NCBI RefSeq assembly: GCF_963678975.1
Contig: NC_089276.1
Location: 25,403,059 to 25,467,058 of the forward strand
Length of the DNA stretch: 64,000 bases
DNA from: Dysidea avara
Taxonomy: Eukaryota; Porifera; Demospongiae; Dictyoceratida; Dysideidae
Direction: 5' to 3'
The notes under the pieces: generated by a model
The model's input: only the letters and a program-made list of their open reading frames with translations
Database searches by the model: none
What the model was told of the DNA's origin: nothing
Shown: positions 1 through 64,000 of the stretch, piece after piece
Layout of the letters: every line of letters begins with the position of its first letter
Position numbering within the stretch: the stretch's first letter is position 1
Made by a program: the position numbers and the translations under genes

Positions 1-556
1 CTGGCTGCTTTTTATCATTTTTTAAACATTTTTGCTCACGTGGGTGCGTACGGACAAACAAACATAGGTAGGTAGGTAGGTACACACACACACACACACA
101 CACATTTTTACGAAAACAATTTCAGTAAACCAGGCGTGCGCCCACCGAAGGCTGGCTGTGGGCGCACACCTGGTTTAAAAAACCTTTGTTTTTTCACAGT
201 ACTATGGCTGTGTAAATGTGCCATGTAAGGTTCTTTCCTCTCTTTTCCATTGGTTGCTGTTCAAAATGTTGCATATCACCAGATGCGCATTCAATTAAGG
301 ATTTTGATAAACGTAACCCCATCTTTGTAAACTGAAGTATGTATAAGTTATGGTGAAAGACAGTGTTATTTTCTGTAATTTTTAATTTGTAAAAAAAATT
401 ATAGTAAATGCATCAAAGTTTTTGATACGAGCACCAAAATTTGGCAATAATTAAGCAACCTGACTATGTATTAGGCACACCCTTTGTTTTAAAAGTTGAT
501 AGAGACACCCTATCACTGACTGTGCCACTGCTTTTATTATACACTTAACCCTTTAG
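1..556. other. non-coding flank with microsatellite and hairpin
   Basis: No gene seen. It holds a short GTAG/CA microsatellite at about 69-105 and a strong hairpin at 127-176: 19-nt arms (127-145 and 158-176) pair with one mismatch around a 12-nt loop. The hairpin looks like part of a dispersed repeat rather than a functional RNA; nothing adjacent suggests a transcript. Confidence 0.6.
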
Positions 557-3500
557 ATAGGGTCCGCAAACCGAAAAATGAACTTTACAAATCGACCCCC
601 TACCATTGTGGGATGTTCATCGTAACATACCATTGTTAGATCCACCATGAAACCAGAAGCACAATTGTTGTCTTCTTAGAAGTATCAAATTTTGTATCTC
701 ACAAGACGTAAAATTTAGTTTTAAAATGTCATGCTCCACACAAATGACTAGATGAAGCTTGCTACTTAGCCAGATCTTTTCTAGAGTCGTTGTAGTTAAA
801 AGTACACATAGCAGTAAGCAAAATGACTTGTTTGATTCCCAGCACAGGACTGCTTTCTTTCAAAAATCACAAAACGAAGCACGATTTTTCAAATTCAAGC
901 TGCCCTACCAGCCAAGACAATAAAACCAACTATTCTTCACAGTATTCTGATAAGGTTGGGTGTATAGTCTATCTATGCTGTAAGTCTGGAAAGAATCTGA
1001 GACTTCTCACCATCTGGGTAATGAGCGTCAAAATTTTTGCGCTTCATTCCACAGGATTCTCTCAATGACACTGAAGTCCCTTCCAGCACCTCTGATGCCG
1101 CACTGATCACCTAATTTTGTTTAGAATGATGATTAAAAGATGGACCAAAATGTTTGACAGTAGTAACAGTCGTTGTTTCTGTGATTTAATATGATATAGT
1201 ATTCCAGCAGCTCGCCAGGAGCCCCACCTAGCTCGATTTAAAATGAGTGTTTTTTTCAGTTAATTTGGAGTATTTTACAACATGATGATGCTGTAGGGTG
1301 ATCTGGTAAAGATTTGAAGTCACTGTGGAGCATGAAGGGTGAAGTCAGTATTGCTGCCTCCAGTGTTCTAGAGCTTCGCACAACGCATGGAGGATATCGA
1401 TGAAATAATAATTAACAACCACTGGCACCAACTGTCCAGGGACATCTTTCGCCATCATTCCAGTCTGCCATTGATGGGTATTGTGGCTGCAGAAGTGTTG
1501 AAAATGACTAGAAGGCACAATATAATTCCCAAATGTTGCAGAATATTTTGACGCTCGTCACCCAGATGGTGAGAAGTCTCAGATCCTTTCTAGACTTACA
1601 GCATAGACAGACTATGCATCCAACCTTATCACAATACTGTGAAGAATATTGGCTTTTCTCGTCTTGGCTGGTAGGGCAGCTTGAATCGAAAGTTTTGTGT
1701 TTCATTTTGTAATTTTAAAAGAAAGCAGCCCTGTGCCGAGAATATAGCAAATTATTTGCTTACTGCTGTGTGTACTTTTTAACTACAACAACTCTAGTAA
1801 GGTCCCCAATTAAAATAATCAGCTTTCATCAAACAATTTCTTTACTACCGCAGGATACTTAGCTTGTTGTACTGATATTTGAACCACTACAAATCAGAAG
1901 CTGCGAGTCTTTTAGATTGAGAAATCGGCACATTGTATTTTTGCGTATAGAGTAAAAACATGGAATTGTAAGTGCAGTTTCTTGCAAAGGACTGAGTTGA
2001 ACTTTCTTATTAGCTGTATGTTATCTTAAGTTGTTGTGCTGTGCAAACATGCTTAGTAATGGCTAAACGTCTAGCCGGGTGGCTTACAATGCTCGTTTTT
2101 GTGACTGCAAAATCATGAAAAATGTGTTTGAGTTGCTCTGGCTCCTACCACGAGAGAAGCCAGATCTTCCTCACAGCATGGTCATGCAACTGGATGTTCC
2201 CTCAGTCTATAATGCAAATTTGAAAAGAATCCTAAATTGTATGCTATCTGGCTGGTGACGACGAAATATTACAGTGATTTTATGAAAAATAATGCAGCCC
2301 ACTGCTTGTGCAATTGCAACTACTTTACTAATTGCAACACTAACCACTTACACTTTAAATATATCAAACTGGACGGCACAAAGCTGCAGCTGCTTTGGTG
2401 GCAGAGATAGCTGACGTCCCAAATTGGCGATAAAATATTTCAATATCACCAGCCAGATAGCATACATCCTTGGATTCCTTCCATCTTTGCAGTATAAACT
2501 AAGTGAGCATCCAACCATGTCACCGTGTGGTGAGGAAGATCTGGCTTCTCTCATCGTAGGTGGTAGTGCATTCAAAACAATTTTTTTTATGATGCTGTTT
2601 TGAAGAAAACCTTGTGCAAGCAATACAGCCAGCCATTTGTCAATAACTATGCACGTTTGCAGAGCATAGCAAGCCTAGATAACACCTAGCAAACAAAAAA
2701 GCTCAAACCATATCTTTGACGGTAGCTAGAAACTGACCTAGGCCTAGAGTTTCTAGCACCGGTTTCTAGCTACTGTCAAAGAAATAGTTTGAGCTTTTTT
2801 ACTTGCTAGGTGTTATCTAGGCTTGCTATGCTCTGCAAACGTGCATAGTTATTGACAAATGTCTGGCTGTATTGCTTGCACAAGGTTGCTTTCTTCAAAA
2901 CAGCATTGTAAAACATTGTTTTGAGCGCACTACCATCTACAACAAGAGAAGCCAGATCTTCCTCACCACATGATGACACGGTTGGATGCTTACTTAGTCT
3001 ATACTGCAGAGATGGAAGAAATCCAAGGATGTATACTATCTGGCTGGTGATATTGAAATATTTTATCGCCAATTTGGGATGTCAGCTATCTCTGCCACCA
3101 AAGCAGCTGCAGCTTTGTGCCGTCCAGTTTGATATATTTAAAGTGTAAGTGGTTAGTGTTGCAATTAACCTAAAATTAGTAAAGTAGTTTCAATTGCACA
3201 AGCAGTGGGCTGTATTACTTTTTGTAAAATCACTGTAATATTTTGTCGTCACCAGCCAGATAGCATACAGTTTAGGATTCTTTTCAAACTTGCATTATAG
3301 ACTGAGGGAACATCCAGTTGCATGACCATGCTGTGAGGAAGATCTGGCTTCTCTCATGGTAGGAGCCAGAGCAACTCAAACACATTTTTCATGATTTTAC
3401 AGGCACAAAAATGAGCCATTGTAAGCCACCCGGCTAGACGTTTAGCCATTACTAAGCATGTTTGCACAGCACAACAACTTAAGATAACATACAGCTAATA

Positions 3501-4308
3501 AGAAAGTTCGACTCAGTCCTTTGCAAGAAACTGCACTTACAATTCCATGTTTTTACTGCAAAACGCACAATACTTGAAAATACGACGTGCCGATTTCTCA
3601 ATCTAAAATACTCGCGGCTCCTGATTTGTAGTGGTTCAAATATCAACACAATGAGCTAAGTATTCTGCAGTAGTAAGGAAATTATTTGGTGAAAGTCGAT
3701 TTTTTAATTGTGGACCCTAAGGCCAATGAAACTTGATTAGCAGTTTCGCGTCATCGCCCGCATGCTTTTGTTACACCCGCATGGAATTTCATTGTTGGTA
3801 TTTCAGAATTGAAATACTCCAATAGAGCAGTCACTTTTACTATAATGGAGCAATCAGCTATACTGTAATGGAAAAATCACTTGTTATAGATTAGTAACAT
3901 ACTTTAGTTATTTAATGCAAGAGTAATCAATGTAGATCTCACTGTTTTTTGGCAGAAATCTTCATGTTTGGGATGTGTGTTGTGCTTTTGGAAAATAATG
4001 AATAATATAGCCTCCTGCCCGCATCAAATTTTCAAAAATCTGAGCGAGAAACTGGTAATCAAGTTTCATTGGCCTAACTCTAGGCTAAGTAGCAAGTTTC
4101 ATCCGGTCCTTTGTGTGGAGCACAAATTTTTGAAAAATAAATTTGCATCTCATGAGATACAAAACTGAAGTGATATTCTTGTGAAGACAACAATTATTCC
4201 TCCGGTTTCACGGTAGATCTAGCAATGGGATACTACCATGAATATCCCACAACGGTAGGAGGATCGATTTGTAAAAGTTGATTTTTCAGTTTGCAGACCC
4301 CACTATAG
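557..4308. repeat. 3.75-kb nested inverted-repeat (foldback) structure
   Basis: Several pairs of inverted arms are nested: about 557-775 with 4084-4308; 776-1070 with 1505-1800; and the largest, about 1790-2732 with 2761-3715, centred on a loop of about 28 nt at 2733-2760. A MITE (3721-4074) has inserted into the right side. Inside the arms a unit of about 150 nt recurs six times in alternating orientation (about 880-1040 +, 1535-1690 -, 2130-2270 +, 2425-2570 -, 2930-3070 +, 3235-3375 -). Translated copies still resemble each other (for example a shared FLPSLQYR-like string on one strand), so the unit may derive from coding DNA, but I do not recognise the protein. Short ORFs here are treated as relics. 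Confidence 0.75.
3721..4074. mobile_element. Harbinger-like MITE (354 bp, TAA target duplication)
   Basis: Ends are inverted copies starting GGCCAATGAAACTTGATTA, flanked on both sides by TAA (3718-3720 and 4075-4077). A 3-bp TWA target duplication is typical of the PIF/Harbinger superfamily. The interior includes one copy of the window-wide ATACTCTAATAGAGCAGTCA motif (as ATACTCCAATAGAGCAGTCA, about 3814-3834). It is non-autonomous, with no transposase frame. It shares interior sequence (CCCGCATC stretch) with the element at 9818-10196. Confidence 0.75.
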
Positions 4309-4312
4309 TTAC

Positions 4313-4676
4313 CTTCAGTAGAAATGGCTGCCGCTGCTCCACGTACACAATCGACCTCGCAATTGACGATGCTAGCAGCATCTATCAGTTTACCCCAGGT
4401 CGCTGAGAGGTCCAACTTTGTCCATTCACGCAGCATCACTTTACATTTCTCCTTACAGTTGTTGGGATGATCAACTGATATGATGTCAAGTTTTGATGGC
4501 GTCATTCCTAGTGCTTCTCCCAGCTCTCTCCACTTGCTCGCGAAATGTGGAACCACACACCTATTAGTGTCACGTGCATCTGGCTTGTCATCCCCTGCAA
4601 CGTTAAAGAAGTCCTTTTACCACATGTATTCACTTTAGAACTACTTACGAGTTTTCCCACTAGGAATGGATGCCAT
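4313..4676 (-). CDS. Death-domain protein, 5' two exons (partial gene)
   Basis: Two exons on the minus strand: 4649-4676 (ATG, 9 codons plus one base, donor GTAAGT) and 4313-4594 (acceptor TTGCAG, donor GAAG|GTAACT), joined by a 54-nt intron. The 103 codons read into a Death fold: SKWRELGEALGM at about residues 29-40, then a DHPNNCKEKC stretch and the LREWTK ... TWGKLIDA helices, the classic six-helix pattern of Death domains that self-associate in NF-kB and apoptosis adaptors and in NLR-like receptors. Family assignment rests on this motif pattern. The frame leaves exon 2 in phase 1, so more exons are expected to the left, but the next DNA is the arm of the large foldback structure. Either the gene continues beyond it or the element truncated it. 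I chose the ATG at 4676 because it is followed by a good donor and stays in frame with the domain. Confidence 0.6.
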
Positions 4677-4679
4677 TGA

Positions 4680-4860
4680 GACAGTGGCTGTACTAATTAG
4701 CTACCACGCACCAGTCGTAACGGAGTAAACGGCCTATTTAGACACTGACGAACTATATACTCACGAGCTGAACAAAGATCATGCGCCGACAAGTTCAAAG
4801 AGGCGTGGCAGCTCTGCCTTATTTGGTGGGGTCTATTCTACGGAACGGAACGATGGACTA
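4680..4860. other. probable 5' flank of the Death-domain gene
   Basis: Short stretch of ordinary-looking unique sequence upstream (to the right) of the Death-domain ATG. It would contain that gene's promoter if the gene is expressed. I see no clear TATA box or other site. Confidence 0.3.
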
Positions 4861-5423
4861 AAATTACGGAACGGAACGCTTTCTCAATTTGAAGCCTGCA
4901 ACTGGCTTTAGAGCTGGTTACTCTTGCTCCACTCACTTATAGAAGACCTTAACTTTCATATGGATCACAATATTCAAATTGATATGATATTGCTGGACTT
5001 TTCTAAAGCATTTGACACAGTGCCACATCGTCGCCTGTTAGACTTTTTGCAGATGACTGTTTATTGTATCGTGCTATTAAAACAGAACAAGATTCTATCC
5101 TACTCCAACAGGATTTAGACACTCTGTCCCAATGGGCAGTCACTTGGCAGCAGGCTTGTTGTAATTACCCACCGAAAATAATCAGTACAATTACAATTAC
5201 ATTTTGAAGCCAATCTAATGATTACAATTACGGCAATTACTTCAGTATGTAAAATAATGATTAATAATTACAATTACATTTCAATTACTACTGTACATTG
5301 CGGTACAACAATAACTTACAATTCTCCAGCATTAATCTCAAGGAATATTAACTGTTCAAACTTTTTTGGTAGTAGTCTACATCTATTTGGTCTGAGAACA
5401 TTGCCACTATGGCTGAATAATTA

Positions 5424-5702
5424 TAGTGATGCACCAATAAGAGATTTTTCCGATTATCCGATACTGAAAATCATATAATGGCCAATACCAATAACCGATA
5501 TGTTTACCAAAATTTCACACATATTTTGTAAAATTGCCACTTTAAAACTTCATTTTTGTCTTATTTTTGTGAAAACAATACCATCAGGGTCAGTAAAATT
5601 AATTGGCTAAATAATCTACTAATAATTACCGATGCTGATATTGCTGAAATGTGGCCGATAAACCAATTTCCGATTATTTACCAATTAATCGGTGCATCAC
5701 TA
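5424..5702. mobile_element. nested hAT-type MITE (about 280 bp)
   Basis: Inverted ends TAGTGATGCACC (5424-5435) and GGTGCATCACTA (5691-5702). The octamer GCTGAATA follows the right end directly (5703-5710) and also lies at 5412-5419 on the left, separated from the element by four bases, so it is probably the 8-bp target duplication with a small left-edge change. It sits inside the hAT element at 5151-6471. Confidence 0.65.
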
Positions 5703-5712
5703 GCTGAATACA

Positions 5713-5987
5713 CAGGGGCAGTTTTAGGGGTGTTTCTGGGGTTTCCAGAAACCCCCTCTGAAACAGCCCGCGCCCCTACGATTCGTCTGGGTGATCAAAA
5801 ATACAAAGAGTTATACATATTATGGCTTTTTCTATTGGCAAAATTTCATGCTTTTGCCTTTGAAATCACCTTCACAGCATTCAAAACTACATAGCTAGTG
5901 ACCTTTTTCTTTTTTTGATCTTCAACTTACAGCTAGGCTGAAGTTGCAATTCAAGAGAACCTCTGAAATTTTCTAGATCCACCCCTG
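5713..5987. mobile_element. second nested MITE with CAGGGGC ends
   Basis: Starts CAGGGGCAGTTTTAGG and ends TAGATCCACCCCTG, which are imperfect inverted copies. It has a G/C-rich internal hairpin (GGGGTTTCCAGAAACCCC, about 5739-5756). The flanks share ATACA, so a target duplication is suggested but not clean. The termini resemble the elements at 11845 and 12189. The 112-codon frame across it is accidental. Confidence 0.5.
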
Positions 5988-7367
5988 ATACACACTCAAA
6001 TGGTGCAAAACTCCCAGCTATTATTTCCTATTGTACTTAAAATGGGGTATTTATTTGCTTTTATCATCCAAAATTTTAAAGGGCTTTAATCTGTTGTAAA
6101 CTTTGAGTCATCTAGATACGTTTAAATTCTTTCTCTACTACTGAACATTATGTACCCCATGGGTATCCCATACTGTGCATAAAATGTTAAACTATGTGGT
6201 AAACAAATACATGCCTATATTTTCAATACTTTACTGCAGCTGCATGGGCCACATGTCATACACATGGGATTGTGAACATAAGTTATAGAGTATTTTATAT
6301 TGCATAAACTTTGTTTCCTTACATTTAATTACCTAATGATTATTGACTGAACAGCTAATTACAATTACAATTATACCATTACTTTTATGTTCAGTGAGCA
6401 ATTACAATTACAATTACTTGAAAATTGCTAATGATTAGTAATTAATTACAATTACGATTACGACAAGCCTGCTTGGCAGATGAGGTTCAATCTTAGTAAA
6501 TGCACTGTTATGAGATGTACAAGGTCCCAGAATCCTATGATTGCAGATTATTCCCTTCATGGATCCATTTTATCTCTATCACATAATCATTTATACCTTG
6601 GAGTTGTGCTAGATGACCACCTCTCATGGTCCACCCATGTTACAAACGTTGCTAACAAGGCTACAAGGATGTTGAACTTCCTTAAACGTCATCTTAGTAA
6701 GTGTTCATCACATGTCAAGGCATCTGCTTATCTACTTATGGTTCGACCAGTAATGGAGTATGCAAGCGTTGTCTGGGACCCATACTATCAGACTCAGATA
6801 TCAATCTTAGAAAAGGTTCAGAGGCGTGCAGCTAGATGGGTTCTATCTAACTATAGTTATCACAGTAGTGTTAGTGCCATGCTGGAACAGCTCAACTGGT
6901 TACCCCTAGTGAAGAGAAGGAAACAACAGAGGCTTAATTTGTTCTATCAAATAATGCATGGAGGAATTGGCTTATCTTTACCAGAATACATTCATTTCAC
7001 CACCAGACACACTAGACATTATCATCCGTTTCACTTGATTGTACCACCAACAAACACCACCACCTACACGACAAGCTACTTTCCAAGAACCATCCGGGAA
7101 TGAAATTCACTGCCACCGCACCTAATTGAACTGAACACTCTAGCTACATTTTCAAACTTGATTGAACAGCACTTATAATTTGTGATTGTATGGGCTTAAT
7201 CAGCTTTGCTGTCTGCCCCAAATAATAAAAATAATAATAAAGGACTGATTGTGGGTTCTTGTTGGTTGTCATTAGTAACGAAGTAATGACCAGGTATTGT
7301 GGCTCTGTGATGTATTTATCAAGAAGAGCACTTAATGTATTGCTTGTTTTCACTAAAGCTGAGTTTA

Positions 7368-7440
7368 TTATTATTATTATTATTATTAGCACTTTACAGT
7401 GACCAGCACTGAAGGTCTGAAAGCAACATGTGCTGTACCA
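7368..7440 (-). mobile_element. 5'-truncated SINE (family A)
   Basis: On the minus strand a short body ends in a (TAA)n tail (7368-7390 on plus as TTA repeats). The body segment CTTTACAGTGACCAGCACTG is almost identical to that at about 43965-43990 and recurs complementary at about 45345-45392, defining a small SINE family in this window. Confidence 0.55.
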
Positions 7441-7481
7441 TGCACTACATATTCAAGAAAAAGAAATTACCACCTTTCAAT

Positions 7482-7861
7482 TAGTGCTGTTCACTTTCAC
7501 CAAATAACCGATTAGTCAAGTAAAGATTCCCAAAACTTCAAAACTGGTGATGAATATTAAATAACCAATAATTGACTCCCAGTTATTTCACTCAAATATA
7601 TACGCACTAACATTTGAGTGCTGAACATACCAATCACTGTAATTCAGTGACTGGGTCTTGGTATAATGCATTTTGTTATGTATTGATAGTCACCTGCTTA
7701 ATTCAAATGTTTATCACACAAGCACATGTGCTTCATAATGGAATATTTACTGTTTTAAACCATGTCTAAATAGTGGAATTTAATTGTGGCAATTAACCGT
7801 TTATCATCAATTATTGGTGACCAATATACCGATAATCAAAATTTTGTAGGTGTACAGCTCT
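7482..7861. mobile_element. candidate hAT-like MITE, weak
   Basis: Left end TAGTGCTGTTCAC and right end GTGTACAGCTCT are imperfect inverted copies, with ATAACCGATTAGTC and ACCGATAATC-type sequence beside them. I could not find a matching 8-bp target duplication, so the limits are uncertain. Confidence 0.35.
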
Positions 7862-8110
7862 CCAACCCCTACCGTCATCCAAGACCTGGCTCATACTAGT
7901 CTCTTAATTTTTCCCCGTCTACAATTTTGCTTTTGAACTATATATCTAACCTACAGGTAGCCAAAGACTCAAATTCACATCACTTTTTTATAATATACCC
8001 TATTATAATTGTGTTGATTTTATTAATTTGTCTGTATGGTTCTCTTCATTTGTAAAGTTGTACGATATAGGCACTGTAAATAGTGTAAGACTCCCATCTA
8101 GGATTTCTAT

Positions 8111-8446
8111 TAGTGCTTAACAATTATTCGGTTATTTGACTATTCAGTCGGCATACCACTATTCGATTTGTTAACACACCATTCAAATATTCGTTAACAT
8201 TTTGTACACTGTGATTAGATGGATAAAGCCAGCCTTGAAACATAAGATTGTAAACAAACTGGCATATTTATGCTTTGAAAGTTCTATTTAGAAGGTGTAG
8301 AATTAGCTCTCAAGTTTTACCTTGCTTCCTAGCAAAGGTTTTTAGTACTTATTCAACAGAAATGCATGCTTCAAGAATAATTGAATATTTGATTGTTTTG
8401 TTCACAACTATTCGAATAGCAAAAATTGCTATTCATTTCAGCACTA
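8111..8446. mobile_element. hAT-type MITE (336 bp)
   Basis: Starts TAGTGCTTAACAATTATTCG and ends TTCATTTCAGCACTA, with inverted termini. Flanking octamers ATTTCTAT (8103-8110) and ATTTCAAT (8447-8454) differ at one position, fitting an aged 8-bp target duplication. The interior is full of ATTCG/CGAAT inverted words. The 62-codon frame inside is not a gene. Confidence 0.65.
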
Positions 8447-8705
8447 ATTTCAATTTCTATTGACTGAGAAAAAATTAATTGATTCTTGTACAGGCTCAAA
8501 ATTGAGAAGATAAAGAGAGTGAATTAAGTAATTAAGCATAGTCAGTTTGCTGTTGGATATTTAATGTCTTGCAACCCAAAACCTAGGCCGACTCACATAT
8601 TAATAAATCATCTTTGACAGTGCTATCTGAAAGATTCCTGAGAAACAGAAGTAGTCAGTCAGAAACACCAACAAGATGATCAAACTTAAAGTGTACTTGT
8701 AATTA

Positions 8706-9233
8706 GGCCATACCTATTTGATCTCAAGTTGCGTGGGTCCAACCGACTGCATTTTTCTTAAATGAAATAATTTTGAAAATCACTTGTATGGATCACGTGT
8801 TCTTAATTAAAGACAACACGGCATCAACATCATTGTGTTATAGTCAAAAATGGACCATTGAAGATTGTCCAACACTCTAAAATTGTACAGATACGATGGG
8901 TAAGCTCTTTCAGAGATTTATTTTTAAATCTGATGCTATACTAAAAGTGGAGATTTCACAGACTGACCAGTTTTTTTTTGAATGCTCACAAGGTAAGTGT
9001 AATATTATAAGCTATTTCTACCTTTTTAATATATTGGAGCCTTGCAACCAGGCAGTCTACTAGTATGAAACCTAGATTTTTAACCGTGTATGTAAAATAT
9101 AGTACTATTATAGCTACAATAATTGTTTGCATTTGTATGCTTTTGTTTAAAATTTTTTTCATTTTCAAACTGACCTACCTACCCAAATTTTAAATAATTT
9201 TCCTGCACAAAATAAGATCAAATAAGTATGGCC
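8706..9233. mobile_element. Harbinger-like MITE A (528 bp)
   Basis: Inverted ends GGCCATACCTATTTGATCT and AGATCAAATAAGTATGGCC. Left flank is TTA (8703-8705). It abuts a related element (9236-9720) with only TA between, and TTA follows the second element, so the pair shares one outer target duplication. Confidence 0.7.
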
Positions 9234-9235
9234 TA

Positions 9236-9720
9236 GGCCATACCTATTTGAAAAGTTGTTGCTCGGATTTATTTTACAACAAAATGGGTCGGTCGATAGG
9301 CAAAAAAAAACAACAACTAGCTAACTATAATATTCTTATTTTTAGATATGTACATGTTTATGATTTCTGGTCACAAGCCATATAATAGATCAGTAAGTCA
9401 CATTAAAGCTGTATGCAGACCTATCAATTTCTTCTAATGAAAAACGGATAAGCATAGCTAGTAGTTCAATGAGCACTGCACTGATGCTATCATAGATTTT
9501 ATTCGCCAGGGGTGAGGAACATACTGGTTTTATGTTCACAGATAGCTAGCATTATACTTGAAATCAAAATTGTACCAACTGACTGTTCTATTAGAGTATT
9601 TTGATCTTTTGCAGCAATTTTTAAGGTGTCACATGATCTAATTTTTTTACTTGTTAATTAAAATCTGTGCAAAATTGGGTCGGTCGGGTCCAAGCAACAA
9701 CTTTTCAAATAGGTATGGCC
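9236..9720. mobile_element. Harbinger-like MITE B (485 bp)
   Basis: Long inverted ends of about 28 bp (GGCCATACCTATTTGAAAAG at the left; its complement ends at 9720), followed by TTA (9721-9723). Terminal 16 bases match MITE A. The interior carries the TAATAGAGCAGTC-type motif in reverse (about 9580-9608). No coding frame. Confidence 0.72.
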
Positions 9721-9817
9721 TTAGTACATACTGTACTTTTATGAAAATTAAGTATAGCACATATATTAATTAGTATTAATTATTATTACGTATGTAAGCT
9801 AGAATTTTTGCAGTTAA

Positions 9818-10196
9818 GGCCATCATTATTAAATTCCTTGTTTACCATCACCACCCGCATCAATTTTTAGGTAGCCACGCCAAATTTCAATTATTTGATT
9901 ATAGATCACGTGAATGCATTATGTCATGATGGAAGTCAGGAAGGAGACACAGGGTGACTAAGAATGTATTACCTGTGCATATAAACATAGAAGGATGGAA
10001 GTCCCTCCCACTCTTATTCCACAGGGTGCATAAGTGTACAGACGCGTTAGCCTTCAAGATCGAGATATTCTAATAGAGCAGTCAAAGACTGAAATAACAA
10101 CTCTAGTGTATAATTTAAAATCAATAATAACCTCCCACCCACATCCATTTTTGTTCCATTGGGTGACGGGAAACAAGCAATATAATAGTGATGGCC
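9818..10196. mobile_element. Harbinger-like MITE C (379 bp, TAA duplication)
   Basis: Inverted ends GGCCATCATTATTAAATTCC and its near complement ending at 10196, flanked by TAA at 9815-9817 and 10197-10199. The interior contains GATCGAGATATTCTAATAGA followed by GCAGTCA (about 10057-10083), another copy of the window-wide motif. Related to the element at 3721-4074. Confidence 0.75.
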
Positions 10197-10199
10197 TAA

Positions 10200-10595
10200 A
10201 GACTCAGTAAGATTCTGAGAGAAAAATTCAGCTTGCCATTAAAATTCTAGTCCATTGCAACTAAAATTTGATGAATCCACGCATCTCATCAATCTACTTC
10301 ACATTGGTGGTCTGAACATTCTACTCACTCAGCCACGTAGCTATTATGCTTGAGTTAGACTGAATACAGTTGTGATCAACTAGCCTTTTCCTATCACCAG
10401 TCTCTTGGAGATAATTTCTTTGTGGACATTTTACTGTGATTGTGCTCTGAAATTGATGAAATTGATTGGCCTTCTAAATAGCTATCTTAATAGCTTGTCA
10501 ATATCAGCAGAAACAATTAACTTAGTGACATCCAATCAAGTACTGTATATTGCAGTAACATACTTGCCTCGATCATGTAATAAATGAATTGAAGA
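10200..10595. other. non-coding, nothing recognised
   Basis: No domain, repeat boundary or splice-flanked frame that I can support. The 60-codon frame at 10405-10587 looks incidental. Confidence 0.4.
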
Positions 10596-10599
10596 GATC

Positions 10600-10986
10600 G
10601 AGGCACACTTATTGCACAAAGAATAGTTGTCACACTTATTCTATATTCTCTGCCCATTTGGGGTAGCTATATACAATGTTAACTTCAGCACATCGGCAGA
10701 TATTACAATGGCTGCACAACTGGGGTGTGCGTATTGCTGCCTCCTTACAAAAGTTTGATCATGTGTCTCATCATTGGAACATGACACTTCCCTGGATCCA
10801 CCAATAGTGTTTGGCTCTAATCATCATTATCACACCCGGTTCTACATGTAGAGTAGACACTATACGTCCAAACATTATATACGTCCAAATATTGTAGACC
10901 AGACAAGATTTTGGAACATCACTGCACATGGTGGAATGACTTGCCAGCTACTGCTTCCACCTTCCGTGGTGCTTTATATGATTTAT
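10600..10986 (+). mobile_element. decayed LINE reverse-transcriptase 3' end
   Basis: Interrupted translation gives LINE C-terminal signatures: ILYSLPIWGSYIQC (about 10640-10680), WGVRIAASLQKFDHVSHHW (about 10710-10775) and, at the end, WWNDLPATASTFRGALYDL before TAG (about 10931-10987). Stops and frame changes separate them, so it is a fossil. Confidence 0.6.
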
Positions 10987-11121
10987 AGTAATGAGTAATG
11001 ATGTTCCGGCATAGTGTACTGATTTAGTATCCTTTGTATTTTTGTATTAATTGCTGTATTGTATATTGTGTGTACTTGTGTGTTGTATTGTATACTCCCT
11101 ACATGGAAGAATGGCTTTTAA

Positions 11122-11250
11122 CTAAAGGTGGACCGATACCGATATATACCAGTATTGGTATCGATGCCGATACCAGTGGTATAGGATCGGTATCGCCCAG
11201 GGTAATACGAGGTACAGATACCACCAGTAGACACTTGCCACTTTTATTAA
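11122..11250. repeat. GATACC/GGTATC-rich palindromic repeat
   Basis: A short stretch with many inverted GATACC words (ACCGATACCGATATATACC ... GGTATCGATGCCGATACC). It looks like a small foldback or MITE relic; both strands give meaningless short frames. Confidence 0.45.
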
Positions 11251-11254
11251 GCCA

Positions 11255-11840
11255 TCCCTAGCTAAGTTTCCAGTAGCAAATAACTTAGTTGGGCTAGCAA
11301 AGTAACGAAAAAGTCTTTGTTTCTCTTTTCCAAGTATTGCTACCATTGCTCCCGTGTGTATTCTAATATATTAGAGCATGTGAATCCTTTGTAATTAAAT
11401 GACAGTGCAGTTGTTTCTCAAAGAATAAGTTTATGACTACTTGGCTTGCTTTTTCATGAAAAGGTGTTTGGTTGAAAGGCTGCAACAAACATTGTAGAAT
11501 TATCGGCCACCCACCACAGTATGACATGGCCAGACCACTCAAAATTTCTGGGCTCCGGCACCATATACCTACTACCCTGGTGCACCCCCTTTGCCAAAGC
11601 CCCCTTTGCCAAAGCCTTGATCTGTCCCTGCATATACCTTTCTATATACATGCTCAGTATACAGTAGCTACCCAAGACCTTAAAATTTCACTGAGCTCCA
11701 CAGCATTTCCATCCCTGTACACATGCCTCATAAGTTGATATGATGGGAAAAAATTAAAAAGAGCATAATTACTCAGTCTCAGTGGTGGGATTAGTCTGTT
11801 GGAAACAATTTAATCTCTGAATACAGTAAAGTGAACCCCT
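11255..11840. other. non-coding stretch
   Basis: Nothing coding is supported. A small direct repeat (two copies of CCCCTTTGCCAAAGC) lies near 11586-11616. Confidence 0.4.
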
Positions 11841-11844
11841 CTAG

Positions 11845-12049
11845 CAGTGGCGGATCCAGGATGGGGCATTTGGGGCAAATGCCCCCCCCCCCCCCCCTTC
11901 AAGAAATTGCATACAAGATCGAGATACTCTAATAGAGCAGTCAATTTTTTTTTTTTTGGTCTTCAACTGGTTTTCAGCAAGTTTTTTTGGTCTTCAACTG
12001 TTTTTCAGAAAGGTGCCCCCCCTCTTTCGAAACTCTGGATCCGCCCCTG
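11845..12049. mobile_element. hAT-like MITE with CAGTGGCGGATCCAGG ends
   Basis: Termini CAGTGGCGGATCCAGG and CTGGATCCGCCCCTG are inverted copies; TCTAG lies on both sides. The interior holds a C-run (about 11881-11897), a T-run and the motif GAGATACTCTAATAGAGCAG followed by TCA (about 11920-11942). 205 bp, no coding capacity. Confidence 0.65.
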
Positions 12050-12188
12050 TCTAGCTAGTTAAGACCTTGAACTGTCTGTAAATATCAATGAGTGTTAGAA
12101 TTATAAGTATCAACATGTAAACAACATGGATGACAAACTTACTGAGTAGTCTGTAGTCCAGGCACCACAGAAGGATACATGCATATAA

Positions 12189-12986
12189 CAGGGGCGTAGC
12201 CAGGATTTTTTGAAGGGGGGTTCCAGCACCAGCATTGAGTTACTAGAAGCAGGGGTCTGGGGGCACAGCCCCCAGCCGCTGAGAGACTTTCAATATTTTA
12301 ATAAATCAAAACTCAGCAAATTGCTATATTTTATTCAAAAAGTACATTAATTATGATGCATTAAGTGCCCCTGGGATGAAGGTAGTGCTAGATAAAGTCA
12401 CCTAGTGGAAACAGACAGCATAACACATAGAGACACATATAGTAATCTGTAAGTGATGGTTATATCTCACTGTGGTATAGGAGCAATGAATCCACTGATA
12501 CAAATGACAATCAAAACAATATAACTATACAAATATGCATAGCATGAATTCATTTTGCATAACACAAGTGATAAATTACTGGAGCTCTATATCTTTAAAC
12601 ACTGCACACCAAAGCTATAGCAGTATAAGGTCATGCTAAGTTTTGCATTTAATGTTGGAATGTCTGAAAAACTTCATATGGACATGGATATAATTATTTA
12701 AATGCATGTTCTATTAGAGTATACCTGACTGCTCTATTAGAGTATATACCTGACTGCTCTATTAGAGTATATCGATCTTTTTAACAAGTTTTGAAGAGGG
12801 CTCATGTTACCTCTGTAAATCCTTCCCTGAGAGATGAATGTAAGTTTTATCAATTGTTGTGCTGTGCCATTACACTATATTGCTCACTCATTTTGTCCTG
12901 CCACACTAAATGGTGTGTTAGGATCCTGCTTGCAGAAGTCTAATATTTACAGGGGGGTTCCTGAACCCCCCCTCCCTACGCCCCTG
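12189..12986. mobile_element. hAT-like element with CAGGGGCGTAGCC ends (about 800 bp)
   Basis: Left end CAGGGGCGTAGCCAGGA; right end ends CCCTACGCCCCTG. Flanks GCATATAA and GCATATAG are a near-perfect 8-bp target duplication (the last G of the right terminus is shared). Inside are three tandem copies of the CTCTATTAGAGTAT motif at about 12708-12775. Non-autonomous. Confidence 0.7.
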
Positions 12987-13242
12987 CATATAGCTAGTCA
13001 CTCTCCTAGCAGGGGTTTATTACTAGTTATGCATAGAAAGTATGCTACGTATACACAGCTCTAAAACCTCTTGTCGTTGATCCAACCCATGCAGTCTTTC
13101 TCAGAAAGCTACAAACTATGTCTCCAAATAGTGCTCTCACTAACAAATGTGACAGTGACCAAATATCACTAATACACAATACACAAGGTACTTTTCATGA
13201 GATTACTGATACTATGTAGGGTACATTTTAGTACATATGTAT

Positions 13243-13595
13243 ACAAAGCATTTTGCTATGGCTACAATTTTAGCAATGTATTTCTGTCCCCTAAGGAAGA
13301 ACGGAACAAGTACCTTAACTCTACGTAGTTCTAATTGGGGGTCCAGCATTATCAATTAGAATAACATTGTTTGCACTTGGAATGTTTGGTTTCTGGCACT
13401 GCCTACATCCCACAACTAATTAATGCCTTTTGTTTCTGTCCCTGGACTGCTAGAATTGTATCACCAATGGTGGCTACTTTCTTTATATGATATGATGGGT
13501 TGGTATTCTCCTGTATGGCTTGCCAAGTACATTGTTGTTGTCCACTGCATTGAGTTTAATGATATGGGACCGGACAACAATGGAGTAGAGTTGAT
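13243..13595 (-). pseudogene. MRPL14 (uL14m) exon pseudogene
   Basis: This stretch aligns along its length with the intact MRPL14 exon at 20953-21313 (for example the GGTTTCTGGC and CACCAATGGTGGCTACTTTC words). It carries small insertions and deletions, such as an extra TTAA within the ACAACTAATTAATGCC stretch, and a missing block where the live copy encodes the basic GLYRKKK region. No continuous frame remains. Same strand as the live copy. It marks one end of a duplicated block that also includes an Ig-type gene. Confidence 0.8.
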
Positions 13596-13599
13596 AAAT

Positions 13600-14070
13600 A
13601 AATAAAACAAAGAGTAAATACAATTTGCAATAGTTAGTTAAAGAGATGTTTTTAAATTTCATAAAATATCAGTAAGGTTCCTTTTATGGGCATCACTATT
13701 TTGCTTGCTGAATAAATAGAATATCAGAGTTTCAAACTATGTTTCTAAAATATCAAAATTATGGGATGATCAGTAGCTTTTACACGCTTAAAATAACAAC
13801 ACTCATTCAACAAATTTGCTGGATGTCAAATTGCTCAGCTGCAAGGAACATTAACTGTGAATATTTCAAAAATTGTTTTCATAGGTTGATGTCTGCAAAT
13901 GACGCATGTTTTACCATTGCACATATGCAAAAAAACCCTTCATGTCAAAGACTGTGTGGTATAGGGAAAATTGGTAGTACTAAGCATATTCATGGCTTTA
14001 ATAACAATTTATTATTAAAGTATGGTAAAATGCAATAAAGTAATTGGCTTTTAAATTGGTATACATTATT
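13600..14070. other. non-coding stretch between pseudogene and repeat module
   Basis: A 99-codon plus-strand frame (13739-14038) lies here but shows no signal peptide, domain or splice context. The segment around 13975-14035 is echoed at 43335-43385, which marks it as part of a duplicated block. Confidence 0.4.
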
Positions 14071-14074
14071 CTGC

Positions 14075-14312
14075 TAATCATGTCAATGATCATGTGAGGG
14101 ATAAAATATTGTGATTAAACTTTACATATGGTACAAAGGCCACAGTTTATGGTGGAGAAAAATGCAGCAGTGCAAAGTTTTATATTACACAGTAGGTGTA
14201 TGAGAGATTACATTATGATGAAACATAAACAGGATGGATAATAATTCTGCACAGGAACTTTACAATAATTCACAAACCACATTGTTAACGTGGCTATCAC
14301 ATGACCAAAAAA
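14075..14312. repeat. duplicated upstream module, copy 1
   Basis: Matches 43505-43742 over most of its length (shared GTGGAGAAAAATGCAGCA, AAACATAAACAGGATGGATA and ACAATAATTCACAAAC words). It ends in a core (ACTTTACAATAATTCACAAA ... GTGGCTATCACATGAC) seen in shorter form at 17655-17712, 22400-22450 and more weakly at 15240-15290. Each copy lies 5' of an Ig-type gene or relic. Confidence 0.6.
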
Positions 14313-14319
14313 ATTAGCT

Positions 14320-15425
14320 CATTTCCACCACTGTAGATGACTAACTGCTAAGATGACTGTTGCGCTATACAGGTATAGAAGAGCAACTTAAGTACTTGTG
14401 TAATGATGGTAGCCACTAGCACCTAGCTACATGTGATTGAATGCTATTGCTAAAGTGTGTTTTCTTTTTTTCTTGCTTTCATAATTTTTGTAGAGTACAA
14501 CGTGTTCCTCTTGATGCAAAGATGCATTGCATGGGTTTTCCATTGCATATATGACTGCTACATTTTAAGTGTAACAGTAACAAAAAATCTGGATGCATGA
14601 CTAGAATTGCACGTGCACAACCAGAACTTTATGTGCTTGTATTTTAGTAACTACTAAAAAAATAGGTAATTATAGTTTAAAGCTCTGTATATAATATTAT
14701 TATTATTGGCCTTACTAATCTGCTCATGTATGATGTCTGTATGCATCTTACTGATAACTATATAAAGTTGAAATGGCAATAATTGTATAGGAGAAACAGT
14801 ATAATTTTAGCATGACGTATTCATTCCCTTTAGACTATATAGTTCCCCAAGCAACCAAAATCAATTATGTACAGTTTTGGGCAGACCGATCATTGGTCTA
14901 GCTACTGTATTTGTTTTTGGCATCACCATAGCAGTCGACTTGGATCACTCAGTTTTGAGAGACCAACTTTGGTGTATCATTTCTATAATCAAAAGTTGGT
15001 CTGTGCCCATTTTGAAGCAAGCTAATCATTGTGGTTGTAATAAATGCAATTTGCTGCTCATAAAGTAGTTTCTGTCATTCACATTGTTGTACTCACAGTT
15101 CATGTAATGTGATTTTAATACTGATCTATTCTGTGGGATAGTCATAATTAGTGTTAAGTAGTTTAATTATTATTGATAAAAAGTGCATGCAATTAAATGC
15201 ATCACAATTATGATGTAATATGGGTGGTATCACAATACATCACGGGAAAGTTTAAAATAATTCCCCCAACCACATGTTGTGACTATGGTTTTCATACACC
15301 TTAACTCTGCAAAATGTTTTTGTCTATATCCACACATACTCGAAATATTTTCAATATTACACATTGGTTTTTCAGTATTAAAAGGTTGGGCAGACACTGA
15401 AAAAACACCACTGTAAACTTTCAAA
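14320..15425. other. 5' intergenic region of the first Ig-type gene
   Basis: Non-coding as far as I can see. It holds a weak copy of the duplicated core (about 15240-15290: AAATAATTCCCCCAACCACA). The 63-codon frame at 14877-15068 has no support. The promoter of the gene at 15432 should lie in the last few hundred bases, but no clear TATA box is visible. Confidence 0.4.
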
Positions 15426-15431
15426 ATAAAA

Positions 15432-16224
15432 ATGAAAGTTTTGTTTCTGTTTTTCACTTGCTTCAATATAGCAAGCCTTAGAAGTATACCAGGTAAGCAA
15501 TGTTGCATACTATCACTATCAGGATACTATCAATAGCTACTTTAACAAAACATAATTTCATTATAGTCAATTGTGGGCCAAGGGATTCAGCACCATTAGT
15601 GGAAAAGAAGATTGGCAAAAAATACCCACTAGTATGTGAAGACTCTTGTGATGATGGAGTATATAATTACTCAGTTTATAATGTGGCTACTGGAGAGACT
15701 GAAATTGTACATCAAGGATCATACAGATATCATTTTGATGTTAACGGAGATGGAATCTACTGCTGTGCATGTGCTGACAATCCTATAGCACTGGCAACTA
15801 ACAGCCAGTGTTGTGTACATATAGTAGGTAAGCAATTAAACATTTTCAATCAGCAATTTTATCTCTTACTACATCAATAGTACGAGGCACAAACTCCAGT
15901 CATAACTCAACTAATACCACCATCTCTCCTATCATTACTGAAATTGATAGTTCAAATCATTCAACAAATTTACTACCAGATTCCACAGCAACTTCCTCTT
16001 CTTCAACACCTACACCTCATACAACCAGTACTGACCCAGTGTACGACAGTACCACTACAGAAGGTAGCACAATAATGGAGTTTGGTATTACTAGCAATTG
16101 CAATGGAAATGCTACAATTCCAGTACTTGTGGTGATCATCTCATTGCTGTTAATATTGCTTGTGGCTGCAGTCGTAGCACTAATAATTGTCTGTTCAAAG
16201 TGCAGAAGACTACAGAAAACTTGA
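15432..16224 (+). CDS. single Ig-like-domain membrane protein 1
   Basis: Three exons with consensus splice sites, all phase 1: 15432-15492, 15567-15827, 15881-16224 (introns 74 and 53 nt), 221 residues. Exon 1 encodes a signal peptide (MKVLFLFFTC...). Exon 2 encodes one Ig-like domain: the B-strand cysteine in YPLVCED, a YNYSVYN C-strand, and the DGIYCC F-strand with the G-x-Y-x-C pattern, plus extra cysteines (DSC, CCAC, QCC). Exon 3 gives a Ser/Thr-rich stalk with several N-glycosylation sequons, a transmembrane helix at about 185-212 and a nine-residue basic tail (SKCRRLQKT). Signal, domain and stalk/TM on separate phase-1 exons is the standard Ig-superfamily gene plan. Poly(A) signal AATAAA at 16307-16312. 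Surface receptor or adhesion role is inferred; ligand unknown. The tail has no signalling motif, so it would need a partner. Confidence 0.78.
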
Positions 16225-16319
16225 ACACATTTTTGCATATTATTGTATTTTAAATCATTTCAATATTAATTTATTATGCATATTCTGGTATGTCATGCAT
16301 ATTTTAAATAAAATGTCAC

Positions 16320-17640
16320 GCTTTATAATTGCAAATAAAATGCAGTCTAGCACAGGATGCAGAGAATCAATATGTATTGAAACATTTAACACACTTGTCA
16401 AATGGGTATTAATGTTAAATCCTTTATGAAAGATAGCTAGGTTGGTGGATTGGTTGCATGCATGTATATTATGTATTAGTATTAGGTGATGGTGTAGTAA
16501 TAATTACCCTACATGCAGCTGCATGCTTGACTGCTTCTAATTTCTTGTTGGGAGTTTCTTGACAGTTTCAGATGAAGTAACTTTACCAGTTTGATGATAC
16601 ATGCATACACCTGCATCTTGTCACATCATTCTCTTATAGAACATTGCTTCAAATTCTTTGTGCAATCACAGCATTTATGCATATCTCTTACTATGGTGAA
16701 ACTGCTACATGCATTTTGTGGGGAATCACAGTATCTATTTATGGAGCAATTGTGGGCAAGCTGTAAGTGTGGCCCTGACCAAAAATGAAAATATAAAGTA
16801 AGCACTGCAGTTGCATCATAATAACGTGACAACAAAACAACACTTCCATTACCATGAGTAGTAGAAACACAATCCATGTTTAATATCATGACTAGCATAG
16901 ATTCCACTAGCTATGGTTGGGTGTCAGGCAATATGTAATTCATGAGGTGCATGAGAATATAGTAAAATCAAGTATGCAATGAATTCTATCATGCACTTTG
17001 TACTAAAAATATAAAAATATGTATACAGCTGACTCAGAGGTAGCTATAGGATTAGCCTATACCTCTTATAGCTACCTGGGACTCTAAAATGCTATACTAT
17101 AATATGGTTTTAGGTTACACCTCCCTATATACACATAACTGACGCACCAAAATCTCATAGCTGCATTTGAGGCACGTTTGAAAGGGCCTCCTCACATATG
17201 ACCACTAACAATGCTATAAGATGTTAACAGGATATACTGTACAGCGCCCTTGCAAATTAAAGGTTGCTTTGATGTATGGTTGAACTATAATTGCACACAA
17301 AAGAAATCTGTGCCACATACACAAAGTAAACATATCAGCAGATTTACTAGTTATATGTGACCAAATCAGCAAAAACAGATCCTTTAGTGCTGGTCACTGT
17401 AAAGCGTTAATAATAATAATAAAAAAAAATCTTGCAACCTTTCCAATTGCATGTACCTAGCAACCTATAACTTGACTTGTGAATTAGGTATCAGCTTGAA
17501 ATTTGGTCACATTGTACCCCCCATATATTGCCTGGGGGTGATAAGTCAAGAACAAGAGGAGTTATATGATCATAGTCAAACTCATAAGTTTGGAAAGGCT
17601 ATACAACACCTTTTCGTAGATCTGGTCACATATTAGTTTG
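16320..17640. other. intergenic between the two Ig-type genes
   Basis: About 1.3 kb of AT-rich DNA. Overlapping short frames on both strands at 16590-16907 have no domain, signal or splice context. No repeat boundaries that I could define. Confidence 0.4.
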
Positions 17641-17654
17641 TACTGTAAGCGGAA

Positions 17655-17712
17655 CTGGAACTTTATAATAATTTCCCTAACCACAATCTTTACCGTGGCT
17701 ATCACATGACCT
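17655..17712. repeat. duplicated upstream core, short copy
   Basis: AACTTTATAATAATTTCCCT followed by AACCACAATC and GTGGCTATCACATGAC, the conserved core also seen at 14260-14312, 22400-22450 and 43690-43742. It lies about 0.95 kb 5' of the second Ig-type gene. Confidence 0.6.
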
Positions 17713-17729
17713 CTTACTATATATATATG

Positions 17730-18516
17730 TACTAGTAATAGCATGGGTAGCAGTGAAATTTGGGATAAATATCACGAGTGTTGTATTGGAAATGGGGATA
17801 AATTTCACGAGGCGAAGCCGAGTGAAATTTACCATTTCCAATACAACAAGAGTGGTATTTATCCCAAATTTCACTGCTACCCATGCTATTCCCAGTTAAT
17901 ACCATACTCGCTGCATATGCGCATGCCGTGCATTAGCTTTGCTATGTACGCAATTTGTCACTATGTACTAAACACGCGTCGACACTAATTGGCGCTACAT
18001 TGTTAACATAAATTCTAGCCAATGAAATTGCAATTACAACTTTTTCACTGCTGTCAGTGAAATACGGGATAAATTTCACTGCTACTATTGAGACTTTTGT
18101 ACGGGCAGTGAAACAGGTATGGTATTAGTACTAGTAATAGCATGGGTAGCAGTGAAATTTGGGATAAATATCACGAGTGTTGTATTGGAAATGGGGATAA
18201 ATTTCACGAGGCGAAGCCGAGTGAAATTTACCATTTCCAATACAACAAGAGTGGTATTTATCCCAAAATTTCACTGCTACCCATGCTATTCCCAGTTAAT
18301 ACCATACTCGCTGCATATACGCATGCTGTGCATTAGCGTTGCCATGTACGCAATTTGTCACTATGTACTAAACATGTGTCAACACTAATTGTTAACATAA
18401 ATTCTAGCCAATGAAATTGCAATTACAACTTTTTCACTGCTACCAGTGAAATACGGGATAAATTTCACTGCTACTATTGAGACTTTTGTATGGGAAGTGA
18501 AACAGGTATGGTATTA
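17730..18516. repeat. tandem pair of 399-bp foldback units
   Basis: Two direct copies (17730-18128 and 18129-18516) differ by a few bases and an 11-bp deletion in the second. Each starts with an almost perfect hairpin of about 70-nt arms around the loop GAGGCGAAGCCGAG (17739-17894 and 18138-18293). The arms read AGCATGGGTAGCAGTGAAAT on one side and the complement on the other. The rest of each unit has a second smaller inverted piece (GATAAATTTCACTGCTAC). It lies immediately 5' of the Ig-type gene at 18638. Short frames inside are palindrome artefacts. Confidence 0.85.
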
Positions 18517-18541
18517 ATATATATATTGCCAATTCAGTCCA

Positions 18542-18548
18542 TATAAAT
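18542..18548 (+). promoter_or_regulatory. possible TATA box of Ig-type gene 2
   Basis: TATAAAT about 90 nt before the ATG at 18638, the only TATA-like site close to this start. Start of transcription is not known. Confidence 0.35.
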
Positions 18549-18637
18549 TAAATAAGCAGCACACATCTATACATATACGTTGCTACAGTATTTAGAGTTG
18601 TAAAAGGATTTTTGTTAAACTAAGCTAAAAGTTAATC

Positions 18638-19476
18638 ATGAAACACAGGGAGACAATAGCATCCATGTATATACTGTTAACAACAGTAAGTCTAGTGACA
18701 AGTTCAACCTTAACAGGTAAGCATGTACTCTTACTATTAATCTGTATGCTAAGCGTGAATACTTTACTAAAATTATTATACATTACTATTATTCTTTATG
18801 TTAGTGTCTTGTCAGTCAAGGAAATTAATGTCAACAACAACAACAAAGAACAATGGTGAAATGCTTGATTTTGTCTGCTCCACTGCAGATGATCAATGTA
18901 CTGGAACAATGTATAATTATTTCTTTTACAATGATACAAGTGAAGAGGCTGAGCTAATACATCAAGGAACATACCGGCACAATGTTCATATCAATAGACC
19001 TGGAGTTTACTGCTGTGTAAAGCAGTGTTCTGATACAATGCCAGCAGACAGCCAGTGTTGTATTCAAGGTAAATATACCTTATCAGTAAATCAACATTAA
19101 CTACTGTTCTTATTGAATAGTGCAAGAAAAGGAAAGCCAAAATGAAACCATCCTTCCCAACGGCACAAACAGTTCAGGTGATTCGATACCCACAGAGTCA
19201 CCTTTTCCAAGCAAGAATCACACAGCACAATCTACTATCACAACACTGATCAGCACAAAACCACAAGAAAATAATAGACATAATGATACTGTGGTCACAG
19301 TGATAATAATCATATTATTTGTGTTTGTCACATTTGTATGTATTTGTGTATTGCTATTGATTTTATATAAAAGCTGGAGGAGATCGAAGACAATGGACTG
19401 TTTAAACACACACTTTTCACTCATGTCATATACTGTTACTCTAAATACTCATGTAAATAAACAGTTTACAGTGTGA
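18638..19476 (+). CDS. single Ig-like-domain membrane protein 2
   Basis: Paralogue of the gene at 15432 with the same three-exon, phase-1 plan: 18638-18716, 18805-19068, 19121-19476 (introns 88 and 52 nt), 232 residues. Signal peptide in exon 1. The Ig-like domain in exon 2 shows LDFVCST (B strand), YNYFFYND, LIHQGTYRHN and PGVYCCVKQC (F strand); the cysteine pattern (C, C, CC-x2-C, CC) matches protein 1. Exon 3 gives a stalk with NET, NGT, NSS, NHT and NDT sequons, a transmembrane helix at about 171-197 and a 35-residue tail containing one tyrosine (LMSYTVTL), not a canonical ITIM. The poly(A) signal AATAAA overlaps the last codons (19456-19461). A surface recognition or adhesion role is inferred from the architecture. 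Confidence 0.8.
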
Positions 19477-19479
19477 ACA

Positions 19480-20940
19480 TATGTATTGAAATTCTATATA
19501 CAAGATCTCAATATAATTATATTATAGACAGTATTAGACACACATCAGCCATGCCTCGGTATAGTTGTATATTCATTGTTTAGAAACACTTACACATGGG
19601 TACATCATGCAGATTACACCAAGTGTAATGCATGCCTTTCCATTGGCCAATTGGAAACACTACATAGAAAATGGAAATAATTATGGGAAACTGAGAATGA
19701 CCAAAACTTCATATTATGTGACTAACTATAATAATGTAAGTACGTTCCAGAAGGTATCAAAAAACTATAATGTACTCATGATCTCATAAGGTTATCTCCC
19801 ATAGTTTGGTTAACATTTTACTCACGATGTTGTGTTGCATTGTATCATACACCAAACAAGCTGCAGAATGTTCAGTGTAGGCTTTGGAATTTCCACACAA
19901 TTATATATAATTTTATTAGTGAGTCAACTTCAGTGACGACCTTATAATCAGATGACCTTATAATCAGATCACAGAGTGCACCATTGGTGATTATTAATGT
20001 GGTCATGAAATAACAACTTAGCTGTTTGGGCTGAAATGCTTACTTTACATTTTCACTTTTGGTCAGTAACCACAACCACTGTTTACATGCAGACTTTACA
20101 TGCAGACTAAATACATTTAGTTACTGTAATCCCTTGGATTTCCCTACTGCATATGTTATGATAATTACAACAATTTGATTTATTGGCATTTTTAATCTGT
20201 ACCATCACAGGAGATATATGCTGTGTTTGCACTAGGTGCAAGGGATGGTTTATTGTAAGGAAGAAGCAAACTGGTAAGAAACAAACAGTGAGTATTTGAT
20301 GTTCTCAGCTAAAAACTGAATGACAATTGACTGCTAAAATATACAAATTTTCTGTGAAAGAAGCAGTCAAGTAGCTGGATGATTTATTATTCCACCAACA
20401 CACAGCAATCCATTTTTTATATCCTGAGCTAAATAATTATAATACTTGCAGTAAGGTTTTATGATGCTAAACATCTAGCTCACAAGCAAATCAATGTATT
20501 AATACTGTTTGCGTAAATTAATCTACAGCATATGGTGTGCTATGAGAGATCTAGATCAACTCATGTGTCTGCTTTTCCTATTATATCAAGACACATGGTA
20601 TTGTCGTGTGGCCCAAGAAACTGGCACACCACACCGTGAATATAATATTAACCATAAGGAGTACATGTTAAATTTAAAGTAGCTACATGAACACAACAAT
20701 AGGCATGATGCGTATCACATGAATAATAATAATAATAGTAAATGGTGTTACTACACATGATTTTATTCAGAAAACTGAAATGGAAGAAATCTTTATCTAC
20801 AGTACATCTCTTCAAATAGACCAACTTGTAACAGTGAACATGTCAAACGAATCTATAGACTAGTACAATTAAACTCTATAACAGCTGACACATTTCATGC
20901 CATTACACTGAGAAAATTGTTAAGTAGTGTACATTCTAAT
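19480..20940. other. 3' flank of Ig gene 2 and intergenic DNA
   Basis: The segment around 19920-20090 is echoed at about 23410-23520 (AATGTGGTCATGAA... then CACTTTTGGTCAGT / CACTGTTGGTCGGT), so the duplication carrying the Ig genes reaches into their 3' flanks. An exon-like segment at 20211-20273 is listed separately. Otherwise nothing coding. Confidence 0.45.
20211..20273 (+). other. orphan exon-like segment
   Basis: A 63-nt segment between a good acceptor (ACCATCACAG) and donor (CTG|GTAAGA). Only one frame is open and it is phase 1 at both ends, the same phase as all introns of the adjacent Ig-type gene. It reads DICCVCTRCKGWFIVRKKQT, a cysteine-rich basic string that could be an alternative juxtamembrane or tail exon. 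No upstream or downstream partner is proven. Confidence 0.25.
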
Positions 20941-20952
20941 ACATATGTAGCA

Positions 20953-21313
20953 TTATACAAAGCGTTTTGCTATGGCTACAATTTTAGCAGTGTCTTTCCG
21001 TCCTCTAAGAAAGGAGGGAACAGGCACCTTAACTCTAGTTCCTATTGGTGAACCAGCATTATCAATTAAAATGACATTGTTCGCATCAAATCTTGGAATG
21101 TTTGGTTTCTGGCTCTGTCTACATCCCACAACTAATGCCTTTTGCTTCTGTCCCTGAACTGCTAGAAGAATTGTATCACCAATGGTGGCTACTTTCTTCT
21201 TACGATATAGACCAATACAGGTTGGTCTTCTTCTATGTGGCTTGCCTAGTACACTGTTGTCCACTACATTAACCCTGGTGAGTTTAATGATATGGGACAG
21301 CACTGGAGTGGAC
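20953..21313 (-). CDS. MRPL14: mitochondrial ribosomal protein uL14m (L14), main exon
   Basis: Minus-strand exon from acceptor TTTACAG (starts 21313) to TAA (20955-20953), 119 residues plus one split codon. It matches the bL14/uL14 fold of mitochondrial large-subunit L14: IIKLTRVNVVDNS, the GDTILLAVQGQKQKALVVG beta-barrel segment, PRFDANNVILIDNAGSPIGT and the C-terminal KIVAIAKRFV (animal MRPL14 ends in a similar AIAxxFV). L14 sits at the subunit interface of the mitoribosome and contacts the small subunit. The first exon (about 25 residues with the mitochondrial targeting peptide) should lie to the right of 21313; I could not identify it. The (AC)n and ACGC repeat frame running into this exon from the right is intron. 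A dead copy lies at 13243-13595. Confidence 0.85.
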
Positions 21314-21356
21314 CTGTAAATTACAATAAAGATAGCTTGTATATTATCATCATAAG

Positions 21357-21362
21357 CACACA

Positions 21363-21410
<48 letters not shown>

Positions 21411-21417
21411 CACACAC
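21357..21417. repeat. CACG and CA microsatellite
   Basis: About 10 ACGC units followed by (AC)n, inside the presumed first intron of MRPL14. Confidence 0.9.
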
Positions 21418-21419
21418 TT

Positions 21420-22300
21420 TGCTTCTGCATTGCTTGTTTGTGCTTGTGAGTTGTAATTTTTCAACAAATGAATAGACATGATGGAAAATATCAGTTCTAA
21501 AATTTTGTAATTGCTATTAAACAAACCTAGATGTTCTCTGAGAAATAAAACACAAGTAAATTACAATCTTTTACGTGTTCTACTGTAGTTGAAAACAATC
21601 TATACATGTACAATGATTACATACCACATGTAAAAGAAGATAATTTTAAACAGTGGATAGTCATATTTAAACATGATTGACATACACTTTTTACCTTGTG
21701 CTAGTTTACATTTCACAATCACATAGCTAAAGCACTACATGGTAGCAAAGTCACAAAAAGTCACTTTAAATAGGTGCTCATGATGACACATATAATTACT
21801 AACAATAAGACTGTGAGCGAACTGTGACATGCAGAGTACGCTATAGTACAAAGTAAAAGGTATGTAGTAAATAAAATCCAGAGAAAGTTGGGCCTTTGCG
21901 AGTCACTGGACCTCGGTCCACTACTTTTACCACCCCTATCTGGTAGTGGGCCAGACATGATAAAGTCAAGACTGTCTACAAAAAACATGTTTAATTTGGT
22001 ACGTACAGGTTGATAAGCAAGTACATAAATTCAGTCAAGAACACTTTCAAATTTGCTTGTGAGGCTCAGAGTGTACGACACATACTGCACTTCTGGGAGA
22101 TGGGTTTTGTGGCATAGTGTTTGACCTAAGTAGTGGGTGTAGATATGGCCACTAGTAATGCTAAGAATCAATTAGTAAGATACTGTACAGCACTCATGAT
22201 ACATACAACAAAGTTTGATTTCATGTACACATGAACTACTTACACAAGACAAATGTTTGTCACCTTTAGGTATAGGCTGGGGGCTTTAATATAATTGCAC
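21420..22300. other. 5' side of MRPL14, non-coding or undetected exon
   Basis: The missing first exon of MRPL14 may lie here. A minus-strand frame at about 21761-21955 (SGPLPDRGGKSSGPRSSDS followed by a hydrophobic run) is compositionally protein-like but has no clear splice donor, so I do not call it. Confidence 0.3.
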
Positions 22301-22304
22301 ATGG

Positions 22305-22450
22305 TGTAAAGAGGTCATAGTTTAGGGTAGCAGGAAAAATATAGTTTAAAAGGACATAAAGTGATGTAATGTACACAAAGTATACATTGTAATTGGGGGA
22401 AATTTGTAGTAATTTCCCTAACCACAATGTTTACTGTGCACGGCTATCTT
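22305..22450. repeat. duplicated upstream module, copy before Ig pseudogene
   Basis: Contains AGTAATTTCCCTAACCACAA followed by TGTTTACTGTG and CGGCTATC, the same core as 17655-17712 and 14260-14312. It sits about 80 nt 5' of the Ig pseudogene. Confidence 0.55.
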
Positions 22451-22532
22451 ACTATTGTAATACAACTTAATTCCTAAATACATACACACATCATCTACAG
22501 TTGCTATGTTCACAAGCAGTTTGGTATAAGCT

Positions 22533-23300
22533 TGAGACAGTCGCATCCTTGTATTTACTGTTTAAGGCTTGTGACAACCTTAACAAATATAAAAATCACT
22601 ATTAATACTGAATAGTATAAGAAGCCCTCTTAAGTATGCATACTTTATTTATGGGTAACAAACTAACAATATGATTACTGCTACCATAAAATAGATTACT
22701 GCTACCATAGAATATTATCATTCCGTACATTAGTGCCAAGGACAACAACAATAAAGAACAATGGTGAAATGCTTACTCCATTGATCATTATAATGGAAAA
22801 TATATCTTCTACAATGATACAAGTAAAGAGGCTGGGCTAATACATCGAGGATTATACCAGCACAATATTTGAATACATAATATCATATCAATGGTCTTGG
22901 AGTTTACTGCTGTGTAAAGCAGTGTTCTGATACAATGCCAGCAGATAGCCAGTGTTGCATTCAAGGAATAAGTTACTGTTCTGATAGTGCAAGAATAAGA
23001 ACATCTGAACCATAACACAGTGAATGCAACCACCTCTCTTAACACCAACAACAGCACAAACAGTTCAAATGAATAAATACTCAGAGTCACCTCATCTAAG
23101 CAAGGCTCACACAGTGTAATCTACCATCACAACAGTGAACAGCACAAAACCATAAGATAGGTAGTAGACATAATGATACTAGGGTCATAGTGATAATAAT
23201 CACATTTGCAAGTGCTTGCGTATTGCTATTAATTTTCTACAAAGCTGGAGAAGATCTAAGAAAATAGACTTTAAGCACACACTACTATGCTATATACTGT
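22533..23300 (+). pseudogene. Ig-like membrane protein pseudogene (third copy)
   Basis: Decayed copy of the gene at 18638. A signal-exon relic lies at about 22533-22586 (GAGACAGTCGCATCCTTGTA), the Ig exon at about 22731-22965 (ATGATACAAGTAAAGAGGCT; GGAGTTTACTGCTGTGTAAA) and the stalk/TM exon at about 22988-23300. The start codon, the splice donor after the Ig exon (CAAGGAATAAG instead of CAAG|GTAA) and the frame are lost, with an insertion near 22875. Confidence 0.82.
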
Positions 23301-23635
23301 TAAACACCTGTAACATGCATACTTACCATGGCATACAAACAAATAAGGAAGTCTAGAAAATGTTTTGTAACATTTGTACTGGACGCAACTGTTGACCGTA
23401 TACAAACTAGTCTTATGATGAAATTCTCACTAATGTGGTCATGAAGTAACACATTAGCCATGTTTGCAACATAACTACTTGCACTGTTGGTCGGTGTCCA
23501 CTACTGTAAGGTTTATTATAAGCTTCATTTCAGGTTTTTTTTTCACATTTGATTCCCAATAGCCACCCTTATAAGAATGCTGGTGGTTCTACAATTACAG
23601 AGACAGCAAGACTACTTACACACACTGCTCAAGTT
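23300..23635. other. non-coding flank of the Ig pseudogene
   Basis: Shares its distal part (about 23410-23520) with the 3' flank of the intact Ig gene 2. No gene seen. Confidence 0.4.
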
Positions 23636-23639
23636 GCAA

Positions 23640-24830
23640 CAACTGATGGAGAAATCTACTGAACATCCAATTTTCAGTTGTATACTTGTGCAGCACTTTG
23701 GAAAGTAAGCTTGCTGACTTAATTGAGTCTTTTCATAAGCATGCTTGTGTATCAATGGCACCGTACTATCAGGGTGGACAATGGGTTAAGACAAGGATGT
23801 ATTATGGTGCCTACTTTTTTCAACTATACATATACATGCTTAGTCATCAGAGGTGGATGGAATATGTGAAGAATATTGGAGGTGTTGGTGTGTGTGTGAA
23901 TTACAAGTAAAATGATAATGGTTTGGAAAAAATGCGAGTACCAGTTCATTTTATTAGGGCTACTTATGATTTTTTGTCAAATTATGAGACTCAAAATGAA
24001 AATGCTCCAGCAGTCAGTGCAGAAGAGGTGGCAAACACTCCAAAGTAACTTTCATTATAGGTGATGATGTGGTTGAACATCTTGACCATTCATTGGCTCT
24101 GTTGTCTCTAACAAGGGTCTGGATGATGAGGTTGAGCAGCGAATAGCAAAGGGAGGCAGGGCTTTTGGAGTACAAAGAACAACTGCATTTATGGCTAAAA
24201 CTCATAACTGTTACAACCAAGAGAAGTATTTAGGACTCTCTTATGAATGCACTTCAACAAGCTTGATGTGTTCTACCATAGATGCATACATATGATTCTT
24301 GACATTACCCATTGGCAGCAACATATCCAGCACTTTACTAACTCTAAAATTAGACAACCGTGGGATGACAATGATGCTGCAGTGGAGGTGATTGCACAAA
24401 GTCAACTGGAATAGCTAGGTCACCTTGCACATGTGCCAAACTATCATTTGCTAAAATGCATTTTATTTGGGTGAAATGCCCTCCAGGTGGTCTTATCCAG
24501 ATTTGAAATGGATTGAAGTCCAGGAGGCTAGGTATAAGAAGGCAACAGTATCTAGGAATGGTTGGCATTGTTTGTGGCAACAATAGTTAAGAACACCCCT
24601 CTGACTGCTGGAGATAATGTTGCTATAGTGTTGTATGTGACTATGTGTTGTTTTTGAAGAGAATCTGATAGGATGCATTATAAATGTAAGGGATAAGAGA
24701 TCAAAGCCAGAACATGAACAATGTTGTGCTGTGCAATGGTGGTTCCTTAGCTATGGTGGACTTGCAGTGCACAGGATGATATTTGCTTCCTTGCTAAATA
24801 GAGGCTGTGTGACCAGTGATGGAAGTCAAA
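23640..24830 (+). mobile_element. decayed LINE (endonuclease/reverse transcriptase type)
   Basis: Broken frames spell familiar LINE pieces in order: VDNGLRQGCIMVPTFFNYTY (palm B, about 23780-23830), DDEVEQRIAKGGRAFGVQ (about 24124-24176), NCYNQEKYLGLSYEC and later the THWQQHI ... LGHLAHVPNYHLLK segment (about 24300-24455), which in intact elements follows the RT domain. Many stops and frameshifts; fossil only. A different lineage from the LINE at 4880-7240. Confidence 0.7.
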
Positions 24831-24834
24831 TCAG

Positions 24835-26995
24835 GTCATGTAGGTTCTCTGGTAGCACCCTAACAACTTACAATGTGTGGTCACAGGAAGTATGATAATA
24901 AATGCACACACAACAATAGCATACATAAGTGTAAAGAACAAATATGTGATTACTTTAACAAGTGGTGTAACATTCATTACTTTACATTTGTGAAATACCC
25001 TTGGATATTCCCCATTGCATGTAGTAGGTATTGTATTGATTGCATACAATAGATTACATCATTAAACAAATAACTGCACAGAAATGAAATCTTTTTAGAG
25101 GAAGCTGGATTTCTGGTATTTCATAAGAGCATTGACTGTTGCAATACAAAACTAAGTTACATAGGGTTTGTAGATATTCAGATTGAGTCTCAACTTCAAG
25201 GAAATGTACTTGGTTTTTTAAAACCAGGAGTTATACAAGTAAGTGCTAAACTCTTAATAAGTTCCTGGTAAAACTGGGTGAAACTAATAAACCAGAGTAG
25301 TCATGTACAAACAGACGATGGCACACAGTGTTATACTGAATCCATGTATTACTTCCTGCACAACAAAAACAGATTTTGCATAATTTGTTTTCGTGGCTTG
25401 TTTTAGCAGTGCTGTAAGTGGGCTGAAATCACTGTGTTAGCCATAACAAAATGATGACTCATGTTAGAATCAAATGTTGCAACAGTAAAACATTAAAGGC
25501 ATGTGTACCAATGAAGATAACGGTACATAGGATACACTAAGACACAGGCATGCATACTACACCAAAGGAGAAAGAATGGCACCAGACATACAGTATCAGA
25601 AAAGTAATCCCATCTGATTATTAATTACTGCAAGTAGTAACATCTTTGCCAATTAGCTAAATGTATAACATACCGCATAATTATTATTGCTAAACTGTCT
25701 TCACTTAGAAGTTCTTTGTCAAGCAAACCACATACGTGACCGGATTAGACAAAACCAGGCTTCCACATACATCCAATTCTTCCAGTTTAACTGCTTGTAA
25801 CTTGATCACTCAATATGCTATTGACCTATAATTTTCACAAAATCCTTTTACTGCATTATGCAATAACAGGTCAAAATTTGAAAGTGTTACTCCTACATTG
25901 AAATAAAGTCACAAATCTGGATGTGTGTGGAAGCCTGGTTTTGTCAAATCCAGTCACATATAGCTATAACTAAGTGCTACTATTACCATGTAAATAAAGT
26001 TAGTAAGATAACTTGATGAAGTCATGAAGGAAAGCATGCTACCAGTCTGGATAATGATGAAGTGAACAAGAGAAGCAGCTAGTGCAGAGGAAGATCTGAA
26101 GGGTTGGAACCTCCATTTGGCAGACACCTGACTGAGTCTAACTTCAGACAAACTTTTCTTCTCAACAAAACTAAAATCAGTTTATCAGTCAAAGAAACAC
26201 TTATTAGCTACAAGATTTTATATGACAAAACACTTACTTCTACTTTTGCTTACAGCAATAATACTTCAAATATTACTTGAAACTGCTATCTTTCTGTAAT
26301 AAACGCCTCTAAAAATAATTATCGTCTTTATCTTCTAAAGCAATTGTTTGTTACATTTCTAAAGGTCTAAATGGTAAGATTTAACAGTGAAACATTGCTG
26401 GGGAGTCTACAATTAAGAGTGGAGCTTCCCCTTTTAGAAATCTGAATCCTGGTGCGCCTGCATGTAGTGAACAGTGCCTTTGTACGGTCACAGCAAATGT
26501 TCAGAAACGCAAGCAGTTAGCTAAGTTTAACTATGCTAAAAATAAAACACTTGTCTCTGATGATATTGGACAGCTCACTCAGCACTGCAACGTCTACAAC
26601 ATGTGTCCACAGGTGTACATGTTACACAATACTATATTGCATATTATAGCCACACCCATTGGGAAGCCCTACTATCGATGAAGAATCTTCACTGGTACAG
26701 AAAGATAAAAGGCATAATAGCGCATGCATTTTAAGCTTACCAATGTGCCAAAGGTTTCTTCTTAAGTGAACTTGAAACATTTTCGTCAAAGAAGTAGGGC
26801 TGTAGCTCTACCCAGTTTTCTGCTATGCTTGACTGAACGCATCAGGCAGGCAGTAGAAAATTCTGCCAAATAAAAAAAAATTCTGTAGCAACTTAACAAA
26901 AATGTTTCTGGTTAATCTGAAGGCACTTTTGGGATTGATTTTACTCAATCAATCCTGTCATGTCGTTGTGAGCAAATATCGAGGCAGGTTTTTGG
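24835..26995. other. non-coding, nothing recognised
   Basis: About 2.2 kb. Frames on the minus strand at 24831-25049 and 25954-26151 have no domain or splice context. CTTCCACATACATCCA...-type words near 25755-25785 recur inverted near 25915-25945 (CCAGGCTTCCACATACATCC and its complement), so a small foldback repeat of about 190 bp lies here. Confidence 0.4.
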
Positions 26996-27002
26996 GTGAT
27001 AT

Positions 27003-27470
27003 TTTATCATGGGCCATGCCTAGTCTTGCGTGGCCAGACCACTTTTTTCTCTTTGTCATTGGGTAGGGAGAAAAAAGGGTCTGGAACAGTTCAAATCCCA
27101 CAATCGTCTTCACGAGGCTACATCATAAGTATGCAACCCATGCGCTTAAACTCCATTGTAACAGGAATGCCACAGCACAACAATAAACAAAAACTTGGAC
27201 TTACCTAAACAACTAACAATCGATTCAATCTATTATTGCCACAAAGGCAGCTTTAGATGCTGATAGGTTTATAAATACGTGCTTGTAATTGATTGACGCA
27301 AGCAGCTACCATTTGAAAATGCATCACGTTTCTTTGGTTAACACCCCCCAATTATCCGGGGAGTGCCAAGACGAGTGTGGGATTCGAACTGTTCCAGACC
27401 TTTTTTTCTCCTACTCAATGACAAAGAGAAAAAAGCGGTCTGGCCACATGAGGCTAGGCCATTCCCACAC
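27003..27470. mobile_element. foldback MITE with about 100-bp arms
   Basis: The left arm (about 27005-27112, GCGTGGCCAGACCACTTTTT onward) and right arm (about 27362-27468) are inverted copies with a few changes. The loop of about 250 bp is non-coding. Frames read through the arms in both directions are artefacts of the palindrome. Confidence 0.7.
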
Positions 27471-27490
27471 CTTCATTGTCCCTACTGCTG

Positions 27491-27880
27491 TATTGCCTCG
27501 GATTACGGCTGGTCTCGTATAAACGCCTGGTCCTGTTTAGTCGCCAGGGGTATATAGCATCATAACAAAAATAAATGCCGGGTCTCAAATAAACATCTAG
27601 TGCAGTCATTATTTTTAACAATTCCGGGCAGTGTTATAAACGATGAAGTGAAGAACATTTTATAGAGTTCCTTTTATGCTTGAATCTGTGAAATATGCTG
27701 AGGGAAACATCAAGGAGAGTCCAGGAGAGTACAACACCAAGGTATGAAGTTGACTCATGAATGCTGATCAGGTACAGGGTATATAAATGCCAGTCTCGTA
27801 TAGTTGCCGGTCTCATTTAGTAGCCGGGATAAAAAGTTGCTTGAAAGAAATAAACGTCTGGGCCGTAATTCGAGACAATA
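27491..27880. mobile_element. MITE with TATTGCCTCGGATTACGGC ends
   Basis: Termini TATTGCCTCGGATTACGGC and GCCGTAATTCGAGACAATA are inverted copies with two mismatches; subterminal CTCGTATAAACGCCTGG-like words repeat inside. If the outer TA is the target duplication it would be mariner-like. It starts only about 20 bp after the previous foldback element. Confidence 0.6.
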
Positions 27881-27884
27881 CGTT

Positions 27885-29875
27885 ATACAGTACAGTAATG
27901 ATACCACAGTATCAAGCCTTACAATAATGTGTACATGGTTATTTGTTATTATGAACTAGGTTATAGCCCATGAAATGCTGAATGACACACCTAATAGGGA
28001 CTAAGAACAACTTATATGGATTCTAACATGTATAGTTATGCTTAAGGGGCTTCTGTGTACCATGCATCAGCTTTATATATTAGATGCCATGTAAGGTTGC
28101 TAAAACATCATCCACACATCCTTTTACTACCCAACATGACTGAAAAAAGACAATCTATATAGGGGAAGTCATAAAGTGTCACTAAATTGTTGACTCAGGT
28201 AAAATCCCTGGTGGGACACAATAATAGCTGACACCTCAACAACCACACACAATAGGTATTACTGAAATATAAACTATCCCATGACCATGATGATCTAATA
28301 ATACCATCATAAAGTAATATCATGATTGAATCCACTAATGCTCTTTAGATAAATGTAGACCTTACTCACTGTACCAACACAGATTTTGCACCCTGGCATG
28401 ATGTCACTTGTGTTATAATGGTCACATGACATACACACTGTGATATTGTACCTTTCATGCTCTCCACATAAAGTACATAAGCAATGATGACACATGGTTT
28501 AAAGTACCTTGCAAATTTTCATGTGATCAGATCAGATGACCACACAAACACATTATATTCCCCCTCTTGTCAAAATAATTTTGGAATTTTGGACAACCAT
28601 TTTCCCAAAAATTATTGACATCAAAACTGTCAAATACATCTACATTTGTAGTCACTTTTTGTACTAAATTGGATACATAATGATTGTGACAGTGTATCGT
28701 GGTATAAGTCCATTTCATGGCACGTATACTGTTTACAATTTTAAACTTGGAAAGTGATAACATGGCAACCTTGAATTAATGACAATGAATACATAATAGC
28801 AAGATGTATAATAAAGGAGAGGTTAACTCTCATCTATTATTAGAAGCTATTTAGCTAAAAGACTGTTTTCATGCATATGTGGATCATAACAAATAACAAA
28901 CATGTGATCACCTGTGATAGACTGAAGATCATGATCATGATTAGGCAAAGAGTCAAAGTGAATTTATATAACACGCATGCACACGCACACACAGACAGAA
29001 AAATGCACGCAAGCACGCGTGCGCGCACACACACACACACATACTACAAAGAGAAGGTTGGTTACATATCATCTCACAACATTAAAACCTCAGATTGTTA
29101 GCAAGTAACTTGTATTCTGCTTCTATGCCGTATGTGCATCCCTGAATGTATACAAACCTTCTGTCAGCTTTCCTAGTTTGAAATAAGCTTAACACTGGGT
29201 ACCACATGCCGTACACAATCATGTCATAGAGATTATGACATGTGACCAACCTGGCAAATAGCAGTAACTTACCCAAACAATCTTAATCCCATGACAGTGT
29301 AACTTTTTCCATGTCTACCAGTCAGAAAGAATATCAAATTTCATCAACTTATAAAAGTGGGGTATATAAACAAGATAAATAAGGCAGAGGGTAATCTGTA
29401 TCCAGCTTTAAATATATCAGAATTAAGATTTGCTTGGTGAAAAAAAACTGAGCCTGTTGATTGGTACTTATTGGTGTTGATAAGGTCAAGGCTTTACTCT
29501 GTGAACAGGCTAAATGTATTGATATCCCTGGATATATTTCAGTGAGACGCCCTCTCCCTTACTTATATCATGAATTGTAATGCTTGTCCACTTGTGGTGG
29601 ATCTATGATTACATGCTTCCGCAACTTTCAATTCCAGGGAATCTTTACTGGTAACCAGGTAGCAACAAAAGTACCTACAAAATCTTGCGGGCTCCATATG
29701 GGTATCTTACAAATGAATTACATCAATAAAATTAATATTGTTTTCAAATTAGTGCGCACTGCACTACTGGTCCACGCTGCGTATTTTGACATTGTAAGTT
29801 CCAAAAAGTATAATAGCACAAATATACGAGTAATATGTTACATACCCGCACTGTAGAGAGTTGTAAAGGTGACTG
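27885..29875. other. non-coding 5' of the TRAF gene
   Basis: No gene seen in about 2 kb. A (CA)n/(CGCA) microsatellite lies at about 28971-29042. Frames at 28527-28763 and 29584-29856 lack domain or splice support. Confidence 0.4.
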
Positions 29876-29879
29876 GTCA

Positions 29880-30150
29880 TTTTCAACGACTTTTGCGCAA
29901 AAAGCCAAAAATTACGTCATTATTATGTCACGCCATAGCCACAATTAGTTTCCCGCCCAACACAGGGGCGAGCGCCACAAAAGACCTAGTCACGATTATG
30001 TCACATGGGGCATTCCCAGGGACAGCCCCATTACATCAGATCAACTATAAAGTAGAAAGTTCAAGTTTATTATTAATTATATTGGCAACGAGCTAAAATG
30101 GCGTTTTGAGGCTGGTAATCCCAGCCTTGCCGCTACAACTTTACTAACAA
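29880..30150 (+). promoter_or_regulatory. likely promoter and 5' leader of the TRAF gene
   Basis: Composition shifts to more G+C just upstream of the TRAF start. TTACGTCA and TATGTCAC lie 6 nt apart (about 29912-29929), and TTATGTCACA recurs near 29996-30005; these resemble CRE/ATF sites. No TATA box near the ATG. In the leader, ATGGCGTTTTGA (30098-30109) is a three-codon upstream ORF in good Kozak context (A at -3, G at +4), which would reduce initiation at 30151 if the transcript starts upstream of it. Confidence 0.35.
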
Positions 30151-32646
30151 ATGGAAAGTTTCAGATTAAGTAGGATTACCGCTGATAGACTCAGGTCTCC
30201 AAGAGAAATATGGGAAAAATATATTTGTCAACTGTGCCAGTTTTTGTTGGACGATGCGGTACAAATCGCGTGTGGGCACAGATTGTGCAAGGAATGCGCG
30301 GAATCTAGTTTTAAAAGGTAAGTGTAGTAGTGTTTGGTTTTGAGACGGAAGACTAGTCTGTACATCCTAAAAGGGAAGCACGAGCTGTGAGAATGTGAAT
30401 GACCCGTGTATTGTTAATAACGCTATTTTCGCAGATTGTATTGTGTCATGTTTCGTGTCATTCAGCCCTTAGTACTTGAACTAAGCGTGACTCGCCCTCT
30501 GTTTTACAAGTGTGCTCGCTCGTGTGAGACCCTAATGTGGCGTGATGTGGCGCCTTTTTGGAAGCGTCCTACTTATTATTGTGGTCGTTTATTTAAACTT
30601 CCGGAAAATGCCTAGTTTCGTGTGCGCGTTTTCAAGTGTTGGTATTAAATTGCATGACCAGATCCCGGTTGTTTTGCTTAATCTAGTCATAGATATGCTA
30701 ACCCCAGTTAGTATATTTATGATCTAGTGCAATACAAATCAGTACGGCTGTTAACATGGAAGTTTCATACCCTCACAATGTAGTTAGCTATTAAGCAACA
30801 TTTTGAACTTGAACTAGAGCCGATTAAGGATGTGCATTCTGAGTTATGTAGGCTATTTTAATAGAATCTGCCTGCATTGCGCTATTTGATGAGACTAAGG
30901 TTAAGTGGCCTAATTGCTTTATGTTCATTAGTTGGGTAAAATTTAGTGAACAGCCATCCCCATTAATCTGATAGATTTTACTTTCTTTATACAGATACAT
31001 GCAAGCTGTTGTATATTCTTGTTATAGAGAGGATAACCCAATGTGTCCAGTAGATGAAGATGGTGAGACACATCATATGATCCCAGATGATGATATAGAG
31101 GAAGGCACACAGGTATTTCATTGAGCATGTGCTCACTAGAACATTTTTACAATGAATTTTGATGTGTAGAAATTCTTCCCGGATAAGTTTGCACAACGCG
31201 ATATCAATAAGCTCAAGGTGAAGTGCCAATTCTCCAAGTGTGATCAAGTTATACTAATAAAAGATTTAAAGGTTTGTTAGCTATTACTATTACAAAATTC
31301 TTTATTCATGTGATTATTATACAGGAACACTGTTGGTCATGCCCACATGCTGGTGAAGTTTGTGAGTACTGCAAACAGTTTATCCCTCGAGAAGAGGTAC
31401 AATAGATCAGTATATTGTACTAAAATAGAGAATATCTTTGTGTTTTAGGTGCTGACTCATACAGTTAGCTGTCCTGAAATGAAGAGACATTGTCCTTTAT
31501 CAGATATAGAATATTTTCTTGATAGTGACAATGATGCAAGGCAATGGGGAGATAAAATAGCTGAACTCACAAATACAATAGAAAAATCATTATCAAAATG
31601 TAGAGGGATCAATGTAAGTGCTTGTACTAAAGAAGTGGTGGAGTCACTGTTTGTGTATACTGTATATGTACTTCATTTTTGAGAATCAACTTTAATATTT
31701 TTTTCTTTGCCTTTAGTTGGATGCTGCTGCTTTTAAAACTCACTTGGACAGTAAACATGCCGATCATATTTCAGCATTAGTGGCACATTTGAACTTGTTA
31801 ACAATAAATATTGCAAAACTGCAGTCTGAAAAACATTCAGATACTAAATATGAAAAAGATATTGGTGTGGCAAGGAACAGACTAGTATTAAAAGCTGTGG
31901 GAGGAGCTGATGCAGTTGAAACAGATGGAGCTGCTGAAGTTTCAATACAGTTTAAAGCATTAGAGGAAAAAATACATATGATGCAAACGAGTATAGATAG
32001 TTTGAGAAAGGACTGTAATATGGTGCACAAAGAACTAGTAACAGCACAGAACGATTTGGCTATAGCCAATGATGATAATAAGAATTTAAAATCCAAGGTA
32101 GATTTCTTCGAACAAAAGCTTGCAACCAGAGAGCAACAACTGGAAGAAAAGGATTTCCGTCTTTCACTCCTGGAAGCCGGAAATTATGATGGAACGATGA
32201 TATGGAGAGTAGGAGGCTTTGACTCACGTACTAAGGATGCTCGTGATGCAAGATATACATCGATTTTCAGCTTACCATTCTACACGAGCAAGTATGGGTA
32301 CAAAATGTGCTTAAGGTTGTACCCACAAGGGGATGGAATGGGCAAGAATACCCATCTCTCCCTGTTCTTTGTTGTAATGAAAAGCGAGTATGATAGTCTT
32401 CTGCAGTGGCCATTTATCAACAAAGTTACTCTGACACTGATCAACCAGACTGGTGGACCAGATGTCACCGACACATTCAAACCGGATCCCAAGAGTAGCT
32501 CATTCCAAAGACCGAAAACAGAAATGAATGTGGCTTCAGGGTGTCCCCGGTTTGTGCCACTTGATGACTTGCACAGAAATGGTTTTATCAAGGATGATAC
32601 AATTTTCATTAAAGTGAAAGTTGAGCAACTTCCAACAAGATACTGA
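30151..32646 (+). CDS. TRAF-family adaptor (RING, TRAF zinc fingers, coiled coil, MATH)
   Basis: Six exons with GT-AG borders: 30151-30317, 30995-31112, 31170-31271, 31325-31396, 31449-31613, 31717-32646; 517 residues, all junctions in frame. RING: C26-x2-C29, C41-x-H43, C46-x2-C49, then C73-x2-D76, the C3HC3D form typical of TRAFs, but with 23 rather than about 11 residues before the last pair. TRAF-type zinc fingers at about 112-172 (CQFSKC, CWSCPH, CEYCKQ, CPEMKRHC). Coiled coil about 284-360. MATH/TRAF-C domain about 366-513, beginning DGTMIWRVGGF and ending FIKVKVEQLP. TRAFs trimerise, bind receptor tails through MATH and act as E3 ligases in NF-kB/JNK signalling in the cytoplasm. Poly(A) signal AATAAA at 32698-32703. 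The ATG at 30151 is the first in frame before the RING. Orthology to a particular vertebrate TRAF cannot be set by eye. Confidence 0.92.
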
Positions 32647-32835
32647 TTCAGTATTTCATTTTTGTAAAGAACTAATGTGAACTATCTATCTGTAATGAAT
32701 AAACTGCTTCTTCAACATATTTTGCAAAAAAAAAACAATATGATTTTATGATTTTGTACTCTTCTGTGTAACCATCACTTTTGAAGTGTATTCTGTTATT
32801 TATGATTAGTCACTATGTACTATTTTAACATGCAG

Positions 32836-32980
32836 TATTGCTCAGCTATCTGGTGGTTGTGGTCCAGTCATAGAGGTAGGTATTATTTGGAATTTTGGTT
32901 TCCAGCCTTAATTTTTTTAAAAATATTCCTAGCTGGTACAAGCTATTGACATGGATGGGATTGAGGAGAATGGATTTTAA
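32836..32980 (+). other. orphan pair of 3' exon-like segments
   Basis: Two segments with proper splice sites: 32836-32875 (acceptor TGCAG, donor GAG|GTAGGT) and 32933-32980 (acceptor CCTAG), separated by a 57-nt gap of intron size for this genome. Spliced, they read IAQLSGGCGPVIE then LVQAIDMDGIEENGF and TAA. They lie 190 nt after the TRAF stop, same strand. They could be an alternative TRAF 3' end or the tail of a duplicated, mostly lost gene. I do not recognise the sequence. Confidence 0.3.
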
Positions 32981-32984
32981 ATGA

Positions 32985-33535
32985 CCTAAAAGGTCAGCGG
33001 TGTCACAGGCTTTACAGTTTCGATATTTACTTGTTCAGATATATTGCCAGTAATTTTTAATATGGTAGCTTTGTTTCTGTTATTTCTACAGGATATCATG
33101 TGGATAATTACAGTCTGAATGAAAAACCGATCTAGTGGCATAATCATACACTGATTTGATTTTTTACCTGTAAGTTTTCTATATACTGATATATATATGC
33201 AACTTACAATAGTGAATAGTTACATTATAATACAGTACAGTAGTGCTGTATTGTGGGCTTATTTCATTGCTATGATCCCTACTCAGAAAGAATAAAATGC
33301 AATTGCTCTAGAATTTTCTACAATTAATATCTGCATCACCAGAGGGGAAGACAGTAATTTATCATGATTTGAAAGCTAACAATATTAACTGAGAATTTGG
33401 AGGCAAACATTACTACACAAAACCATTAAAGTATTTCATACATGCACTGCTTATTTTGACTTGACCATACAAGTTTGCATGCTATATTCTTTTCTGCATG
33501 ATATTTAATATTGGCACGCACACACACACACACAC
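32985..33535. other. non-coding stretch
   Basis: No gene or clear repeat apart from a short (CA)n run at about 33515-33534. Confidence 0.4.
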
Positions 33536-33539
33536 TGCA

Positions 33540-33670
33540 GTCCTTGCATTGATGTACTAAAGATTTCCTCTCTTGTATATAGGAGTCCAGTACCCTAGCA
33601 GTGAGGTGGCTCCTGTGGTAGCTTCTATACTGACACATGTATGCTATGATCTCTTCCTAACACATCTGTG
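33540..33670 (-). pseudogene. subtilase exon fragment
   Basis: The plus strand reads CAGTCCTTGCATTGATGTAC ... GAGTCCAGTACCCTAGCAGT ... GGCTCCTGTGG ... CTCTTCCTAACA, which matches the subtilase exon at about 54875-55030 (CAGTCCTTGTATTAAAGTAC; CAGTCCAGTACCCTAACACT). This is the region following the catalytic histidine. Only about 130 bp remain, with frameshifts. Confidence 0.72.
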
Positions 33671-33679
33671 TGCTGTTTA

Positions 33680-34230
33680 TTTCAAAAACATGTGGTGGAT
33701 ATGTGCACAAAATGCACAATTGTTAGAACCTGGCAACACTTTCATTGTTGTATTACTTGTATATAGACTGAACAATGCTATACACAAAGCATATATCTAC
33801 ACAAACATAACTGTACTTTTCTGTACACTGATCTTGTAATTCAAACAATATATAATTTGAGTGGGTAGCTAACAGTTTTTCATGTAATACAACATAACAG
33901 TTTTTCTGAATCAATCTTTAAATTATGATACGATGCATGCTTTGTGTAGTCTAGCTATTCAGTGCAGTAATTCCGTGGCTCTGTCATGGTCACTGTCCCC
34001 TCAAGCTATTTTCCAATTTATGTGAAAATTTTTTGGTGACTTCAGTACAATAGTATTATACCAAAGGCCATGCACTAGCTGACAAGAGTTACATCAGTGA
34101 GTACTTAACAAGTTTCCTAGGGTGCCCGAAGGCCAAAGTAAAGTGGAATCCTCAAACACACATGTTACAATATTAATATTCATGATTTCAGGCTAATTCC
34201 AATATTATAGACTCCTTCAGTATCAATGCA
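33680..34230. other. non-coding stretch
   Basis: Nothing recognised; the long frame that begins in the subtilase fragment (33573) runs into this region by chance. Confidence 0.4.
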
Positions 34231-34239
34231 GGCTACAAG

Positions 34240-34440
34240 CCTATTGTTTATACAACAAAAGATTAAGAAGTACCATCTCACAAAATCGTAGTATTTTTTG
34301 AACCACTATCAATCACAGAGAGTTTTAGCTGAAAGTGCCTTTTCTTCTACTACTTCAGGTGTACCACAAGGTACTGTATTAGGCACACTTTTGTTTCCAT
34401 ATATCAATGACTTGCCTGACTGTACTAATGACTATATCAA
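34240..34440 (+). mobile_element. LINE reverse-transcriptase fragment
   Basis: Reads LNHYQSQRVL... then SGVPQGTVLGTLLF and YINDLP, the palm B region of jockey/CR1-type reverse transcriptases. The frame leading in is shifted and the YADD-side is absent. About 200 bp. Confidence 0.75.
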
Positions 34441-34444
34441 CCAA

Positions 34445-35410
34445 TACAACCTGAGCTTGCTACAAAAGTACACTGATTTGCTTCTGGAATGGTGTAACAC
34501 CAAACCAGGAACTCATGAGCTGCTTTCGGTGGCTCATAAACTCCTGGCCAAGATAAGTGTTGTTCTATGGGTATCTCACCATGCGAATATCATTATACCA
34601 TATCTATCATAATGTTGTGTCACGAAAACACATTTCAGCAATCCTTTCCTCATAAAATGGGACCAGATGACATTGTAAGTCACTATCTCTCAATTAAAAT
34701 TTTTATGACTATTATTTGTGATTGTGTTTTGATCTGTATGTAGCTATCCTTCAAATGTACAGTAATGGAAAACAATTATGTGGATTTCCTCCTTAGTTAT
34801 ACAAGCCTGCATGTACACCTTGTGGTGCCCCACTGGCTGTCCTCTGTATTTATGACCAAGTCCGTGTATTGTTGGGAGGGGGGAAATCAGGATTGGGCAA
34901 ACTTCCCAAGGTATAATGGCACCCATTAGTGACATTATTTTATTCATTAGCAGGACCTTTTGGTATCATCATTTTTTGAAAAATTAAACAGTGTTTTTGG
35001 TGGATTAGTGTATAGCACTTATACTTCAAGGATAATTTTATTATTACACTGAATTTGGTATAATAAAGAGCTTACGAATGGGTACATAATATATTATGAA
35101 GAGTTCATAACCATTCAAATTACTTGTATCCTACTGCTTACCTTTTACTTCTTGTATACACTGAACATTGTCCTTCATTACATTGTCCTTCACTACCATA
35201 GCTTGGTTCCAATTCATCAGTGAATCCTAGAATAGTAAGCAGACTTTCTGTTCATAATTGTACGGTAAAGCAGCAAACAAAAGCATAAGTCTTGTAAGTA
35301 TTGATTAGCTTTAAATAATGTACATACAAAACCTTTCAATTTCAATCTAAAGATTTAACTGTATACATGTACAACACACATAGGATAGAAATATAGCAAT
35401 TCTGTTCCAT
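34445..35410. other. non-coding stretch
   Basis: No supported gene. A small direct repeat CATTGTCCTTCATTA / CATTGTCCTTCACTA is at about 35166-35197. Confidence 0.4.
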
Positions 35411-35416
35411 TTTAAT

Positions 35417-35535
35417 GTGGACCTGGTTGTCCAGTAATTACAGCATTGGGCTGTTAACCAAGGGGTCCAAGACTAGGGGATCATGGCTGGACATATTTTA
35501 CATTTCCACTTTTCTTTTTCACTTTGACTGTGTGT
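35417..35535 (+). mobile_element. tRNA-derived SINE
   Basis: TGGTTGTCCAGTAATTACAG followed by CATTGGGCTGTTAACC resembles the D-arm and anticodon arm (GTT, asparagine-like) of a tRNA. It is followed by TCATGGCTGGACATATTTTA and a pyrimidine-rich body like that at 45285-45330. The T-arm is degraded, so this is a SINE, not a tRNA gene. Confidence 0.5.
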
Positions 35536-35811
35536 AGCTCTAAGTTAGGGCTAGCTGTAAAAATGGTTCTTTTAGCTACTGTGGTCTAGCTAATCTCCCA
35601 CAGAAATTATGGGGATATTAAATGTTTATTAGTAGCTGTAATATTTGGTGTATAGCTAGCAATACTCTGGACAATCCAGTTTTCTAAACTTTCAGCAATG
35701 TTATATTGAGCTATTGAGTTCACTCGTTCATTCTTTAATTATTTCTTAAGCTAGCATGGTACAACCACTATAGTAGAAATGCACATACTTTGTCTTCTGG
35801 ATATGGTGTAG

Positions 35812-36265
35812 CAATGCAGTTTTTATCTACCATGCCACCTAAACAAGTTTGGTGACTGACAGATGTAATTTCTCATACAATGGAATTGGTAAAAGTATTG
35901 TCTTCATTGGTGGTAGTTCAGAGAAAGCAATTTATTTGTACTTGCAAAATTCAATGTTCATTGGCAATGAAGGAGTACCCATTTACCATTCATAATAAAA
36001 GCTATACATTAATGGTGATGTGTTGTTTAAACATAACAAGGCGAACACTGGTGGAGGAGTTTTTGGTAGTGGCTTAGCTGTTGTATTTAAGACCAAATCT
36101 AATGTCACCTTTTACAAGAATTCAACAATCGCTGATGATTTATTATTAACAATTCAAGAATGTATTTTGCAGTCTGTCATAAGTTCTGCAAATAGTTGTG
36201 CTAAATCATTTGCCAGCACATTATACTCCATAGAAAGAGCCTATGTGAACATGGCAAGGGTGTAG
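35812..36265 (+). pseudogene. beta-helix receptor pseudogene fragment, 5' part
   Basis: Aligns with 49630-50080 of the large beta-helix gene (shared GATGTAATTTCTCATACAAT, TTATTTGTACTTGCAAAATT, AATGTCACCTTTTACAA-type words). Frameshifts and stops have destroyed it; the two short frames at 35880 and 36020 are pieces in different registers. Confidence 0.85.
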
Positions 36266-36479
36266 ATATAAATATAAAATTAATTACAATATAAAATTAG
36301 TTAATGCAAATCAGATCCAGCCATAATTTACAATTTCTAGCCAAAAATATCCTCTCAGATGATAGGATACTTTGGTAGGCAGCATTTCTAATGAATGACT
36401 TGAAGATATTTGCTAAATTCTGCCATTAATTCAGTGCAAATATTCAACTTTCCGATTGTGCTGGTTGTAAATGATGGAC

Positions 36480-36730
36480 GGAGTCAATTTCAGCATAGCA
36501 ACACAATGGCCTTGCGTGTACTTCATTACAACAGCAACAAAAGCCAACAAATTTAAGGGAGCAATTATTTGCGATGATAAATGTAACTCACATTTGATAG
36601 CCACTCAATAGTGATATGATAACAGTGATATAATTTGATGGTTACATAACGGTGACATAAGGTAACAAAGCTAGAGAAACTGTTTCTTTTATGACAACTG
36701 CGACATCACGTTTGATGGACATGATATTTA
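36480..36730 (+). pseudogene. beta-helix receptor pseudogene fragment, repeat part
   Basis: GGGAGCAATTATTTGCGATG and CATTTGATAGCCACTCAATA (about 36558-36610) match 50544-50600 of the large gene; TTCTTTTATGACAACTGCGA (about 36688) matches 50910. The intervening repeats are lost or scrambled. Confidence 0.7.
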
Positions 36731-36734
36731 GAAC

Positions 36735-38220
36735 AATGGTAACAATCCTGTGTCTGCAAAAACAATAGTCTGATAGCCTTTTCACAAATTGTGTCTCATT
36801 AGCGCTTTGACTGATGTAATTTTGAACAGATAGATCTGAAATGGTCAAACTCAAAACTTTCTAAAGGGTGTATAGAAGACTGGTTTTTCTAGATAGTCAC
36901 ACAAGGGCAGATTTAGGGGGAGGAGGGTGCTTCAACACCCCCTCCAAAATTTTACTATTTATCATCTGCAGACTCTCACTGTTGAATCTAAGTTTGTAAA
37001 CTCAGCCAAATTGGAGAGCTCCTGTAGGACTTGGAATAAACTTCTGGCAAGTTTTCATCCTGGGAAATTATCATTTCTCCTTTGGGCTGCCTCTACACTT
37101 TGCCCACTGCTAACTTTGGTCCATTCAAAGTGATGCAAAGTGCTTATAATATTCCACCCGCCCTACTACGACACATGCTTTAAACGGTTGTTGTATTATT
37201 TAAGTCAGCAACACTATATATACACTTACCATCACAATCAGATGCTTCATATTCTAGCTACAAAGCTCATAGAATTTTTTGCATTTCTTTTATTTGTTCA
37301 AGTGTATGCAGACCTACAAAACATTTGGGCTACCGAAGCACCTTAAGAAACAATTTCATGCAATATCCATACTAACAACATCCTATCTGCATTCAATTCT
37401 CAAGTTTCATCAATTGCTTTATTAGAATTGACATGCATGCTCTCTTTACTCTGCACACCACATACAATCAGCTTGTTCCTGGAAACAGTCCAAAGTAGAA
37501 TACCTTCAATAGCTAGCAGAGTTTGATCATTTGATAATATGAGACAATTAAAATTACAGTGCTTGGTCACTACCAGCCAGCCTTATGTTGAACTTAATTA
37601 ATTTTTCTTGCCCTGGCACAACAACTTCCTAGTTGCTTGTCAGGAAGATGTTGGATGATAATGCCTGTAAAAGTATTTCATCTTCTCAGAGAATTTTCTT
37701 TGCTAGATCATGCAAAGAGTGGGTGGGCTCGACTTTATTGATTGTATTTTGTAGATGGCTTATTTTTGTAAGCATACCTTCCTTGCCATTCCCATGCAAG
37801 CCCCATTTGTGGTCCTGTTTGGTTGCATGCATATGTGGATTTACATGCCATTTATTTATTTCATTTTGTTTGTTTTATTTGTTTCTGTATCATTTATCAA
37901 TGATGGTTCATTCTCTTTCTGTGCTAGCTATAAGGCTAATAGAAGCTGCAGCACAGGTGAATTAAGGTAAGAGCTAATTAACAAGTAAATTATCCGTGAT
38001 ACAAAACCATACAACTACTATAAAACTGCTAAAATTGAAATACTCTAATAGAGCAGTGAACTACTCTAATAGAACATCCATCACCAAAACTTTTCTAAGT
38101 AGCTATACAGAACAAAGATCAGTGTGTGGGCTGAAATTGAATCTCTTGTTTACCTGTTCATGGCATGTGCACTGCTATCTCACTATTATACCAAAATGTT
38201 ACAATATACCTTATAAATCA
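36735..38220. other. non-coding, with a MITE-end fragment
   Basis: AAGGGCAGATTTAGGGGGAG with a C/G hairpin (36903-36950) resembles the left end of the CAGGGGC elements. The 110-codon frame at 37633-37965 has hydrophobic runs but no start context, splice support or known domain. Two copies of TACTCTAATAGA lie at 38041-38075. Confidence 0.4.
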
Positions 38221-38229
38221 TAAAACATC

Positions 38230-41200
38230 AATTCTTTTAAGGCAAATAACTGCATTTGGTTAATGTGCACATTGTCTTGGGTTGAAATACTTCCTTTTGC
38301 AACTAAATTCTACTGAAATTTTAAGCACCTGTAAAGTTAGCGAGGTTACACATCTGGGGGCTGCATCATCAAAGTTACTTGATCAAGTTCCACACATTTT
38401 CTAAATTAGAACAAAACAAAATGTGATCATTGTATGCATTCCTTGTTACATTTGAAAGTACATAAATATATAGCTGTATGCATAAAGCTCTTTATTATCA
38501 TACTGTAAGTGCACTATTGCCTTGAATTCAAACTTTTCAAAGGAGATGCTTTACAATAACCACAATATGGATCAACCATAAGTAATTTCCCTACCCTGGT
38601 GAGAATATATTGAAAACTCTTTGATAGTTTAAAGCGTAAATTCAGTAAAATTGCTTCATTTTCAGCATTATTAGCATCAGTCATCAGTTTAGGCTAATAG
38701 AATTACAGCTTGTGGAGGTTGCACTTCAGGGACTGATTGGGGGGGAGGGGGGAAGGATGGGGTGACTAGCCACCCACCATGTACGTGACTGCGCAGCTAC
38801 TCAGACATGCAATGTTTTACTTATCACTAACACTTTTTCAGTATTATGTTTAGCTATATACAACCACAATTATTTGTATTATTTTATCAATGTGAGTTAA
38901 ACTGATCCTTGTATTACCAATCAGTTTCCAATATTACCCAGTCTAGCATTATATACATTAGTTAAGATAATGGGCAGTATTAGCTACCACTATGCAGAGG
39001 AGTTCTTGGAAGAATATATATGTCAATTTGCATTATTATTTTGCGGCAAATATCCCTGACTGTGGAATAATGTGACTGCACAATAGTTATTATGTAAAAA
39101 TTAAAGTTGTGTTTAATAAAAAGTGGTGAAAAAAAGTGTATAATAAGCCTATAAATCTTTAAGGTGATGTTTAACGCTGTGGGGCATGTGGTCAGTATAG
39201 GGGATGATAGTTCACATTTACTTATTCAATGGAGCAAACCTAAACTATCATCTGATTCATCTCCTACTTATCACATACAACAGAGGAATGTATACAGTGT
39301 GTGCACAAGTGTTGCAGGTGTACTATATATTTGTTAACTGCTATATGGTTAACTCAGTGAGCCAGATTACAAAATAGGAATAATAGGTACAGAAGAGGTA
39401 TCACATATACAATACTTATATTACGTGTGCTTCACTTGCACCATAACTGTACACAACACAGTAAAAAAATGAATAGTGAATACTGTGGCAAATAGTGAGC
39501 GTCACTGTACATTTTAGTGACTATCACTAAAACTTTGCGGTGACATTTACATGTTTATCAGACAGTTTTAAATTTATGCTATATAGCCACCTGTCTTACA
39601 TAAACTACACTGCTTGCATTGTGCAACACATATAATCTGTATGCACCTTTCAATGATACATATGTATATACACAGAGTCTAACTCTATCATGTAATGTCT
39701 GGCATGCAGAAATCACATAATTATGTGATCAAACAGAATCATATTAACTGAACACAACCTAGTACTGCACTCTCCTGTTTGTTTTCATTTGCAGATCACA
39801 GGGATATTACATTAGAACATATGCTTGTATATAGGTATTTAGCTATCTGGATTACTAGAATATTAACAGTGATCAGTCAAATACTAGGGTCTTACCTATT
39901 TTGAGATATTCTTTCTACCATTGCAATGGCTGAAATGTGTACTTAATGGCCATGGGTGTTTCAGATACCTCACCAAACAATATAGCACTTGAGCCAGGAG
40001 ATAGTAAACTAATCATTATTCTTGTTGAGACACATAATTGATACATGTATGTTAAGAGGTCATCACAGAAGCTTATAGCTTCACAAGCAACAAAAATAAT
40101 TTGGGGCTACAATGTAACGTGAATATTGATTTAAAGCTTGCATTCAGGTAAGCAGTCAATAGTCTGGTGGTCTATCCGCCTCTGTTGTTGGCTGGAATGG
40201 GAGAGGCCTATTTACATGTCATAGTGATTTCCCTGTTTACTGTACATCCCATTGTATAAACAAGTTACAGAGTATTCATTTAAGAGATTGGTTTGCACCA
40301 TCAGTTCGGCACATGAGCTACAGGGTCTGCTGATGGTAGGTCATTGTCCTTTAGATATATACTGTATACCTATGCCCTGGCTTATGTTATGTGATAGATA
40401 TGGTATATATGTAAAGGAAAGTCCTACAAAAGGAGGGAAGAATATATGTATATATAGATATAGTTAAAATTTAATTAAGATCTTCAAAGTGCACAACCTG
40501 TAAGGATACAAGATATGAATTCAAGGAAAAAGATTTCATCAGCTGTATGGTTTGAAATGAATCGATAGATAGTGTGTAAAGATAGGATGACTGTGGCCAC
40601 TACCATTATATGATATAATATTATACCAGAATATTACTGTTTCTAGAAATTATACATGAGGGAATTTACACCTACAGTAGTGACATACAATATGTATGAG
40701 TTGTGTTGTGCTCAACATGTACGGTACCAAACCATAATATTTTATGGGCGTTCACATACTCTTGGAAATTAATTGCCAGCAATATTATTTTTATCCAACA
40801 TGATTATACAAATGTCCACATTGTGTACAATACATGACAATCCTATTAGGTCACTGGAGTATGGAACCATAATGTCACATATGAGACAATTAGAATTTTA
40901 TGATTCCCTGTGTGTTTACCATTAAGGCACTGTTGGCGTACTTTAAAACAGAATTTGTTGCGATTCACAATGCTGAATCACTAGCTATTGGAATTATGCA
41001 GTGCCTATAACTTTGGTCATTAATTAGAGTTGTCAAATGTTGTTGATTTTCCAAATTGTATTACTCCAATTTTATAATGATTTAACAATCCAGTATTGAA
41101 GTTTGCTTTAATAATTATCAATTTATGTAACTCAGTACATACTATCTATAATGGTTCATTATATTGCCAAAATCCTAATAAAACACTCACCTAAACACCA

Positions 41201-42400
41201 CCTTAGAAAGCTTTTCTAAGTTTGATTATTGATTCCAAAACACGAACATTGTGTTACTTTAATGATCTAACAATCAATTATCAATCATATGATAATTGAA
41301 GTTCCTTCTATGTGATTTTGATTGCTTATAAAATATTGACCCATCGGCTTAATGTATTTACTATATTTGTGATTGACTGGCTAGCTATATCTATGTGTTA
41401 TTCAATTACTTATTGAACCATCTATATAATTAGTTACAAAAAGATTACAGTTTGGTTAATGTGTACATATCACCACTGAAATGGGACATACAGAGTGTAT
41501 CATGTATAAAGTGTACCTTATGTGTACATACTTATACCTGCAAATAGACTAAACAGGTATATACACATTATTACTGTGTTGATGGATATCACATCAATAT
41601 TGTTGGCCTGTAGACTTTGCGGAAACCATTATTGATAATGACTGTTACTAAACAAGTTATTAAGTTATGCATTTAGTTTCTATTGATCTCAGCTAACTAC
41701 TTGTAACAGGAAACTTTGTGATCAAAGACAGTAGAAAACAATGAACCATTTATTCTCTACCTTCCAGTATATAATACATAGCTACAGTATAAATTTCCAT
41801 GCATGCAGTCATACTTACCACAAAGACTAAAATCTATAACTTGACTTCCTTGCTGGGAGCCTGGAATTTAAACCACAGTATAAAGTAAAGTCAAATACTT
41901 AAGATATATATGTTTAATCCATATACAACTCTAGAGCAGTATGTGCAGATCCATGATGGTGTCTGTGAAAACTAATTTATGGCCTTTCACTTTGAAATTT
42001 TGCTTCCTTTCTATTATGTGGCTGGCTGTGTACAGATATCATCCGTCACATAGGAACAGTAACTGTACATGTTCATCAGACAGCTAAGAATTTATAAGTT
42101 ATACATGTTCTAATACATGAAACGTGCTGCTTGCACTGCTTGTTTATAAATTATATTGTGCAACACTTTTGATGTGCATACACCTTTCATCCAATACATA
42201 TGTATATACACAGAGTCTAACTCCATCGTAATATGTAACGTATAGCATACAGAAATCACATATGTGAACAAACAGAATCACAATTGAATACAGGTTAGGA
42301 GCGACTGAACTCCCACTGTTTATTTCATTGGCAAATCACAGGGATATCACCATTATAATATTATTATCACATTAGCAAACAAGCAAACATACTGCAATTT
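38230..42400. repeat. long non-coding region with a 2.5-kb-period duplication
   Basis: About 39535-39830 and 42050-42360 are diverged direct copies (both contain ATACATATGTATATACACAG then AGTCTAAC, CAGAAATCACAT and CAAATCACAGGGATAT-type words), spaced about 2.53 kb. No genes, transposon termini or splice-flanked frames seen in the whole stretch. Confidence 0.6.
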
Positions 42401-42518
42401 CAACTGTAGGATTACAGTGATCATTCAAACAGTAGGCTCCCCTTAGCTTATTATGACTGATGTTTTATCACTAAATCATTATGTCTAACCCATACCCTTA
42501 CCTAATGTTTTAAAATGT

Positions 42519-42738
42519 CCTAATCCTACTCGCACTTCTTCCTAATCCTAAGGGCGCTGTTCTTAAACCTAAAGGCGCTGTTCCTAATCCTAAGGACACT
42601 GTTCCCTAATCCTAAGGGCGCTGTTCCTAATCCTAAGGGTGCTGTTCCTGATCCTAAGGGCACTGTTCCTAATCCTAGAGGTGCTGCACCTATCTTAGGG
42701 GCGGTTTTCTAACCCTAGGGGTGCTGTTACTAATCCTA
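42519..42738. repeat. 21-bp minisatellite, about 10 copies
   Basis: Tandem units of CCTAATCCTAAGGGCGCTGTT with substitutions and one or two length changes. The 21-bp unit is a multiple of three, but stops interrupt the translation, so it is not a coding repeat. No unique spacers, so not CRISPR-like. Confidence 0.88.
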
Positions 42739-42765
42739 TATAGGAACACAGTAAGAGCAAGAGTA

Positions 42766-43261
42766 CAGTCAAACTTCACTAATCCGACGCTCAATGGGAG
42801 CAATAAATTTGCTGGATTAAGGAGGTTGTTGGATTATCAAGTCACCTCTGTAATCCGACATTGTACAATATCTAGAATTATGTTAGATTATGCAGTAAAT
42901 CACAAGTAAAACGGATCATACAATGTTTTAGTCATGAATTAATTTTAGAATTTACAAGTTTTACAGCTTTTTAAAATATTATTGTCAACCAATTAAATGG
43001 CTTTGGTTGCTTAAATATTATTTTCTGTGATTTTTTTTAATGTTGCTTTATTCTCTGTTGGATTACAAAGGTCGAAAACAATGTATTTCCAAATCTAGGG
43101 AATCAAATTTTGTGTCGGATTATGGAGTACAGAGGTGTCAGATTGCAGAGGTTGTTTTCTGCACAAAAGTGTTGGTAAATGACATTTTAGTCGGATTAGA
43201 GAGGATTCTGGATTACACAGGTGTCGGATTACACAGGTGTCGGATTAGAGAGGTTCGACTG
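42766..43261. mobile_element. pogo/Tigger-like MITE (496 bp, TA duplication)
   Basis: Ends CAGTCAAACTTCACTAATCC and the near complement GGATTAGAGAGGTTCGACTG, with TA on both sides (42764-42765, 43262-43263), as in Tc1/mariner elements of the pogo group. The TIR word TCGGATTA is repeated as subterminal tandem copies near the right end (43198-43250) and also internally. No transposase frame. Confidence 0.82.
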
Positions 43262-43329
43262 TAAGAGCAAAATTATGCAAAATTACGATTAAAAAAACAC
43301 ATAATGGCTAGTCTAAAATGGAATAATGG

Positions 43330-43860
43330 TAACAAGTACTAAACATTATTCATGGCTTCTATAACAATCTAAAGAATAGCTAAACTTTTAAACTAATTTA
43401 CACACTTAAAACTGATGTGCTATGGTAGCACCTAGAAGTGCTAAATTTTGACTACTCCAGGCAAAAAAATAGCACACATAGCACTTTAGTGTACATGTGT
43501 ATTTCTGCATACAGTGGCTAATGATGTGAGGGATAAATAGTTATAGCAATGTTCCTTATTGTGATTAAACCTTGCATATGGTAAAATTAAAGGTCACAAT
43601 TTATAGTGGAGAAAAATGCAGCATTGCAAAGTTTTATAGATTACATACATAAACAATGATTAAACATAAACAGGATGGATAATTTTGCAGGGAATTCATA
43701 ATAATTCACAAACAACATTGTTAATGTGACTATCACATAGCTCATTTAAAATGCACAAGTTGTCACAGTGTTTTCATTTTCAAAATATGAACAAAATTAC
43801 ATGTTAACAGTTATAACTGTTGTCCATCATAGCAAGACTTACAACCTCAACAGGTGAGCA
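43330..43860 (+). pseudogene. relic of an Ig-type gene 5' end
   Basis: 43505-43742 duplicates the module at 14075-14312. About 90 nt later an ATG-containing segment ends ACTTACAACCTCAACAG|GTGAGC (43833-43858), very like the signal exon end of the intact gene (GTTCAACCTTAACAG|GTAAGC). The frame from the nearest ATG hits a stop. No Ig exon follows. Probably a truncated fourth copy. Confidence 0.45.
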
Positions 43861-43935
43861 ATCATATTAATGTATACACAGAAAGCTGTACACATATACA
43901 TCATCAGGATGAGATTCTGAGTGCCCCATTGTATG

Positions 43936-44190
43936 TCATTATTATTTTATTATTATTACACTTTACAGTGACCAGCACTGAAGGTCTGACAGCAACCTGT
44001 GCTGCAGCCTTAGGATTACCTAACCTAATTACAAGGACTCAGACTTAAATGACTAATAGCTAATAAGGTGTAACAGAAAAGGGGCCAAAGTAAGGGAAAA
44101 AAATCCCTCCAACCCCAGGATTCGAACTGCTGGTCACCCAATGTCAGGTCTACAATTAAGTATAGACAGTCTGAGGGCAGGCTAGGTGAT
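43936..44190 (-). mobile_element. tRNA-derived SINE (family A)
   Basis: On the minus strand a B-box-like GTTCGAATCC (about 44117-44126) lies in the head, followed by the body with the conserved CTGAAGGTCTGACAGCAACC complement and a (TAA)n tail (43937-43958 on plus as TTA repeats). Same family as 7368-7440 and 45232-45392. Confidence 0.5.
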
Positions 44191-44349
44191 TTGAGCATAT
44201 TTATATAGCTAGCAATAATATATCACATAGCTTTTTGAGTATCTAAATTTTCCTGACTCCTCTCTCAGGCAACACCATACATATCAGTAGCAATTTCAAC
44301 ATCTAAAAGCAACAGCCTGACCAACTCAATTTTGCTTCCTCCAGTCCTG

Positions 44350-44475
44350 TGAAATCAAACCACGGTAATATCATTGCAGCCATTTCTTGGTCGCCACTTT
44401 TGATTTCACTTTTTCCACCCTGGAGTTCTGGAAGGTGTACTCTTTTTCACAGCTTTGGCTGTTTTGGAATAGTAC
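44350..44475. repeat. single arm of a foldback repeat
   Basis: ATTGCAGCCATTTCTTGGTC ... TTGATTTCACTTTTTCCACC ... TTTTTCACAGCTTTGGCTGT matches one arm of the foldback at 58487-58757. The complementary arm is missing here. Confidence 0.6.
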
Positions 44476-44599
44476 AATAGTAAACTTAGTAATTTACTCT
44501 CTATAATATACGATAAACATATAAGTTATTAAATCACATATTTCCTAAATCTATAGTAGCTACCTGTAAAGTAGAAACACTTTTAAGCCTTGTGCTACT

Positions 44600-44735
44600 G
44601 CCTTATTTCAATCAAGGTCAAGCACTGTCAGGTTAGTATTGTGTGATAGAACAGCTGCTAAATCATCTGCTGCTTCTTTGGTAATATAGTTATCTTTTAA
44701 ACATATGGTTGAAATGTTGATAAACAAGATATTCA
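44600..44735 (-). pseudogene. leucine-rich repeat relic (NLR-like)
   Basis: Minus strand reads ISTICLKDNYITKEAADDLA then AVLSHNTNLTVLDLD before a stop. This is the ribonuclease-inhibitor type LRR (N-x-I-T-x-EAADDLAAVL-x-N-x-L-x-x-LDL) found in NLR receptors. Frame shifts and stops on both sides; a further weak LRR-like echo lies at about 45080-45130. Only a remnant. Confidence 0.55.
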
Positions 44736-45231
44736 TTCAACAAAACAAGATGACATTTGGGAGAGTGATAATTTTTTTTAGTACACATGATTGTTATCTT
44801 AAGAGAGGTTTAGGGAAGATTGGCTTTGCAAACATAAATACAAATCAATTGTAGCCTTCCAATGTGGTAATAATGTTTGATGCTGAGATACAACATGAAT
44901 GTTGGGTTAATTACTGTAACTGTTTACCAGCTTTTTATTAGAAGTTTATCATTTGGCAGCTAGCATATCTTCATCTCACCTGAAAACAGATGTGACCATT
45001 ATTCAATCCTGCAGTCCTTTAACACATGCCCATGTCACATTCACAATTTGTTAGCTTTTACTAAAATTAACGTGGAACATTGAAGCCACAGCTTCTGCAT
45101 TAGTGCAGCTACTATGGTAGCAGCTTCAAGGATTTCAAGTGACTTTGTCAAAAACACTGGTTCACTGGTCAGTAATGCTTACCAGAGATGCATCCAATAC
45201 CTGCATCAGTAACAAGCAGTGCCATCCCTCT

Positions 45232-45392
45232 CTAACCAAGTGATGACAACACATTTGAGCGTAAATCGGATGGATGCAGGTTCGAGGCTGTCCAGGTCCA
45301 ATCATGGATATTTTTTCTCCCTTTTCCAACTTTTCAACAGGCTGTAGTACCAGGTGTCATACAGACCTTCAGCACTTGTGCTGTAAAGCCTT
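45232..45392 (+). mobile_element. SINE (family A), plus orientation
   Basis: Head with a B-box-like GCAGGTTCGAGGCTG (about 45278-45292), then TCATGGATATTTTTTCTCCC and a body ending ACAGACCTTCAGCACTTGTG, the complement of the other family A copies. Confidence 0.5.
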
Positions 45393-45398
45393 AATTAA

Positions 45399-46081
45399 GG
45401 GGGCAAGCAACTATGTCCTATGGCTTCCGTGAATAAAATTATGTGTTTTATATGAAGCTGTAAAACCAACACAGATGCTGTTCTCCACCAGATGAATAAC
45501 ACATGTTGTAGTTAAGACATTGAACTTCTGTTTAGTGCAAATCTGAGTGAAATCCTCTGAAATATATATAAATTATGGCGTGGTAACAAAACACTGTAAT
45601 TTTAACACTAAAATCGATTCTCCTCCTACAGCTAATTGTGAAACTCCCCAAAAATTCTTGCGGTGGCTTGTAGTAACATTATCTTTAAAAGTATGGAAAC
45701 AGATTTTTAGGAATAATTACTATGGCTTCAAAAGAGGAGATAACTGTTTTTCATAGAAAATTTAAAGAGTTCAATAGCTCAGTTGATAAAATACTTCAAA
45801 AAATTCCTTCCACGCTTTTGTTACAAACATACTTAGGTAGCAGATGACAAAGTTTAAGAAGTGTAGAATTAAAACTGTGAGACTAGATCCAAAATTTGTA
45901 GAATTCTCATTCTTTCGGTCTAAAATACTAAACCGAGTCATAAAGTCAATACTTCTAACTGGAGATGGTGATTTTTAATTACCACAAACACAACTGATGC
46001 AAAAGAGGATGGAAAGCAAGCACAGATCAATGAAAACCAAGATTTTGCATGTGAAGCCATAGAAATTAGTAGCGTGCCCCC
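45399..46081. mobile_element. TTAA-flanked element (683 bp), piggyBac-like target
   Basis: Inverted ends of about 37 bp: GGGGGCAAGCAACTATGTCC at the left and a diverged complement ending GTGCCCCC at the right (TATGGCTTC is shared further in). TTAA lies on both sides (45395-45398 and 46082-46085). TTAA duplication is the piggyBac signature, though the GGGGGCA start is not typical, so the superfamily is tentative. No transposase; the 69-codon frame is incidental. Confidence 0.6.
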
Positions 46082-46089
46082 TTAATAAT

Positions 46090-46550
46090 AAACTAATTAA
46101 TACTAAAGTATGTCAATTTTAAGGTTTTAACCACTATAAATCACCACATAATTAGATTTCTGTTATAATATTTTAAGGATATACATTTTCATGTGTCTCA
46201 AGAGCAGTAGTGTTATCTTTTATACTTCACTTTTAGCTCATTTATTTCATTGCTATCAGTAATGTAGCTCAATTGCTGTTCCTCAATGACTTGTGTTTCA
46301 CCCAACAGTTACTGGGTGACAGTAGAGCAGGCTGGAAAAGTCAATTTAATTTGAGATAGTGGCTGCTTGGCTAGTTCTGTGGTCAAATGGTATATAGCTT
46401 CATTCTAAAATACTGAATAGTTACCTAAATCAAAGATATGTACGTATGATGGCTAGCTGTCCATGTGCTTATGGTATAGACAGAACCAGTAGTGCAGTCT
46501 TTTATTTGGTGTGTCAAGCTGTCCATTTACTTATATATGGCAGATGGAAC
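46090..46550. other. non-coding stretch
   Basis: Nothing recognised in about 460 bp. Confidence 0.4.
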
Positions 46551-46554
46551 TTAA

Positions 46555-46925
46555 TCCTATATGTGCTGCCCAAGAGCTAGAGGCATGCATATTGGCTAGT
46601 GGCCATTGTGTCTATGCTCTGCAATGCCCAGTTTCGAATTCTGTTGCTGTTTCCTTAAGCAAGAAATTTTACTCACATTGCTCCAGCCTACACAGCTTAT
46701 AATCCTGGTCCTGGTTACCTGGCAAAGTAATTGACCAGAAGTTAGGGTCACTGTGGAATTTTGGGTTCCTCAATGCGTGAGACTGGACAGTCCTCCCGTG
46801 TGTTACTATTCCTGCATCAGGAGGATTTGCCTGCCCGGGTGCCTGAGTGATGCACAGGAATCCCAGTGTTGGTTCACTGGGTGGCAATGGCTATGTCTCA
46901 CATGATTGTCAAGTGTATGCATCAG
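46555..46925 (+). mobile_element. tRNA-derived SINE (family B), copy 1
   Basis: tRNA-like head (GCTAGAGGCATGCATATTGG ... CAGTTTCGAATTC with B box) followed by the body TTCCTTAAGCAAGAAATTTT ... TTGCTCCAGCCTACACAGCT and, further on, CTGGACAGTCCTCC. The same body recurs on the minus strand at 48290-48645. It ends in the (GT)n array at 46926-46980. Confidence 0.65.
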
Positions 46926-46926
46926 T

Positions 46927-46980
<54 letters not shown>
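46926..46980. repeat. (GT)n microsatellite
   Basis: About 27 GT units, directly at the 3' end of a family B SINE. Confidence 0.97.
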
Positions 46981-46985
<5 letters not shown>

Positions 46986-47245
46986 AACGTCAAGGGTAAC
47001 TGGTGTTAACTGGGGAAGCAAATGCCAACTGTCCATGTCCCACACAGTAGGTGAAGGTCCAGTGGGACTTCGGGTGCCCACATCTTCACCTGTGGGACAT
47101 AGTACAGCTTCCTGCGGGTTACCAGGGGGATTTGCCTGCACTGGCTCCTAGCACCTGAGTAGCATACAGGTGTCCCAGTGCTGGTTCACTGGGTAGGCGT
47201 GACCATGCTAGCACAGCAGCTGAAGGCTTTGCTTTTGCTTTGTGT
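46981..47245 (+). mobile_element. 5'-truncated SINE (family B), copy 2
   Basis: Starts within the body (GTTAACTGGGGAAGCAAATG) and ends GGCTTTGCTTTTGCTTTGTG into GT repeats. The minus-strand copy at 48290 ends in the same way. Confidence 0.6.
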
Positions 47246-47287
47246 GTGTGTGTATTGTATCAGGCCAGGAGCTTATATACTCCTGGC

Positions 47288-47560
47288 TGTATGTATGTAT
47301 GTATGTATGTATGTATGTATGTATGTATGTATGTATGTATGTATGTATGTATGTATGTATGTATGTATGTATGTATGTATGTATGTATGTATGTATGTAT
47401 GTATGTATGTATGTATGTATGTATGTATGTATGTATGTACATGCATGCATGCATGCATGCATGCATGCATGCATGCATGTATGTATGTATGTATGTATGT
47501 ATGTATGTATGTATGTATGTATGTATGTATGTATGTATGTATGTATGTATGCATGTAGTA
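47288..47560. repeat. (GTAT)n microsatellite with internal (GCAT)n
   Basis: About 150 bp of GTAT, then about 38 bp of GCAT (47440-47477), then about 75 bp of GTAT. All six frames are open because the unit has no stop, giving long but meaningless ORFs. Confidence 0.97.
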
Positions 47561-47564
47561 TGTA

Positions 47565-48100
47565 TGTATGCATGAATATATTTTTACGTACACTGTGCAT
47601 GTGTATATATATAATAAAGCATAACTGGGTGCATGATAGAGCTCAATAGGTGGATTAGTGGTATGCATATACAGCAGTGTTTGTGCAATAAGCATACATA
47701 GAATGTCAAGTGCAAATTTATGTACTGCACAGGCAGGATGTGTTTTGTGGGACTCAGCATGTACAGAAAAGGTAACAATATTTATGGGTGTTCACATCCA
47801 AACAAACATGATGTCCATTGTATGGTTGCCATTAAGAAATTCATTTTTGTCTCCAACATCAACAAACATCCATTGCCATAGTGGCTTCATCTACAGTGCA
47901 TGAGCATTCACAGCAACACTTAGCTATAATTTTCTACTTAACCTTGATACTTATAAGAAACAACAGTAATACCTATTGGACCTATTTTAAATAGAAAGAA
48001 GCTCTGTGACTGCTAAGGAACCAAATTATGCCATGATGCATAGAACTTGTGAATGTTCAAGCAACAATTTTTTATCAATCATGTGGCTTGTGGCTTTTAA
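47565..48100. other. non-coding stretch between microsatellites
   Basis: Nothing recognised. Confidence 0.4.
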
Positions 48101-48102
48101 CA

Positions 48103-48110
48103 CACGCACG

Positions 48111-48183
<73 letters not shown>

Positions 48184-48240
48184 GCACACACATGTGCACA
48201 CACACATGCATGTATACACGCACACACACAAAGCAAGCAA
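48103..48240. repeat. (CA)n microsatellite with CACG/CATG variants
   Basis: CACG units, then about 35 CA units, then ATGTGCACACAC variants. It abuts the 3' end of the minus-strand SINE at 48290-48645 (with AAGCAAGCAAAGCCTACAGC as the junction). Confidence 0.95.
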
Positions 48241-48645
48241 AGCCTACAGCAGCCATGTGGAGCACAGCCAGCAAACTAGCACTGAAATCCCTGTGCACCA
48301 CTCAGGCACTTGAGTCTTGTGCAGGTAAATTCTCCCGGGGCAGGACTAGTAACCCACAGGAGGACTGTCCAGGTCTCATGGAGAGAGGTTGCGGAACCAA
48401 AAGTTCCACAATGACCCCAACACCACTAAGCGAGACAAGAACTGATGGGCATTTGCTTCCCCAGGTCCATTAATCTTACAGCTGGGTGTGGTGCTTCCCC
48501 AGTTGACACCAGGCCACCGGGTCCTCATTATGCAGCTGGGTGGACTGGGTAAAATTCCTTGCTCAAGGAAATTGGTGTCACCAGGCATAGAACCTGGAAC
48601 CTTTTGATTACCAACCCAATACTCTAGCCACTTTGCTATGCTGTC
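48241..48645 (-). mobile_element. tRNA-derived SINE (family B), copy 3
   Basis: Minus-strand head (tRNA-like, with B-box-type CAGGTTCTATGCCTGG near 48575-48595 and GCTAGAGTATTGGGTTGG before it), then CCTTGAGCAAGGAATTTTAC, CCAGTCCACCCAGCTG and CTGGACAGTCCTCCTGTGGG. It is the most complete copy, about 350-400 bp. Confidence 0.7.
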
Positions 48646-48921
<276 letters not shown>

Positions 48922-48971
48922 CACACTACATACAACATACACACATACGCACACACATTATACACGTGTGA

Positions 48972-49007
48972 CCAATTATACACATATGGTTTCTGATAGT
49001 ATAAATA
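48972..49007 (+). promoter_or_regulatory. CCAAT and TATA box before the beta-helix gene
   Basis: CCAAT at 48972-48976 and TATAAATA at 49000-49007, 80 nt before the ATG at 49087. This spacing suits a normal core promoter, so the gene was expressed at least before decay. Confidence 0.5.
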
Positions 49008-49086
49008 GTTTCCATATCAATTCAAACATTAGTTGACTTGAATTTCTGCTATTGCTGGGGTACACAGTGTTGCATTGCCATTAGCT

Positions 49087-52000
49087 ATGCTTACAGAAAG
49101 GATTGCAATCATAATTTTACTTTGTGTGATATTCACAAAGGCTGAGGAAGTTTCTTTTTCTCAAGATATTACTTCTGGTTCAGGGACAGTGTTTGAACAG
49201 AAATGCTGTGAAATTGGAGATCACCCTTTTTACTCATTGGATAATGCTGTCCTTAACATTGCTAATGATACCGTACTAAAAATAATTGCATCAAATGTTG
49301 TACTAAATTCAAAAGTTAGTTTAAAATATCTTGAGAATGTTTTAATAATTGGACACGCAACTCCCACTGTGAGCTGTAACTCGATTGGAACAATAATGCT
49401 TTCCTCCTGCAACAATGTGGCAATTAAAGGTATCAATTGGGAGAATTGTGGCTCTAGAAATAAATCATTTTATCCAGGTGGAATCAGCTTTTATAATTCT
49501 TCTATCATCACCAGTCAACACTGTACTTTTAGTTCTTCAATGGGGCTGTGCTAATCTCAAAACCTTCAAGAAATCTATACATCAAAAATTGCAAATTCGC
49601 ACATAACAGTCAACACAAAGGTCATGGTGCAGCAATACAGTTTTTAGCAGCTCATATACAAACACGTTTGATGATTGATAGATGTAATTTCTCATACAAT
49701 GGAGCTGCTAAAAGTATCATCTACATTGGTCGTAGTTCAGAGAAAGAAATTTATTTGTACTTGCAAAATTCAATGTTCATTGGCAATGAAGGAGTCCCCA
49801 TTTACCTTTCACAACAAAAGCTACACATTAAAGGTGATATGCTATTCAAACATAACAAGGCGATTACTGGTGGAGGAATTTATGGCAGCAGCTCAGCTGT
49901 TATATTTAAGAACAAATCTAATGTCACGTTTTACAATAATTCAGCAATCACTGATGGTGGAGCAATGTTTATTAACAATTCAAGAATGCATTTTGCAAAA
50001 AACTCAGTAATAAGTTCTGCAAACAACTTTGCTAAATCATTTTCCAATGCACTATACTCCATGAACAAGACCGCTGTATTATTTGGTTGTAACACCATGG
50101 TAACATTTAAAAGCAATAAGGCTGGTGATCGTGGGAGAACTCTGTACTTAGAAAATTGCAACGTACTATTTGATGAAATTCAAAAGTGATATTTAGTAAA
50201 AACAGAGGTAATTTCGGAGGAACAGTTTTCTCTTCTAACAATTCAGAAATATCATTCAATGGAAATACAGAAGTGATATTGTTCTAACATTTCATTTAAA
50301 GGGAACACAACAGTAGCTTTTAAAGGTAATGAAGCCAGCAAGCATGGAGGAGCTGTTGAGTCTATTGAGAACTGCAGCATTACATTTGATGGGAACTCAA
50401 AAGTAATATTTATTAACAATCTTGCTACATTCGGAGGAGCAGTTTACTCTACAATTTATTCAAATATATCATTTAATGGGACCACAACAGTAATTTATAA
50501 AGGAAATGAAGCCAGTAGATATGGAGGAGCTGTTCAGTGTTAGGAGCAATTAATTGTGATGAAAAATGTAACATCACATTTGATAGCCACTCAACAGTAA
50601 CATTTTATGACAACAGTGCCTCATTTGGAGGAGCAATTTATTCTTACAATTATTCTATTATATCATTTGATGGGAACACAGCGGTGACATATAAAGATAA
50701 TAAAGCTAGTGAAAATGGAGGAGTTATATTTTCTTTCAAGAATTCCAGTATCACATTTAATGGAAACTCAAACACAACATTTAAAAGCAATATAGCTAAC
50801 TTTGGAGGGGCGGTACAGTGTAATAAATATTCAGAAATATTATTTGATGATTACACAACAGTGACTTATAAAGACAACAAGGCCAATGGAGATGGAGGAG
50901 CCATTTCTTTTTATGACAACTGTGATGCAATATTTGATGGAGATGCAAATGTGACTTTTAGTAACAATAGAACAATAACAGCAGGTGGTGCTATGTCTTT
51001 CAATAGGTACTCACTTGTATTATTTCAAGGAAATGTAGCAGTGGAGTTCACCAATAATAAAGCCAAAGGGGCTATTAAGCTTCACCAGACAACTATGAAT
51101 CTTGTAATGGACTCACTGGTAACGTTTAACTATAATTCTGCTAATAGGAGTGGTGGAGCCATATATATCTCAGTGATAACTTTACTGTGACATTTGAAAA
51201 TGAGTCTGACGTTACATTTCATCAAAACAATGCATGGGGTCATTTATGGTGAACTGAAACAAACCAACCAGAGCAAAATCTTATCAACCACTACAAGTGT
51301 TGATTTTAGCAACAATACAGCTCTTGAAGGTGATACTTTATATGCACTTACAAGTGTCATGTGATGAAACATGTTTGAATAGCAGCATAGTAGGTGAAGA
51401 AGTGACACACAGTTACCCTCCTCGTCACCTAGCTTTATAAAAGCCAACCACTTGTGTCAATACTACCAATACGCTGAACTATTGTGATACCTACTTTGTT
51501 AGTAACATAATGCTTGGTCAAAACATTAAAGTCAATGCCTGTGTGCTAAGCTTTAATAACAAACATGCTGGAGGTGTAAACTTTTTGGTAAGTGGTGAAA
51601 GTCAACATCATAAACTTGATGGTACATGATTTGTGCTAATAGCCTGTAATCTTTTCGAAGGGATCAATGTAATAGGAAAGGAGATTTCTGATAAAACTAC
51701 TTTCTCAATGTCCATCACATCATACAGTAACAGTGAGTTAGAAATTGCTGTCAGGCTAATAGCAGAACTATCACCATGTCACCCTGGTTTTCACTATGAC
51801 ATTAATACTCAATAGTGTGCATGCTATGATGACAATGAGGTTGTGTCTTGTTCTGGTAGCACATCAATAATTAAAAGAGGTTACTGGTTTAGTATTGTTC
51901 ATGGTAAAACCACAGTGGCACTTTGTCCTTACAATTACTGCAATTTTGCTTGTTGTGAAACAACTAATGGATTCTACCACCTATCACCATTGAGATCAAA

Positions 52001-53189
52001 TCAGCGTAGTTCACACAGATCTGGAACTGTTTGTGGTAGTTGTAAAGAAGGCTATACTCTCTCATTTGATTCCACAAAATGTGTAAATTTCAACCAATGT
52101 ACAACTGGCCAGACAGTACTGGTGATGATGTTGTCATTCACATACTGGATAGTCTTGGTTGTAGTAGTGTTTGTAGTGACATATTATCATGTTAAGATTG
52201 GTCATTTCTATGCTATTACATACTATTACAGTATGTTGGATATTTTACTAGATCAAAATTTGTATGTATCACAAGGACTGTTTACTGTTGTTAGCATTAT
52301 GTCTGGTACAGCAAAAATGACTCCACAATTTCTAGGGCAACTTTGCCTGGCAAAAAATATGAGTGGAATTGATCAACAAGTCATTCATTACATACATGTT
52401 ACCATCATTGTAGGAATGATCTGCCTGTCAGCCAGAATGTCTTACAGGTTTTCGTTGTTTGTTAGTCGGGGAATTATCCGTGTAATTTGTTTTCTACTAC
52501 TGTTATCATACACTTCTGTGGCGACATCTTCATTGCTACTATTGAGATCATTGACATTTCATAATGTGGATAATACATACACTTACCTGTCACCTGACAT
52601 AGAGTATTTCCAAGGTCGTCATTTTCCATATAGGATAATAGCAATATTATGTACACTCATTGGTCTACCACTTCTGCTTTTGCTTGAGCCAGTTGTTAAT
52701 CACAAGATCAACTTTACTACATTTAAGCCATTGCTTGACTAGTTTCAAGGATGCTACAAAGACAAGTATCGTTTATTTGCACCTTACTACATGATCTGTC
52801 GACTTGTGATAATTTTAATAATCATTGTCAATTCAACCAACAACAATACTACCCAAGTTCTATTACTTGTTGCTAGTACACTTCTAGCCTTGACACAGGT
52901 AATCATCAAGCCATACAAACACAAAGCTCTAAATATTTTTGATGGAATGATGTTACAAATAATGATTTTTGCCTCAGTGATATCACTTTTTGACAGTTTT
53001 GGCACAAAAGGATTATCAGCAGTTATAATTCTTTTAGTAATACTACCCATGATAGCATTTGCTGCACTGGAACGGATTGTGTATAAAAAGAGCATCAATA
53101 AGATTCTCACATACTGCAAACCCAAACTTGTTACTGAAAATGACAACCATTATGAAGTAGCCCCCAGAGTGATATTGGCATTGTTATAG
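49087..53189 (+). pseudogene. beta-helix ectodomain / multi-TM receptor-like gene, broken
   Basis: Intronless as far as visible. ATG at 49087 starts a signal peptide (LTERIAIIILLCVIFTKAEE). Residues onward form a right-handed beta-helix with many copies of a motif like F-x-x-N-x-A-x-x-x-GGAI/V, resembling POMP (polymorphic outer membrane protein) repeats. A Cys-rich linker follows (SGTVCGSCKEGYTLSF, about 52020-52080), then eight or nine hydrophobic segments (52120-53090) and a short tail. Such proteins would sit in the plasma membrane with a large ectodomain; ligand unknown. Lesions: single-base-type frameshifts near 49538 and 50177; further register breaks near 50281, 50540, 51172, 51250, 51355 and about 51440; in-frame TGA 51627-51629 and TAG 51813-51815 and 52740-52742. 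From about 51441 to the final TAG (53187-53189) the frame is otherwise intact. Partial dead copies lie at 35812-36265 and 36480-36730. Assembly errors could explain some frameshifts but not the three substitutions. Confidence 0.82.
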
Positions 53190-53194
53190 ATGAG

Positions 53195-54170
53195 ACACTA
53201 TGAGGAAGAATGCTACCATAGTTGACATGTGAGTATGTAACTATTATGTATTTACAGGATTTATACACAAATGTACAACTAGCTAGCTACCATGCTTTAG
53301 AACATGTGAGCATCTCAGCTCGCATTAGTGTAGTTCTCATCTAACCCCTAAACGTCTATGTTGTGAAAAATTCTACTATTGATAATCACACATTTACCTT
53401 TATTTAGCAGCAGGAAGAGAGATTCCAATGATACAACTGAGATTCATAATACTATGATACATTACCGGGAATCAATTATGGAGGGATGAATAATGAAGAC
53501 TGACATGGATCACACAACCAGTAAAAATACTAATGCACAATTTAGTTAGACTTGCACATTTTAGTATGACAATATTAGTTTACTTTGATTTTCACTGCAT
53601 TATAATTTATAGTCTAGCATATATATACTTAACAGTATGCTGTGTTTTGCAAGCTACAATTCTAGATATATGTGCTCTTAATCCAACATATGTCCAGACT
53701 CAAGTTGTACAGTGATGAAGTATATACTACACCATATTATATGACTTCATTTCATTGCACTAGAGGCTTGTGCATGTGTATGGCTGTGTGTGTCTGTGTG
53801 CATGTGCGTAGCTGTGTGGGCATGATGTGTACGTGTGATGGTACAGGTGCAACACACACACACACACATAAACCCTAGCCATGCCCTTCCCACTCACCTG
53901 CACCCCAACGCATCTACTTTATCCAACTGCAGGTACCACCCATGCCACCCTAACATATTATCCCTCTCTTGACGTATCCACCTGGGGCTATGCATCCACC
54001 CTTTGGTTCTGCCTGTTTTTGCATGCACCCCCCCCCCCCCACACACACACACACACACACACACACCATCACACTTCAGTATTGTGCAACATATATTTAC
54101 TCATTATATTGCATCACATAGTGCAGCAGAAACTGATGCAGGCTGGAAGTGATTATTGTTATTAACACTT
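53195..54170. other. non-coding, with CA and C/CA microsatellites
   Basis: Contains (CA)n at about 53852-53868 and a C-run plus (AC)n at 54029-54065. The short frames across these (53672, 53881) are not genes. Confidence 0.5.
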
Positions 54171-54176
54171 GACTAT

Positions 54177-54182
54177 TTTATT
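54177..54182 (-). terminator. poly(A) signal of the subtilase gene
   Basis: AATAAA on the minus strand, about 110 nt after the stop codon ending at 54290. Confidence 0.5.
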
Positions 54183-54289
54183 TGAGTATATTGTTATGAT
54201 TCAGGTTTGAGGCTAAATAAATAATACCATACAGTATCCATGACCTTCTTAGTCATGCAGTATATGCACAAAATGTATATAGTAAGTTG

Positions 54290-57200
54290 TTACTTGCAAT
54301 TGTTCTTTACTTCACAAATGTTATTTAAACTCAGCATCAGGTTTGGAGTGAGATTTTGCATATGTCTTGAAAATCTGCTAAAGTCAATAACATTTCTGGC
54401 AGTTGCTTTTGACAGCAGAAGATGCTTCACTTCCCATGGCTTAAGTGAAGGACACTGTTCTAACAGTAATGCAACACTTCCAGTCACAAATGGAGCAGCC
54501 ATTGATGACCCAGATTGTATATCATAACAATTATTACAGAATGTGGAAGTACTATTGATGTTAGTACCAGGTGCAAACAGGTCTACACAGGCTCCTCCAT
54601 TGGTCAAAGGGCTGATGACATCAACAAAATCTTTGGATGAATTTCTCTTATCTGTAGCTGCCACTGTGATTAATCCAGGGATATTGGATGGTGTGTATTT
54701 ACATGAATCGGTTACTTTATTTTCAATATTTCCTGAAATAGTTACCACCGTAACACCTTGATTCATTAGATTCCACACAGCTCTTTCAATAGACCTTTCT
54801 TCCTTTGAACCATATAAAGACAAGTTCACTACAGCTCTCCTGTGTGATCTGTTGTTGGCTTTATTTAACACACACTCCAGTCCTTGTATTAAAGTACTAA
54901 GTGTCCCTCTCTTGTAGCAGTCCAGTACCCTAACACTGTACAGGGTGACTCCTGTGGCAACTCCAACACTAGCACCTGTTATTATGCCAGCAACATGTGT
55001 GCCATGACCATTACAGTCTCTTCCTAACATCTGCTGGCCAAACAAGTTGTCTATTGGGTCACAACCTTGTAAAGAAAACACAAGGTACACACAATTCACA
55101 ATTGTAATGCAGTTGCTTACATGGACTGATATATACTGTGACTTTTAAAACAATATATTTTCACAACAGTAGGGTTAGTTTATATAGGAGTGGAGTAGGT
55201 GGTTATATGGGATGAATCTGTAAATGATTCTCAGGACATGAGAGATTGAGATCCTCTAATATAGCAGTCAAATAGTCTAATAAAACAGTCAGGCACTGCT
55301 GAATCAGACTGTGTGAACTGTAAAACAGTTAAAAAATTAGCTGCAGAATTCTTCAACAATTTAAAATATAGTTTGCATTGTGATTTGTGATTTTCTGCAT
55401 CTGTGCATATGTATCTGAGGTGTGCGCATATGACTATACCATGAAAATTTTCTCTCACTTACTGTAGTAAAGGCCCTGTGAAATATTGTATGCAGTCAAG
55501 TAGCAGTATCCATGTTGTGATACACTCTTACAGTGGTATATAGCAGTGCCAGGCCTTAGCTATATATGTCATTATTGCATATGAACCATAAAGCTTAGTA
55601 GGTAAATATAATTGAAATGTAGCTCAGTGATATACAGCACATTTCAACCTCCATAATGGAAATTGATAGTCAACTGTGAATCAACTTTCCTTGGCCTAAT
55701 GCTGTAAATTAAAATACATGGCATTGAAGTGTCTGTTCTATTTTATAGAGGACATTGATTTCATGCCCTTGGTTAGGGAGAGATGTGCCTGTGATTCTCT
55801 CTTCATTTGAAATTGCAGTAAGTAGTATTGCTAGCTCCATCATGCAAAAACTGTAACTAGGGGGAAGAAAGGCATACTGAATCCACTGTATTTTGCCACC
55901 AGGGGCAGTTTCAGAGATCAGCAAAGGAAGGTGCACCATGGTAGTAGGTATATATGGAACAGGGGATCTGATGCAGCTCCCCAAAAGCTAAAGGTACTTC
56001 ATATGTTTCAAGACTGAAATTTTTGGTACGGAATACATAAATAATAATAATTAATTATGCTTTATAAGTTATAGGTGGTCTGCATTGATCAAGAGTTGTA
56101 GGGATCAGTGACAGTCATAAGTAGTTCAGTTATGAGTCAATTGTCATATAGAATGGCCATGGAATACAAAGAACTATGTGCACTTTATCCTCAATATTCC
56201 TAGTAGGCTATTATGTGCCCATGGGATGGTGCTGCAGATGGCAGTCATCACACATACTTAGCAATAGCTGTGGAGGATTCTTAATAGTGTTACATGTGGT
56301 GACTGTTTTATTAGAGTATTTGACTGACTGCTCAAGTAGCAGGCATTCAAGTATCCAAGATTTTGTAATTGATAAAAATATTCTCCGTATATTTCCCAAT
56401 AGAACCCTGGCACAAAATAACAGTGCACATTTAACTTGGGGTTGCTCCGATCCGTCACCTGAGCTCCTATGGCCATGAGGATGAAAATCGCTATGGGGCC
56501 AAGTTTGTCCATATGCTGATCATCATAGAAATCTTAATTTTATCATGCCCATTAAGTTGTGTGTCAATATATCCAGAATGCATTGAAAGTTTAAACATAC
56601 TTTAAAATGCATAGTTGGTTTGCTCAAGTTAGCTATTTTCAACTATTTTTCTGATGGTTGTGTCTAAACTCAAAAGTATAAACTCATGAGATTTCAGTTA
56701 AAAAATAATTGGGCTGGAATGCCTACTATTAGCCAGGAGTATCTTGATTAAAGTTTGGTATTGGGGGAGGGATCATATGCCCCCATGCCCCTCCCTCCTA
56801 CCTGGATCTGCCACTGAGGGTGTCTGGAACAAATCCAAAGGAAAATAAAGGAATACATTGCTGCTACAGCTGATTTCTTATTGTAAGTCCCTTTAGTGAG
56901 CATGTAGAGGCAGAGCCAAGTGACCAACTACAAATTTCACATCTGGCACCTGCCACAACAAAAGAAATAAGAAATAAAAGTGAAGAATTATGTAACACCA
57001 TATGCAGATGATAACTGAAACTTTACAGAGGAGTCATTCACTTTAAGACTTTAGAGAAATCTTTGTCATGCTAATTAGTAGTGATTATAGTATTAGAGTA
57101 GTTGACAGCTTAATCAGAGTATCTTGATCAGGTACATGTAAATAAAGAGAAATGGACTGGCTATCATTTCTATCACCATACATGCAAAGACACTAAGGTG

Positions 57201-60200
57201 AAGTTTTGGAAAATTATAGAACAAACACAATTGCTCAGACATTTTTATATTATACAGTTCACTTCTGGGGCTAAACCAATGAAAAACCCATGAAAGTCCA
57301 GTGAAGTTTTCATTGGTAGCTTTCATTAGTGGCCATGAAAATGCATTGAAATACATTTTCACAGGATATTCATTGTGAAAACTGATGAAAATTCAGTAAA
57401 AATGCTTCAACAATAATCAATGAATACCCAACGAAAAGTAATGAAATAATTTCATTGACTTCTTGTGGCTTTTCATTGATTATTTTCAAGCATTTTCATT
57501 GAGTTTTCATCAGATTTTATGATGAATATCTTATTTCACTGCATTTTCATGGCCACCAATGAAAGCTACCAATGAAATTTACACGTCTTTTTTAAAAATC
57601 TGTTTTCATTGAGTTAGCTCCAGTAGTGGTTGAATTGACTGCATTTCATTTTCCTTGTATATAGCTATGTAGCCATACCCATAGTCAAATAATAACAATA
57701 ATGTTTGTCATAGCCAAAACATTTATGTCTATACAAAGGTGTAAGATCTGAGAGCTATATAGTGTCTGTGAAGTATAAACAGGAGTGTTAGAATGTTGTA
57801 CATGGAGGCTTAATTCTATTGCAGTATTCTATAGTAACATAGTCTGAAGCGGCTTGTTCTTCTCAATGCTCACACAATTGTGATGACCAGCTGATAGTTG
57901 TGTATGTAGCTGAAGATTCCTCAAAATAGTATTAAAGGTATAACTACAAGCATAATAGAATACAGTAGGCTTTTCTGTATCAAAGTCCTTTGCACAAAAA
58001 ATAAAAAAATTACTTTGACCACATGTTATAACTTCAAAGGCAAATTTCAGGGTACTTATACACCCTGCATGGTTCGAACCAGGGACCTCCATACCTAACA
58101 CCTGCATTCTTAACCACTGAACCACTGCTACCTTGGCTGATCACCTCACTTAATTTCTGCTTTATAAATGAAATTTCTAGTTGAAATCTGCTCATAATCA
58201 AATGTTTGTAATTTCATAGATCTACCAATAGAGGTACTAGATTGTTCTAGAACATTCTGTGTATGTTCTATTAGAAGTCCTCAAAAAAATGTGCACTCTA
58301 TTAGAGTATTACAATAATATTATCAAATATTGAATTAAATCATGCAATGAAATACATTTATAAGTCTGTCTTCAATAATCATCATTGTATCTACATAGAA
58401 AAGAAGAAATGTGAGTGAAAACAAACCTCAAAGTCAGCCATAGACTGGTTTTGGGGCCTTATAAAGTACAAAAAGGAGTGAAATCCACACAAAAACAGCC
58501 AAGCTGTGAAAAAATGGTGCGGCCTTAAAAAGCCTGGGTGAAAAAAGTTGTGAAATCAATGGTGGCGGCCAAGAAATGGCTGCAATAATGTTAATGCTAA
58601 AAATTTTAATAATGGCTGTGTGCATTGTAAAATTTATTAGCATTAACATCATTGCAGCCATTTCTTGGCTGCCACCATTGATTTCACAACTTTTTTCACC
58701 CAGGCTTTTTAAGGCCGCACCGCTTTTTCACAACTTGGCTGTTTTTGTGTGGATAGAATGTTTTCATTAAGTAACTTGTATTTTAAAGCCAACTAAATGT
58801 TTAATAAGTGCTGAAAATTTCATGGCCAAGCAACAATGGAATACAAAGTTATGATGCATCAAAGTTGGAAAAAGTAGGCCATTTTATGTGTCCACATGCC
58901 CTATCTTTGCAGGCCCTGTCACATTTTATTATTGCTTATGTGATGAAAGCCATGCATCTGATTTTACATCCTACAGCACTCAGATGGAAGCGATTTGTCA
59001 CCCTTAATCCTATGAGTGGAAAAACGTTGTGTTAAGGTGAGACTATAGCATATTCACAAGTGGTTCACTGCATTTTTTAATACGGATCACACCCACTTTT
59101 GAGTAACACAAGATGACCACTCTACAGCGAAGCATACCCTTATAGATGTTTAGTAAATGTTGTAAACAGTCTGTAAACGATGCAGCATCTTTTGATATAC
59201 TTGTAAAATCACTTCATTGAAATTTTCTGTGATACCCGTAAGACTTCCCGTTCATGTTAACAAATGTAGTCACAACGTTAGTTTCTGCTGACCCATAATC
59301 AAGTTTTAAAAATTATTCTATATAATAAATTCAGTGGTTGATCTCGTATTGGCTTGGGTGATTAGCTGCCTGCCATTGGCTATTAGCCTGCAATTGGCAT
59401 GGTACATAATTATTAGTTGTATCACATGCCATTATGATTTGCCTGATAAATACACCCACACCCTCAGACTTGCTGCCCTTGGCTTGGGTGTCCATACATA
59501 TCAGGCTAATCACTTCATACAACTATTACATACTCAGTTTGACAAACTCTATGTCAAGTTTGAACCTAAACATAATTGTTTCTGTGTGTTTAAGTTCAAG
59601 GTTAAAATTAATTATGATAATTTGTCTGTTAATATACTGGAATCTGATTAGCTACATGGAACACCTTTAATTCTAGTCTCTGTTGATGCAGCTTAAGCAG
59701 ACAGCAGCTGTCATTATTATAGAGTAGGGGCATTGTTAAACTTGTATCAGAAATGTTCCTCAGACTAACAACAAACCTAATTAGTATTTGTTATTAATTG
59801 ACTAAATTTAGTTACTTTCTTGTAACCTTGTTAGAACCATTACAAGAGTGTTCTAAACACCACCTGCAAATATCAAGCATGGTGTCCAATACAACATATA
59901 TCCCCATAAGTTGTTTGCTTATCAAAACAATTAACACTTTGCATAACGCAGCACCAAAGTTGGTCAGCTGGTATTATAATGTTTTAGCTATAATCAGTTT
60001 TACTATATAGTCTCTATAACAGTCTGTTCCGTTTGTATCACAAATATCTCAACATAACTGTTACACGTGTAACTATAACAATCCCATTGTGACCATCTCA
60101 GATGTATAAACTGTATTGAAGTTTTGCTTTAGAGCCCTGTCCATTAGATAATATCAAGAACTTATGCTAAAGCCCATTTATTAAATTTACTGTACTAATG

Positions 60201-61237
60201 TCACTTGTGTTGCTCTATGCTAATGCCTGGTATTTACACTGAGAACATTGTCATTTGATGGATTAATTCGTAGTTATATTTCATAAGCTAAAAGATTTGT
60301 AAATTGTTGTGACCTCAAAACCACAACAGTAGTACAACCATTTAAACCATGTAATTTTAACATTATTAAGGTAACAAAGTTAATAAGGACAGCTCAAAAC
60401 ACCTAATGTAACCATCTCTGCAAAAATCATGCGGTCTTATAGCCCTTCCGAATTTACAAGCTCGAAACTCATGTATAATTCTTTAATGGGACATGCAAAT
60501 TAAAATCTCAATCATATAGTTTTTAATAATTATCATGAACACCATGTGTTTCCAGCACCCTTGGACCTCTCAACTGTACTGCTTCCAGCACCTGTCAGCT
60601 TCAATTGTGTACTGCATAGCTTGGTTGCTTCAGAAATATGAAAGTCACTTTTAATGGGATGGTGGGATGTTTATGATTGGTAAGCGGCAAAATGAAATAG
60701 GAAGGCAACCAACACACATAAGTAATTATAATTCTGCATATATCGGCTTAAAATCTAGCTAGGTATGTAAGCGCAGTTCATAATCCCACCTTACTACTTT
60801 GTGAGAAACTTTTCTGCAAAAGCAACTGACTTACATTATTACTAGTAATGGAGACCTATATTGATCCACAATGCTAGTATCACATGTAGGTGACAATGTG
60901 CAAGTTGTGTCCATAGCAATGGTAAATAATGAACAACCATGGTAAGAATGTGTAGAAAATATGTTATTGAGATATCTATACACAATTAAGTAGCATACGC
61001 TAAGTAAGTATTTGTGGCTTTAGCCAACATGTTATACTCATTTACCCTCGTATTTGTTTCCTTAAAATCCAATATGTATATCAGCTAGTTATTACAATAT
61101 GAAAACTGTGTATCTTGGTTGAAACCAGATTGATGGATCACATCATAGCAAAAAACTACTGCTTATAGGATTCTATTATTATTATTATCATTAAGTCTTC
61201 ATTCTTCTTGAGTATAAAAGCACACATGTTGGTGCAT

Positions 61238-61277
<40 letters not shown>

Positions 61278-63888
61278 AGCAGCTCATATAGTATATATCT
61301 GCGGTCACATAAGTCAGTAACACATACTGACTTTAACCTTACATGTTGTATATGGCAGACATGGTTACTGGCTTACTTGCACATCATGCATGTGGACTGA
61401 TACACAAAACATTTAACCATTTATACCATACTACCATGCTGGAAGTCAGATAGCTTTTTTATAATTTTATGTGCCTTTGGGAGGTTACTGAATATGTTAT
61501 TCATTGTAGATACTCCTTACAATACTTGTGATATCCGACACCAGGTACCTTAACTTGATTTTTTGCTGTGGTAAGCAATAAATGACTTGGCCCAACCCAA
61601 ACAGCATACAGGGGTATACATAAGATTGTTAATAAAGTTATGTGCAAATTTATACAAAGTAAAGTAGCAACTTGCATGGAAACAACTTCACTAGTCCAAC
61701 AGTGTTACATGTTAACTTCTGTATATGAATTTTGGATAATGACATGTGCATACACTGACATGCATGCAAGGCTCAATTTTTTCACAGTTATCTTCTATAT
61801 ATAGATATGACTCATCCTTTCACATATACCACAGGAGATATAAAGCAGTACAGTATGCACATGTTTTTGACTTTAGTAGGAGTGGTATGGAAATTATGAA
61901 CAAGTCCAATTTCATTGTAGCAACCTCACTGAAGCCATTCACATGCTATCTGTAAATCGACATCGTTGCTAGTGAAAAGACATGACTATGGGATGTATTG
62001 AAGGACATGAAAGGTAAGTCATGGACTCAGTAAATATACAGACAACTAGTGGCTATATAGACATAGTTATGTTCGAAAGTGCTCACCCTTGTCCATAAAA
62101 CTGGATAGACCCTAAGAACCGAATGACTTTGTTCCAGCCCCATTGGTCCTACCACCCCCCCAGAAAAATTAAATATGTAGCTTGCCCACTAATATTATAT
62201 TCATCATATATGGCAGTTATTTTCAAGTTCACTGCTCCCAGTTTTATGGTTGATCTACTTCATCATTTCTGTGAATTTACAAGGTGTGTTTTAAGTTGTA
62301 TACCATGATAAAAATCCTTTCACAACATTTACGATGTACTTACAACCACCCTTAGTACTAATAACACAAAGAGTACCTCCCTTGAAATTATATGGTACTT
62401 CTATATAAAATCTTTGCCAGTTAGATACCCTACATTATACACCTGTATCTATACCTGAAAATCTGACTTTTCCTGAGAACTCTTTATGGTTATAGTTGAC
62501 TCCAGTATCAAGAACGTATACGTCAACACCTCTTCCTGTTAGATCACATCGTACATTAAACCGTTTGTCCAGTTTGTTGCTATTGTTGTCTATCCGATCC
62601 AAGCCCCAGGACATTGTATGTCTTGCACTACCTCCATAAATAAAGTGATCTTCTTCAACGTAATCCACCATGTTCATATGAAGAACCTTTAATAAGACTT
62701 AATTACTGTTATACAAACTATAACATGTAGTGCACAAGGTTAATATGTAATCACAAAATAAAACAATGTCAAGTGTTGTATGAGATTTGGCATAGCAACT
62801 GGCATATATCATAAAATTAAAGTATGTACATGCAGTGCTATATGAATACATGTACATGAGGTACGTAATAACACCTTTATGTAAGGAATTCAACTAGCAT
62901 TGTTATAACTAGTATATATAGTGGATCATTGTGTTAATACATTTAAACCTGCATACGTCTACTAACAATAGTAGTACATGTAGTTTCTATAAGAAAGAAG
63001 TTACATCAAAGTATTTGTAGTCATGGCTGCAGCCACCAAATAGTCTATGATTAATTTTATACTTATATAGTAAATAAAAATATTATCCCTCTACTTCATA
63101 CCTACATAGCCCTACAAGTCAGCATTAATGTGAATTCAACACAATGAAATCTTAATGCTGGCAAAGTGACTAGTTAATTATCAGTCCTAAAAAATGGTGA
63201 CAACAAAAACAGATATCCTTGAAAATCCTTGTTACTAGCAGCCAGGCCTTACAGATTACTAGCAGCACCAGTTTATTAGATGTTACTTGAAGGCTGCTAT
63301 AGGTCATCTTACATGACTAAGTATTCTGCCTAGAGCAACTACCTACAAGTCAGATTAATTTACTAATGTAATTATTTATTTTAGTAATTAAAAGGTTTGT
63401 CTTGCCACATAATTGCCAATAAGACACACATTGATTGAATACTAACAAAAATATGTTTTAGCAACCTATTCATTACCTATAGCTACAGCAATGGCACATA
63501 TATACAAGCCCACGCTCAGCACTACTCCTATACATACAGGCTATTAGTTTACCAAACTAATTTAACATTTGCATACCTGCTGAAGGACATCTGACGATAG
63601 CATAGCTGTGAAACCATATGCAACATTCTTCATTATGCCATTCACTTTGGCTGTACAGTTCGGTACAGTAACATCTATTTCATGCAGTCTATTGATTAGC
63701 TTCCGTAATTCTGATGGTGGTGTGCTATCTTTGACGTGAACTAGGTAACTTTCGGGGACTATTTTATCAGTTGGAGCCTTCAACACTTGAACTCCATCCA
63801 CACAACACAGCAATAGAGCAGTAACAGTTAGTACTGGAAACATCATTCTCACAGGGATGTGGCTAATTGTCATCATTATTTTAGGCAC
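54290..63888 (-). CDS. secreted subtilisin-like serine protease (S8, proteinase K type)
   Basis: Three minus-strand exons: 63577-63888, 62455-62686, 54290-55065; introns about 890 nt and 7.4 kb; 439 residues. Exon 1: signal peptide (MMFPVLTVTALLLCC) and the start of the I9 propeptide (ESYLVHVKD; VAYGFTAMLS). Exon 2 finishes it (VDYVEEDHF) and carries the catalytic aspartate (VYVLDTGVN, D164). Exon 3 has the histidine (DCNGHGTHVAG, H202), oxyanion asparagine (ISGNIEN, N294) and serine (SGSSMAAP, S369; most relatives have GTSMA). All catalytic residues are present, so it should be active after propeptide removal. A second in-frame donor 12 nt on (exon end 62443) would add four residues (IDTG) before CDPIDN; both give phase 1. 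The start at 63888 is the first ATG; MM at residues 15-16 could also serve. Poly(A) signal 54177-54182. A fragment of a paralogue lies at 33540-33670. Confidence 0.9.
55240..55290. repeat. dispersed ATACTCTAATAGAGCAGTCA motif, diverged pair
   Basis: GAGATCCTCTAATATAGCAG followed by TCAAATAGTCTAATAAAACA, inside the large subtilase intron. Other intronic copies lie at about 56310-56336, 57093-57130 and 58263-58310. Confidence 0.55.
56760..56818. mobile_element. right-end fragment of a CAGTGGC-type MITE
   Basis: GGGGGAGGGATCATATGCCC ... CTACCTGGATCTGCCACTG resembles the right terminus of the element at 11845-12049. No left end found. Confidence 0.4.
57260..57629. mobile_element. palindromic MITE in the subtilase intron
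   Basis: Nearly the whole 370 bp folds back: CACTTCTGGGGCTAAACCAA at the left pairs with the complement ending CAGTAGTG, and internal TTTTCATTG/CAATGAAAA words pair throughout. No coding capacity. Confidence 0.7.
58000..58135 (-). mobile_element. tRNA-derived SINE
   Basis: Minus strand begins GGTAGCAGTGGTTCAGTGGT (A-box region) and reaches CTGGTTCGAACCATGCAGGG (B box), the layout of a tRNA, but the acceptor stem does not pair and a body follows (to about 58000), so it is a SINE head rather than a tRNA gene. Confidence 0.6.
58487..58757. mobile_element. foldback MITE with about 125-bp arms
   Basis: CCACACAAAAACAGCCAAGC at the left and GCTGTTTTTGTGTGG at the right are the outer ends; the arms (58487-58613 and 58624-58755) stay nearly complementary through GGCGGCCAAGAAATGG. 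The two similar frames on opposite strands are palindrome artefacts. One arm recurs at 44350-44475. Confidence 0.8.
58760..62430. other. subtilase intron, otherwise featureless
   Basis: No coding signal in about 3.7 kb except a (CA)n microsatellite at 61239-61271. The 105-codon frame at 59334-59651 has no start context or known domain and lies opposite to the host gene. Confidence 0.45.
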
Positions 63889-64000
63889 AGTAATTTAGTA
63901 AGATATAATTACAGAGCCAGTTAACTGTCCATGCACACACAGAATGACAGCTGCAATTAACAATCAATTTAACATACCTTAGCTAAGAAATCGGTCAGTT
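63889..64000. other. upstream of the subtilase start
   Basis: 112 bp of presumed 5' leader or promoter, cut by the window end. No TATA box visible. Confidence 0.3.

Follow-up and report, generated by a model that had tools for sequence, protein, structure and literature searches.

A large family of genes joining Pmp-type repeats to a multi-spanning membrane module, and a probably recently inactivated two-exon member

The DNA analysed here, a stretch of 64,000 nucleotides referred to below as the window, appears to carry a two-exon gene that was recently inactivated, one member of a large family of surface receptors that is clustered locally and undergoes birth and death, a reading to which we would give a probability of about 0.6. 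The gene lies at positions 49087-53503, and the following features were recognised in it and around it.

48985..49007, forward strand: promoter-like stretch with a TATGGTTTCT box and TATAAATA, from the sequence aligned with paralogs
49087..51440, forward strand: signal peptide and Pmp-type beta-helix ectodomain, in which the frame changes seven times and meets a stop at 51438
51441..51764, forward strand: membrane-near stalk, with an in-frame stop at 51627
51765..52118, forward strand: Cys-rich knob (CGSCKEGYTL), with a stop at 51813 and one family-invariant Cys changed to Arg
52119..53067, forward strand: predicted membrane module of about nine helices, with a stop at 52740 and two three-residue losses in conserved stretches
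53068..53228, forward strand: first part of the cytoplasmic tail, with two frame changes
53229..53234, forward strand: splice donor GTGAGT, within which the apparent stop TGA (53230-53232) falls
53408..53503, forward strand: remnant of exon 2, which codes for the conserved C-terminal tail, with one frame change
35834..36247, forward strand: another ectodomain fragment of the family, smaller and likewise broken

Much of the architecture described in the initial annotation was recovered. A hydrophobic N-terminus is present at the ATG at 49087, in keeping with the signal peptide claimed there, and the F-x-x-N/GGA(I,V) repeats are confirmed by matches of 50519-51187 to PF02415 (58.5 bits, cut-off 20.6, E 2.4e-16) and TIGR01376 (56.6 bits, cut-off 15, E 1.1e-15). 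The Cys-rich segment CGSCKEGYTL is present as well, and the count of eight to nine hydrophobic segments agrees with a paralog profile of ten peaks, two of them weak. The idea of a single open transcription unit ending at 53189 had to be abandoned, as exon 1 contains nine frame changes and four in-frame stops, a tenth frame change falls in exon 2, and both the donor and the exon-2 remnant lie beyond that end. When the piece 50519-51187 was modelled without an alignment it gave a pLDDT of 72.7 and a pTM of 0.75; Foldseek returned no match to this model at E 0.001 (best E 0.065), and beta-solenoid proteins made up many of the 50 matches listed. Because Foldseek gave no match at this threshold, and because AlphaFold2 is reported (PMC11795689) to yield confident but unrealistic solenoids for repeats, the claim of a beta-helix fold is based on the PF02415 match.

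The genome to which the window belongs (550.8 Mb in 108 contigs) was searched with a 308-residue piece covering the Cys-rich part and the first helices, and at least 128 scored family places were found, the window copy included. An uninterrupted frame of at least 1000 codons is present at 104 of these (range 1000-3300), reaching at least 1400 codons at 87 places and at least 2000 at 21, with the longest at 3300; the frame is shorter than 1000 codons at 16 places, and at eight a stop falls inside the match. Two further searches gave at least 88 and 87 places, of which all 88 and 86, respectively, were already among the 128, the new one being on contig C8. All searches together detected at least 132 places, which falls short of the full number in the genome. 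A figure of some 900 copies was rejected, since the first-look candidates (911, 1075 and 1100) were not accepted as counts, the scored places being 128, 88 and 87. A genome search with PF02415 gave a single match among 150 scored of 2105 candidates, as expected for a repeat model of only 19 residues. The corresponding search with PF06011 pointed to four places, one of which is L020 while the others were fetched as L031-L033. L033 is a shorter close copy of the family, and L031 and L032 branch deeply: their Cys-rich and transmembrane (TM) core is 31-43% identical to that of the members with which it was compared, and Pfam gave no PF02415 match in their scanned ectodomain parts. In L032 (1-2341) the frame runs past the usual tail into further hydrophobic segments.

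These searches bear directly on whether the beta-helix and membrane parts always occur as separate genes, which is not the case: 104 of 128 places lie in uninterrupted frames of at least 1000 codons, and in all 22 close members that were fetched (L009-L030) the repeats and the TM part share one frame. Chance fusion is ruled out by these intact paralogs. The proposal of a eukaryotic family of surface proteins, in which an expandable beta-helix ectodomain is attached to a multi-TM part, is thus upheld, although the gene boundaries given with it are not.

Intact members, as read from their sequences, follow a common order: a signal peptide comes first, then the Pmp-type beta-helix repeats, a stalk and the Cys-rich knob, and finally about nine helices with a cytoplasmic tail. 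The frame opens with an ATG and a hydrophobic stretch in 20 of the 22 members, judged by eye; in L025 and L028 these were not seen in the same frame. Each member contains 22-49 GGxx-type motifs, spaced at 29 residues (265 times) or 30 residues (222 times), and PF02415 was matched with E values of 1.8e-41 to 1.2e-52 in all four whole close members scanned (L010, L020, L027 and L028). The Cys-rich segment has a weak EGF-type likeness (factor Xa light chain, E 0.21, by PDB profile), and DUF7630 was matched in eight of 18 members (Pfam, best E 0.0029). Mean hydropathy of 18 members has ten peaks, of which the second and third are weak (1.05 and 1.15), and together with the loop charges this fits a predicted topology of nine helices that has an extracellular N-terminus and a cytoplasmic C-terminus. 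About nine helices also speak against a 7TM receptor, a fold that had been considered for the C-terminus, and no 7TM family was among the Pfam matches of the 18 members at E 1. A single-sequence structure model of the TM part was unusable (mean pLDDT 44.5).

The gene model acquires a second exon, encoding a putatively spliced tail that is overlooked when open frames alone are read. Paralogs have in common the sequence GT(A/G)AGT where the frame seems to stop, following ...NATIVDM or ...ICEM; it is exact in 18 of 22 members and present as GT(A/G)AG in three more (L018, L019 and L028), while L013 reads through the donor position. As a background, the looser T(A/G)AG follows two of 575 ATG triplets in downstream DNA. 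Beyond the donor little aligns except in close pairs, and comparison of the downstream DNA of members revealed a second conserved block, the tail ...HYRESFMEVMDEIED, which was found in 12 of 22 members and is broken in the window. In these 12 members the exon-2 tail sequences, for example IRRRDSNETIVIHDTMIHYRDSIVEMMNNED or the IIGNRDEDVTCYRESF type, end in a stop, and all 12 have an in-phase (C/T)AG acceptor giving an AT/GT...AG/ junction, some with several candidates. Depending on the acceptor chosen, the predicted introns measure about 190 to 900 bases and the whole cytoplasmic tail about 72 to 102 residues, the last part coming from exon 2. In the other ten members exon 2 was not seen within 0.9-1.0 kb of downstream DNA (eight members) or 0.5 kb (two members). 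An intronless family, as first read from the open frames, is rejected in view of the donor and exon 2, and what results is a definite, testable model of a two-exon gene with a tail that would be spliced on. Endocytic motifs were considered for the tails but hardly any were found: the DExxxLL type is absent from the exon-1 tails of the 22 members, and YxxPhi-type matches occur there only in L013, L016, L017 and L018.

Comparison of the parts of the gene shows that they evolve at different rates. Median pN/pS (153 pairs of 18 members, four that are near-copies or lack the N-terminus being omitted; pairs with pS <0.7) was 0.61 for the N-terminus, 0.53 for the stalk, 0.29 for the Cys-rich segment, 0.33 for the TM part and 0.50 for the exon-1 tail. 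In eight single pairs, dN/dS of the ectodomain was 0.22-0.49; that of the TM part was 0.14-0.35 in the six pairs where it is defined, and the ectodomain value was higher in all six. The exon-1 tail exceeded 1 in L011/L029 (2.83) and L024/L025 (1.18), on few changes. Judged by these ratios, the membrane part is strongly conserved and the ectodomain changes more rapidly. The ectodomain also varies by gain and loss of repeats; internal duplications within it, up to 95.9% identical (L019), show how its length changes. Positive selection for recognition is not supported, because no median or long-stretch dN/dS of the ectodomain exceeds 1. In 112 of 153 pairs the N-terminus exceeds the TM part in synonymous difference, and this excess may be due to gene conversion of the 3' half or to error in the alignment of repeats. 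General shuffling of ectodomains and TM parts was rejected, as the nearest neighbour is the same for both parts in 13 of 18 members; in L019/L024 there may have been local conversion of the N-terminus.

Expanded families of surface receptors are believed to serve invertebrates that have no adaptive immunity in dealing with microbes and self. The receptor function, recognition and ion conduction that we infer for the present family could be brought together in a simple mechanism. A rod of Pmp-type beta-helix coils would sit on the Cys-rich knob, fixed in the membrane by about nine helices, and the variable solenoid of this rod would bind surface ligands, whether microbial, self or particulate. 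The constant knob, membrane module and tail would then convert ligand binding into a common signal, which might pass via an ion-conducting or tension-sensing membrane module and/or via partners docking on the HYRESFMEVMDEIED-type tail.

The alternative that survives best is that the family consists of adhesion or matrix proteins, whose rods stick cells or particles and whose nine helices are a mere anchor. We regard this as unlikely, while granting that Pmp repeats are described as adhesins in Chlamydia in passages of PMC6701047, that the tail is short, and that Pfam scans of the window pieces and the members found no signalling domain. An anchor, however, would need only one helix, as in the single span often reported for trichomonad Pmps in the same passages, whereas in the present family conservation is strongest in the polytopic part (median pN/pS 0.33, with 0.29 for the Cys-rich segment) and extends to the putatively spliced ends of the tails.

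Upstream of the window copy, TATAAATA is found at 49000-49007, 87 bases before the ATG, and a (T/C)ATAAA box occurs in the 130 bases preceding the ATG of 15 members out of 19, compared with 178 of the 880 stretches taken as background; three of the 22 members were left out for want of a usable start. Of the TATA/CCAAT promoter proposed earlier the TATA-like box is retained, on the strength of these 15 paralogs, and CCAAT is dropped, as the aligned paralogs do not share it. Close to the TATA-like box, eight of 19 members have a TGGTTT-type box by the pattern used, for which no background was taken. Contig C2 carries 73 of the 128 places, where 13.4 would be expected by length, and for 69 of the 128 another family place lies within 100 kb. 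The members L016 and L017 are almost identical in sequence, as are L015 and L030. On contig C8, between 4.06 and 4.85 Mb, nearly identical members (L015, L016, L017 and L030) occupy several places in both orientations, which suggests a recent segmental duplication or an assembly duplicate.

It could also be supposed that the genes belong to a mobile element or a virus, the copies being cargo or proviral, and the many copies, giant exons and dead window copy would suit such an origin. We consider it improbable, however, since the conserved intron near the 3' end and the shared promoter-proximal DNA argue against retrocopies, the clustering on C2 fits tandem duplication, and no relative was found in viral contigs by the peptide patterns used.

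The window copy itself is a pseudogene, a dead member of the family by the evidence of its frames and stops, and the reading of 49087-53189 as a working copy is not supported. It has ten frame changes and four in-frame stops within 49087-53503. Three-frame translation and the positions of family motifs give the path 1-0-2-0-2-1-2-0-2-1 for exon 1, that is, nine changes, with the tenth in exon 2; the stops are at 51438 (TAA), 51627 (TGA), 51813 (TAG) and 52740 (TAG). A Cys found in every one of 18 aligned members has also been lost from the copy, as have six residues of conserved TM stretches, in two losses of three residues each. Over the stalk, Cys-rich and TM parts, dN/dS against 12 paralogs is 0.23-0.30 for the window copy and 0.20-0.25 for L010 (or L011) against the same 12, the window value being higher in 12 of 12, and on these values the inactivation looks recent. 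That the gene is intact in the animal and its lesions are assembly errors is very improbable, for although frame changes are a usual type of long-read error and dN/dS is still low, this same assembly yields clean long frames at 104 of the 128 places, and the copy has four in-frame stops, has lost an invariant Cys and six conserved TM residues, and has another broken family fragment 13 kb away.

That fragment (35834-36247) resembles 49662-50100 of the main copy, from which it lies 13 kb upstream, and is more broken. Just downstream of the dead copy, on the other strand, is a subtilase-family frame (54290-55099, reverse strand; PF00082, E 1.4e-36). Elsewhere in the window there are a TRAF/MATH-domain frame with a coiled-coil part (31717-32646, forward strand; PF21355, E 5.5e-47) and a frame resembling ribosomal protein L14 (20953-21417, reverse strand; PF00238, E 1e-12). 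Long simple-repeat tracts at 47250-47560 and 48720-48920 produce spurious ORFs, the latter tract ending about 80 bases upstream of the TATA box of the dead copy. The segment 48140-48511 is 78.5% identical to 2002-2351 of L027, a distant family locus, in the opposite orientation, and is probably an interspersed repeat.

No description of such a family, or of a solenoid ectodomain combined with a polytopic, possibly channel-like membrane part at such a family size, was found in the literature searched, whose scope excluded preprints and most subscription papers. It is conceivable, though less likely than not, that the genes constitute an undescribed and very large family of recognition receptors in an early-branching animal, comprising some 100 or more intact two-exon genes in which a length-variable Pmp-type solenoid is joined directly to a remote FLC/Pkd2-like channel module bearing a constant spliced-on tail, and serving to distinguish microbes, symbionts or self.

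With regard to the membrane module, PDB profile searches gave no convincing solved relative; the matches to factor Xa (E 0.21, Cys-rich segment) and to TPTE2 (E 0.014, last helices) are too weak to count as relatives. Similar membrane segments may occur in unnamed invertebrate proteins, which we take as a lead only. A sub-threshold likeness to PF06011 was seen in the last helices, the best match, in one of 18 members, reaching E 0.00081; in the genome of the window PF06011 gave four matches (E 0.03-0.49) of seven scored, none over the gathering cut-off, and scans of L010, L020, L027, L028, L031 and L032 gave none at E 0.1. On this sub-threshold likeness the module is perhaps remotely FLC/Pkd2-like. 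The peptide patterns used found no relative in the prokaryote contig collection.

Among known systems, the closest in its repeats is the chlamydial Pmp (PF02415, TIGR01376), with which the family has the FxxN/GGA(I,V) repeats in common, PF02415 being above cut-off in window pieces and in all four members scanned. Passages of PMC10715098 describe the chlamydial protein as a beta-helix with buried motifs, to which the family repeats are alike. In contrast to it, the present genes are eukaryotic and have two exons, a Cys-rich knob and a predicted nine-helix module. The autotransporter beta-barrel PF03797 was not reported at E 0.1 in L010, L020, L027 or L028, where a predicted helical multi-TM region occupies the C-terminus in its place, and Pfam scans of the window pieces found no autotransporter domain. 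Pmp repeats are also reported from other bacteria, archaea and trichomonads (parts of PMC10715098 and PMC6701047). Trichomonad Pmps resemble the family in being eukaryotic surface proteins with N-terminal Pmp repeats and a cytoplasmic tail, but in many cases cross the membrane once and carry endocytic motifs (passages of PMC6701047), where about nine helices are predicted here. Fission yeast Pkd2, of the PF06011 family, is described as having a nine-helix membrane module, a signal peptide and an extracellular domain, an arrangement that the one predicted here may resemble, and is said to pass calcium under stretch (passages of PMC11277609); the putative lipid-binding domain of FLC/Pkd2 proteins, however, was not found in the present family. 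Sponges offer a parallel in receptor families such as the SRCR proteins, in which surface recognition proteins of an invertebrate have expanded massively (PMC10855680); these are built of other domains and are likened to the present family only in their way of working.
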